From the NCBI RefSeq assembly GCF_000234665.1, contig NC_018330.1, positions 548,434-612,433 on the forward strand: a stretch of DNA of 64,000 nucleotides, written 5' to 3'. A program made the translations under genes and the position numbers. The notes beneath the pieces are model-generated. The model worked only from the letters and a program-made list of their open reading frames with translations, did not search any database and was not told where the DNA came from. This DNA comes from Leishmania mexicana MHOM/GT/2001/U1103. Lineage: Eukaryota > Euglenozoa > Kinetoplastea > Trypanosomatida > Trypanosomatidae. Below, in pieces: positions 1 through 64,000 of the stretch; within the stretch, counting starts at the first letter, position 1; every line of letters begins with the position of its first letter.

Positions 1-827
1 GCTTGTGATTGGCTGCGCATGGCAGAACAGCGAAAATTCGCTGGCACGACCTTGTTGTTCAACAAAAAGGCGGAGGCCGACGGCACATCCAGCGCCAAAG
101 CGCTCTTTGTTTACTATTTCTCCTACTCACTAGAAAAGACGAATGCACACGCTTTCTTTTTCTTTCTTTCTTTCTTCCGCTCCATCATAGAGGAAGTCGA
201 CCAGGGCCACCAAATGCGCTGACTCCTGCAGCAACTGCTTGGTGTGCTGAAACGAGCCTCTGGAATGCGCTGCTTACCAAGTCTTATTTTCCTGCTTTAC
301 AAAGCGCAGTAAAAGGCGGCTGACGTGAGCCTTTCTCATCTGGGCTGTACCTTTTTGGGAGAAAATGTACCCACTAGAGTCCGGCGCGCAGACAAGCAGA
401 ACCCAGTGGCGGGGCCTAACGGATTGCCTGCACGCTTCAAACGCCGCTCACTCAGCAAGCTCCATTACATCCTCCGCTCATTTCGAGTCTCTATGCTCTC
501 GGAGCCAGCTCCACGACGTCGTCTGCAGAAAAAAAAAACATGACTGTCCCTTTCCCTTGTCGTGACTCCCGACCAGCAAGGAAAAGCCTGCTACAATCGA
601 TTGCCCTATGCTGCAGCAATATCCTTGCGCCTGGATGAAGCAAAGTGCCTCTTCTTTACGGACGCGGTCATCTCAGATTCTTCCACTCCACCCTGCAAAG
701 CACTTTGGTTTTCCGTATTTTTTTTTCGTTGCATCTCCTTGTTTTCCCTCACACAGCTGCCTTTCCTCTGTCTACAATAAGCACTCAGACCATTTCTCTC
801 TGAAGACCGCCTTCACTTGCCTCCTCG
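1..827. other. Intergenic / UTR sequence, no gene seen
   Basis: No open frame here has coding character. The stretch probably holds the 3' UTR of a gene outside the window and the 5' UTR of the oligopeptidase gene. It contains T-rich runs at about 150-180 and 716-728 and an A-run near 530. A spliced-leader acceptor is proposed at 755-756. Confidence 0.6.
755..756 (+). promoter_or_regulatory. Putative spliced-leader trans-splice acceptor for the oligopeptidase gene
   Basis: A pyrimidine-rich stretch at 705-750 is followed by the first AG at 755-756. The next start codon is at 828, which gives a 5' UTR of about 70 bases, a normal size for trypanosomatids. Inferred from sequence only. Confidence 0.5.
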
Positions 828-2885
828 ATGGCCGCCACTTCAATCTTTGCAGATATCTCCACAGTCGGAAAATGCGCCGCACTGTTTCCCAAGACGGTTG
901 CCGCATGCGAGGACCTGGTTAAGGCAGCGAAGCATCGCGCAGAGCAGTCGCTGGGGAAGATCTACGGCATCGCTCCTCCCAACCGCACCTTCCAAAACAC
1001 CGCCAAGTCCATTGATATGGCGTCAATTGAACTGGAGGTGTCGGCCAGTCTGCTGTCCGTCATCGCAAGCGTGTCTCCGAGCAAGGAGGTGCGTGACGAG
1101 GCAACCAACCGCGTCGTAGAGCTCGAGACTTTTTCTATCGACAATTTCGAGTCGAACCGCCAGCTGTACTCTGCGCTGAAGGAGGTGTGTGCCACGCCGG
1201 CGTATGAGGCCGTGTACGCGAGCGGGAAGGCACCGCGTGAATACACGTACTGGATGGAGGAGCAGCTTGCTGATTACCGCCGCAAGGGTATGGAGCTGCC
1301 AGAGGAAGAGTTCCAGAAGGTCGTGCAGCTGCAAAAGGAGCTCGCGTCGCTGTGCACTGTGTTTCAGCAGAACATCAGCGAAGACAAGACCGAGGTGCAT
1401 TTCACGGTGGATGCGCTGAAGGGCGTGCCGGAGAGTGTGCTGTCGGCACTGCAGCGCACGGAGGCTGGTGAGTGCACGGTGAAGATGGACTACCCGACCT
1501 ACTTCGCCGTAATGAAGAACTGCGAGGTGGCGTCAACGCGTCAGGCGGTGGCGCAAGCCTTCACAAATCGCGCGTACCCCGTGAACGACAATGTGCTGAA
1601 GGACATCATCGAAAAGCGCCATCAGCTGGCAGTCCTCCTCGGCTACCCATCCTTCGCCCATCTGTACATCTCGGACAAGATGGCGAAGAAGCCGGAGATG
1701 GCGCAGGCGTTTGTGGAAAACCTGATCCCGAAGGTGCAGAAGAAGTGGGCGACGGAGGCGGAGCTGCTCAAGAAGCACCTGCACCCCAGCTGCTCGCTGT
1801 CGCCTGCAGGGGAAATCCAGGCTTACGACATCCCTTTCATGATCAACCAGATCAAGAAGACGCTGCTGAATGTGAGCGAGACAGAGATCCAGGAGTACTT
1901 CCCGATGGACGCGACAGTGAAAGCGCTCTTCGACATCTACCAGTCCTTCTTTGATATCACGTTCCTGCAGGTCGACAACGGGTCGGAGCTGTGGCACAGC
2001 GAAGTAAAGACCCTGGAGGTCAAGGACAAGAAGAGCGGCTGTATGCTGGGCTATATCATCCTTGATCTATTCCCTCGTGAAGGCAAGTACTCGCACGCGT
2101 GCTGCCACTCTGTGGTGCCGCCCGTGCTTCTCAAGGAAGATGGAAACGACTTCTCCCCGGCACTGGCCGTTGTCATTGCGAATTTCCCAGGAGCCACAGC
2201 CGACCGGCCGGCGCTGTTCCTCCACGACGACGTCGAAACCTTCTTCCACGAGTTTGGCCACGCTATTCACTCTCTGATGGGGAGGACGCGTATGGCGACC
2301 TTTGCAGGCACGCGTGTGAAGCGTGACTTCGTAGAGCTGCCGTCCCAAATGCTTGAGGAGTGGCTGTGGGAACCGGAAATTCTGCAGACGATCACGAGCC
2401 ATTACAAGACGAAGGAGCCGCTGCCACGCGCGTTGATCGACGCCAAGGTGGCATCGAAGAACGCCTTCAGTGGACGCGACACGCTTCGCCAGCTGCAGTT
2501 CGCGACATATTCGCTTCAGATTTTCGGACTGCCATTCTCGACACAGCCGCGCGACAGCCTCAACACTACGCAGCTCTTCTACGATTTGGAGCCGCGCGTG
2601 ATGCCTGGTGTGCAGTACGAGCACAACACGCACTTTGAGAGCGCATTCGGGCACTTGACGGGCTACGGTGCCGGCTACTACGGGTACATGTGGTCCAAGG
2701 TGTTTGCCTTGGACTTGTTCGAGTACATCCGCTCGCACAACGGTCTCCTCGACCCAAAGATGGGCTGCCGCTACGTGGACTGCATCATCGGTGTCGGCGG
2801 CAGCCAGGACCCGAACGACATGCTTGTCAAGTTCCTCGGGCGCGAGCCGAACAATGAGGCATTCCTGCGCAGCATTGGTGTGTAG
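828..2885 (+). CDS. Thimet oligopeptidase-like zinc metallopeptidase (family M3)
   Basis: This 685-residue protein has the length of the thimet oligopeptidase/neurolysin family. Members are zinc endopeptidases that cut short peptides, mostly in the cytosol, downstream of the proteasome. The catalytic motif HEFGH is at residues 474-478. The third zinc ligand is a glutamate at 503, exactly 25 residues past the second histidine, in the conserved context RDFVELPSQMLEEW. The C-terminal part has the family's GYGAGYYGYMWS segment, which lies near the substrate-binding tyrosines. There is no signal peptide or membrane segment. The start is the first ATG after a good acceptor AG at 755. The frame is intact and codon use is GC-rich like the neighbours. 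Family assignment is firm; the natural substrate is unknown. Confidence 0.95.
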   Translation: MAATSIFADISTVGKCAALFPKTVAACEDLVKAAKHRAEQSLGKIYGIAPPNRTFQNTAKSIDMASIELEVSASLLSVIASVSPSKEVRDEATNRVVELETFSIDNFESNRQLYSALKEVCATPAYEAVYASGKAPREYTYWMEEQLADYRRKGMELPEEEFQKVVQLQKELASLCTVFQQNISEDKTEVHFTVDALKGVPESVLSALQRTEAGECTVKMDYPTYFAVMKNCEVASTRQAVAQAFTNRAYPVNDNVLKDIIEKRHQLAVLLGYPSFAHLYISDKMAKKPEMAQAFVENLIPKVQKKWATEAELLKKHLHPSCSLSPAGEIQAYDIPFMINQIKKTLLNVSETEIQEYFPMDATVKALFDIYQSFFDITFLQVDNGSELWHSEVKTLEVKDKKSGCMLGYIILDLFPREGKYSHACCHSVVPPVLLKEDGNDFSPALAVVIANFPGATADRPALFLHDDVETFFHEFGHAIHSLMGRTRMATFAGTRVKRDFVELPSQMLEEWLWEPEILQTITSHYKTKEPLPRALIDAKVASKNAFSGRDTLRQLQFATYSLQIFGLPFSTQPRDSLNTTQLFYDLEPRVMPGVQYEHNTHFESAFGHLTGYGAGYYGYMWSKVFALDLFEYIRSHNGLLDPKMGCRYVDCIIGVGGSQDPNDMLVKFLGREPNNEAFLRSIGV

Positions 2886-3539
2886 GATGAGGCGGCGGCA
2901 CGGTGTTTGCCAAGCGTGAAAGACGGCAGGTGCGTAGGGACACGGTTGGGGCCCCTCCCTTTCACGTCTTGCAGCTCTGGCTCTCAACTATTCTACAGAC
3001 GCCACACGTCCTCATACTCATACGTGTACATGTATGTGATTTATTATAGTGGTCCTATCTTTTATGTGTGTGTATATGGTCTCTATTGTTGGGGAACTCG
3101 GCTGGCTATGTAGTGCACGCCGGGTGGTGTGTCTAGGTGCTCACTTCGGTCCCTCTCCTATTATCGCATGGCCAAATGCTCTTGAGTCCATCCAGCGTAC
3201 AGGCACACTCACTTTCACTCTGTGCTTGTGTCCATATATTAGGCGTCTTAGCTACGCTTGAGCATCTCCCTTAAGCCTTGTTTTCGGTGGTGATGCCGTC
3301 CTCGCACTTTCCGAGGAATGAGCTTGCAGGAGACGAGGCAGGGCATGAGTGTACAACTTTTAATTCCAGCTGCTGCGAGATGCCGCCTTCTGTACTCGAC
3401 GCTGGCCACGCCCTTTGCTGATGCTCCTCAACGATGCACACTCCATTACGGTGGTTTGAGAGGTTCCAAAGAAAGTCATTTGATTCGCTTTACTCGCTCG
3501 ACACCGACACACTCGCTGATGAGGGACAACACCTCACCG

Positions 3540-4000
3540 CGTGGTATCACAGGGGCTAGTAACAGCTTTCTGGGGAGGCCGAGCAGCCCCCGTCCCAGCC
3601 AGCGTCGAGCCACTCCTGGTGGTGACACGGCCAGGGCACCTACGGTGTGGGGAGGTCAGTGCGATGCGTTGGCACGGATGCCGGCGGTCAATCCCTGGAC
3701 GGCGTTGCGTCGGTGCGGCCCGCAGCCGTGGCCATGCCTGTGCCATCCATGCGATGGGTGAGGTGCCAGCGTGGTTCCAGCGCGCCTCACCCGGGCCCCA
3801 CACTGCCTACTGCTGGGGAGGCTGAGTCGACCCGCGGAGCGGGTGGGCGGGTAGAGTTTTGGGTCAGGGGCCGTCCACAGATGGCTGGGCCGGCGCACTG
3901 CTGTGATGCGTGTCAACGGCTGCGTTGCACCACGCGATGGGTGCCTGTGACAGACCCGGTAGAGTGGAGCCTAGCGCACGTTGTACGGCGTAGGAATGGG
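3540..4000 (+). mobile_element. SIDER-like short degenerate retroposon, sense orientation
   Basis: This GC-rich block is repeated almost exactly at 48893-49345 and, more distantly and inverted, at 29844-30293 and 35570-36020. Conserved landmarks include ccatccatgcgatgggtgag (about 3745-3764) and gcgttgcaccacgcgatggg (about 3922-3941). Size (about 0.45 kb), lack of coding capacity, location in a presumed 3' UTR and repetition fit the Leishmania SIDER family. These are relics of ingi/L1Tc-type elements that are known to lower stability or translation of mRNAs carrying them. The assignment rests on recall of the family plus the internal repetition; the exact ends are approximate. Confidence 0.7.
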
Positions 4001-4131
4001 TACGTGGCAAGGCAACGAACAGGAGAACCATGCACTCTTTCTGCGCCAGGTTTTTTTGTGACGCCGTTGCCACACCATCTCCTCTGTCCCCTCCTTCTCC
4101 ACGCACCCCTGCCCTGATCGTGCGTCTGCAC

Positions 4132-4133
4132 AG
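4132..4133 (+). promoter_or_regulatory. Putative spliced-leader acceptor for the 4302 gene
   Basis: A C/T-rich tract at about 4072-4118 is followed by an AG at 4132-4133. The start codon at 4302 lies 168 bases downstream. Inferred from sequence only. Confidence 0.4.
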
Positions 4134-4301
4134 TAACCGATTGCACACGGAACCTCCTCTCTCCTCTCTTCCTCGTAGTGCCGCTTTGATCAGCTGGCCA
4201 TTTGTCGGCCCGCTGTGCACCGTGATGATTGCGTGTGGAGAGGGCCGAAAGCACCCCCTGTCGCTGGCGCACCACATACTGGCGCGTAGTGACCGTTGAC
4301 C

Positions 4302-6065
4302 ATGGAGTTCTCGTCCTCTTCCTCCTCGGATGCGGGGCTGGAAGAAGAGCTGCATCGGAACTTCCACCGTGAGCGAAGAGAACAACGTGGTATTGTCCGA
4401 GCATCTTCGTCGGCCACCCGCTGCGAAACCATGCGCTTCACGATGCCTGATGGCCGATCGATCGAGGTTCGCAAAGGTGCCATCTATATTCCCTCGCGTG
4501 ACATGTACGTTCATGTGCTGCAGGCGCGCTGCTCCCCGGAGAGGTGGTTTGGTGACGGTCGTGTGCCCCTTCGGCGACGCCGTCCACTACCGGCAGATAT
4601 GGTGGTCTTACAACGAGTAACGGAGGCGGCAGCAGCAGCAGCTGGTAGTGGTGTCACTGCCGCTCGTCCGCCCGTCAACGTGAGGCTGTCGGAAGCGACC
4701 GATAACGACTTTTTCGTCTTCAAGGAAGTGTTGCCTCAGAAAGCTGAAGAAAATGCTGGCGAAGTCGCCACCCCTCTGGTAAAGATCACCTCCTTTACAG
4801 CACAGGGACGCCAGAACAGCTGGCATGATCCTCTGATTGACACGCGCTTTCAACGCATGGCGTTCCTGTCTCGCTGGTGCTTCTCCATGGCTCACCCGCG
4901 ATTGCTGAGAGAGGCTCGGTACGACACATGGGACGCGGTTGAGCTTGTCCCTCCACTTCACGTGGACGACGTGTGCTGCTACGATGATTCGCTGGGCATC
5001 CTGTGGAGCCTAAGTGGGCGGGATGGGCGCTTGTGGTACTTGCGATACGACAACAGTGCTACCACTACTACTCGCGGTGCCGCTCTCATGTCGGTATGTG
5101 TTACCACAATCGATGCGGCCACTGCGCAGCGGTGTGTCGGGATGTACTGTCAGCATGAACGGTCTTCGTCGTACGGCACAGCTGTCGACGATGACGAGGC
5201 AACAAGCGGGTGCGTGTGTTGTCTGCTCGTGGTCACCACCTCCCACGCTCTTAACATACGCCTCGTGTACACCTGGAGCAACAGGTTCACGGTAGAGCAC
5301 CCGTTGTCGACACTGAAGCTGGAATCGGTGCTCCCCAGGGCCTTGCAACTGTCGAGTGTAACGTGCTGCTGCCCCGGGAATGCGGAAAAGCCGCCTGATG
5401 TACCGCTGTCCTCCGCCAACGACACTTCCTTTTGTGTCGGCGCCGGGCGAAGTGTGTTTGCGTTCATCTGGCGTCATGGTCAGTGGGACAGAGTACGCCT
5501 CGCCACGTTTGCGGCGACTGATGTAACGGCTTTGGCTCTCCACGGCGCGCTTGGCCATCCCTCGTTGCCTGTCGCCGTCGTTGCTGGCATGCGCAACGGA
5601 ACGATTCAAGTCGTTACCGCAGAGGGGCGGATGCGAAACAAGGCCACCTTCAACCCCACACCTCGACACAATGGATCTGATATTACCTCTATGTACGCGG
5701 TACAAGGTCTTGCCTACGGGATCGTCTCTGTTGCTCGCGATGGCGGGGCGAAGCTCTGGGATCTGCGTCGCCTCGGGTCTGACAAAGACCCGGTGTGCAC
5801 CTTGCTCACCTCGCGCCTCGGTGGTGGTCAGTCAGGGGCGTGTAGTACGGCCATGGCCGGGCACCTGCTGGCCGTCTCCTCTGTCTCCACGGGGCTTGTA
5901 TGCGTGGACGCTCAAACAGGCACCCGGCTGTTTCACACGACACAAAAGCTGTCCCCAGCAACCCGCATCGCATTCGGGTCTCTCAGCAACGTCGACGGCA
6001 ACGATGGCTTTGAGCTCTACACCTTCACCCCCTACTACACACAGCGCTTTCACCTTCACCTATGA
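4302..6065 (+). CDS. Hypothetical protein, probable beta-propeller (WD40-like)
   Basis: The protein has 587 residues from the first ATG (MEFSSSSSSDAGLEEELHRN). An N-terminal Ser-rich, charged region precedes blocks that resemble degenerate WD40 blades. Examples are SLSGRDGRLWYLRY in the middle and SVARDGGAKLWDLRRLG near residue 480; the latter has the classical GH/D...W-D blade ending. Such proteins serve as scaffolds in complexes, so location and partners cannot be told from the sequence. There are no membrane segments. The frame is intact. I do not recognise an orthologue with a known function. The propeller fold is an inference from two or three blade-like motifs. Confidence 0.75.
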   Translation: MEFSSSSSSDAGLEEELHRNFHRERREQRGIVRASSSATRCETMRFTMPDGRSIEVRKGAIYIPSRDMYVHVLQARCSPERWFGDGRVPLRRRRPLPADMVVLQRVTEAAAAAAGSGVTAARPPVNVRLSEATDNDFFVFKEVLPQKAEENAGEVATPLVKITSFTAQGRQNSWHDPLIDTRFQRMAFLSRWCFSMAHPRLLREARYDTWDAVELVPPLHVDDVCCYDDSLGILWSLSGRDGRLWYLRYDNSATTTTRGAALMSVCVTTIDAATAQRCVGMYCQHERSSSYGTAVDDDEATSGCVCCLLVVTTSHALNIRLVYTWSNRFTVEHPLSTLKLESVLPRALQLSSVTCCCPGNAEKPPDVPLSSANDTSFCVGAGRSVFAFIWRHGQWDRVRLATFAATDVTALALHGALGHPSLPVAVVAGMRNGTIQVVTAEGRMRNKATFNPTPRHNGSDITSMYAVQGLAYGIVSVARDGGAKLWDLRRLGSDKDPVCTLLTSRLGGGQSGACSTAMAGHLLAVSSVSTGLVCVDAQTGTRLFHTTQKLSPATRIAFGSLSNVDGNDGFELYTFTPYYTQRFHLHL

Positions 6066-6983
6066 GAGAGGGGGTGGGTATGTGAGTGTGTGTGTGTGAG
6101 GGAAAGTAGGCCGACGGCAACAACGCAGACACGGCTCGTGATGACTCGTGCCGTTCTCTTTTTCATTTCCGCTGCTACAGCCTACCACAAGGGGGACTAC
6201 GTGTGCCTAAAGGTCCTGTCCCCAATTCGAGCACACTCACGCACACACACCAGAGACAAGGAAACATTCACTTACAGAGAAGGATAGTCAAGTGGACAAA
6301 CTGCTCTACTGCAGAGGAGGAACCCACGCTTACATCAACACAACGGCTGGCGTGACGATGATGATCACGCTGCTACTCTTGCCTGTCGCCGTTGATGTAG
6401 AGTTGATAGCCTCTTCCCCCCTCTACCTTCGCCCTTTGAAGATGTGCTTCGAGGCGCCCCCTCTTCGCCTCCCCTCCTCGCACACGCACAAACCCAAGCG
6501 CGCACAGCATGTACGCTCTTGTAGTTCTGCTGCTTCCTGGCATGCGCACCCCTCCCACTTCCATCTGCCCCACTCCCCTTTTCCTTCTCTCCGTGCCGCT
6601 TTCTATTATCGCTTCTCTTTTCATTGACGCGTGCGTGCGTGCCCCTCCACCGGTGATGTCACACACACACACATACATGTATATATATATATTCATTCTT
6701 CCCCCTTTTCGGGTGTGGGGGGCTTGTTTGAGCATATCGCAGCAGCACAGTAGCAATGGGAGTCTGTTTAGTCGTTCGATTGTCGTTGCTGACGCCGTGT
6801 CAACGACGTCGAAGAGCTCGACTCTCACAACACTGTCAACACCTGTACTCAAGCAAACACCACGTGCTTCCTTTGAAGATGCGCGGTCGTCCTTTAACTG
6901 TGATGAACCGTTTTCTGACTCCGACTGCCAGGTCTGGTCAGACCTGCAGCAGCGGAATAAACAATCCGAGCAGGACAGAATAG
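6066..6983. other. Intergenic region with TG and TA microsatellites
   Basis: Contains a short TG run at about 6084-6098, a CA run at 6660-6671 and a TA run near 6680-6692. A pyrimidine tract at 6690-6712 could feed trans-splicing of the next gene. A protein-like stretch in a different frame at about 6756-7039, rich in Ser and Thr, may be a lost 5' extension of the next gene. Confidence 0.45.
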
Positions 6984-8499
6984 ATGGTGTGCCATGCGCG
7001 CAGAGATCCCCCCTCATCGCTATTCTTTCACCGCATTAGTCTTGAGCGACTCCCCATGTCTGCAGAGGTGACATCTGCAGCGGGAGCGGCAGGAAACAGG
7101 TTTCGCATTGGGGCCAGAAGACGACGGCTGAGCAGGATCTTGAGCGATGTCTACTCGCAGCTCAACAACGTCACGCCTCGCCACGAATGCAAAGCCAATG
7201 AGGACTATCTCAAGCGCATCTTTGCTATAGTCAACTCAGAGGGCAGAAGAAAAGTGTCGACCATTCAGCTATTGACCATGCGCTTCAACGATGCGAGCCG
7301 CACCTCTACCGCGATGATGATGGCCGCAGCCGATCACGGCAAGGACGGTTACCTTACGGAAAGCGAGTTCGTCTCCTCCTTGGTTCACGTAGAAAGTGGG
7401 GCAGACCTCTTGCAGGTGGATTGTAATAAGTCAAAGCTGCCCAAGTTGAGCTCCAGCAGCGAGAACGACGACGCCGTTCTTGACTCCCTCGCTGGTCACT
7501 CCACTCAGGAAAAATCACAGAACGACGCTCATCTCCTGAAGACCCTCGGCAATATTCGTATGCGTGGCGTCGAGGTAACGAGCCTGTGTAGCCAGTCGAG
7601 CAGGTCCAAGTGCATCGCTACCTCACCCGATGGCAACCTGTACGCTGTGGCGCACCGATACGACAATGTCGCGCATGTGTACATGATCAGCAACGGCGCC
7701 GAGGTGTGTCGGCTTGCGGGTCACCAAGGGTCGCTGCTAGGCATTCTCCTCTCCCGATCGAAAGCACATTGTGACGGCAGCGCGCGACAACTTCATGGTC
7801 TTCCGGGATCACACGATCGGACTGGTGTGCCGCTTCTCCGAGCACCCGGGAATCGTCACGGCAGTTGCGGTGAGCCTCAAGGGCAAGTTTGTCTTCAGCG
7901 GGTCTCAGGATAACCTTGTTCGGAAATTCACGGCCTCCAAAGCCAAGATGCGCGGCGTGTTGCCAGACATCCCGTGTGAAACCCATGGCGTCATTGTAGC
8001 GCTCGCGACGCAGAGCACCAAGAACGACTTCATTGCCTTCTCACGTAGTTGCAGCCAGTGCGCTTACATCCCCAATGCCTACGATCTGCAACCCATTGGA
8101 CAGCTTAGTGGGCATAATTCACTGGTGTGGAAAGCCTCCCTCAACGCGGACGACAGCCTGCTATTCACATGCTGTGAGCGGAAGATCATTGTGTGGGATG
8201 GGACGTACTTCTCTTCCGTCAGAGTATCCATTAGTTCCGCGGTCTCGACGCCAGGGTCGTCTGCGGATGACGTCCTGTGGACAACGGCTGTGTTCGCGTC
8301 ACGAGAGCACTGTGGCTTACTTTTCTGTTCCAAATCACTTGGACAGATGCATGTGCTGAACGGCGATGCTGCGTACACGAAGGAAAGCATCATTGATATC
8401 CAGATGCACTCCAGAGTGGGCACGGCGTCACTCTTCGCAGGCGACACAATGGTGTGTGGAGACGAGTACGACAACGTATACCGCGTTCGTATAACTTAA
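6984..8499 (+). CDS. EF-hand plus WD40-repeat protein, frameshifted (broken gene or sequence error)
   Basis: Two reading frames together make one protein of about 500 residues. The first frame runs from 6984 (second ATG at 7056, perhaps the better start) to about 7757. It holds an EF-hand calcium loop, DHGKDGYLTESEF, near residue 117, then a first WD40 blade with SPDGNLYAVAHRYDN and GHQGSLLG. Reading must switch at about 7755-7762, in ctctcccgatcg, to the frame that carries DRKHIVTAARDN. That frame continues with blades such as VSLKGKFVFSGSQDNLVRKF and LSGHNSLVWKASLNADDSLLFTC up to the stop at 8497-8499. The join falls inside a WD40 blade where SPDRKHIV would be expected, so the gene was once continuous. 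A one-base insertion or two-base loss explains it. Calcium-responsive scaffold function is only inferred. Confidence 0.7.
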
Positions 8500-10416
8500 A
8501 CACATGCGGCGTTAGGGTGTGACGAAAGGAAATGATATCACTTTTCTCGTACACTCCCACGCACACATTTCGTCCGTTTCTTTTGTTGTTTGCAACCCTT
8601 GTCTTTCCACCTGAGCATAGGGGCCGACATGCACACCGCCGCGTGCACACGCACACACGAGCACGAACGCGCACACCTTCACTGTCGCATGCGGGGCAGA
8701 CATAAGAGAGCAAGCAATCGATCTACTTGGTGCAGAACCGTAGTATGCCTGTTTATCTTTTCTTTGTTGTTTCTTTCGCTTGGGTAATGCAGGATGTTGT
8801 ATCTCTTGATGTTTGTGTGCCTCTCTCCCTCCCCCCTCCCCCTCCATCTCCCTGTAAGCCCGTCAGATTTTTTTTATTGGGGGGAGGGGGTTCTCTCTTT
8901 TTTTTCGGCATGTGTGTCATCGCCACTGTCATTGCGGTCGAAGGACTACCTGTACATTTGTGTGCGCTGCTTTCCCTCGACCTCTTGTTTCCCTAACCCC
9001 TCCCCTCTCCCCTCTGTGAATGTGTGTGTGTGAGGGGGGGGGAATCCCCTCTTTAATTTACCCCTCAAGCATGTGTCTTACTGACCTGTGTGGGGGCGTG
9101 TGTGTTCCCGTCTTTTGTTTTTTTTCCTTCAGCTCACACCACCACCAAACCGCCTTTTCTCGTTCTCCGTACACCCTGCCGCTGTGGTATCCCTTTTTCC
9201 TTTTTTGTGTGTGGGGGAGGGGGGGGGGCATTCTTTTATATTTTTATTATTATTACTCTTTCTATTACACAATGGCCTCCCGCTGCGTGGACTGGCTACC
9301 AACTCGCTCATTGTCAGTCGAATGCGGTACTCCCTCTCTCCCTCTCCCCCCCCCCACGCACACACAACACATCAATCTGGTCTGGCAGGTTGAATGACGG
9401 ACTCGATGTGTGTTTTGGTGCCTCATCGTTTATTCCTTTTGTTCTCCGGTTCCTTCGTGGAACAGCATCGCGGAGAGGGATCGGGGAGGCGAGAGAGGCA
9501 CACACGCATACACACATACGTGCAACGGTGTAGACGTACGACACCCAAACGCAAGTGAAAACGAACGAGAAGTACGATTCCCGGGTATCTTCCAAAGAAT
9601 ACATGGGCGTGAGGAGGGGCGGATAGAGGTGTGCACTTCCTTGGTGGTGTGTCTGCAATGTGTCAGCAGATAACTTGCCTAGTACAGAGCCTCCTGACCT
9701 CCCTTCCCCACCTCCGTGTTCCTTACACGGTGTTATGACTGCATGTTGCGCAGTGGTGAAGATGCTCGTGGGGACGGTGTTCTGCTACGAGCGGCAACTC
9801 TCCTGCTGTGTGCGCACCATCTCCCTCCTTGTTGTGGTTGGTAAGTTGCCCCGACTCGCGTCTTCGAGTTGGTCACTCACTCTCCATCTCTCCGTTGCTT
9901 TCTGCATCCTCCTTCCCTCCCCTCCCCCGCCCACACATCACCATCCAGCGCTACATGCGTGTAATTTGGAGGGCAAAGGGGCCGAAAGTGAGGGGAAGAA
10001 GGAGAGAGAGCGCGATTCGCCGGGCGCGTGGACGCATCGGTGTACCGCCCACGACCTCTTTTACCTGCTATTCTTCAAAGCGAAAACCCCCACCTGCGGA
10101 CGAATTTCGCCAATCAAAAAAAAGTTTGGCCTCTCTCACACTCCGTGTCTGTGTGCCAAGCGACTGTTCCTTCCCTCTTCACTTCGTTCCCACGGTTCCA
10201 CCGCTGATGTAACGGGTGAGCCGAGGCCGAATAATAGAAAGAAAAGTCACGTCGTTCGCATTCGTCGCGCTCCCTCTTCCTCTGTATGTCTACATGGTCC
10301 TCTTCGCGTCAGCCAGCCAAATATTCGCCGATTCTCTTCACTTTTTTTTTCTGTCTTTTGCCTTCATAGATTTCACGAATGGAACAATCTGGTAGGAGGA
10401 GGCCGAATCGTCTGCA
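8500..10416. other. Long intergenic spacer, low complexity
   Basis: About 1.9 kb of C/T-rich sequence with homopolymer runs (T near 8869-8876, G near 9034-9042 and 9222-9229) and CA/TG runs. No frame shows coding character. It probably contains the 3' UTR of the WD40 gene and the 5' UTR of the U-box-like gene. Confidence 0.55.
10368..10369 (+). promoter_or_regulatory. Putative spliced-leader acceptor for the 10417 gene
   Basis: The strong T/C tract at 10333-10365 ends in ttcatag, with AG at 10368-10369. The start codon follows 47 bases later. Confidence 0.6.
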
Positions 10417-12417
10417 ATGGACGCACTCGTAGAAAGCATCGTACAGAGCAATGCACGGGCCGAGCTCACAGCAGGACAGCTGCAAGCCCTCATCGGGCTT
10501 TGCACCTCGACCTCTGAGGTCCTGTCGCCGTCCCACACCCTCTTCCGCAAGCTTTCCGCCACCCTTGCGGCCTCCCCTTCCCTAGAAGACGCATCTCAGT
10601 GCATTCGTCTCTGCATCCTCCTCTGTAGAGAGGTAGCGCACCGCGAAATCATTTTTTCACTTATCGAGGCGCACAACGTATGGGTGGAGTCCATCGCAAC
10701 ACCGAGCATCTCCGCGCTGGGGACGTCACACGCGGGCCACCGCAGCGGAACCACGTACGAGGCGACCGAGGATCGCAGCTTCCTATCTCAGCTGATTCTC
10801 GTCATGCTGGCCTCAGCTGAGTCGAAGATGAAGGCGTCTGATCTCGTAGATTTCCTCGGTGCTGACGTCGAGAGCACTGTGGAGGTACTGGTGTCCTGCT
10901 ACGGAAGCGTGTGCGGGGCCCTTCCAGGAGTACTCGCCGCCGCCTCCGGAGGCTACCAGCTTCACCTGGTCGCCCGCCTCGTCGACCTCTTTCGCGAGCT
11001 CACGTTCTGGATTACGTACGAGGAACTGCACTCGAGCCTGAGGATCGGCAGCAAGGGGAAAAACACGCTCTCGCAGTGCACCGGTAGCGCTTCCATGAGG
11101 GCCCTCTCTGCCCCATTCCGCCACCACGTCGGCCAGCTCATCTCCTACCTTGTGAGGTACGACTTCTTTGGCCCCATGAGTATGTACTTGCCGCTCGTCT
11201 TCGACAAATATTTGGCCTCACCCCGCAGCAGCAGCAGCGACGGTGACGACCGGGATGTGTTGATGGCCTTGTCCTTGCTCCGCAGCCACCTCCTGCTTCT
11301 TCAAACCCTGCTGACGCTGACGGACCAGTATGCGCTCGTTCTGCGCAAAGCGCTCTGCCGCTGCGGGCTCCTCAGCAAGGTATGCGGCCCTCTCCTGCGC
11401 GTCTTGTGTAGACCACAGGGATGCCTACCTGGGGAATTGTCTCTGTTCGTGCAGACGGCGGCGGTCGCGTCAACGCTGACGTACCATAGCGGTGAGTGTC
11501 ACCAGTTCTGGGGAGAGAACAGCAGTGTGCTGGTGGCAGTCGCAGACCGCTCCGTCTTTACTCTAGCAGATGGCTGCATCGCAGACCCGCGCACATCTGC
11601 CGAGCTGGTGGCACAGCTGGTGCGCCTCGTCGTAAACTCTCACTCCAGCGCCGCGGTGGCGCCGTTACTCAAGACGTGGGAGAGCGTCCTCGACTCCGGT
11701 GGCAAACAGTACGTTGCTTGCAGCCTCAGCAATCCCACGAGCCGTAGCCGTCCTCTTGACATCAGCAGTCCATCATACAATGCACTGCGGTGCGTATTTC
11801 GCGTGGACACCACAGCCCCACCCCCACCGCCTGTCGCCGCGCGGCGTGGCCGTGTCGACGACCTGCTTCGTCAACGGCGAAGAGGTCCACACAACCGAGA
11901 GCAGCGAAGCTTGAGCCGCGGTCGCAGCCGTAGCAGTGCGCGCTCAAAGCGATGCCCCCGCCACCAGTCACGACAAGCGCGTCTTCAACGCTATCACCTA
12001 CTGGTGCAGAGCACAACGCCCACGACTGCGGTGGCGCGGGAGCAGACTCAGGTGCAGCTCGACGCCCTTGATTTCGCCAGTGATTCCTCCTCCGACGAGA
12101 GCAGCGACGACAGAGACGAAGCGGCAGACGCTTACGAGTCGACTTGTGGTCCCCAGGAGGACCTCTCACGCTGGCGGAGAGGCCCACCGCCGAGGACGAT
12201 CCCCATACAGTACATCTGTTCTCTCTCCCATTCATTGATACGCTCGACCCCGGTGTTGTCGTCCACCGGCTACCTCTTCGACGAAGACGTCATTATAGAC
12301 TACCTGCAGTACTACGACGTCTGCCCCATATCTGGAGCGCCGATGTCGCGTGCCGACTTGGTCGTGGACACGGCGCTCAAGGAGGAACTTGGGAAGGTTC
12401 GAGCCAACTTTATGTAG
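10417..12417 (+). CDS. Hypothetical protein with C-terminal U-box-like domain
   Basis: This 666-residue protein has a long helical, leucine-rich N-terminal part (about 1-470). A low-complexity Arg/Ser and acidic region follows (about 470-590, including SDSSSDESSDDRDEAAD). The C-terminal 65 residues resemble a U-box: IPIQYICSLSHSL, then a Gly-containing turn GYLFDEDVIIDYL, then CPISGAPMSRADL. That matches the U-box order of a CPI-like strand, a G-x-x-[YF]-[DE] turn, a helix and a C-P motif. U-boxes recruit E2 enzymes for ubiquitin transfer. The first 'CPI' is changed to CSL, so activity is uncertain. The Arg/Ser segment (about 11840-12000) may be read in the wrong frame because another frame is more protein-like there. 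Start chosen at the ATG 47 bases past the acceptor. Confidence 0.75.
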   Translation: MDALVESIVQSNARAELTAGQLQALIGLCTSTSEVLSPSHTLFRKLSATLAASPSLEDASQCIRLCILLCREVAHREIIFSLIEAHNVWVESIATPSISALGTSHAGHRSGTTYEATEDRSFLSQLILVMLASAESKMKASDLVDFLGADVESTVEVLVSCYGSVCGALPGVLAAASGGYQLHLVARLVDLFRELTFWITYEELHSSLRIGSKGKNTLSQCTGSASMRALSAPFRHHVGQLISYLVRYDFFGPMSMYLPLVFDKYLASPRSSSSDGDDRDVLMALSLLRSHLLLLQTLLTLTDQYALVLRKALCRCGLLSKVCGPLLRVLCRPQGCLPGELSLFVQTAAVASTLTYHSGECHQFWGENSSVLVAVADRSVFTLADGCIADPRTSAELVAQLVRLVVNSHSSAAVAPLLKTWESVLDSGGKQYVACSLSNPTSRSRPLDISSPSYNALRCVFRVDTTAPPPPPVAARRGRVDDLLRQRRRGPHNREQRSLSRGRSRSSARSKRCPRHQSRQARLQRYHLLVQSTTPTTAVAREQTQVQLDALDFASDSSSDESSDDRDEAADAYESTCGPQEDLSRWRRGPPPRTIPIQYICSLSHSLIRSTPVLSSTGYLFDEDVIIDYLQYYDVCPISGAPMSRADLVVDTALKEELGKVRANFM

Positions 12418-13102
12418 CAGTTCAATATGTTCACATGCAGGAGGTTTGTGGGGGTGTGGGGGTCTGTGCGCGGAGGCGCACGTAGTGCCGGAAGGAGTGC
12501 GGGTAGACGTACGTAAACACCTACACCCCCATACCCCTTGCAGCGCTCCTCGACTTTCTATCCAGAGACACATGTCACTGCCCCCTTTTCTCTCCCGACA
12601 AACTCTGATCATCAACACCGCTTCGATGTCGCCTACCCACACCACCCCTACCAGACCTTCTTTTTTGTTTTCTTACTGGGGTGAGGGGCAATGCCTTGTC
12701 GATGTAACGCGATTCGATGTCGAGGAGAGGAAGGAGGGGAAGGGCACGAGCCGTAACGATCTTAAAAGTGTAACGGACACCAGTGTACGGCAACCCGTCC
12801 TTCTCCCTCTGTGTATGTATGTGTGCCTCGTGTTTTCCTTTTGTTCCCGCTGGACAAAGCATGCGCTCCTCGTCAAGTACCGATGTGGAAGAAACAATGG
12901 AATTGGAAGAAAAACGAAAAAACGATACAGCGGCCGCTTGAGGAGCAGCTTCCGGTCCCCGCACGCTAGCCGGTCTCTCTCCCTCCCCACCCTCGTCCAT
13001 CGAAAACGCCCTCTAATCTTCCCCCCCCTCTTCTCATGCTTCCCGATTTCTGCTTGGTACATTACCATGTGTTCTGAGTTTGCGCTGCTCTACGCTGCAT
13101 CC

Positions 13103-13133
<31 letters not shown>

Positions 13134-13644
13134 CGCACGCACGCCTACTCGGCTGCATTTAAACTCCGGGGCTGCAGAATTGACGGCCACGTTCTCTCGC
13201 TCGCTCCTCATCTACTCCCCCCCCCCTCCCCTCTAGCAAGCAAACGTTTTCCATCAGTAATTTTGGGGTGGTCTCTGTTGGTGCCGTGTCGTCTGTGTCT
13301 TTCTCTACCTTCTTATCATCATCAACTTACAGGCGTGCGTGTGTGTGTGTGTGGCTCGACCTGTCTCCCACCAACACCACCACCACCATCACCGTCACCC
13401 CCTCGCTCTCTTCGTCCGTGTCATACTCACGACTCTAATTCTTTCGAAAAAAAAAACGCACGCAGGGAGAAAGTCGCTTTGCTTTAGGTAGATAGCTGCC
13501 GTATTTTCTCTTTTCCATTGTATGTGGTTGTGCTGGCACTCTCACCGTCTCAGCTCTCCTCCTCTTCCGTCATACCTGCTCTCTCGGTAGAGTTTCGTCA
13601 TATCCGCCCGCCGTCAGGCCTGCTAGTCGCCCGTCCCGTAAAAA
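12418..13644. other. Intergenic region with TA and TG microsatellites
   Basis: Contains a (TA)n run at about 13103-13119 extended by TACATA repeats, C runs near 13020 and 13216, a TG run at about 13339-13352 and an A run near 13447. No coding frame seen. Confidence 0.55.
13589..13590 (+). promoter_or_regulatory. Putative spliced-leader acceptor for proline dehydrogenase
   Basis: A pyrimidine-rich tract at 13552-13586 leads to ggtag, with AG at 13589-13590. The start codon lies 54 bases further on. Confidence 0.5.
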
Positions 13645-15330
13645 ATGCGCCGTCTCCTCCCCCTGCGACCGGCTGCTGTGGCCTTTGCCGGGTCTGCTCG
13701 TCACTCTTCCGTGGCAATGCAGGACAAGCACCCGAAGCTGCCGAACTTCGACGACGACACGACCTACCGCCAGCGCTCGGCATGGTACTTGATAAAGGCG
13801 TTGGTGGTTCTTCGCCTGTGCAGTGTGAGCTATTTGGCCATGAACTCGGTGCCGCTGATGAAGAAAGTGGAGAAGATCCTTGGCAGCAAGCTTACCTACA
13901 GCGTCCTCGTCAAGAAGTCCTTCTACAACTACTTCTGCGCGGGCGAGAATGACCAGGAGCTGCGCGACACGGTGTACAAGCTTTCCCGCAACAACATCGG
14001 CGCTGTACTCGACTACGCGGCGGAGGCCGGCACGGAGGGCTTCGCACCGGAGCCGGGTGTGGCGTCTGGCCCCGATATTTCGATGTCTAGTCTCGTTACG
14101 AAGCCTAATGTTCAGTACCCAATGGACGAGGGGTTCTTTAACGAGAACATGAAACTCTACATGATGAGCGTCATGCACGCCTCGCTGTACAGCCCGCGAA
14201 ACGCCGCCGGTGTAACCGCTGTTAAGGTGACAGGCATGTGCGACCCTCAGCTGCTTGCACGCGTATCGGCGCTGCTCATGTCCGTCCACCAGAGCTGGTG
14301 CAAGCACTTCACGAACGAGGAGTCGCTGAAGCTAGAGGAGTGCCGCATCGTCATGGGTGTGAATCGCAAGCACCAGCTATTCATCACCTACGACCAGCTG
14401 CGTGCCGGTTTCGAGAAGTACAACCCCTCTAACAAGCTGTCGGATGCCCAGCTCAAGGAGATTACAGAGGTCCTGGACCCCCGCAAGACGGGCAAGGTGA
14501 ACTACTTTGAGTACAAGGAGATGCTGACGAATGCCCTCATCGCCGTGGAGCCGACGCCAGTGCAGAAGGCGCTTATCGAGGGACTGCCGCAGATGAGTGC
14601 AAAGGAGAAAGAGCTGTGGAAAAACGTCAACAACCGACTCTCGTTGATCGCCTCCATGGCGAAGGAGCTCAATGTCCGCATGCTTGTCGACGCGGAGCAG
14701 ACTTTTTATCAGCTGGCCATCGACGCGATCGTGGCAACCCTACAGAAGACCTACAACACGGAGCTGCCGGTGGTGTACGACACATACCAGTGCTACCTGA
14801 CGTACGCAGAGGACCGCATTGACAATGACCTTGTTCGCGCTCGCCACATGAACTTCCACTGGGGCGGCAAGATCGTGCGCGGCGCCTACATTGTGCAAGA
14901 GCGCGCGACGGCGGCCCAGTACGGCTACACTAGCCCCATCTGGTCTACCTACGAGGAGACGAACAAGTGCTACAATGCCGCCGCGAAGCGCATCTTCGAC
15001 ACCTTCGAGGCGCAGCCAACGAAGAAGCACGAGGTCTTCTTTGGCACCCACAACAAGGAGTCTCTAGAGATTATCACGGCCAGCGTCTTGAAACGGCCGG
15101 GTATCCAGTCTCGCGTCTCCTTTGGACAGCTGTTTGGGATGCGCGACAACCTGACGGTGCCCCTTGCCCGCGCCGGCTTCCAGGTCTATAAGTACGTGCC
15201 CTACGGCCCCGTGAAGGAGACGATCCACTACCTCGGCCGCCGCGCCGTGGAGAACTCGTCGATCTTGACGACCGGCGACAACGAGACGGTGATGATGATC
15301 AAGGAGCTGAAGCGCCGCTGCGGTTTTTAA
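13645..15330 (+). CDS. Proline dehydrogenase (proline oxidase), mitochondrial
   Basis: This 561-residue flavoenzyme oxidises proline to pyrroline-5-carboxylate and passes electrons to the respiratory chain. Proline is a major fuel of insect-stage trypanosomatids. The start MRRLLPLRPAAVAFAGSARHS is a typical short basic mitochondrial presequence. The C-terminal PRODH barrel motifs are present: HWGGKIVRGAY, a GTHN segment, and YVPYGPVKETIHYLGRRAVEN, whose paired arginines bind the proline carboxylate. An EF-hand-like insert lies at about 250-295 (FITYDQLRAGFEKYNP, then DPRKTGKVNYFEY). It has an Asp...Gly...Glu pattern but lacks full calcium ligands. Intact frame; firm assignment. Confidence 0.93.
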   Translation: MRRLLPLRPAAVAFAGSARHSSVAMQDKHPKLPNFDDDTTYRQRSAWYLIKALVVLRLCSVSYLAMNSVPLMKKVEKILGSKLTYSVLVKKSFYNYFCAGENDQELRDTVYKLSRNNIGAVLDYAAEAGTEGFAPEPGVASGPDISMSSLVTKPNVQYPMDEGFFNENMKLYMMSVMHASLYSPRNAAGVTAVKVTGMCDPQLLARVSALLMSVHQSWCKHFTNEESLKLEECRIVMGVNRKHQLFITYDQLRAGFEKYNPSNKLSDAQLKEITEVLDPRKTGKVNYFEYKEMLTNALIAVEPTPVQKALIEGLPQMSAKEKELWKNVNNRLSLIASMAKELNVRMLVDAEQTFYQLAIDAIVATLQKTYNTELPVVYDTYQCYLTYAEDRIDNDLVRARHMNFHWGGKIVRGAYIVQERATAAQYGYTSPIWSTYEETNKCYNAAAKRIFDTFEAQPTKKHEVFFGTHNKESLEIITASVLKRPGIQSRVSFGQLFGMRDNLTVPLARAGFQVYKYVPYGPVKETIHYLGRRAVENSSILTTGDNETVMMIKELKRRCGF

Positions 15331-16438
15331 TCGGAAACGGACTCGCACACACGCACGCACATCCGCACTGGCAAGGCAAACGATGCCCCACAACGACAAC
15401 AGAAGCAGAGAGGGAGCCACTTCTCGCCTCTCTGTGTTTCACGCGTACGTAAACGTCTGCATCTAACCGTATGCTGCCTCTCTGCCCACCCACCCACCCC
15501 CCGAGTCCCCATTTTCCCTTCGTTTCGCCCTTCTTGTGGTTGGTGCTCTCCCTTGTCGTTGTCCTCCCGTGGCTTGCACGGATGCCATCCCGATTCCGTT
15601 TCCATTTTTTTCTTTCTGAGGGAAAGGTTAGGTTGATGAGGGAATGCCGCACCAAGCGGAGAAATTGAGGGATCGGGGAGGAGGGAGATGCACGTGAGAT
15701 GAGGTAAAAAAAAGAGGGAGGCGTAGGCGCTGCGCGGAAAGGGCGGCAGCGGCTGTGTTGAGTGGGGCGAAGGAAAAAAGGAAAAAAAGAGAAAAACTGC
15801 AGGACGTTTCAGCTGCGTGTTTCCTTTTGTTTTCTGTTCCTTTGGTCCCCTCCCCCCCATATCTCTCTCTCCTCCTTTCTTGTCCTCAGCACTTGTACAT
15901 ACATGTACAGATATCCGATATATCAGGCATACGTATGTGCCAGTGATACAGGAACCACGAACAGAAACGAAAGAGGGCGTCGGTGCCTATGACACACGCC
16001 CACACAAAGGGCACACACGCCTACAAGAAAAACAACAAAAACGTCTAAACCTGCGCAACGAAGTAACCGGAGCCCTCTTTTGTGGTATTTTTCTCTTTTT
16101 TTGCGTTGCTTCTTATGTTTGCGTGCGCATGTGTGCGATCTACTGTGCTTGAGGTGAGCAAAGGTGGAGAGGGAGAGAGAGGGAGACACGACAAGCGAGG
16201 TGGTCTTTTTCTGCCGAGAAGGTCACAGGTGTATAGACTTTTTGGGTGGGAGAGCGCAACAGAAGGCAAAACAACAAGAAAGGACTGAACAAGAAAAAGC
16301 ACACGAGAGCTGAAAAAAAAAAAATAATAAATAAACGTGTGCACGAAAAGCTAAGTAAAAGGTACAGAAAACAAACCAAAACGAGCAAAAAAAATTAAAT
16401 GTGGCACCTTCTCTCGTCATGTCTCTCTCTCTCTCTCG

Positions 16439-16482
16439 TGTATGTGTATGTGTATGTGTATGTGTGTGTGTGTGTGTGTGTA
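16439..16482. repeat. TATG/TG microsatellite
   Basis: Four tatgtg units pass into an uninterrupted TG run and end in tatgtg. Simple-sequence repeat in a spacer. Confidence 0.9.
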
Positions 16483-18891
16483 TGTGCTACGGAAAGAATG
16501 GTGAAGTGAGTTAAACAAGAAAAAGAACAAAGAAACGTAAATAAGCCAAGCTGTCGATTATTATTGTGTTGCTAGCTGCTGCTTTCCTCCCCCTCTGACT
16601 GTCGTTATTCTCTATTATCTTCTTGCGTTTTCTTCTGCCGCCATTGACGTGTGTGTGTGTGTGTGTGTGTGTGTTTATGGCACTCCTCCTCTCATTTCTT
16701 TTTCTCCCTCTCGACACGTCTTTTCTTGTTTGGTTGCGTATGGCTAGACTATCTTGTGGTTGTTTCCCGTTTGGTTGCCTCCTCTGTCTTTCTTCTTTTA
16801 AAGGGGTCTATCCCAGTCACCTCTCTCCCTCTCTCCTCTGTCCCCGCCTTTCTTTTAGATGTGCCGGTGTCCGTGTGTGCGCCTGTGTGTGTCTGTGTGT
16901 GTGTGTGTGTGTCTTCCCTCCTCTCCGCTTTTCATCGTCTTCTCCCCCGATCTCCACTCGTCCACTAGTGATCGCTCCACGCACGCGCACACACGCACAA
17001 GCACACAAATTCCCATCAATTTGTCTACAAGAAGCGACTTCAAGGACTGTGCGAGATGATAATGAATCTTCTTTTTTGTTGATCTTGCCTCTTCATCGCA
17101 CTCTCAGGGGGATAAAACAGCCCTCTCACGTCTCTCTCTTCTCGAGTGCTACACGTGTGCATAGACAGAGGGAGTGTGTGTGCGTGGGAAACACGAACCG
17201 CTTCACGTAAGGTGGGATGTGTGTGGATGGGTGTATGCTGTAGTCGTTTCCATGTAGACCTTCGTTTGCTTATGCGCATACACATGCAAAACAGGACCAC
17301 TGCCTAGTGCGTTGTCTGCCATGTGTCGCTAAATTTCCTCGCCAGCGAACTCAGTCCAAAGCACAAAGGTTGTCTAAGCGCTACTGCCACAAGCACCACC
17401 ACAGCCACTGCAACACTCACGTTCACTCACACACACAGGCCCTCTCGACTCGAAACTTCATTACCAATACAATCACCTGTTTCTCTCTCCTTTTCTCAGT
17501 GTCGTTTTGTTGCTTCACTTGAAAGCTTCCCCCTCCCACCGCCACCCCTCATCCCGCGCGCTCTCTACGTGCACGTATATGTATGTGTGTGTGTGTGTTC
17601 CGATTGCCTCTTGAGCGTCTCCGTTTTCGTATTTCCATCATTACCCAGAAATGACAGCCTATTCGGTTTCCTAACTCTTTCTATATATGTATACATATAT
17701 ACATGTATATATATATATATATGAGTGTCTGTGCCTGTATGCATGGGGGTGAACGTGTCAGTCTTTTGTGCCTCTACTCAAGTCGTGGCGGAGGACTTGT
17801 CGTCGTAGGAACATGTGAAAGTTTCCTTTGTTGTTGCTATTCCAGCCTCCATTCAAAGTGGACCCCCTCCTCCTCCTCCTCCTCCTCCTCCCCTCCCCAC
17901 TGTGTAGCATCCAGCTGAGATGTCGTTCTTCCTTGTTTTTTTCTTTTCGACTTCGTTCGCGTTCATTTCTTCCCCCCTCCCCTCCCCCCTCCCCATCTGG
18001 CTGCGGGGCTCCATCCTAGCGTGAGTCGACTGAGGAAACAACGAGAGAGACAGAGAACACGCCACTGCAGGCTGTGTCGAGTAGTGGATTTCCGCGCATG
18101 CAGTGGTGCTTCACGCTACACACGGAGAGGCCTGTCTCTCTAGATTATCCGGTGGGCACACGCATGTATCCGTTTGTGGGTGTACATGGGTTTGTCCAAC
18201 CAAGTGGGCAGAAATGTGGAGCAGCATAACAAAATCACACAAGACCGTCATATGATTCTCCCACACACACCCACACCCCTCCACCTCCACCTCTACCTCC
18301 ATTTTCGCTTTTTTCTCCTAGTCAGCAGCCGCCATCTTTCATCATCTGCGTCTCTGTCTCTGGAGACAGATGTGCATTATACGAGAGCGAAGGAGCGCGA
18401 GCCACTGCGAGGAGGAGACAGCAACAATGTCGGTGACACACGAATGGGCATCCGACTCGTGAAGATGGGCAAGCGGAAGAGCAATGTCCGGCAGTCCTTC
18501 ATCATGGCATCGAAAAAAAAAGAAAAATGAAAGGAGTGGTCAATGTTTACGTGTATGTGCGTGCCACTCACCTTACCTCCGTCTCCACCTCACATCCACA
18601 CACATACGCCTGCATCCCCTCTCACTCTTCCTGACGCTCTCTTCCACTTATTCATTTTCTGATCATTTGCCCTTTTTTTTGATGGCGGGGGTGGGGGACT
18701 CAGATTATCACACGACGTGCTCACAGCTGCATCCCACCTTCTGGCCCACACACACACACATATATTTATGTCTTGTGCCCCTTGTTGTTGTTCTTTGCTC
18801 ATTCTCTACTTCGTCGTGTGTGCGCGTATCGCTGTACAATAGCATCGCGTCTCTCAGTGCCCCTCCCCTCCGCTCCCCTCCCGTACCTGCA

Positions 18892-18893
18892 AG
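18892..18893 (+). promoter_or_regulatory. Putative spliced-leader acceptor for CDP-DAG synthase
   Basis: A C/T-rich tract at 18851-18889 is followed by AG at 18892-18893, about 170 bases before the start codon. Other AGs nearer the gene are possible. Confidence 0.35.
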
Positions 18894-19064
18894 CCAACGC
18901 ATGCGCACACCTTTTGTGTTCTGAGGACAGTGTGACAACAACAGAAATAGAGATTGAGGGGCGAAGGTCATCAATGGGAGGTCAAGTCAAGGAACCTGGC
19001 GCTCACTCACTTCCCTCACATTCGGTCCCCATACACACACTCACACCCTCTCGCCCATTAGAGA

Positions 19065-20354
19065 ATGCCGAAGGAAAAGAAGGAGCGGGTTGTTCTGCTG
19101 CCGCTCATCCCCACCGGCGGTGATTTGAGCCCGGCTGCGGACGACACCATGGCAAAGGGCAAGCACAGTACGTGCGGCGATGGTGCCGCTGGTGGCAGCA
19201 GCTCCGCCACCGCGTCGGCAGCTGACGGCAAGACGGTAGGGTACAAGGACGTCATCAACCGCACTATATTCTCGATTCTTATGGCGTACGTTTTTCTGGG
19301 CTGGATCTCTGTCGGTATTCGCTTTAGCCTCTTCCTGCTCTTTGTGATTGAGAGCACCATGTTCTACGAGGTAACCCGGATCAATCAGCGGGTACGCAAA
19401 GAGCGCCAGCTGCCGTCGGTGCTCTTCATCAAGTGGTACTTCTTCGTTGTCTGTAACATTTTTGTTAGTCTCTTATGCAATCGCGAACCGCTGGAAAATA
19501 CCTTTGCATGGTTTGACAAGGTGTACGACCTGCTTCCCTTCGCGTTCTTCTGCTGTGTCATGCTAGGGCTGGTCATCTTCGTGCTGAGCCTGCGCAAGGG
19601 CATGTACCGCTATCAGTTCATCCAGTTCACATGGATGGCGATGATGCTGATGCTATGTCAGGTGCAGATTGCTGGTGAAATGCGCAACATAGTGCGCGGC
19701 ATGATCTGGTTCTTGCTGCCAGTGACCTGTGTCGTCAACAACGACATTTGGGCCTACGTCTTTGGCAAGTGTTTCGGGCGAAAAAAGCTGCTGTCCCTGT
19801 CCCCAAAGAAGACGGTGGAGGGGTTCCTCGGCGCGTTCCTCTTCACAGTCATTTGGTCCTTCTGGTTCTGCGGCTTTCTGAGCCACTTCCCGCAGATGTA
19901 CTGCCCCGCCGTGGGCTTCACCAACGCCGTCAACACCCAGTGCGAGCCCAACCCCATCTTCTTCCAGGAGGAGGTTGCCTTTCCGCAGTGGATACAGCAG
20001 GTGTCGGGTGGGATGCTGACCACCTTTCTCGTCTCACCAGCGCAGAAGCACGCCCTCGTGCTGGGGACGTTTGCGTCGCTCCTCGCCCCATTCGGCGGCT
20101 TCTTCGCAAGTGGGCTGAAGCGCGCCTTCAAGCTCAAGGACTTTGGTGACCTCATCCCCGGCCACGGCGGCATGACGGACCGTATGGACTGTCAGGGCCT
20201 CATGGGTCTCTTCACGTACTTCTACCTCCGCACCTACGTCTTCCACGAAATCCAGTGCCCCGGTGCGAACGATATTATGCGCTGCGCCCTTCGCATGGAC
20301 CTCGAGCACCGTCAGAGCTTGGTGAAGCAGCTGCTGCAGTCGCTGCAGGTATAG
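19065..20354 (+). CDS. Phosphatidate cytidylyltransferase (CDP-diacylglycerol synthase)
   Basis: This 429-residue membrane enzyme makes CDP-diacylglycerol from phosphatidic acid and CTP. The product is the precursor of phosphatidylinositol (hence GPI anchors), cardiolipin and phosphatidylglycerol. The family signature is complete near residues 350-377: LKRAFKLKDFGDLIPGHGG followed by MTDRMD. The SPKKTVEGFLGA motif lies about 100 residues before it. A polar N-terminus (about 1-60) is followed by at least six hydrophobic helices, as in eukaryotic ER-type Cds1 enzymes. Intact frame. Assignment firm; ER location is inferred from the family. Confidence 0.95.
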   Translation: MPKEKKERVVLLPLIPTGGDLSPAADDTMAKGKHSTCGDGAAGGSSSATASAADGKTVGYKDVINRTIFSILMAYVFLGWISVGIRFSLFLLFVIESTMFYEVTRINQRVRKERQLPSVLFIKWYFFVVCNIFVSLLCNREPLENTFAWFDKVYDLLPFAFFCCVMLGLVIFVLSLRKGMYRYQFIQFTWMAMMLMLCQVQIAGEMRNIVRGMIWFLLPVTCVVNNDIWAYVFGKCFGRKKLLSLSPKKTVEGFLGAFLFTVIWSFWFCGFLSHFPQMYCPAVGFTNAVNTQCEPNPIFFQEEVAFPQWIQQVSGGMLTTFLVSPAQKHALVLGTFASLLAPFGGFFASGLKRAFKLKDFGDLIPGHGGMTDRMDCQGLMGLFTYFYLRTYVFHEIQCPGANDIMRCALRMDLEHRQSLVKQLLQSLQV

Positions 20355-21513
20355 CTGGCCCCAGGTGACCAGTAGATGTGTGTGAGAGGCGGGAGAGGGC
20401 TCACACCCACAAGGCGGGCTCATGTGCACCGGAATAGACCAAAGAGGGACAGATTCAAGAAAGAAGAAAAAAAAAGAAATCACCCAGCCGTTGCGTTCCG
20501 GGGCTGTTCAGACACGCGCACAGCAGCGGGGCGTTGCAGCATGCATCGGTGCCCCCTCCTCATAATGTTTGCTTCTCTTTTTCTTCCGGCCTATCAATGC
20601 GACTCTGTGTGCGTGTGGGTTTCTTACGAGTTCATCAGTCTTGCGTCTGTGCATCCCCCCCCCCTCTCCCCCCTCATGGCCGCACCTTTTTGTCCTCTCT
20701 CACCACTCCATCCACTCTTCTCTCCCCTTCACGATGCTTCGACTCCTCCCTCCCTACCCACCCACCCCCCTGTGCGATGGTGGAGTGGCTGTGAGGTCTG
20801 CGAGGAAGAAAAGGAAAGGGGTCATATGATGAGCAGCGCTGTTGTATCGATTGCTGACGGTTCGGGTGTTGATATGCAAGAAAGGACAAAGATTACGTTG
20901 CCCTCTCTCTTTCCTGGTGGCTCCTGGCACCTCTTTTCACACACATACGCACGTACATGTGCAGAGGGCTGTTCGGCCTGTTCTAACACCACTCTCCCCC
21001 CCCCCCGAAAATACAGCATCACGCCCTCCGCGCTCCCCCTCCCCCTCTTCCTCCCCTCCTTGACACCCCCCCCCCTTTCTTAACGACAACTCAAAGTAAA
21101 AAAAAAGCCGCATCAGCTTTTCTTCTATATTTCACCAGTGCAAGGCCAGCGGACTTCGCGAGAATGTCAACCGCCCTTCTTATGCGAATGAAGGGGGATG
21201 GGGCGAAGGAACGAAACGCTGCTGGAAACGGAGACTGAAGCGGCTAGGGTGTGTGGAACACGTGTGTGTGTGTGTGTGTATTTACTCTTTCCAGTCTGGT
21301 TTTCCGGGCTCCCTACCACTCCTCCCCCCTCCCACTCCACTTGTGTGCACCCCACCTGGGAATAGTCATGTGCAAAACGGGTTCACACGGCGCCCACGGC
21401 TGCAGCCCTCCATGTATGATCTCCGTGCTGAGTCTTGTTTTCGCCTTTACCCTTGCACTCTGCCTCTCTGTCCTTTTGGCCTTTTTTCGCTTTGTCTGAA
21501 AATCTTCACAACA

Positions 21514-21541
<28 letters not shown>
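21514..21541. repeat. CA microsatellite upstream of RPS28 copy 1
   Basis: Uninterrupted CA dinucleotides lie between the pyrimidine tract and the putative splice acceptor AG at 21544-21545. Confidence 0.85.

Positions 21542-21543
<2 letters not shown>

Positions 21544-21545
<2 letters not shown>
21544..21545 (+). promoter_or_regulatory. Putative spliced-leader acceptor for RPS28 copy 1
   Basis: A T/C tract at 21449-21499 is followed, after a CA repeat, by the first AG at 21544-21545. The start codon is 19 bases downstream. A very short 5' UTR is common for ribosomal protein genes. Confidence 0.5.
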
Positions 21546-21564
21546 GCTGTAATCTTAGGGTATC

Positions 21565-21828
21565 ATGGCTGATTCGAAGAAGGACAACAAGAAGACCGAG
21601 GAGGTCGTCACCCAGGGTACGGACCAGGCCCAGGTTGGTCTGATCATCAAGGTTCTGGGCCGCACCGGCTCTCGCGGCAACGTGACCCAGGTGCGCGTGC
21701 GCCTGATGGCCGAGGCCGGCTCCCCGGACTACAACCGCACGATCGTGCGCAACGTGAAGGGCCCATGCAAGGAGAACGACATGCTCTCCCTCATGGAAAC
21801 CGAGCGTGAGGCTCGCCGTCTTCGTTAA
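21565..21828 (+). CDS. RPS28: 40S ribosomal protein S28 (called S33 in some trypanosomatid annotations), copy 1
   Basis: This 87-residue protein is a component of the small cytosolic ribosomal subunit, near the mRNA exit and the subunit head. The core [20 protein letters not shown] and the C-terminal [12 protein letters not shown] are hallmarks of the eS28 family. The N-terminus ([18 protein letters not shown]) is longer than in yeast or human S28. The coding sequence is the same as in the second copy at 22503, while the UTRs differ, which points to tandem duplication with ongoing gene conversion. Confidence 0.95.
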
Positions 21829-22502
21829 GATTATGCCACACATCTTAGCAGCAGCAGCAGCAGCAGCCATGTGAGTGTGTGAAGGGCTGTGCGACTCATT
21901 TTGTTTCTCGTTTTTATTCTCGTGATTTCCAAGAAAGAAGAAAACATCGAAAAAAAAAGTTGTGGCTCGGAAGAGTCGATGGCGATGTGCGAGTGCGCTC
22001 TTCTCTCCATCTGTGAAACTAGACATCCGGCAGGCACACGGCACAGGACATGCGCACTCGCCGCCTTTCTGTCACCACACAGAAGGGAGTGTCCATCAAG
22101 ATAGCGCGCACCTCGACATCCCTCTGTGTTTGCGTGCCTTTTTCGAATTCAGTTTCCACAGAGCTGATGCCGGTGGGCGCTTGGTGCGAGTGAGTGGGTA
22201 AGTAGACCGGAGCGAGGAAAACGCTGCAGTTGTGTGTGCCGCGTCCCTCCTCCCTCCTCTCCATCTCTTTGACCAGCACACACACACACACACACACTGC
22301 GCAAGCGCACCTCCTCTCCCATTATCCGTTGTCCTCTATCACATGTCACGCTGCACCATCTCCCTTTCCTCCCTGCCTTTCTGCTGCTCATACATATTGG
22401 GATGTATCTCGCCTCCACTCCCGATTTCTTCTATCACAAGCAACCCCATCCAACCCCACCCGCCCCTCCCCCCCCTCATCTCCCAGTCCATATACTCGCG
22501 CA
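21829..22502. other. Spacer between the two RPS28 genes
   Basis: About 670 bases. It starts with a CAG repeat (21848-21866) and contains a CA run at 22276-22295 and a C/T tract before the second gene. It is not similar to the spacer before copy 1 beyond simple repeats. Confidence 0.6.
22485..22486 (+). promoter_or_regulatory. Putative spliced-leader acceptor for RPS28 copy 2
   Basis: A strong C/T tract at 22440-22484 ends in tcccag, with AG at 22485-22486. The start codon is 16 bases downstream. Confidence 0.6.
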
Positions 22503-22766
22503 ATGGCTGATTCGAAGAAGGACAACAAGAAGACCGAGGAGGTCGTCACCCAGGGTACGGACCAGGCCCAGGTTGGTCTGATCATCAAGGTTCTGGGCCG
22601 CACCGGCTCTCGCGGCAACGTGACCCAGGTGCGCGTGCGCCTGATGGCCGAGGCCGGCTCCCCGGACTACAACCGCACGATCGTGCGCAACGTGAAGGGC
22701 CCATGCAAGGAGAACGACATGCTCTCCCTCATGGAAACCGAGCGTGAGGCTCGCCGTCTTCGTTAA
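22503..22766 (+). CDS. RPS28: 40S ribosomal protein S28, copy 2
   Basis: Same 87-residue protein as the gene at 21565; I see no base difference between the two coding sequences by eye. Similarity stops shortly after the stop codon (gttaagat-t versus gttaagat-c, then divergence). The frame is open further upstream, but the ATG at 22503 matches the start of copy 1 and lies just after the acceptor. Duplicate ribosomal protein genes raise mRNA output in organisms that lack promoter control of single genes. Confidence 0.95.
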
Positions 22767-23553
22767 GATCATGCCGACTAGGACTTCTTCGTGGACTGGC
22801 AGAGCACACGCGCGCACCACCGCACCCCGTATTCGTCTGTGTGTCTCTGAGAGTGCGTGTACGTCCTTGTGTTGATGGGATATGCCATTCCGGTGCGATG
22901 TTTTCTTTGTTCACTGTTTGTTCTCATTTACTTCCAAAATGAAAAATGGAAACGATCCAAAGGAAGGACGGGGGGGCAGCACAGACGCGTGGCTGCTATT
23001 CACCGCAACCTCCTCCCCCCTGCCTCTCTCCGTCCTTCTGTGCGACCGTGCTATGCGGAATGAGGTCAACGTGGTGTGTCTGCGCGTGCCTGCCGGTGAG
23101 CGTAACCACGAACGACGGCCCTACACGCACCTGCGCAAACCCGCTCTTGATAGTAGTGCCAACATAGAACTCCGCTTCAGTTGACGTACCATTGCCGCCT
23201 TCTGCTCTCCTGCTGTCAGCCCTACTCCCCATTTATCTCCATTTTCCCTCGCCCTCCTCTCCCCTCCTTCCGTTTCTCCGCCCTGCCTGCTGGATTCTTG
23301 CACTGGCAACGCACCTAGTCGATGGTATTAGACACAGCTGCTTCAGCTCCACGTGTGCTCGCGTGTGTATGGCTTGGCGCGGTGCTTGAGTCATTGTTTG
23401 TTGTGCTTGTCATCTGCCTTCCTTCCTCGCTGTTGCTGGTTGATTAACTCCGCTAGCGTAGCCTTGCAGACGCCAAGCACAAGCACACCCGCGCCGCACC
23501 GCCCTTCATTGTCATATCAAAGAGCAGATCAGGAGGAGGCGAAAGGCACAGAG
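22767..23553. other. Intergenic region
   Basis: Pyrimidine-rich spacer with no coding frame. A tract around 23398-23445 could direct trans-splicing of the MIT-domain gene, with an AG in gccttgcag at about 23468. Confidence 0.5.
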
Positions 23554-24540
23554 ATGGAGATGAGTATCGAGGCATTGATGGAGGCGCTGGCCGTGCTCCA
23601 GCAGGCGACTGCGCTCGACTTCTCCGGCAACGTCGAGGGCGCGGTGGAGATGTACATCGCCGCCGTCACGCGTCTCGACGCTGTCGTCGAAGTCCTGCCG
23701 GCCGATCTGGCGGAGACGGTAAAGCGGAACACGGAGGCGATACGACGCAAAATCGACATGCTGCGCCGGTCGCGCTGGACGCGCGAACAGACCACCTTCT
23801 TCCCCTCCTTCACGACCCAGTTCGTCCCCGTCCCAATCCCCATTGAGGACTACCGCGTGCCGCGCTCGCCCTTCTCGCGCGTGTTCTGGCTGATGCGGCT
23901 GCTGAAGCGCTCCATCCACCAAGGCGCCTTCTTCACACCTAGCCTGTATGTCTCGCGGGAAGTGTGGATGCAGGACGGCTGCGGCGCCTCTCTGCGATTT
24001 GTAGGTGCCAAGATCAAGTACATGTCCGCACTCTGCACCGCGATGGACCCGCTGCGGTCGATGACGACTCTCGGCGATATTGAGAAGACAGAAATGCACC
24101 TGCGTAAGTTCGTCGATGTCGAACGCGAACTCCGCAGCACCCTCGACAGCGAGATTGGTCGGGTGAAGGATGCGAAGCCGCAGAAGAAGACTGTGTGGGG
24201 TGCGCTGGCCAAGAAGGCCAAGTTGTGGACGCACCAGGAGTCGAACTATGACGTATGCCTGACTTGGGCGTCAAGTGCGCTGGAGCAGGGGCAGCTGTTC
24301 GAACGGTGGCACATCTACTTTGCACAGGCGGTCAAAGGCGTGTCGCCGGCGCCGCCGGGCATCCAGGTCATTCTGGATCTCCTGCAGCACATTGGCGTCC
24401 AGCTGTACTCCGGCCTCTGCGTATTTCTTCTGCATGACATGACGATACTGGTCGAACGCTATCAGTCCAAGTGCCAGAAGAGCGCCACTCACCTTCTCCC
24501 TGTTGAGCCGAAGCTGGAGAGCGGGGGCGCGAGTATCTGA
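23554..24540 (+). CDS. MIT-domain protein, hypothetical
   Basis: The protein has 328 residues from the ATG at 23554 (a second ATG follows two codons later). The first ~75 residues read as an MIT domain, a three-helix bundle that binds ESCRT-III tails. Its hallmarks are LMEALAVLQQATALDFSGNV, AVEMYIAAVTRL and the third helix ending RRKIDMLRR. MIT proteins such as VPS4, LIP5 and katanin-like or calpain-like proteins act in endosomal sorting, abscission and microtubule work. The remaining ~250 residues show no AAA, protease or kinase motif that I recognise. They include a conserved-looking region around FLMRLLKRSIHQGAFFTPSLY and end in a helical segment. No membrane segment is certain. The domain call is from pattern only. 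Confidence 0.75.
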   Translation: MEMSIEALMEALAVLQQATALDFSGNVEGAVEMYIAAVTRLDAVVEVLPADLAETVKRNTEAIRRKIDMLRRSRWTREQTTFFPSFTTQFVPVPIPIEDYRVPRSPFSRVFWLMRLLKRSIHQGAFFTPSLYVSREVWMQDGCGASLRFVGAKIKYMSALCTAMDPLRSMTTLGDIEKTEMHLRKFVDVERELRSTLDSEIGRVKDAKPQKKTVWGALAKKAKLWTHQESNYDVCLTWASSALEQGQLFERWHIYFAQAVKGVSPAPPGIQVILDLLQHIGVQLYSGLCVFLLHDMTILVERYQSKCQKSATHLLPVEPKLESGGASI

Positions 24541-25308
24541 GTCTATACGTCTGTGTCTGTGTGTGCCAGTCTGCGTCTTGCTACCGCTACGCTTCTTCGT
24601 TGGGATGCGGATGGCAAGAGAGGTGCTGTAGATCCCCAGCAGCGTCTCTGCCGTGTGCATGTGTATGTTCTACCTGACAGGTGTGCGCGCATGCCAGGGC
24701 ACCCGTCGTCGCATGCACACATCCGCATTCCTCTTTGAGGGACTTTTTACGTGATGCTGCTTCAATCTCCCACCCATATCGTACGTTTCGCGTGCAAGGG
24801 CTCGCAAGTGACAGCCCTAGGTAGCAAGTTACCCGGGAACTCCGTCCATCTCAAAGGTCGACCACGGAAAACAGAAAAAACGGCATGCGTATACATACAC
24901 ATACGCCCATGTCACCCCATTGAGCAAAGAAAGCGGGTGGGAAACGCGAACAGGGCTTGCGTGATGTCGAGTACACGAAGGAGGGGAGTAGGTAGCAGTG
25001 GCTTTTTTTTTTGTGGGGTGGGGGTGCGCATGCCTCATGGCGACCCTCACGTCTAACGGACGACTCGCGCTTGGAAGTGTCATTGCCATCTGCTGTCTCC
25101 CTCTTCGCTCCTTGATGCGTCTCTTCACGTCCGTCTCGCACGGCTCGCCGACGCACACATCCACACCGATCTCTCCTCTCCTCCCCCTTTTCCTCTTCCG
25201 CGCACTCTCTCCAGGACGGTGCGGCGTCCCCGAGAGCGACCCTCGCCAACAAGCCCTGCACAGAGCGGCAGAAGTGGAAGTGGTAGCAGAGGGGCTGCTG
25301 TCGACGAT
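24541..25308. other. Intergenic region
   Basis: Spacer without coding character. It contains a T run at 25003-25011 and a strong C/T tract at 25160-25212 feeding the LRR gene. Confidence 0.5.
25213..25214 (+). promoter_or_regulatory. Putative spliced-leader acceptor for the LRR gene
   Basis: The tract ctctcctctcctcccccttt and what follows it (about 25170-25210) ends in ctccag, with AG at 25213-25214. The ATG is 94 bases downstream. Confidence 0.6.
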
Positions 25309-27120
25309 ATGCAATCCATGCAGCTCACGAACGATGCCGGGTTCAAATTCGAGCTGTGGAAGAAGCTGCTCACGGATGCCCTCGTTAAGGGACAGCAGGG
25401 TAGCGATGTGGGCATGCAAGCGAGCGTTGCGTCTGCGCTCTTCCGTGTAGCGCTGCCGACCGTCCAAGTGCACCTCCCGCGACGAGTTCGAGAGCCGTGC
25501 TGCCTCTCCGGTGCGTGCACGACACCTGGCATCCCGTTCGTGCACCGCTGCATTCATCTCGGTCGCCGTCGCATCGAGACAATGGAAAGTTGCCGTGACG
25601 AGCTGTGCTTCTGCTTAGCGCACTCCACGACGTGCGCTGGCCCCGCGGTTGACCTCGTGGTACATGGCTACTACTCCACAGGAAATGACATGCGCGATCG
25701 CTACCGTGGACTACGCTGCCTGCTGCACCACACGCGGGCACGCCGCATCTGCTTCGAGAACGTGGACAACGGCAACGACGCGCGCGAGATCGTGGGAGAG
25801 CTTGGCTACCTCATGCAAAGCGCGAGCATTCGAAGCCACTCATGGTCGGAGCTGCATCTCATCAACTGTGCCTTGAACCCGGTATCATTCCACACCCTGG
25901 CGACATGTCTGCGCACCTATGACTGCCTGGTGAATGTGGCCATCGAAAACTGCCACGTCGGCACCCTCGCCAGCGTGGCGGCGTACGTACGTTCTGCGAC
26001 GCGCCTCACGCACCTCTCTCTGCGAGGGACGACGATGGCGACCCATTGGACAGCTGTCGGCGAAGCGGTGGCGGCGTCCGTTTCGCTCGTACACCTCAAT
26101 ATCTCCGCTTGTAACTGGCAGGATGTGCCACAGCTCTCGGAGTTTGTGGGCTCACTGGCCGCCTTCGCGCCACGCCCCCGTTTCGCTCTAGACCTGTCCT
26201 CCAACCTTCTTACCTCCAAGTGTTTTGCACTCCTGACCAAGGCCAGCGTCGCCTTTCGCGCCTGTATCACGGACGTCTTCCTCGGCGGCCACAAGTTCAC
26301 GGACGACGAGGAGGACGTCTCGCGCTTCCTCGGCGCCTACGCGCTTCTCGACACCCTCAGCCTTTGCCGCTCTGTTCTCAGCACCGGCACCGCCCAGCGC
26401 GTGCTTCGAGCCATCACGGACAAGAAAAGGCTGTGGCGCCTAGTCGACGTCGCCCACGTGAACCTCGCTACCAGCTTTTTCAAGCGCATCTGTCAAGCCC
26501 CCTTTGCTCCCGGGACGTCGTCGCTCGTGTGCTCCGGGGTCGACCTGCACGGTCAGGTCACCAAAGCCGGCTTTGCGGTGTGCGCTCCTGTGCTGTCACG
26601 TCTCGATCTTTCCTATTGCAGCCTGACCGACGAGTGCGTTGGTCAGTTGGCGTCGGCGCTGGAGCGCGGTGCCCCGCTGTCCCTCCGCCATCTTGGACTT
26701 AGCTCGAACGTGGTGGAGAGGAACCGCACCAAGGGTGGTGATGGGAGCTTTTTGTTTCTCTGCAAGGCGCTCCGGTCGCACAGCGCCCCGTACCTGGAGT
26801 CGCTGGATCTCTCCGGCAACAAGCTGCCTCTCCTACCTGTAGTCGCCCTTATGGAGCAGGCGTCGGTCACCATGCGCTGGGTGAACTTCTCCAACTCCTC
26901 CATCGCCGACTGCTCCGCGGACCGGGTGCGGGTGCTGACGACACTGATGCGACGCCAACGCGGTGCAGCTGCCCCGTTTGTCGCACTTGACATCATCATG
27001 GCCTCCTCGGTCGATGAGCCGTGGGTTGGCCTGAAGGAGGTCACCGAGTGGCTCACCACGCAGGTGAGCGTTCGCCTCATAACAGAGGCGACAGTCGCCA
27101 CCGCGTCGTGGGCGACGTAG
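25309..27120 (+). CDS. Leucine-rich repeat protein, hypothetical
   Basis: The protein has 603 residues from the first ATG after the splice acceptor. It carries repeated ribonuclease-inhibitor-type LRR units of the form LxxLxLxxN/CxL: LTHLSLRGTTM, LVHLNISACNW, FALDLSSNLLT, LDTLSLCRSVL, LSRLDLSYCSLTDECV, LRHLGLSSNVV and LESLDLSGNKLPLLP, spread from about residue 220 to 560. Such proteins form curved scaffolds for protein binding. Many trypanosomatid LRR proteins are cytoskeletal or flagellar, but nothing here decides this. No signal peptide, no membrane segment. Intact frame, GC-rich codon use like the neighbours. Confidence 0.85.
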   Translation: MQSMQLTNDAGFKFELWKKLLTDALVKGQQGSDVGMQASVASALFRVALPTVQVHLPRRVREPCCLSGACTTPGIPFVHRCIHLGRRRIETMESCRDELCFCLAHSTTCAGPAVDLVVHGYYSTGNDMRDRYRGLRCLLHHTRARRICFENVDNGNDAREIVGELGYLMQSASIRSHSWSELHLINCALNPVSFHTLATCLRTYDCLVNVAIENCHVGTLASVAAYVRSATRLTHLSLRGTTMATHWTAVGEAVAASVSLVHLNISACNWQDVPQLSEFVGSLAAFAPRPRFALDLSSNLLTSKCFALLTKASVAFRACITDVFLGGHKFTDDEEDVSRFLGAYALLDTLSLCRSVLSTGTAQRVLRAITDKKRLWRLVDVAHVNLATSFFKRICQAPFAPGTSSLVCSGVDLHGQVTKAGFAVCAPVLSRLDLSYCSLTDECVGQLASALERGAPLSLRHLGLSSNVVERNRTKGGDGSFLFLCKALRSHSAPYLESLDLSGNKLPLLPVVALMEQASVTMRWVNFSNSSIADCSADRVRVLTTLMRRQRGAAAPFVALDIIMASSVDEPWVGLKEVTEWLTTQVSVRLITEATVATASWAT

Positions 27121-27526
27121 CGTCGCAAGATGCTGTTGGGGGCACGCGAATTGTGTTGGTGGGCCAACAGTGGTTGGTGTTTGCTGTACCTTCCACTCTC
27201 CTCCACCTTGGGTGCGAGTGCGCGCGCCTCTTTGCAGGTGCTGCTGATTCCTCCAACTCTAAAGTGTGCCGTTGCGTAGCATTGTCGTGCTTTTCCCTCA
27301 CAGTACCTCCTCGCTTTTCGATGTCTGTGCATGTTATACCGCGGATCCGTGAACCCGGCAACCCCCGCGGCGCCACGCCATGGCTCCTTTTCCTAACGAG
27401 CGCATCCATCATGCAGCATGTCACCACCGTCTGTTCATGCATCGTCCCGCTCTCCATCACAACTTCGTTCACCACTATCGCATGCCTCAAGTGCCACGCA
27501 AAGGCGCGCACACACACACAATATAC
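27121..27526. other. Short intergenic region
   Basis: About 400 bases. The frame of the next gene stays open upstream to 27380 but has His/Arg-rich, non-conserved-looking content. I treat it as 5' UTR. Confidence 0.45.
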
Positions 27527-28117
27527 ATGAGCGTCTCAGCGCAACGTGAGAGGACCGTGGCCGAAATTGCACGACGAGAGTGCGCGCTGCTCACAAGACT
27601 GGTCACTACCAACCGACGGAGCAGGGTGTACAGGCACCACCTCTTTTTCCGCCGCGCTCGCCACGCCGTGCAACTTGCAAGGAAGTGCTACAACGCAGCG
27701 AATCCTAACTTACAGAGGCGCAAGGAGAGACGACAGTCCGCGGCGCTGCTCTCGGCGCACCGCGCGCTGATCAAGGCGGTGGAGCACTGCACTGCGGAGC
27801 TGGCCGCTAACCGCATTGACACAATCGCCCTTTGCGTCGCATTCATCGGCATCCTGTCACGACTTGGCTGCTGCGTAGGGCAGACGATCTTGCTGAGTGG
27901 CGGTGCAGCGCTGCTCCCCAGCTCGTGCCCGGACTCCTACGTCCGCTACCTGGCAGCGACTGTCCTCGCGCAGCCATCGACGAGTCCCTCCCCTCCTCCC
28001 CCATCTCCCACGTTCCACGTCGCCCCGCCAGAAAATCTGCGAGAAAAGAGCAGCAGTCGCTCTTACGGCGACATTGTGAACCGGCTAGTAAAACAACCGC
28101 CAAGGAGGAAACGCTAG
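27527..28117 (+). CDS. Small basic hypothetical protein with one hydrophobic segment
   Basis: The protein has 196 residues if the ATG at 27527 (MSVSAQRERTVAEIARRE) is the start. An upstream in-frame ATG at 27380 would add 49 His-rich residues. The N-terminal half is very basic (RRSRVYRHHLFFRRARHAV, QRRKERRQ). A hydrophobic stretch follows at about 113-145 (IDTIALCVAFIGILSRLG and beyond), then a Pro/Ser-rich linker and a basic tail (KQPPRRKR). One membrane helix is possible. I do not recognise the family. The frame is clean and gene-sized for this locus, but the gene borders an anomalous region, so its 3' context is doubtful. Confidence 0.6.
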   Translation: MSVSAQRERTVAEIARRECALLTRLVTTNRRSRVYRHHLFFRRARHAVQLARKCYNAANPNLQRRKERRQSAALLSAHRALIKAVEHCTAELAANRIDTIALCVAFIGILSRLGCCVGQTILLSGGAALLPSSCPDSYVRYLAATVLAQPSTSPSPPPPSPTFHVAPPENLREKSSSRSYGDIVNRLVKQPPRRKR

Positions 28118-31100
28118 TGGAAGACACTCGCGTAAGAACCCGCAAGGTATCCGTTGCTCCCTGCCGCACACATCCACGCTCTTTTTGTTTTCCCAACGTA
28201 TCCCCCTACCACGAGCAGGTCAACAAACAGACGCGTGCACAACGACCCTTCACCTACCTCTGTTGCACTGCCGCTGTGTCAACCAACCGGGTTTACATCC
28301 AGCACCACCGCAACGCACCTAACGCAGAAAAACAAGAGGCAGATCCGTGTTTTTGTTAAATCGCCAACACGATTCGCCGCGAGCTCGTACAAGCGTGGTC
28401 ATGACCGCATGCCTCTTTGGTAAAGCGCTAGGCCGGGTCTGCCCGCCGGTACCGGGAATCCGCAGCCGTAACCGAGGGCAGGCCGTAGGGTATTGGCTTT
28501 TTTCCCGGGCGGGCGCTTGGCCCCGATGAAACGCCCAGGCGCCCGGCGCCGCCGAGGCAAAATGCGAACCACCGCCCCTCCCGGGGGAACAGACGCGGCC
28601 CAAAAGCGGCCCCGCGCACAGAGCCAAAAACCCCGACCAGCACAAACAGAAAGGCACAATCGTCGGGAAACGAACACCACGCCAGGAGAGCCCCCCCCCG
28701 CCAAACAAAACAAGGCCGCACGATCGACCCCGCCCAAGAGAAACCACGGACGGCCACACACATCCCGCAACGCAAAGGCACGGACAAACCCCCGAGTCCG
28801 AAAAAACAACGAAGCCAACGAAAATCACGACGACATTACGGTAACTTCCGCGTCTGATGAACGAGGGCAGCCCAGATACGGCAAACCCCCGTTTCGACCG
28901 ATTCTAAGGACACAACAGCTTCCTTCACACCAAAACATCCGGAAACCGTAACAAACACCAACCCTGCAAGAACGCACGCCCGCCGCAGAGCGGACACTTC
29001 GCCACTCAAAAACCAAACGAACCATGCAATGTCACAACCCTCTCCTCGGGATTTTCCGCCCGCCGCAAAGCCCTTCGGCGGCTCCCCGGCCCCCAACGCC
29101 CCGTCCGTTTTTCCGCTACCCGTCCCCCCCCCCCCCGGCCCTTTCCGCTTGGCCTCACCCCCCGCGCCATCCGCGGGCGGTCCTCCCCCGGGCGCCGGTC
29201 CCCGGCCCCCCCCCCCTCTGGCGCGCCGCCGCGGGCCTGGCCGCTAGCCCCAACGGATAGGCCCCGCGCCCCCGCCTGCGCCCACCCCACCCTGATCTCC
29301 CCACCACCTGGAGGGGCTCGGCACCGGGCCAAACAGGGGGTGGGAGGCCCACCACCCCAGAAAGGCCGCCCCTCCCCCCGAAGCCACGCGCCAAGGCCCC
29401 CCCCAAGAGGGAAACACGAGAACGAGGAAAAACAAAACACGAAAAGAGGTTTGCCGAAAGAAAAGGGGGTGAGCGAGACAGCCGAACAACGGAGAGAGCC
29501 CAACGGGCAGCGGGTGCAAGCGAGAGCATGGGACGGGAATGCGCCTGAGAAAGGCAGTGAAAACCAAAAATTGGATATCAGCGGAGAGTAAGCAATAAAG
29601 AAACGAGGAACAGCGTCAGGGGAGAAGGGGCCCGACACACCCACACGCACACCCGCATGAATCGCAGAAAACAGACCCGCAATACCGCGGTGCGCCGCCA
29701 TCTCCCAGACTCCGCCGCCGGGGCGTCTGTTTCCCCCTGCGTCTGCGCGCAGCGTCCTCATCCCCAGAAGAAAAAGGGATTTGACAAAACCAGACACATG
29801 CGCACCCACACGTTGGGCACTGCATTGTCCTGTTTCCCCGTGCCCGTTCCTTCACCGTAAAACATGCGCTTAACTCCACCCCACCGGGTCCACCGAAGGC
29901 GCCCATCGCGTGCTGCAACGCGGCCGTAGATACACACGTAACAGCAACGCCCGCGAGGTCATCGGAGCAGGAACTCGGCCCCAAACACTAGCTACACACG
30001 TGCCTTCAGGGTGTCCCATAGCTGCATCCAGTATGCCTGTCGCCGCGTGGCGCATCGCTCGGGGTAGCTCAGCTTCCCCGCAGGTAGGGAGCGAGGACCA
30101 AGTTGGACGCGTTGGATTCACGCCGACACCTTTCCCATCACATGGATGGCACAAGGGCGTTTACAGTCGCAGCCTTCCCTAACGGCCCGCCATCCAGCCT
30201 CCGACCGCAAACATCAGTAGCGACATATCACCTTCACCCCCTCACGCCGTGGGCACAAAACCCTTCCACCACCGGAAGTGACGCTGCGTTGCCCGGAGCG
30301 AAGGATTTTTTGATTCCCCCCAAAATAGCCTGATTATCCTGACAGTAAAAAGAGGCAACCACAGCAATCCCCAACAGTGTCTTACCACTAGAAGCGCGAC
30401 AGCCTGTCGGCTTTTCATTTCGCCTTGCGGTGGCGGCAAACAAACAGGGGCACCCCCACAGTCCCCAAGTCCCACCCCCAGGTTTCACAACCCGCAGCGC
30501 CATAGGGGAAAGGGTGACGAAAAAACGCCAAATTTCAGAACTGTCAACAGGTCGCGAAAGGTGCTTAAGAGGCCAAAACCATAGTCCGTAGTGTGGCTTT
30601 TAGGTTTGAAGAAAAAACACCACAAATGGCAACAAATCAAGGATTGAAAAGAAAGTCATTAACAAGAATCCACAAAAGCCCTAACAAAGCCGAAACTTAA
30701 AGGGGGGCTGCGCCAACCCCCCCCCCCGCGGGAAAAAAGTGGCCAGAAACATGAGCCACGATACCGCGTTTTACTTAGGCTACTCGGAAAACCTGGTTTT
30801 CGGAGAGGGGACCAGTAATAGGAGACACGAGGGCTGAATGGAAGAGGCGCGTATAACAAAGACCCGGCGCGAGGAGAACCGGCACACGGGCCTGGTGGAA
30901 GATTTTTTCCGCGACACAGCTTATAAGGGAACAGGGGAAGCCAACGGCTTGGCGACAGTGGTCGCCAAACACCAAAGGCGTATTAACCCCCACTTGGAAA
31001 ACGAGGGCCCCGCGCATTCTGATCCCTCTTCATAAATAGTTGGTGACATTATATAAAAAACATGTAAGTGCGACAGAAAAATACAAAAAATTGCAGTTTC

Positions 31101-41054: not shown

Positions 41055-43175
41055 ATGGTGAAGAAGGTGGAAATCCATGCACGGGTGCTGCGCCCCGGCG
41101 AGTCGATAGCTCTCAGCTGCAAGTTTTCAGAGTTTGAGATTGTGCTGTTCCGCCCGAGGCACCACGATCGCACCAAACTCGCAAAGGCTTCCGCACTGAA
41201 AGCAGAGGTGACTGACATTTCGCCTGTTGGAGACTCTTCTCAAGACTTCATAAACCACGCAAGCGGCGCCAACATCGCCACCAGCAAGTCAACAATCCCG
41301 ACCTCATCAACGGGGAATGATGCAGGGCCCGCCGAAAAGAAAAGTGCTACCGGGTACTCGATCTTGCGTCCCTCTGCGCTGGGGCTGAGGGACGCCAGCG
41401 GGATAGTCGACGTCGACGATCCGAGTGGGGCCCCTTTCGCACCGAGAGCGGTGGAGGGAGGGAATGAGGTGAAAGCCCTGACCGACATAGGCGCGGATGC
41501 CCCGCTCTTTTTTGATACGGCAGTGTGCATTTTCTACGACGGGGTAAGTAAAATGGACTACGTTTCCACAGGGCGCACCACCACCGATTCCAAGGGACTT
41601 TATTACAAACCGCACCTTGTCGTGCTGGGAACGGAGCCGGCCCCAGGTGGCTACTGCAACTTCAACATTACCGGACCCAAAGGAGAGCCCTTGGGAGACG
41701 GCCAGGATGACGCGTTCGACGAGGACTGCGGCGTCTTTGTCAATCGCGCCGCCACGAGCAACGGACCCGTTGCCATGGCAGCCGCGGACGGTGTGGAGGT
41801 GAATCTGCGTCGCCTCGACACGTGCGCTGGGTTTCTTGTTTCTGCAACACTGTTCTCACAGGACAGGTGCTTGAGCCGGGAGCGCAATGTGTTCTACATG
41901 GTGAGGCGGGCGAGGAGCTCGACGCCGCTCTGCCTGGTGCCGCTGTGTATTTACAGCACGCTCAGCAGCAGCTGCGTCTCTCTGATGGTTCGCAAGGTTA
42001 GGGTTCACGGGGAGACTACGTGGGAGCTCGTGAACGTGAGCGAACCCCTGCTGTGTAAGGACGTGAAGGGTCTCATCTTGAAGCTTCAAGAGCGAGGCTT
42101 AGCGGATCCAGCTCATTTTGCACGCGACTATGAGGTGAAAGCTGTGGCTAACCGAGGTGGGGATGGCAGCAGCGTAGGCACAGAGGAGGATGTGGCCAGT
42201 GGCAGTGGGCAAAGCAGCAGCAGCGAGCTGCACGCCTCAGCCTCGCATAAGCGTCTCAGCTATACTTTTGAGCAGGAGCAGAGTCTGACGTCTATGCGTG
42301 CATCGCTGACAGGTGAGCGTCACTGCCCACCCCCACATAACCGTAGCAGCCGCACCTTCTCCACTTTACTCAGCGACGTGCCGCGAGTGGTCCGAGAGGG
42401 GAGACGCCAATACAACGTTGGCAGATCTCACGTGCAGACAAACTTATTTGACGGGGACACTTCTGAAGAGGACGAAGTGCTTGACGACGCGATGCGGGCG
42501 GTGGTGCCCCGCTACGCAGATGCCTCCCTTGTGCGGTACGAGCACGGCGCCTACAACATCGGGTCAAGGGTGGGGAACCTTGTTACGCACTACGTCAGCC
42601 ATCGTGAGACGTACGGCTTCGATGCGGCCAGTCAGCGTTTGGCCCGTGGCGGGCGGCTAGGAGGTTCGAGAGACGAGCTGCTTCCATCTCTCGGTGCGCC
42701 GCGAGCGCGCTCCTCGGGAGACTTGGTGACACTGCTTCCGGCGCTCGATCGCTGCCAGCCAGATGATAGCGAGTTTGCTGCAAGACCCGAGCTTCCCGCA
42801 GACCTCCTGCTCACTTCGCTAGACAGGCAACTTGCTGCCAGAGCGCAGCAGCACAGCAGCTCCATAAACGCGAATATGAAGAAGCGGCGAAGCACAGTCG
42901 GGCGAGCCCGCCATAGCTCGTCGCTTCGAAGGTCAAGGCGTCGCAAGGGGAGCAAGCGGTCTCCTTCAGCGCGTGCTAGTGGAAGGAGCCGATCGCATGC
43001 GAAGAAGAAGGGAGGCGGGAAGAAAACTAAGGGGACGCGTGGGTCGGAGTCCGCGTCTGGTATCCCAGGGCATCGCAGCGTGAGTGCAAGCCCCCAGCGC
43101 TCCTCGTCGTCCTCATCGGCGCACAAGCTGAAGGCACGGAAAATGCAAAGCCGCGTTTCAAGCGGCAAGTCCTGA
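41055..43175 (+). CDS. Hypothetical protein, possible TerD-like N-terminal domain and basic Ser-rich tail
   Basis: The protein has 706 residues from the first ATG (MVKKVEIHARVLRPGESIAL). Residues 1-35 and about 150-345 together resemble the TerD/stress-protein fold. There is an early beta region with CKFSEFEIVLFRP, then FFDTAVCIFYDGVSKMDYVSTG, GDGQDDAFDEDCGVFVN, VEVNLRRLDTCAGFLVSATL, a strand FYMVRRA, and a closing RKVRVHGETTWELVNV. The order (acidic loop, LxxL helix, FxV strand, GxxWE) is that of TerD domains, which bind calcium in acidic loops. The rest is low complexity: Ser-rich linkers, then a strongly basic Arg/Lys/Ser tail (about 610-706). The domain call is a fold-level guess. No membrane segment. 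Confidence 0.7.
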   Translation: MVKKVEIHARVLRPGESIALSCKFSEFEIVLFRPRHHDRTKLAKASALKAEVTDISPVGDSSQDFINHASGANIATSKSTIPTSSTGNDAGPAEKKSATGYSILRPSALGLRDASGIVDVDDPSGAPFAPRAVEGGNEVKALTDIGADAPLFFDTAVCIFYDGVSKMDYVSTGRTTTDSKGLYYKPHLVVLGTEPAPGGYCNFNITGPKGEPLGDGQDDAFDEDCGVFVNRAATSNGPVAMAAADGVEVNLRRLDTCAGFLVSATLFSQDRCLSRERNVFYMVRRARSSTPLCLVPLCIYSTLSSSCVSLMVRKVRVHGETTWELVNVSEPLLCKDVKGLILKLQERGLADPAHFARDYEVKAVANRGGDGSSVGTEEDVASGSGQSSSSELHASASHKRLSYTFEQEQSLTSMRASLTGERHCPPPHNRSSRTFSTLLSDVPRVVREGRRQYNVGRSHVQTNLFDGDTSEEDEVLDDAMRAVVPRYADASLVRYEHGAYNIGSRVGNLVTHYVSHRETYGFDAASQRLARGGRLGGSRDELLPSLGAPRARSSGDLVTLLPALDRCQPDDSEFAARPELPADLLLTSLDRQLAARAQQHSSSINANMKKRRSTVGRARHSSSLRRSRRRKGSKRSPSARASGRSRSHAKKKGGGKKTKGTRGSESASGIPGHRSVSASPQRSSSSSSAHKLKARKMQSRVSSGKS

Positions 43176-44406
43176 TGTGGAAGTGGGAACCAAACGCGGT
43201 CGCCCGAATGGGCAGGTGGTATTGCTGGGTATTCGCACCTCTTTAACCCACCACACCCGACGCAAGCTGACACACACAACACCGATGGAACTTGCATCGA
43301 TTCCTCACCTCTTGTCCCCATTGCCGCACATACTCAGTCTTCCCTCGCACAGGAAGGGGGAAACGGGGAGCACGACTCTTATTTATGTAAACTACATCTC
43401 TCTTGAGTCTTCGGCTCTTTTTTTTTCGTTTGTTGTGAGCAGTCGAAATAAGGGAGGGGTTGTCGGTTAGCGGGTGCGCACTCTCCTTTTCGCTGTTTGC
43501 ATGCTCTCCGTTCTCCTGTGTGTAGACACAGATTTCACGCCAAGCAGCAAAAAGACAAGAAGATGGTACTTTAGTGCCACACTAGGGTGTGTGTGTGGGG
43601 GGGGGCAAAAACTCTAAAGCGCTGGGACCGTCGATGTGCGGCTCTTTTGTTTGGTGAGGAGAGGGGGAGGGGCAGCTCACACACCTGAGACAGCAAAGGT
43701 TGGACGCGTGCTCGAGGCCCATTTTTCAATGGCCTCCAATGATGCTCGACGAGCCGTGCGCACCTGTGCTTGCGTATGAGCCGGGGGTATTCTGTTCGGA
43801 GCGCCCATGCGATGTTAAAACCTTGTCGGTTGCTGCACCGTGATGGCTTCTGCCTAGTGGTGCTCATAGTACTCACCGAGCGTCGTAGCTCATACTGGTA
43901 ACTTGAGCAGGTTTCTTGCCCTGCTGCCCAAACCCACTTGCTCTTCGGTGTTGGTTCTGCATCTCCGTATCGCTGCTTCCTCGACGAGGCTCATGAAGGG
44001 TTTGCTGTCGCCTTCGGCTGTCTCTCTCACTTTCGCATCTCCTCTCTCTCACACATCCCTTTCCTCGGCTTTCTGCCCCTTTTCGTTTGTCGACTGTGTC
44101 CCTTTCTCGTGCGCCGTGCGCGCGGTCTCATTGAAACCAACAACAGCAAAAGCTGGTCAAATCGCGTTTCTCATTTTGAACCTCCGTGTTTGTTCCTGCT
44201 GTTCACATTGGTTGCGGATAATTTCGATTGCGCTCCTCTCTCCGCTTCCTTCACTCTACTTCTTCGTCCTTGCCTTCCTTATGGACTAGAGTTCAGAAGG
44301 CAAGGAGAGGGGTCTTTCTTTTTTCTTTTTTTTCAAGGAAAGGAAGCAACAAACTATTTCGCCAAGAAGCAGAAGCGAACGAAAAACATCCGGTCCAGTT
44401 TTGAGG
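43176..44406. other. Intergenic region
   Basis: 1.2-kb spacer with a T run near 43422 and a G run near 43600, and a strong T/C tract before the kinase gene. No coding frame. Confidence 0.55.
44336..44337 (+). promoter_or_regulatory. Putative spliced-leader acceptor for the kinase gene
   Basis: The tract ggtctttcttttttcttttt at 44311-44330, extended to 44334, ends in caag, with AG at 44336-44337. The ATG is 69 bases downstream. Confidence 0.6.
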
Positions 44407-47400
44407 ATGCTAGCGCATCCTATCCTCGCCTCCGAGGATGACGAGGAGTATGTAATTCGTGTTATCTTCTGCCTGCCAGCCCTCCTCGATGCATATTTCG
44501 ACGCGGTCGAGACGATTTGTGCGGAGCCGTCCCCGCCGCCAGAGTCCAAAACTCGCGCAGATATTCTGCACCTCACGATTCAGCAGCGCTTGCTTGTCCT
44601 GGGACGCGTGCCTCCCAGCACATTTCGACATTTCGACGAAGTCTCCGGGACGGAGACGGAGGACAAGGAGCTTCCTAAACTCATTGATCAGCTGCGTCAT
44701 GTCTTCCTCGAGAACAAGGTGGACATTGGCCCACAGGCACTCTTGTGGCGCAAGCAGTCTCTGTCCCTGGCGAGGGAGTGCTCAGATCATATGAATCGCT
44801 GCCGCGTTCGCTTTTCCTTGAGCAGGAAGGTGCGGCGCGAGCTGGTCGCGTTCGGTTCGGCCCCGTACGCATTCAGCATGATTTCCTTCGGTCTCATAGT
44901 CATCTTTGCTTGCAGTGCTCTAGTCGTCATACCAGCCGTGCAGGCTCCACTAGCGAGTGGGCTGGCCGTCGGCTGTGTCGCTTGCGTGCTTCTTGTCGTC
45001 TCTGCATCCCTCGTCTCCTTCAACTGCTTTACTGCGGTGCGCTCCTTGCACATATTGTACTCGCAGCTATTCCACGAGTACTTGATCGCCGGCGGGTCAC
45101 CGTCTGATATCTTGCTGGGTTCTTTGCTAGAGCCGTCCTTCAAACAACGGGGAAAGGACGGGCCGCGGGACAGTGGGGCGAAGCGGGTAGAGATGGGTCG
45201 TGAGACCAAGACGGGCTACTACAGCATCCCTTACGGCGGCGAGAACAGAATTGGGTACATCGAGGGCAAGCAGCTGAATGCACAGGTGGTGATGATCGCC
45301 TTCGATAGCAACTACCAGATTACGTGGTGGAATAACGCAGCGGAGGTGATGACGGGGTTCTTGCAAGACGGGTGCATTGGCAAGCCGCTGAACGAGCTTG
45401 TCCAGTGCTTCAACGGCGAGGATGTGTGCTCCCTTATCAAGCACACGCGTCGCGGAAATCTGCTTAAGATCAAGCTCCGCTCCCTCACCGCAGCCCCAAC
45501 AACGCTCAGCACCGTGGTGGCACCAATTCTGAACTGCGACAGCAAGCCCATCGGTAATGTGCTGATCTGCGCTAACTCGCTCGACAACTTGAGAGAGTAC
45601 CGCATTTATATGCACAACTATCAAGTGAGCGAAACAATCGGTGCTTTGTCCTTCTTATCGGAGCGCTCATCTCTGTCGCACGAAGATTCCACTCTCGTCA
45701 ACTCCCTGAGACGCTTTGTGAAGAACGGTCTGGCAAACCATGTGGAGACCCTCGCGCGGGAGATGGAGTCTGACTGGGACTGGACGAGCGTGGAGCAGCT
45801 GCTGGGTCGCGCCTTGGGTCAGCGGATCGGGCTGCATGAGGTGATTGTGGACCCGCTCTTCCCGCCCACGCTATGCGTCAACCCAGACGTGGCCAAGACA
45901 TTTGGGTCCGTTGTCGGGCTAGCCAATGGCCGCTGCACGGTCACACTACAGATGCTGAACTTGACAGGCAACGTCTTTTCGCTGGCTGTGACCGTGCTGC
46001 TGGGCCCCAAGTGCCGGCCGTGGGATCAGGCGCAGCTGGAGCAGCAGCTGGAGCAGCTGTTACGCAGCACGGCAGGAAGCGTGTACCTTCTCGAGGAGCG
46101 CGTGGTGCTGCATTTTCCATGTCAAGTGGCACCGATTTTGGACGACGGCGACGAGGGGAATGCCAACCCTAACTCCGACCAGGCGCTGCAGATCACGCAG
46201 GCCAGGGCCATCATCAACTGCACGGTGAACGTGGTGACCGCCATCACGAACATGGTGGATCAGCACAACTTGTCCCTTATCTTGCTCAAGACCATGTTTG
46301 TCTCTCTCGCCAGCGTGCGCGAGCGCAGCGACCTCGAGAAGCGCTTGTCTGCTCGCCCGTGTGATGTAGATGTAATTATTTGCGACAGCGAGTGGCTCAG
46401 CTCGTCCCGTGATCTTCTCATGAACAACGACCACGGCGCCATGGTGATCCCGCTGATCGATGCACAGATGCCAGTTCCAGCCAATGTGCAGCATGCGATT
46501 CACATGCCGCTTGTGCGACGGGACGTGCAGCAGCTCATCTTGGAGGTTGGCAAGGCGGTGTCCATGAAGAAGAACGCCATCTCCGCCCGCGAGGAGCGTG
46601 AGCGAATCCTCACGCTGCGCCAGGACTCCCCATGGACGCGTGGCAAGCTGCTCGGGCGTGGGTCGTACGGTGCCGTGTACGAGGCGACTAGCGATCTCAC
46701 CGGCGGCAAGATGGCGGTGAAGATGTTCTACTTCTCGCAGAACGTCGAGTCGTCGATTAGCACGTTGCTGAACGAGATCTCTATCATGTGCAGTCTGAAC
46801 CACCCCAACATTGTGCACTACTTCCACTGCGAGCGCAAGGAGAACAACGTAAGCTTGTTCATGGAGCTGTGCGAGGCCTCTCTAACAGACATCATTGTAG
46901 GACGGCGGCAAAAGCCGGCTCACCTGTCCGTCGTGCAGATCATTCGGCAAGTCCTGACTGCCATTGCTTACTTGCATAGTCGAGGCATCGCCCATCGAGA
47001 TGTCAAACCCCAGAACATTCTTCTAAAGGGCGAGACGGTGAAGTTGACCGATTTTGGTACTGCAATTCAGGGGAGTGCGGGCAAAGAGGTGCGGGGCACA
47101 TTCCGGTACATGGCCCCGGAGGTCTACAAGGGTGACCCCCACTCACTGAGCTGCGACATATGGTCTATCGGCTGCCTTGTGTGCGAGCTGTTTGCGTGCC
47201 CGACCCCCTTCATGGCGAATGCATCGCTGCTGGGTGAGATGACATCCACCGTGGACTACCTGACGATGGTGCCGCAAAACGCGGTCTTGATCGACTTTTT
47301 GGAGAAGTGCTTCCAACTTGATCCTGAGCGGCGCTGGGGAGCTGGTGATCTTCTCATGCATCCTCTGGTTTCCGGCAATGCCGCAGCATCATCTTTGGTG

Positions 47401-47484
47401 AAGCTGGAGACGATTTTTGACGCGAAGCATAGCAATCCTCTAGACCCGTCCGGCCAATCCGTGTTTTCCTTACGGTCTGCATAA
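44407..47484 (+). CDS. STE11-like protein kinase with membrane segments, PAS, and degenerate histidine-kinase/receiver-like domains
   Basis: 1025 residues. Two hydrophobic segments lie at about 155-205. A PAS domain follows at about 290-395 (VVMIAFDSNYQITWWNNAAE). The next region resembles a DHp helix pair (405-475) and then an HATPase fold (480-575, from IVDPLFPPTLCVNP to AGSVYLLEERVVLHFPCQ) without N or G boxes. A receiver-like segment is at about 610-720, with VDVIICDSEW (Asp660), a GAMVIPLID strand and MPLVRRDV where KP would be expected. The C-terminal Ser/Thr kinase (about 742-1000) is complete: GRGSYGAVY at 750-758, Lys772, Glu790, HRDVKPQN with Asp865, DFG Asp882, and GTFRYMAPEV. Its MEKK-like sequence suggests a MAPKKK. 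Inference: a membrane-tied sensor kinase. Confidence 0.88.
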   Translation: MLAHPILASEDDEEYVIRVIFCLPALLDAYFDAVETICAEPSPPPESKTRADILHLTIQQRLLVLGRVPPSTFRHFDEVSGTETEDKELPKLIDQLRHVFLENKVDIGPQALLWRKQSLSLARECSDHMNRCRVRFSLSRKVRRELVAFGSAPYAFSMISFGLIVIFACSALVVIPAVQAPLASGLAVGCVACVLLVVSASLVSFNCFTAVRSLHILYSQLFHEYLIAGGSPSDILLGSLLEPSFKQRGKDGPRDSGAKRVEMGRETKTGYYSIPYGGENRIGYIEGKQLNAQVVMIAFDSNYQITWWNNAAEVMTGFLQDGCIGKPLNELVQCFNGEDVCSLIKHTRRGNLLKIKLRSLTAAPTTLSTVVAPILNCDSKPIGNVLICANSLDNLREYRIYMHNYQVSETIGALSFLSERSSLSHEDSTLVNSLRRFVKNGLANHVETLAREMESDWDWTSVEQLLGRALGQRIGLHEVIVDPLFPPTLCVNPDVAKTFGSVVGLANGRCTVTLQMLNLTGNVFSLAVTVLLGPKCRPWDQAQLEQQLEQLLRSTAGSVYLLEERVVLHFPCQVAPILDDGDEGNANPNSDQALQITQARAIINCTVNVVTAITNMVDQHNLSLILLKTMFVSLASVRERSDLEKRLSARPCDVDVIICDSEWLSSSRDLLMNNDHGAMVIPLIDAQMPVPANVQHAIHMPLVRRDVQQLILEVGKAVSMKKNAISAREERERILTLRQDSPWTRGKLLGRGSYGAVYEATSDLTGGKMAVKMFYFSQNVESSISTLLNEISIMCSLNHPNIVHYFHCERKENNVSLFMELCEASLTDIIVGRRQKPAHLSVVQIIRQVLTAIAYLHSRGIAHRDVKPQNILLKGETVKLTDFGTAIQGSAGKEVRGTFRYMAPEVYKGDPHSLSCDIWSIGCLVCELFACPTPFMANASLLGEMTSTVDYLTMVPQNAVLIDFLEKCFQLDPERRWGAGDLLMHPLVSGNAAASSLVKLETIFDAKHSNPLDPSGQSVFSLRSA

Positions 47485-48892
47485 GAGAGTTAGGGGTGCA
47501 GCAGAGGGGCAGGCCGACCAGGTGCCGCGTGCTCATTGACTGCCTCTCCAGCACGCGTATGCACTGTCTCCGTGGTCGGAGGCACAGCAGCTGATTGGGG
47601 CGTTCTTTCTGTATTCGTGGTGTTTCCCTCTTTTTCGTTATTGTTTTCTGCTAGACACAAACGCCCCCCTCAATGAGGGTGGAGTGAATCAGATGTCGAT
47701 GATGGTGGTACGCGAGCACCTGCCCAGGGTATCTCCTTTTTTTTCGTTCGCGTGCGGAGGTGCTCATACTGCGCCTAGGACAGGAGAGGGAAAAGGGTAA
47801 GGGGGGGGGGACTTGTCGGGACAAGGTTCTGTGAGGGTGCCGGGAAAGGAAGGCGGTGCGCCGTGCTCCTCTTCCTTGGCGCCTGTGTATATGTGTTGGG
47901 GTGCATATGTCCGTATGTTTTTGTTCGTCTTTGCTCTCCCCATTTCTTCCTCCTCCTTTCCTCCTTGTTCTCCTTTTGTTTCGCTGTGTGTGTGTGTGTG
48001 TGTGCGTGTCAGGGCCCGTCTGGCGCCGATCAAGCAGCATGTATCCGAAAGCGACCCGAGGAAGGACAAGAGGCTCCCGTTTTACGCATGGCCCAATTCA
48101 ACGTCAGGCGGTTCCCCCAAGGCAACTAGTATTTGGCCGTGATCTGAAAGACGTATGTGAGCTGTGGCTGTGAGCTTCTATTTGCTGACGTGTTTGTGGC
48201 CAGGTTCCACATCTCGAAAAGAAGTGTGGGTGTGTCCGGTACTCTATTTGCCGGGACATTCTCTTTTGGGGTGTGTTTCCTGTCTATACGACCTCTCCCC
48301 TATGTCTCCACTCCTTCTCCGTCCTCTCTTCCATCAAGACGCAGGCACATGTTCCGATCTGATTGCTGTACATTCTCCCCTCCACTACTCCGCATGTTAA
48401 CACGAAAAGCGAAGCAAAAACACATACACGCACACATGCACCCTTCTGCCCCATATTTTGAAAGCGAGCCTGCACATCAGAGGGAAATACACAGGGCTGC
48501 GCACACCGATGAGCGGCGACGCCGACGCTTTCTATATGAGCTCATTAGCAGTGGAGTGGGCGGTTTTCAGGGTTAGCGCGATACAAAGGGAGACAAGGCG
48601 AATGATGCCATGGGTAGCAGGGATGGAGACGACATGAGGGGGGAGGGGGGAGGGCCGCCTTGACGGAACGGTCCCCAACTCTCAGTCGCCTCTCAGAGCT
48701 CCCTTCTTCCTCCTCCCCTTTTTTCTGAAGTGCTTGCCGGGAAAGCAAAGAAGGAGAACATAGGGAGGGGAACAGAAGAAGAGCGAGAGAGGGCAGCGAA
48801 AGCATAGACAGATGGCGCATGATTACAGGTGTCGGGTCTTTGTTCGCTTGGATTTCTTTGCCCTCATGACAGGTAAAGGACCCCTTCGGGTG
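47485..48892. other. Intergenic region after the kinase gene
   Basis: 1.4 kb of spacer with a G run near 47801-47810 and a TG run near 47986-48003. No credible coding frame. Confidence 0.55.
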
Positions 48893-49383
48893 CGCGGCAT
48901 CCCAGGGGTCAGTACCCACTCTGTGTGGGGAGGGCAGGTGGCCCCTCCCCTGTTCCAGCCAATGGTGAACCACTTCCAGTGGTGACACGGCCAGGGCACC
49001 TACGGTGTGGGGAGGTCAGTGCGATGCGTTGGCACGGATGCCGGCGGTCAATCCCTGGACGGCGTTGCGTCGGTGCGGCCCGCAGCCGTGACCATGCCTG
49101 TGCCATCCATGCGATGGGTGAGGTGCCAGCGTGGTTCCAACGCGCCTCACCCGGGCCCCACACTGCCTACTGCTGGGGAGGCTGAGTCGACCCGCGGAGC
49201 GGGTGGGCGGGTAGAGTTTTGGGTCAGGGGCCGTCCACAGATGGCTGGGCCGGCGCACTGCTGTGATGCGTGTCAACGGCTGCGTTGCACCACGCGATGG
49301 GTGCCTGTGACAGACCCGGTAGAGTGGAGGCTAGCGCATGTTGTATGGCGCGGGAACGGAAACGTGCCATGGAAAAGAAAAAA
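48893..49383 (+). mobile_element. SIDER-like retroposon, sense orientation, near-identical to the one at 3540
   Basis: From about 48978 to 49343 the sequence differs from 3628-3990 at only a handful of positions. The first ~80 bases (48893-48975) are clearly homologous but more diverged. It ends in an A-rich stretch (ggaaaagaaaaaata, 49371-49385), as expected for a retroposed element. It lies within the 3' side spacer of the kinase gene, in sense orientation, where SIDERs typically affect mRNA turnover. Confidence 0.7.
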
Positions 49384-49540
49384 TACGGTTCTTGTGAGAT
49401 CTGGAGGAATAGTGTTGCTTTCAGCGTTTTGTCTCTGCACATTCACAGCGGGTACAACATCAGCCCCTGCCAGTTCAGGTTTTGCAATACAGTAAGTATT
49501 TTCGACGGTTAGCGCAATCGGTGCGAACAAGGGCGGTTTC

Positions 49541-51030
49541 ATGGCATGTGAAGTACACCAGCTCGAGCAGCGCTACGGTGAAGAAATAGCGACGATGGGA
49601 TGGTTAACAGAGGACCAGATCTGTGCGCAGGATGGACAGCTAGCCACTCGAGTCTCAACTCTGGAGGAAGACATGAATACCACGATTCAGCATACAGGAC
49701 ATTTGGAAGGGTTCCTGGACACCGCCCGAGAAGCTGCGGCAGCCGTGGATGAGGGTGGCGAGGCAGCAAAGGCCAGCCCCTGATGAGTTTGGTGGCGTGC
49801 TTCGACGTCTGTTGGGGGGCCTTGCACAAAGACCGAGTCGAAACCCAGTGTCTTTGCTGCGCCCAGCTCTGAAGGTGATCATGAAGAACGAGTCGAAGAG
49901 CGTGGTGGAGACCCTTGTCACTCACACGTCCGTTATTCTCAACATCCACCACGAAGCTAAGAAGGTACCGCTAACTCCCCAGAGATGTGAGAGCGGGTTG
50001 ATGGCGCATTCTTCTGACCAACAGAGCCTTACAAAGAGCGAGGAAGCCACTGATGCGGACACTGTGTTTGCTCTCCAGGACCTCAAGACGTGGGGGTGCA
50101 CATACAGGAAATTGTCGGGCAAGACAGCGGAGCTGCTTTTTGCGCAAGAAATTGCCTGGGGGCGGGGACTTTGTAGCGCCACCTGAGGGAGCCGAGACGG
50201 CGCTACATTTGCTCATGTTGTTCGTCAGCAACGCTATAACGTGCCCTGGCTATTCGGCGCGCAATGGCTCAAACGGACAATGCCGCGGTGAAGCGATTGC
50301 TCGCTTAGGCGCACAAGAATGACTTTCCGCAAGCGGCACCGCTGGTCTTCGCGGGGGCAACACGAGAATCAACCCGATGGAGCTTCCGATGTGATGAGGC
50401 ACTCGCGCGCCACGACGTGCAATTCTGAACCCAAAGGAGGTGCTCAGCGCCATCCGTGTTGACACAACCCGAGCCACATTGCGTGGTTCTCTCAAAAGAG
50501 TGGGTCTCTCAGGAGTGTCTGAGGTAGACCACCGATTTGGTGAATCGCCGAAAGGACGAGGCGCCGTAGTTCGTGTCAGGGAAGGGGGGGGGGCTCCGAC
50601 GGCGACTGTGGTTACAGACGCGTCCTTGTCTGGTTGGGGGGCTGGTTCGTTTTCTGAAAGTGGGGAGGCTCGTGCAGCCGGTGAAAACGACGTTGGGACG
50701 CCATAGATGCTGGTGCAGGGTGAAGCGCGGACCGTAGGGTTAGGCTCCTCGGGCCTCTGCCGCGCACGTTGCCATGCATTGAGATCTTTTGTGTAAGAAC
50801 CACATCACCTTTGGAATTCATCAGAAGAGGCTTCCCGCGGTGTGCGCCGGTAGCAAAGGAGATTGCACACAGTCGTAAGTTTCTCCCCATCCTGAGCGTC
50901 TTCCTCGCATTCCGCTATATGCGTTCAAAAAAACATACTCTTGCGGACGGGTCGTTTCGTGGATGGCCACCAACTATGAGGGGCGCAGTGCAGGGCTACT
51001 ACAATGGAGGGGGAGGGATCGTTGAATGAC
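49541..51030 (+). pseudogene. Decayed DIRS/VIPER/TATE-like retroelement relic
   Basis: Successive + strand fragments in shifting frames. 49541-49783 encodes a coiled-coil-like start (LATRVSTLEEDMNTTIQHTG). The frame slips near 49782 and continues to 50186, then slips again (50130-50322). 50440-50706 carries VVTDASLSGWGA at 50608-50643, matching the first catalytic-Asp motif of RNase H domains in DIRS-type elements. 50769-51029 carries PLEFIRRGFPRCAPVAKE and RYMRSKKHTLADGSFRGW (about 50912-50965), matching the closing part of such RNase H domains (R-S-x-x-N-x-A-D-x-x-S-R-G). Trypanosomatid members are VIPER (T. cruzi) and TATE (L. braziliensis). No intact reverse transcriptase or tyrosine recombinase is present, so the copy is dead. 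Confidence 0.65.
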
Positions 51031-52097
51031 GGGGAAAAAAATAAAGATACGTACGTCTTCGTATTCATGCGTAGCGTAATCGTGATTGCAAGGTGACGGA
51101 TAACAGCTTGGCATACGCTTGCACGCAGCTAGGAAGTTCGCCAGCTAGGAAGGGTTGGTGGGGTGAATTGGAATGCATCATTGCCCCGAGATATCGTTCG
51201 ACTTCCTCCTCTTTCTTCTTCTTGCTTTCTACTCCCCCCTCCCCTGCCCCTCTTTTGTTTTGCCTCCGCTTCTCTTCCATGTGTGCTGCTGTCTGCCGAT
51301 CTGTGTATAGACCGATGTGCATGGGGGCTTTCACGCGGTCACTTGCTTCTCTCTTCCACAGTCTCTTCTTTTATTTAAGCTCCCCTTCACTTTGCCTTCC
51401 CTGTTTTGATGCAGCGCATCTTGCGGTGCTCTCGGGATTGATGCTGTCGTCTGACGCACGTGTGCGTCTGTGCGCATGTGGTCGGCTGGATCTGGAACGT
51501 GTGCCGGTGAATCTCGTCTCCCTTCTTCATTGTGCGGGTCACCAATCGGGACAAGGAAAGAGCCGACATGAAGGCCACGGCTAACAAAAACTTGGGAGTA
51601 CCTCCCCTGCTCTTCGGCATTTTGGGCTACTGCTACGCGCAACTCTTTGATGTACCGTGGACAGAGGTGTTCGGATGCTCTCACACTCTTTTATCATCCT
51701 CGACGTTGCTCGAACTGTCCATCTTGCCGTCAGGGGGCGGAAAGCGAGCGAGTGTGCGAGCTCTGCACACAATAGCTCCGTTTCTTCATGTGACTTCTGC
51801 TCACAAAGGCTCTAAAGAAGCGGGTTCACCGCATGGAGAGTGCTGTCGTTGTCGCAAGTTGGAGCATCGCGACCCTCTACAGGCACATGCTTTGCGCGCC
51901 CTCTTTGTTTTGACCTCCGTTCTCTGCTGCACTCGCTTTTTGCCACTTCCTTCACTTACCCTTCTGTTCCCTCTCTGCTACCCATCCCTATCGAAACACA
52001 CACACATGATGACACCCCGGTGTACGTGGACGCACTTCGGCACAGACACAGCGCGCGGTGGTGGAGAGGAAGACACGAGGAGCACACGCCAGAATTG
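51031..52097. other. Intergenic region before the ankyrin-like gene
   Basis: 1.07 kb of spacer. C/T-rich tracts at 51200-51280 and 51940-51990 are candidates for splicing signals of the downstream gene. No coding frame recognised. Confidence 0.5.
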
Positions 52098-54110
52098 ATG
52101 CGTGGCGCTCTCGCCGCGTCACGCGTGCTGCGCCGCTTCTTGCTGCCCAAGGACGTAGAGGCGCTTCTTCAATCGGTCCTGGAGCATCACGGTGCCGCGG
52201 AGAGTCCCTCCGCGAATGTCACCGCAGACACTACTCCACCCGAACAGGGGAATAAAGGCGAGGCGCCATCGTTTAGTCCTCCCTCTTGCCTGCTGAGGAA
52301 TCCAGACAACGCTGCGACAGAGCTGAGGGCAGGCAAAGAGGCAAGCATCGCCTCTGCGGCTGGCGGTGATGCACTGAAGGACCCTTCGCGACTTGCCAGG
52401 CTCTTCTCAACATCACAGCATCAGCCAAAATCAGACTGCTCCCGCGGGCACGCAGGGCAGAGCAAGTCGACCAGTGTGCCGGCCGACCAAGTTTACTTCA
52501 CCTTGGAGGCTGTGCGTGCGCACCCGATGACCAGTTTTCCAGAGATCTTGACGTAGTGGGAGCACTTACTCGCGTTTTACAGCGATAAGGACGCTGATCA
52601 CGTTTCATCGCGCCTTTGCTGCTCTGAGATGGCGTTACTCAACCTCAAGCTGGAGGATGGTCTTCTTGCCTCGCTAGCGGCGATGTGTGGCACTCCGCTC
52701 CCCATCGACAAGGTGCCGCAGCACGTGGCCGACGCCCTTCGGTCCGATTTTTGGGTGGGGAACTACCGGGAAGCGCCGAGCGCCCTTCGCGTTTCTCGCG
52801 CGCCCCTATCGCATCGCGCACCAAAGTTGCCGGCTTGCTACACACTTCTGCACTTTTCTGCCGAGTTAGGCGACGTAGCGTATCTGCAGACGCTTTTCGC
52901 CCACTATCCCTCTGGTTTTCCACTCCGGTGGTTCTCCTCTCCGATGCGCGCTGACCACGGCTACCCGACACCTGCAATGCTTGCCGTAGGAGAACCAGCC
53001 AGCGGTGTGGGCTTGCAACCCTTCTCAGGGCTATCTCCACCACCGCCGGCAATGCCATCGGAGTCGGGAGCCGAGGTGTACGCTGCTGCAAATACAGAGC
53101 TATACCCATGCGAGTGGGTTTCGGAGCACTGTCCGGACCACACGGGGATGTTTCTCTGTCACCTGGCTGCCGCCCGCGGCAATGTGCAGTACCTGGACTA
53201 CCTTGTTGGCCTTCTCGGCGCGGCGACGGTGCTGAAGGAGCAGCGCTGCGCGCCGCCAGTGTCGCCGCTAAACACGTGGGGCCCTCTTCGCTACCTGCCT
53301 CGGTTGACCGCAGCGCAGTGTGCCTTGGCGTTTCATCAAACAGCGGCACTGGAGTGGATCGAGGTGGCACACCCGTTTGCGCTGGAGGAGATTGATCCCA
53401 GGACGCTGGTCCACGCCTTGGTGGCGGCAGCGATACACAAGGACGACCTCACCGGAGCTTTTTCATTTCTCCGGACGCGCTCGATGGAGCCGCTGAGCAT
53501 ACTCGACTTCGTACCCGCTTCCGTCGGTGCATCTCGGGCTCAGATGGGGGTGTCAAAAACATCTCAGAGTGTGTGGAGCTGCGAGCTCGAGGAGGCTGGA
53601 ATACTTCGCATGGTATTTGCAGCTGCAGAGGCTGGAAACGTTGGTGTGCTTCGTTGGTTTGATGATGCATTCGGTGAGACGGATGTGCGGCGGCTGTGCG
53701 ACCGGCATGGCGCGACGGTACTGCATCACTGCGGGAGAGGTTTACACGCAGCGGCAATGGCGGCGCTGCTTTCGATCACGGCTGCTGCCTCGTGGGGAGA
53801 CTCGCTGCAAATGCAAGGGACCGCCCCACGGTCCCCGCCTCTCTGGACTCCTCTCGATCCCACATGGATAGACGTAGAGGACAGCGACGGTCGCACCCCA
53901 GCTGTGTGGTGCGTCAATGGGCGATCCAAGAAGGGACGGGAGGTGGAGATGCTCGAGGTATTGCGCAACGCCGGCTCCGACTGGCCGCGTCGCCGGCACA
54001 ATGGTCTTTCGCTCTTTGAGATGGCGGCACAGAAGCATTCACACCACACGAAGTTGATGCGCTACCTGAAGCTCCATATCCAAGCACCCCTGCATAGCCG
54101 GCGACGCTGA
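52098..54110 (+). pseudogene. Ankyrin-repeat-like protein gene interrupted by one in-frame TAG
   Basis: One continuous frame from the ATG at 52098 to the TGA at 54108 is broken only by TAG at 52554-52556. Both sides look coding: HPMTSFPEILT before it, WEHLLAFYSDKDADHV directly after. Without the stop the product would have about 670 residues. The downstream part, if started at 52629, has 493 residues and ankyrin-like helices: YTLLHFSAELGDVAYLQTLF, CHLAAARGNVQYLDYLVGLL, MVFAAAEAGNVGVLRWFDDA and VLHHCGRGLHAAAMAALLS. The N-terminal ~150 residues are low complexity after a helical start (VLRRFLLPKDVEALLQSVLE). Ankyrin repeats bind proteins; the partner is unknown. A sequencing error, a true nonsense mutation, or use of the 52629 ATG are all possible. 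Confidence 0.7.
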
Positions 54111-55196
54111 TCAAGTGTCTTTTCTCCTCTTTTTCATCACCAACACCGCTTACACCCAGCTCCCTCCACCTGTTAAGAGCAGGCGCCACAAGTGCCTTGT
54201 GTGTGTGGGAGGGGGACGGGGGGAAGGGTGCGACACAGGTCAGAGGGAGGCAGGGCAGCTCACGGGGGCGGAGCACCGAGGTCTGGGTGCTCGTGACGGC
54301 GACTCCGGGGGAGGGTGGGGGGACAAGTGTATCTGCTTTGCTCTGCTTCTACCGATGGTTTAGCGTGCTTTCTTTTTCTTTTCCTTCTTTGGTTCTCTGC
54401 TTGCTCGTCCGGCACCTCAAAAAGGTCACACACACACACACACACACACCGTGCGCGTGTGGGAGCGAGACCCAAGCCATGCGCATCAACCAGGGAATCC
54501 GGTTCTTCTTCCTTTTCTCGCTGGTTTGCGCGTTCGCCGCCTCTTCCGTGCTCTCCTTTTCGTGTTCGGCTCCCTCAACATGGTCGGGCGCGAGAGGGAA
54601 AAGGAGTCAAACGAGATGGGATGTGAGGCGGGCCCTGCCGAGTGGTGGGCCACTGCAGTCACTCCCCCTCACGTGGTCTTTCCGGCATCTTACATCTGCC
54701 GGGACACATCGCCTTCATTTCCCCAAAAAGTCGGCTTTGACGGGGCTTCCACGTGTCCTCTCACTGAAATCTTTTGCCCCTTTTCAAGTCCTTCTCTAGC
54801 TGCTGTGCGCATCACTTGTGAATCCCCCTTGAAACAGCTGCGGATTGCATCCGCCAGGTGCTCACACACACACACACGCTCAGTTGGCGTTGCGCCGCCC
54901 CTGAGCGGAGAGGGGAGGGCAATAAAAGCCCGTTGCCTTAGCACAAGAAAGAAGAGAGCATCACCTTGCGAGCCATTGTGGCGGCACCGGCACACACACG
55001 CACATACATATATATATTCCCGCCCCCATAAAACATCGGGTACCCGGCGGTTCCCCGTGTGCTCACGCACTCTGAAACTCATCCTACGTCGCGATTGCAG
55101 TTTCACTTGTACACCGCTGCTCCGCAGAGGGCGACGCGGCGTCTCTCTCAGTCGTCATTGGCTTCTTGTACGCCGTTGCTCAGCTGCCCTGCTCTG
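54111..55196. other. Intergenic region
   Basis: 1.1-kb spacer with a CA run at 54427-54449 and a short CA run at 54863-54876. No coding frame. Confidence 0.55.
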
Positions 55197-56747
55197 ATGG
55201 CATCGGAGGAAGCGGTTGAGTCGGCAAAGGGGTTTTGCGGGCCGGCGATGTATGCCGCCAGCGCCATGCATGCGCGCATCACCCTCGCCGACGCCCCACC
55301 CAGCGCTGATGGGCTTCGGCTCCTAGCCTCGAATGGGAACTGGTCGGAGGTACTGGCGCTGGCTGAGCGGCTCGAAAGAGAGGTAGCGGCCAAGGCCCGC
55401 CGTCACCTATTCAAGTATGCTTCTGTGCCGTGGAGTACGTCTCCACTGGAATCCACGCTGCCAGTGAGTCCTGGGGACTCCGAGGAGGAGCTGTCGACCA
55501 TGCAGTCGCCCCCGGAGACCGATGTGACCGCCGCAGCCAGCTCAGCCTCAAGGCTCTCCACAGACGCTGCGGTGCGCAGCGCGCGACTTCCCTACGTGCT
55601 GGTGCAGGTGACCGCTAATCTGAAGATGCGACGCATCGTGGCTGCCAAGAAAGTCGTCGATGCCCTAGGGGACATTGAGGGGGAGGGGTTTCGTCACCCC
55701 GTCACGCGCGAGAGCTTCGCCCCATTCTCGCTGCGAATGGTGGCAGCCTTCCTCCCGCTCTACGTCGGGGCGCCGATGGAGGCGCAGAAGAAGCTGTATG
55801 CGCTGCTGGAGGAGTGCCTCCGGCATGAGCGGGAGTGTGGCGCAGCCAACAGCGAAGCACGCACCCCCGCTGCTGTCGGCGGTGACGGAGTGGCGCAATC
55901 AGCGGCCTCTGCGGCTCTGCAGCGCACCTGGACACGACGGGTGCTGCGTGTGCAGCGTGCCCTGCTGCATGTGCACATTCACATGAATCAGCAGTCTTTG
56001 GCGCACAGTCTGGCAGAACAGGTGTTGCGCTCCGAGGAGATTTGGCACCACATGTTCCATGACCTTTCCGATGAGCTCCATCAGCTTCGCCACGTCCTTC
56101 ATCTGCAGCAGCTCTTTTGCCTTGCTCTTCATATCGGCGATGCTTCGCGTGCACAGGCGACACATGCTGCAATCCGGAAGATTGTCGCTGCAAACGGTGC
56201 AGACGGCATCACAGAAGTGGCGTCATCGAATGCGGTGTCCAACGCGAACCTCTGCAAACTAGTCGTGCTATCCTGTGATGCGTTCATTGCGGTGTTCAGG
56301 GGCGAGTACAGGGAGGCGGTTCGGCTCTTCCGAGACGTGATTGACGCGGCTGCCCACATGAAGCAGGCCTTGCGCGCCGCTGCGGGTGACTCCGGGACGG
56401 ATGTGTATTCTTCTCCGGATTCTGATGGCCTCATCAGTGAGGACGCGCTACGCCGTTGGGTGCTTCAGGACATTTGTGCGAACGCGCAGGTGTCGCACGC
56501 AACGTGTCAGGCGTACTGCAGCGACGCCGACCCTACCAACCTGATGTCTAGCCTGTGCACGACGCTGGAGGGATACGCCAAGGCGGAGCCGCAGGTGCTT
56601 TGCAACTCCGACGCGTTTGTGGAGAGCCTCGTACGGTTCTACACCCTCTCTGGTGATCGCAAGGCCAATCTGAACCGGCTCGCGGATTTGTTGGAGGTGT
56701 TTCGTTGTGATCGCATGTCTCTTCCGAGCCTCGAGGCGCTTGTGTAG
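55197..56747 (+). CDS. Helical-repeat (TPR-like) protein resembling TRAPPC12
   Basis: The protein has 516 residues from the first plausible ATG (MASEEAVESAKGFCGP). It is alpha-helical throughout, with TPR-like alternation of small and large residues: PFSLRMVAAFLPLYVGAPME, then KLYALLEECLRHERECG, WTRRVLRVQRALLHVHIHMN, SCDAFIAVFRGEYREAVRLF, and a C-terminal TNLMSSLCTTLEGYAKAEPQ. The PFS[LM]R...A..L..Y.G...E....LY.LL pattern and the late N-L-x-x-x-x-C-T-x-x-E motif recall TRAPPC12, a TPR subunit of the TRAPPIII vesicle-tethering complex. That match is from memory and may be wrong. No membrane segment; frame intact; start chosen because upstream frame content is spacer-like. Confidence 0.75.
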   Translation: MASEEAVESAKGFCGPAMYAASAMHARITLADAPPSADGLRLLASNGNWSEVLALAERLEREVAAKARRHLFKYASVPWSTSPLESTLPVSPGDSEEELSTMQSPPETDVTAAASSASRLSTDAAVRSARLPYVLVQVTANLKMRRIVAAKKVVDALGDIEGEGFRHPVTRESFAPFSLRMVAAFLPLYVGAPMEAQKKLYALLEECLRHERECGAANSEARTPAAVGGDGVAQSAASAALQRTWTRRVLRVQRALLHVHIHMNQQSLAHSLAEQVLRSEEIWHHMFHDLSDELHQLRHVLHLQQLFCLALHIGDASRAQATHAAIRKIVAANGADGITEVASSNAVSNANLCKLVVLSCDAFIAVFRGEYREAVRLFRDVIDAAAHMKQALRAAAGDSGTDVYSSPDSDGLISEDALRRWVLQDICANAQVSHATCQAYCSDADPTNLMSSLCTTLEGYAKAEPQVLCNSDAFVESLVRFYTLSGDRKANLNRLADLLEVFRCDRMSLPSLEALV

Positions 56748-57421
56748 ATGAGGATGCGTAAGTGCTTGAGGACTGCACAGGCTTTTAGCAAAGTGACCCA
56801 TCGGCGCAGCACGCGGTGACCTCTTCTTTACCATGGCGCGAGGCCGCGACGGTGAGCGTCGTCTCGCGCAGCGTCCGCGAAGCGTGGGCGAGAGTGCTTT
56901 CCTTCTGCTACTGTTTATTTTCTGTCTGTCGAGAGGCTTCTTCAATACGCCACTGAGTATCATAGTGCTGCCGTGTGGTGTGCGAGTATGTGCGTGGGGT
57001 CTCTTTGACCCCCTCTCCCATCTCTTCCTTCTCCCCCCTCCCCCGCAGATCAGCGCTCACGGCATCGCTGTCGTTTCGAGCTTATGTCTCTCTCGCGGTG
57101 CCGACGCTGCGCACGATTTGCTCTACGCTGCACACATGCTCACAACCGCTGTCATTGATGGCTGCAGAAAGGGCCGACAAGACCGCTGTAACGCCCAGGA
57201 CACGGCCACTGTGACTCGCTGCTCGGTGCAAAGGACGCACCATGTTCTATCCCCTTCCCCTCGCGTGAACGCTTGCTCTCCGCGCCAGCCGTGCTCCGCC
57301 AACATCCTGAACAGTGGCATCAAGAGACACACGCGCAGCCACTCTCTTGTTGCTCGTCTCTTCTTCTTCCACCAGCGGCTCTATCCACTGTCGCGTCCTG
57401 TACGGTCTGCATTCAGCATCA
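56748..57421. other. Intergenic region
   Basis: Pyrimidine-rich spacer of about 670 bases, no coding frame. A T/C tract ends at the acceptor at 57374. Confidence 0.5.
57374..57375 (+). promoter_or_regulatory. Putative spliced-leader acceptor for the 57422 gene
   Basis: The tract cgtctcttcttcttccaccag (about 57355-57375) gives AG at 57374-57375, 46 bases before the ATG at 57422. Confidence 0.5.
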
Positions 57422-58855
57422 ATGCTCCGCCTGTCACAGCCACTGCGCCGCTCCATTGATGGGCGGCGGCGGGAGAGCAACAGGAGTCAGAGCTCCAAGG
57501 TGTCGATGGCATCACGAAGATTAAGTTGCCGCTCCCATGAGGCTTCAGGCTTGTTCCCGACAGCCTCGGCTGCACGTTGTGCGAATACGGCGCCACCACG
57601 GCCGGCCGCAGTCCCGGGCGCGGAGGTGACGTCTGCCGTGGCTCTGCCCTCATTGCGCTCCTGCACCGCCGAAGCGTACAAGGTAAGTGACTTGTGTAGC
57701 GTGCACCCACCACCGCAGCTGACATCCCCCTCTCTTGCGACTGCGGCTGATTTCGTTGATAGTGCTGCTGCTTCTGCTGCTGTGACCGACAATGTAGAAA
57801 GCTATGCGGATGCTCGCACCAAGGAACCGTCCTCACCACGGAAAATTTCAACGCCGCACTACGCATGTCTGCACGGCTTTTCCGATGTCATCAGCAGGGA
57901 ACCGTGCATGCCCAAGTCTGCTCAGCGGCTCTTCACGTCGGCTGAGGTGTCTACGCTGCGTAGCGAGGCCCAGCAAACCTACACGCGTAGGAAGAGAGCG
58001 GAGGCGCAGAAGGAGCTCATCGCTGCAGAGGCGGAGGCACGCTCGCTGCTGGCCGAAGCCGCGTTGGACCAAATCGCAGCGGTGCGGGAGCTTCAGGAGG
58101 AGGAGCGTGAGTGGCGAACGCGGGCGGTGTCGGCAGCAGCGCTTCCGGTGCAGTATCTTGAGCAGCGAATTCGCCGCCGCATCGACGAGGAGTACGGGCA
58201 GCAAGATGCGCAGCTTCGCCAAGAGGGCCGCGACGCGTGGCGGCTGCGAGTGGAGCTTGAAACAGCGGCTTCGGTGGACGCCAGCACACATGAAGCGGAG
58301 CGTCGAGCGGCCACCCATCGATTTCGCGCGGCGCTCACCTTCATTATAGTGCAGGAGATGGAGCTGCGAAAGCTTTTAGCGTCCGAGTCAGCGAAGTTCT
58401 GGGAGACATTTGCGCAGGAAGAGGCAGAGGGCAAGGCCGATGCCGAGCACCGCGCAGTGGTGCGATTCCTCAACACCCCTGAGCAGCTTGCCCTCGCGGC
58501 GGCGCGCGAGAAGCGAGAGCGGAGACGCGCGCTTCGCACAGCGAAGCTACTGAAGCTCTTTCAAGAGCAGCAAGAAGGCTTTGTGAAAGGGTGCCGGCAT
58601 GGAACAGGCGGAGTGTCGCTGTTCGTGGGGGACGCACCCAAGAAGGTGTGCGGGCGCTGTCGTGTCAAGTGGGATGAAGACCTTGGCTACTATGTCTCCA
58701 TAGATCGCGCAGTGAAGATGCACCCACCTCCGCCACCGATTACCGCGGCAGCAGATGCAGATATCAAGGCGGCGTCGCATGCTGCGAAGCGAGCCCCAGC
58801 AGAGGCTGCCAAGAGCGGCTGCGTGTTGCCGTCACTGAAGAAGACGCTGAAATAG
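57422..58855 (+). CDS. Hypothetical coiled-coil protein with C-terminal CxxC module
   Basis: 477 residues from ATG 57422 (MLRLSQPLRRSIDG); another in-frame ATG at 57506 is possible. The N-terminal ~150 residues are Ser/Ala-rich and disordered. A long helical, Ala/Glu/Arg-rich coiled coil follows at about 180-410 (RRKRAEAQKELIAAEAEARS; IAAVRELQEEEREWRTRAV; LALAAAREKRERRRALRTAK). Near the end comes KKVCGRCRVKWDEDLGYYV, a CxxC plus aromatic unit that could be part of a small zinc-binding or beta module, though only two Cys are seen. No catalytic motif. I do not recognise the family; such proteins are often cytoskeletal in trypanosomatids. Confidence 0.75.
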   Translation: MLRLSQPLRRSIDGRRRESNRSQSSKVSMASRRLSCRSHEASGLFPTASAARCANTAPPRPAAVPGAEVTSAVALPSLRSCTAEAYKVSDLCSVHPPPQLTSPSLATAADFVDSAAASAAVTDNVESYADARTKEPSSPRKISTPHYACLHGFSDVISREPCMPKSAQRLFTSAEVSTLRSEAQQTYTRRKRAEAQKELIAAEAEARSLLAEAALDQIAAVRELQEEEREWRTRAVSAAALPVQYLEQRIRRRIDEEYGQQDAQLRQEGRDAWRLRVELETAASVDASTHEAERRAATHRFRAALTFIIVQEMELRKLLASESAKFWETFAQEEAEGKADAEHRAVVRFLNTPEQLALAAAREKRERRRALRTAKLLKLFQEQQEGFVKGCRHGTGGVSLFVGDAPKKVCGRCRVKWDEDLGYYVSIDRAVKMHPPPPPITAAADADIKAASHAAKRAPAEAAKSGCVLPSLKKTLK

Positions 58856-59831
58856 GCAACCGTTCCTCGGCGCTTGCAGGGAGGGGGAGGTGAGGTGAGG
58901 AGGGGGGTGATTGCGCCTGCTTGTCTGTGCATGTGTGTGAGCGTCGTTGCGCGCGCCTGTTGTGGCTCTCTCTTCTTCGAGAGTCGCAGGCGACAGCGCG
59001 TGTGCTACCCTCTCTTCCCTGGTGGGACTTCATTTTTTTGTGGGGCTCCAACCTTTCGCCCCCACTTCTTGGCGATTTCGCTGACTTTCTTCTCTCTGCA
59101 GCGTTGTCGCACGCTCCCCCCTTTCGCTAAGATGTACATGCTACCACTTCTCACCCGTTGCGCGTTTATGTCCGCGTGACCGGACGTATTCTATCTTCTT
59201 GTTCTCTTGTTCTTATGGAGCCCGACGCGTCCTCGTCATCAGCTGCCACTGGACCCTCCCTAGAACAACCGGTGACGTCCTGGATCACACCAGTCGCATA
59301 CCACTGGGAAGCAGCAGCTGTCAATCATGGACGCTTGCCAACTGCCGTGCATGACGACAGCGGACATCAAGAGAACATGAAAGTGGCGACAGTCATAATT
59401 TCTGTGAAGAGGACTGCCCGATGGCGTCCTTCAGCGCCTTGTGACAGTCTTTCCCCCGCCTCTCCTGCTCTTCGCTGTCCTCCGCAGAAGGATGTCGGCT
59501 TCGACTTGCCTCGCGTACCCTCTCATGCTGGTGGCGATCAAACGGCCTCGCTGCCGTTGCCTTTCCTCACCCGTTTTTCTCTCTTCCCTTCACTGCCGCC
59601 TCTCCGCCTCCCCCTCGGTGGGTTCAGATACCCTGCAGTGATCTTCACGAGGAGGGACAGCGTTCCCCCCCTGCACCACCACCACCACCAAGCAAGGGAA
59701 AGACCACAGACCCACTACCCACTGTGCTGCACGCAGCTCAGCTGTATACCACTTCACACCTTGCCTCTGCTACTCGGTGCGCCCCCGACCCACTTACCCA
59801 CTTACTCGAGCAGCACAAGAACGCAAGAACC
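58856..59831. other. Intergenic region
   Basis: About 980 bases, no coding frame. C/T tracts at 59080-59100 and 59572-59620 (AG at 59626-59627) are candidate splicing signals for the next gene. Confidence 0.5.
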
Positions 59832-60128
59832 ATGAATCAATACCAGGAGATCATCGAGGCAGACAAGGCCTACCTGGAAGAGGTGGGCATGCGCGACATC
59901 CTGCAGCAGTTGGTGGCCGACGTCATGGAGAGCCGCCCCAGCAACGTCTATGAGTACATGATTACGTGGGCCACGAAGATACAGGCATCGTCGATTTCGT
60001 TGCTAAAGGGCGTCGGGGACAGCAGTGAGGAGGAGGAGGACGTTGCCGCAAAGGCGCACCCTGCTGCCAGCGACCACTGGGCGCACGACACCCCGTTGGA
60101 CGGAAACTCACCGTCGTGGTCTCATTAG
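59832..60128 (+). CDS. Small RIIa/Dpy-30-like domain protein
   Basis: 98 residues from MNQYQEIIEADKAYLEEVGM. Residues about 12-50 form the RIIa/Dpy-30-type dimerisation and docking motif: YLEEVGMRDILQQLVADVME followed by RPSNVYEYMITWATK. The motif is two amphipathic helices joined by the R-P-x-[ND] turn. In other proteins it pairs as an X-type bundle that binds amphipathic anchor helices, in PKA regulatory subunits, radial-spoke proteins and Dpy-30 of COMPASS. In kinetoplastids such small proteins are often flagellar. The tail is acidic (SSEEEEDVAAKA) and disordered. A related N-terminus occurs in the gene at 63031. Confidence 0.75.
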   Translation: MNQYQEIIEADKAYLEEVGMRDILQQLVADVMESRPSNVYEYMITWATKIQASSISLLKGVGDSSEEEEDVAAKAHPAASDHWAHDTPLDGNSPSWSH

Positions 60129-61137
60129 CCCAAGCACACCAATGCCGTAGAGTAGAGGGCTTCCGCACCCGCGGCAGCGACCAAGTCAAAGGGGGACGGA
60201 TGGCGAGGAGGAGCTGTAGAAAGTGTGTGTGTGTGTGGGTGACGAAACGGTCGAGATGATAATGCACTCACGCGTGCGCCTGTGCGCGCTTTGTTCTGGT
60301 CAGCTGCGGAACTTGTACACTAACAAAAGGGGCAGGAGTCTCTCTCTGGTGGCGCCTGCCGCCACTTCATGCAATTCTGGAAGGCATGCCCACCATTCAC
60401 GGATGCCAGCTCACATGCTGGCGACGGTGGAAACGGGATCAAGGGTGAGGGGGCGACTCACTTCTCTCTTTCCCTTACCGTTTTGCATGTGGGATCGTAG
60501 ACCTCGCGAGGGTCCCTACGACGCGCTGTGCGTGAGCTGCAGACCTGCGGCTGCTGTTGATCACGTGGAAGAGCGTTGTGTTCTCTCGCGTCGTACACGC
60601 TGGTTCATGCTCGTGCGTGCATGCGTGTGTGTGTGTGGGCTTTTTCGGTTTCGCCTGTTTTGATGTATAAGCACCCGACTCCCTCTGTGGCACGTGTGCA
60701 TACAGACGTACGCACTTTTGTTGGAACGCGAAACAACAAGTGAACAACTTGCCCAGTGACAGCATTATAAGGGGATGGAGGACCGGGGAGAGGGATGGCG
60801 CCGCTGAGCTGAGTACCTCGGCTCATCGCTTCGACATGGAGAGCACACCGCAACCCCCGGCTTTAACGGTCTACCTTTCCCTCTTCCCCAAAAAGGAAAT
60901 GTTCTGGCGGCACTTCTGAAGGTGTTTTTGTGCTTGCTTGCTTCGCACGCCCACCCACCCAACTGCCCCCCTCCCCCTCCCGCATGCGTTGATCTCTTTC
61001 CTGCACTTTCATCACTCTTTCGCATCCTTGATTTCCAGCAGTGCTTCCGCCCACTCCCTAGGTGTTTCTCCTGTGGGGACGCCTGGACCAGGACTTACAC
61101 ACGCGGACGCCGCACTTGCACTGAGGGCGCCCATGCA
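60129..61137. other. Intergenic region
   Basis: 1.0-kb spacer with short TG runs (60224-60236, 60624-60636). No coding frame. Confidence 0.5.
61037..61038 (+). promoter_or_regulatory. Putative spliced-leader acceptor for the 61138 gene
   Basis: T/C-rich sequence at 60990-61036 ends in tttccag, with AG at 61037-61038, 99 bases before the ATG. Confidence 0.5.
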
Positions 61138-62280
61138 ATGTCCGCTTCTACTCTTCCCACTCGTGAGGACCTCTGCGTGTCACCCGCCAGGGAAGCAGTG
61201 GGGATTCGGTGTCCTTTCGCGTCTACTCCAAAGGCGGCGGCGGACTCGACAACAGAGGAAGGGGCTGGAGCGCCTTCCGAGTGCGACGCAGCAACGGCGG
61301 GGGTGTCTAAGGCGAGCGCGTTCGAGGTAAGAGTGAAGTCGACTGTTCATCATGAGCACCGTCGACCGCGATGCTGCAGTGACTCCAGTGGCACTCTGCA
61401 GACCGCGAGGTCGGAGCGCAGCTCTGGCGATTGCCAAGGCAGCGTGACCGACACAGATGCGCCAGCGATCGCGCTTGCCACCGGTATCGAGATGCAAGAC
61501 ATCACCCGTGGGGCTGCGGGTAGAGGGCCTTTGCACTCCGGCGTCGAGAGTACGACGATGCCATGGCTTTTCGAGCGCCAGGTGCAGGATGCCCCACAGC
61601 ACAGCAGTTACAGGGATGCAGGAAACGCCCCTGTGCCGGCTTTGGCAGGCAACACGGTCAACTCCATCGGGTGCACGGAAGTGCCACCAACAACAGCCTT
61701 CACAATGTGGGTACCGACGCAGTTCACTACGGCTGCTGGACGAGCCATATGCTTGCGAGAGCGGCGACTCTTGACGGCAGAATCTCCCTACTGGAAGCTT
61801 CTCCGTTTTGACCCGGCGAGAGAGGCGATTGTGGTGCCCCCCGGCTCTTCCGCTGACGAGTGCGATCACGACGAGGAGGCTGTCCTTGGTGCTTCTGGGG
61901 AACACTCTGACCCAATGTCCGGAGCGAAACACGCTGCAGAGCAGTTATCCACTGACGCTGCTGCTGCTGCACTCCGCGGCGCTATTGGCGAGTCATGTTG
62001 CGAGACCACAGTGAGTGCTGGGTTACCATTGACATCCACCTATGCTGGTTATGCGTGGGTGCATCGTTGTGTGCGGCGCCGACGTGCCGCGTCGTGTCCT
62101 GAGCGCGTCCTCGGCTCGTGGTCGAATCTCTCCGTGTGTAGGGACGCAGACTACTCGCTGCCACCCTTCTCGGGCTTCTGTGCCGCTGACGGCCGTCCTT
62201 TCTATTGCCACAGTCCGTCTGCTTCTCCCGAGGGACAAGGTTGCCAGGAGCGTCGATCTGGGGGTGCCGAGGGTGTTTGA
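61138..62280 (+). CDS. Hypothetical protein
   Basis: 380 residues from MSASTLPTREDLCVSPAREA. Mostly low complexity in the first ~190 residues (Ala, Ser, Thr, Gly). A better-structured central block follows, TAFTMWVPTQFTTAAGRAIC and LRERRLLTAESPYWKLLRFD, then an acidic linker and a C-terminal region with AGYAWVHRCVRRRRAASCPE and PFSGFCAADGRPFYCH. No family recognised, no membrane segment or signal peptide. It sits between the two RIIa/Dpy-30-like genes, which may be chance. The upstream part of the frame (before 61138) is spacer-like. Confidence 0.6.
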   Translation: MSASTLPTREDLCVSPAREAVGIRCPFASTPKAAADSTTEEGAGAPSECDAATAGVSKASAFEVRVKSTVHHEHRRPRCCSDSSGTLQTARSERSSGDCQGSVTDTDAPAIALATGIEMQDITRGAAGRGPLHSGVESTTMPWLFERQVQDAPQHSSYRDAGNAPVPALAGNTVNSIGCTEVPPTTAFTMWVPTQFTTAAGRAICLRERRLLTAESPYWKLLRFDPAREAIVVPPGSSADECDHDEEAVLGASGEHSDPMSGAKHAAEQLSTDAAAAALRGAIGESCCETTVSAGLPLTSTYAGYAWVHRCVRRRRAASCPERVLGSWSNLSVCRDADYSLPPFSGFCAADGRPFYCHSPSASPEGQGCQERRSGGAEGV

Positions 62281-63030
62281 CAGGATCCGATCCCACTGCG
62301 CTTCGCTGAAAATGCGCGTTTCTCTGTGACCGATTTCTTTCGGTTCGTGCAGAGGTGCGAGTGGCAGGCGTCTCCTGCGTGGCGTTGCTCTTGTTTTTTA
62401 TTCCTTACCCATCTGCTGCTGCTGCTGCTGCTACTGCCTGCCGCTTGCCTGCGCTGCTGCGATGCACTGCAAGCCTCCACACCCATACGCTCACTCTGGC
62501 CCTTTCTTGAACAGGATGCTTGCGAAGCAACAGCAACAAATTTGTCATACGGAGCTAGGCAAGCCATCTTGATAGTGAGCCACGCCCCCCCCTTCCTCCT
62601 CCCCTTCGCTCGTGGTGAGTGCGTGAAAGGCGGGCGGAGGGGGGGGTGGATGTACGATAGCGCGTGCGTTGCGTTCAGCGTCCTTCACCAAAGCAAAGGA
62701 GCGCGATGTCGCTCTCTTTGCAGGACGCCCCTGACGCGAGGTGTGTGTGTGTGCTGCCGGTCTTCCTCATCCCCCTTATCTCCACATTTCCGTCTTTGCT
62801 TGTTACCCCGCTTGAGCATCCCTTCAACACACCCCATCGTCTGGTATGGAGTGCTTGCATCTTGCATGGATAGTCCTCTTCGCTTGACCACGAAAGCTGA
62901 TAGGGGAGCCTCAACCCTGTGCACCGGTGCCTGGAGCCTTCATTGAATACCCCCACCCCTTGCACCTCTTCTTTGGGTGTATCACTTTCTTTGCCCAGCG
63001 CTTCCGTCGGAGAAAGCGCACGCCGCGCCG
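62281..63030. other. Intergenic region
   Basis: 750-base spacer with a CTG repeat (62412-62430), C/T tracts and a G run near 62640. No coding frame. Confidence 0.5.
62997..62998 (+). promoter_or_regulatory. Putative spliced-leader acceptor for the 63031 gene
   Basis: T/C-rich sequence at 62950-62996 (gtatcactttctttgcccag) ends with AG at 62997-62998, 32 bases before the ATG. Confidence 0.5.
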
Positions 63031-63668
63031 ATGGGGTCGACACCCAACGTGGTTTCGTCGCCAGAGGCTCACTCACACCCTTTCGACGCCCGCGATGCGC
63101 TGCAGGAGGCTCTCACGAACTTCGTGACGGACAGCATGTATGACAGACCGCAGGACATTCTGGAGTACATGGTGACGTGGGCCCGCAAGGAGTTGCTCCA
63201 GAAGCAGGGGGAAGGGAGGTAGTGACAGCCCCGGACACGAAGGTGCCGCGCTTGTCCATCACCCCCACAGGCACCACTGCGGTGATACAGGCAGCCGTCT
63301 TCTCGGAGACCGCTGACGAGGCCGATACGGCGGAGGGGGCGGAGGCCGCGAACCGGCTACGTCACCTCGCGGATAACCGCCAGAAACGCGACCGAGACAT
63401 CGCGCAGGGCTGCCTCGATAGTTACCTCATCTCCCTCGAAGACAGTGACGGGGACCTGTTTCACATCGACGCACTCCGGCGTAAGATGAAAGGCACCCGC
63501 CTGCAGGAGGTGAACGCGAGGGGCGACACTGCTGCCATTGCAGCACAGCTGAAGGCAATCGAAGAAAGCGAAGGAACAGCGACGCAGAAGGCGCGCGACC
63601 AGGGGGCGCTTCTCCACGAGTGCGAGCAGCGATGGCCGCATGAAATGCTTGACAAGCGCCGTACTTGA
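63031..63668 (+). CDS. RIIa/Dpy-30-like protein with long C-terminal part, frameshifted
   Basis: The ATG at 63031 opens a frame with an RIIa-type motif at about 25-55: ALQEALTNFVTDSMYDRPQD and ILEYMVTWARKE. The frame stops at 63220-63222. Another frame takes over at about 63205-63215, inside aagcagggggaagggaggta, and runs to the stop at 63666. It encodes VVTAPDTKVPRLSITPTGTT, a helical charged region (LADNRQKRDRDIAQGCLDSY) and a coiled-coil end (AIAAQLKAIEESEG). Codon use is the same on both sides. The G-run at the slip suggests a one-base error or indel. If continuous, the protein would have about 212 residues and be a longer relative of the 98-residue protein at 59832. Confidence 0.65.
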
Positions 63669-64000
63669 TTCGAGCACATAGTGCTCTCACGACCCCCTTC
63701 TCCGCCGCCATCCTGCTTCCCACCCAAACCGAGACATACGGTGCGCCTCTCTCAACTTAAGGCACTCCCAGAGAGCGGACGTCTCTCCGTGTGGGGTCTT
63801 GTTCGCCATATCTCTCGTTCATACCCGTTGCAGGATGTAACAGCGTTCTCCCCTCATCCCTCACACGCCTCCTGAGCCTTGCTGCGTGTGCGTGCGTGCG
63901 CGGCTGCCGTGGCAGGTCAGCGAAAACACAGTCGAAGCGGTATTGACCCCGTCATTTCGCCTGCACCTGTGCTGTCCGAGAGAGGGAGCCGTGCGCTCCT
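63669..64000. other. Intergenic end of window
   Basis: About 330 bases of C/T-rich spacer with no recognised gene. Confidence 0.5.

What the first reader, a model, noticed from the sequence alone, without database searches (positions are those of the whole stretch)
44407..47484. Kinase that looks like a decayed hybrid histidine kinase fused to a STE11-type Ser/Thr kinase
Seen: order is two hydrophobic segments, PAS, a helix-pair region, a beta/alpha region ending LEERVVLHFPCQ, a receiver-like segment with Asp660 in a CDSEW strand, then a complete Ser/Thr kinase. The middle order (PAS, DHp, HATPase, REC) is that of a hybrid histidine kinase, but the N and G boxes, the phospho-His context and the receiver Lys are missing. 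Inference: the two-component core has lost catalysis and is kept as a sensor or scaffold that feeds a MAPKKK-type kinase. Trypanosomatids are generally thought to lack histidine kinases, so a fossil one in this setting would be notable.
Basis: partly seen in the sequence, partly recalled or inferred. Interest (0 to 1): 0.75.

Follow-up and report, generated by a model that had tools for sequence, protein, structure and literature searches.

The report
Decayed sensor kinase fused to MAPKKK-like kinase
This Leishmania gene encodes the already published "dual ancestor kinase", whose middle part is predicted to fold like a bacterial-type hybrid sensor kinase that has lost its working residues and likely now steers an attached ordinary protein kinase; three relatives in the same genome appear to share the layout, and one of them keeps every key residue of the sensor's receiver switch.

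The parts
44407..47484 (+). DAK orthologue, 1025 aa plus stop
   Evidence: 24 homologues over its non-kinase part
44313..44334 (+). 22-base pyrimidine tract, likely trans-splicing signal (inferred)
   Evidence: no ATG between it and 44407
44407..44847 (+). N-terminal helical region, residues 1-147
44875..45015 (+). two predicted membrane helices, residues 157-175 and 185-203, joined by a short loop
   Evidence: Kyte-Doolittle scan; published membrane-helix predictions for T. brucei DAK (PMC8519429)
45226..45576 (+). PAS domain, residues 274-390
   Evidence: Pfam PF00989 above cut-off; model strands
45577..45771 (+). DHp-like helices, residues 391-455, no conserved phospho-His
   Evidence: His in at most 12 of 25 rows in any column of 395-440
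45778..46131 (+). CA (HATPase)-like domain, residues 458-575, no N/G1/G2 boxes and no ATP lid
   Evidence: model topology; Foldseek hits EnvZ, DesK, HprS, MprB; motif scan; direct profile match to bacterial CA not significant
46219..46512 (+). pseudo-receiver, residues 605-702
46243..46248 (+). residues I613-T614 at the acidic-pair position, no acid in 25 of 25 rows
46384..46386 (+). Asp660, phospho-acceptor position, 25 of 25 rows
46504..46509 (+). M700-P701 at the Lys-Pro position; never Lys at 700, Pro in 25 of 25
46516..46626 (+). long helix 704-740 joining receiver to kinase
   Evidence: 704-734
46636..47367 (+). Ser/Thr protein kinase domain, residues 744-987
   Evidence: Pfam PF00069 198 bits; catalytic residues

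Best explanation
The gene is the Leishmania orthologue of DAK, a protein with two predicted membrane helices in which a PAS domain and a core predicted to fold as DHp, CA and receiver, without the residues for ATP use or canonical phosphotransfer, lead into a Ser/Thr kinase with all catalytic residues, which the core likely switches by change of shape and pairing rather than by a phosphorelay. Shown by sequence: the loss of the His, N, G1 and G2 boxes, ATP lid, acidic pair and Lys, and the retention of Asp660 and of the kinase active site. Predicted: the folds, their order and the membrane hairpin. Inferred: a cytosolic or membrane-borne cue acts on PAS, the DHp helices pair two molecules, the pseudo-receiver and its long last helix (704-740) pass the change to the kinase, and the kinase acts as a MAPKKK-like enzyme. 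DAK is one end of a family: three paralogues in this genome appear to carry the cassette with graded decay, so one ancestral hybrid-kinase/Ser-Thr-kinase fusion likely duplicated and lost its phosphotransfer stepwise.
Against: No Pfam HATPase_c or Response_reg match on the DAK pieces. Direct hhalign of DAK CA to bacterial CA is not significant (9 columns, E 0.11), nor is the whole DAK core (E 0.37); DAK2 CA to bacterial CA is not either (9 of 40 shuffles as good), so CA rests on fold and order. DAK receiver against DAK2 receiver alone is weak (E 0.003; score 23.9 against 20.2 for the reversed query). Whole-core superposition is poor (ShkA rmsd 18.8 A), and a few unrelated proteins stand among the 28 hits: domains match one by one, not as one arrangement. 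Full-length pTM is 0.34. Asp660 kept in 25 of 25 could mean that it still has a chemical role. No data on activity, pairing, ligand or substrate of this protein. 'MAPKKK-like' is not shown: nearest solved kinases are PAK and PLK4.
Confidence: 0.7

Rival explanations
1. DAK's receiver still takes a phosphoryl group on Asp660 from a donor in trans, such as acetyl phosphate or an unrecognised phosphotransfer protein, and so switches the kinase.
For: Asp660 is kept in 25 of 25 rows, as is Pro701; the 2021 paper stresses that the Asp remains.
Against: Both acidic-pair positions lack an acid and the Lys position lacks Lys in 25 of 25 rows, residues that canonical receivers need for Mg2+ and phosphoryl binding (established knowledge). 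No Hpt or HisKA match in the genome.
Confidence: 0.12
2. The cassette came to kinetoplastids from bacteria as one piece (the 2021 paper's reading) rather than from a eukaryotic hybrid histidine kinase of discoban ancestors.
For: [quoted passage not shown]
Against: Relatives in Discoba are rich in histidine-kinase and response-regulator domains (Acrasis 60 and 83, Naegleria 28 and 33; passages of PMC11589745), so descent with decay is at least as simple. I built no tree of the core.
Confidence: 0.3
3. The middle region only resembles these folds; it is an unrelated alpha/beta module.
For: Curated profiles find nothing in the DAK pieces, and direct profile comparison of DAK with bacterial kinases is weak.
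Against: Fold searches, domain order, the bridge through DAK2, and NCBIfam TorS matches across CA end and receiver of DAK2 members, E down to 4e-4, below cut-off.
Confidence: 0.04

Closest known systems
DAK, dual ancestor kinase, Tb927.9.3120 and orthologues (Jensen et al. 2021, PMC8519429)
   Same: Membrane helices, PAS, DHp, CA, receiver, Ser/Thr kinase; phospho-His lost, receiver Asp kept; L. major and Bodo orthologues named there. The window gene is inferred to be this gene's copy.
   Different: I add that the acidic pair, Lys, N/G boxes and ATP lid are gone across 25 rows, and that likely paralogues exist. In the parts I read, the paper gives this cassette to DAK alone among ten membrane kinases.
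Hybrid histidine kinases (ShkA, TorS, GacS)
   Same: DHp-CA-REC order and predicted folds.
   Different: No phospho-His, N, G1 or G2 box, acidic pair or Lys in DAK; a Ser/Thr kinase is attached.
Yeast Sln1-Ypd1-Ssk1-Ssk2/22 (recalled)
   Same: A receiver governs a MAPKKK-type kinase.
   Different: There receiver and kinase are separate proteins and phosphotransfer is active; here they are one chain and DAK's receiver is degenerate.
Pseudo-receivers such as CikA PsR
   Same: Receiver fold without full chemistry; CikA PsR is itself a Foldseek hit (5jyu, E 1.8e-3).
   Different: DAK keeps the acceptor Asp and sits directly before a Ser/Thr kinase.

Membership tests
Catalytically competent hybrid histidine kinase | phospho-accepting His in DHp helix 1 | tested here: not met
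   no column of residues 395-440 has His in more than 12 of 25 rows
Catalytically competent hybrid histidine kinase | N, G1, G2 boxes and ATP lid in CA | tested here: not met
   no D.G.G, G.G.G or N..[NH]A in residues 440-577 of any of 25 rows; lid 6-11 residues in 24 of 25, 64 in P0014
Catalytically competent hybrid histidine kinase | receiver acidic pair, Asp, Lys | tested here: not met
   acid 0/25 at 613 and 614, Asp 25/25 at 660, Lys 0/25 at 700
Hybrid histidine kinase by fold and order | DHp, CA and receiver folds in that order after PAS | tested here: met
   predicted model only, and no curated profile agrees
DAK orthologue group | same order and full-length similarity, with a T. brucei member | tested here: met
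   24 homologues, 19 of them at 100% cover of the searched part, incl. T. brucei gambiense at 39%; identity of P0022 with Tb927.9.3120 is inferred
Active Ser/Thr protein kinase | VAIK Lys, C-helix Glu, HRD Asp, DFG Asp | tested here: met
   25, 25, 24, 24 of 25, the misses being gaps; activity not tested
STE11 (MAPKKK) family | kinase domain groups with STE11 | tested here: inconclusive
   nearest solved kinases are PAK and PLK4; my tree has only kinases of this genome and DAK/DAK2 rows
Phosphorelay system | partner HisKA and Hpt proteins in the genome | tested here: not met
   0 matches for PF00512 and PF01627 at E <= 10; diverged partners cannot be excluded

The most novel reading that the evidence does not exclude
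Leishmania carries a family of receiver-controlled MAPKKK-like kinases born from one hybrid-histidine-kinase/Ser-Thr-kinase fusion, and in at least one member (the C15 giant with two cyclic-nucleotide domains, PAS and a complete Glu-Asp / Asp / Thr / Lys receiver site) the receiver is still a working phospho-switch wired in cis to the kinase, in an organism held to lack two-component signalling; DAK is the decayed end of that series.
Probability: 0.3. Interest if true: 0.85.

Novelty: new member of a known kind. Interest (0 to 1): 0.52.

Why it matters
The window gene shows how a sensor kinase core can outlive its own chemistry as a likely controller of an ordinary kinase, but that was published. 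What changes the picture is the family: several kinases of one parasite genome appear to carry the same cassette at different stages of decay, with a receiver site that runs from complete to dead. That makes it directly testable whether two-component chemistry survives in kinetoplastids, where a 2015 survey already counted one response-regulator protein each in L. major and L. donovani, apart from HK proteins and without naming it in the passages I read (PMC4558063), and it offers a natural series for how receivers turn into pseudo-receivers.

Tried and rejected
Pfam and NCBIfam scans of DAK, and Pfam scans of its pieces: no histidine-kinase core or receiver profile. Foldseek with the full-length model: the 50 listed hits are all protein-kinase entries, so the core was predicted alone. 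Profile search with all 25 DAK rows: 119 proteins, 11 of them DAK orthologues (the search scores a capped candidate list); my DAK PAS, DHp-CA and receiver profiles found nothing convincing in the others (best E 0.26). P0150, the bacterial hybrid kinase found by DAK2 at E 1.8e-11, owes its score to six PAS repeats; its receiver piece alone scores -2.9 bits, so I do not use that E-value as evidence.

Receiver-like stretches that I saw by eye before the kinases on C2 (L016) and C20:3013724 (L017): L016 fails the profile test (17 of 40 shuffles as good, against both merged profiles); L017 passes against one merged profile over 38 columns (0 of 40) and fails against the other (4 of 40). I count neither. 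Receiver-only searches of this genome are thin: the C15 receiver finds itself and the C20 giant (E 0.002), the DAK2 receiver finds itself only. A guess that LmxM.36.1530 is DAK2 was wrong: it is listed as a NEK kinase. That LmxM.26.1730 (lysosome and flagellum, PMC7902614) is this gene is recalled plus rough position, not verified; the paper on T. brucei reports ER instead.

Full report
WHAT THE FINDING IS. The plus-strand ORF 44407-47484 encodes 1025 aa. The window lies in a 32-Mb genome, contig C26:548434-612433, Leishmania by its nearest relatives. A protein search over residues 1-730 gave 24 homologues at E <= 10: Leishmania, Porcisia, Angomonas, Strigomonas, Phytomonas, several Trypanosoma including T. 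brucei gambiense, and unnamed entries; 19 of the 24 cover the whole searched part. P0023 lacks the N-terminal part and P0014 a stretch of the kinase; all 25 rows including the window stayed in alignment A1.

ALREADY PUBLISHED. Jensen et al. 2021 (PMC8519429; I read the outline, passages and section 15) describe Tb927.9.3120 as having a PAS region and co-linear DHp, catalytic and receiver regions by HHpred, followed by a protein kinase domain; they name it dual ancestor kinase (DAK), list T. cruzi, L. major (Q4Q920) and Bodo orthologues, state that the His is mutated and the receiver Asp present, place the tagged protein in the ER, and report no knock-down phenotype. That our gene is the Leishmania copy follows from the shared architecture and the T. 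brucei hit; I did not match accession numbers. In this open-access library the name appears in that paper alone.

TESTS OF THE CHEMISTRY. In the 25 rows: Asp660 25/25, Asp655 25/25, Pro701 25/25; position 613 is I, V or L in all and 614 never an acid; position 700 is never Lys; His reaches at most 12 of 25 in any column of the helix pair. In residues 440-577 no row has D.G.G, G.G.G or N..[NH]A; the stretch where the ATP lid belongs has 6-11 residues in 24 rows and 64 in P0014, against 40 in the bacterial reference P0150. The Ser/Thr kinase keeps its Lys and Glu in 25/25 and both Asp in 24/25 with one gap. So the 2021 remark that the acceptor Asp remains needs a rider: its partners are gone.

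DAK IS LIKELY NOT ALONE. tblastn of DAK in its own genome gave 45 places at E <= 1e-10; besides the gene itself, 43 lie within residues 721-996 (the kinase and its edge), and one reaches back into the core (C20:2943513, residues 568-995). Profiles of the DAK PAS and DHp-CA parts also matched, weakly but in order, the 980-aa ORF with the nearest other kinase (C20:1396644; PAS E 3e-4, DHp-CA 2e-4, whole 4e-7 in a small ORF set). Reading the stretches before the kinases suggested the cassette in three paralogues. (a) 'DAK2' (L015:1117-4059); 16 homologues under various names, several 'mitogen activated kinase-like', one labelled CheY-like/PAS by its source, one from T. grayi; 15 of the 16 show two or more hydrophobic windows like DAK, the exception being the short P0148. 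(b) A 3995-aa open frame on C20 (L012/L013) with cNMP and PAS matches above cut-off, and CA-like and receiver-like parts. (c) A 2704-aa open frame on C15 (L014) with two cNMP stretches, PAS and kinase, fitting the description of LmjF15.1200 in the 2005 kinome paper (PMC1266030, passages), which reports its PAS and cNMP domains and does not hold the term 'response regulator'.

PROFILE TESTS WITH CONTROLS. Reference: 79 bacterial hybrid kinases (P0150 and 78). hhalign for single pairs, with columns of the query shuffled as control: DAK2 receiver vs bacterial receivers E 2.7e-7, score 43.3 against a shuffled maximum of 23.2 (0 of 40); DAK2 core vs bacterial core E 2.9e-5 over 219 columns (0 of 24); DAK core vs DAK2 core E 5.9e-7 over 274 columns (0 of 24); DAK CA vs DAK2 CA E 3e-6 (0 of 40); C15 receiver vs bacterial E 2.5e-4 (0 of 40); C20-giant receiver E 1.9e-4 over 52 columns (0 of 40); the two giants' receivers with each other E 1.3e-6 (0 of 40). 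DAK receiver with bacterial receivers directly: E 0.004 (0 of 40, weak); with DAK2 receiver: E 0.003 (0 of 40, but the reversed query scores 20.2 against 23.9); with DAK2, the giants and 80 bacterial rows merged: E 8e-6 (0 of 40).

Results against or mixed. DAK CA vs bacterial CA (E 0.11, 9 columns) and whole DAK core vs bacterial core (E 0.37); C15 receiver vs the second bacterial receiver set (E 0.056), vs DAK2 (0.016) and vs DAK (0.29); C20-giant receiver vs DAK2 (0.039); C15 CA vs bacterial CA (0.11), vs DAK CA (0.058) and vs C20-giant CA (0.15) (all, no shuffles); DAK2 CA vs bacterial CA (9 of 40 shuffles as good). PDB sequence search with seven DAK2 receivers: 4 hits at E <= 10, all receivers or histidine kinases, best E 0.0086; the L015 receiver alone gave PhoP third at E 1 behind two unrelated chains, and the C15 receiver alone gave a receiver second at E 0.65. 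Pfam on ten pieces: no receiver or HATPase_c above cut-off; HATPase_c E 0.066 on C15 CA, and receiver-like FleQ E 0.06 and OKR_DC_1_N 0.05 on L015. NCBIfam: TorS over CA end and receiver in L015 (0.005) and P0145 (4e-4), and over the receiver in P0149 (0.0036); all below cut-off, none in P0141 or L014 at E <= 0.1.

GRADED DECAY. Receiver residues (acid, acid / acceptor / Thr-Ser / Lys): C15 giant E, D / D / T / K, by its alignment to bacterial receivers, one sequence; DAK2 E 17/17, K or R / D 17/17 / T 17/17 / K 17/17; C20 giant D, N / D / A-S / no Lys (by eye); DAK none, none / D 25/25 / none conserved / none. DAK2 also has a His in the helix-pair region in 16 of 17 rows. The C15 CA region keeps GDGIP and lacks the N-box Asn, and the C20 giant has DDGPTIP (by eye). 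A PAS-to-receiver query from C15, which runs some 57 residues on towards the kinase, finds five places in this genome at E <= 0.001: itself, the C20 giant twice, DAK2 (receiver and kinase edge), and DAK by the kinase edge only.

ONE CLADE OF KINASES. A tree of 31 kinase domains (10 rows of the cassette family, 2 suspected, and the 19 best-scoring of the other 39 places) sets the 10 and the 2 apart from all 19 others at 98/94; it is unrooted, and three rows have long branches, one of them a suspect. The tree uses no core columns, so the cassette was likely present before this clade split. The two suspects (C2, C20:3013724) have no firmly supported receiver, so loss or extreme decay there is possible.

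CONTEXT. HisKA 0 matches, Hpt 0, Response_reg 1 at E 0.18 below cut-off. HATPase_c has 6 matches; of five whose frames I scanned, one is a BCKDH-kinase-type protein, one a gyrase-B-type protein, one a mismatch-repair protein, one (L005) matches BCKDK/PDK structures best, and one gave no family at E <= 1e-5; the sixth was not scanned. A 2015 survey reports HK domains in L. major, L. donovani, L. infantum and T. brucei, and one RR protein each in L. major and L. donovani, HK and RR in separate proteins (PMC4558063, passages). The Euglena genome paper mentions an orthogroup with a receiver domain, with PAS in many orthologues of other lineages (PMC6366073, passage); I did not check whether it is related. 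Gene deletion of LmxM.15.1200, probably the C15 gene by chromosome and domains, lost fitness in establishing sand-fly infection (PMC7618733, passage). In this library I found no paper that reports these paralogues' receivers: searches; supplements were not readable.

HOW IT LIKELY WORKS. DAK: membrane hairpin with almost no outer loop, PAS as the likely sensor, DHp-like helices for likely pairing, a dead CA and pseudo-receiver as relays, and a long helix into the kinase. All steps after the sequence facts are inference. The family view suggests that a receiver-on-kinase design was first driven by phosphotransfer and that DAK now uses its shape alone.

Noticed in passing
   Followed up: partly
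L015:1117-4059 (C20): DAK2: conserved Glu, Asp, Thr, Lys receiver residues in 17 of 17 rows and a His in the helix pair in 16 of 17. Probably LdBPK_363870, a balancing-selection candidate in L. donovani (PMC8717319), by name and rough position only.
   Followed up: partly
L016 (C2:226000-232500) and L017 (C20:3005000-3014900): Kinases that group inside the DAK clade and have receiver-like stretches to the eye; profile tests fail for L016 and are mixed for L017, where the acceptor Asp would be Glu.
   Followed up: partly
window 45373-45375: Cys323 in the PAS domain is conserved in at least 90% of the 25 rows; possibly a redox or ligand contact.
   Followed up: no
window 44407-44445: The first 13 residues (consensus MLPHPILASEDDE) are strongly conserved and precede any known domain.
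   Followed up: no
L005:55-1878 (C33): A 608-aa ORF with a C-terminal HATPase_c domain that matches BCKDK/PDK structures best but shows no N-terminal BCDHK family match at E <= 1e-5.
   Followed up: partly
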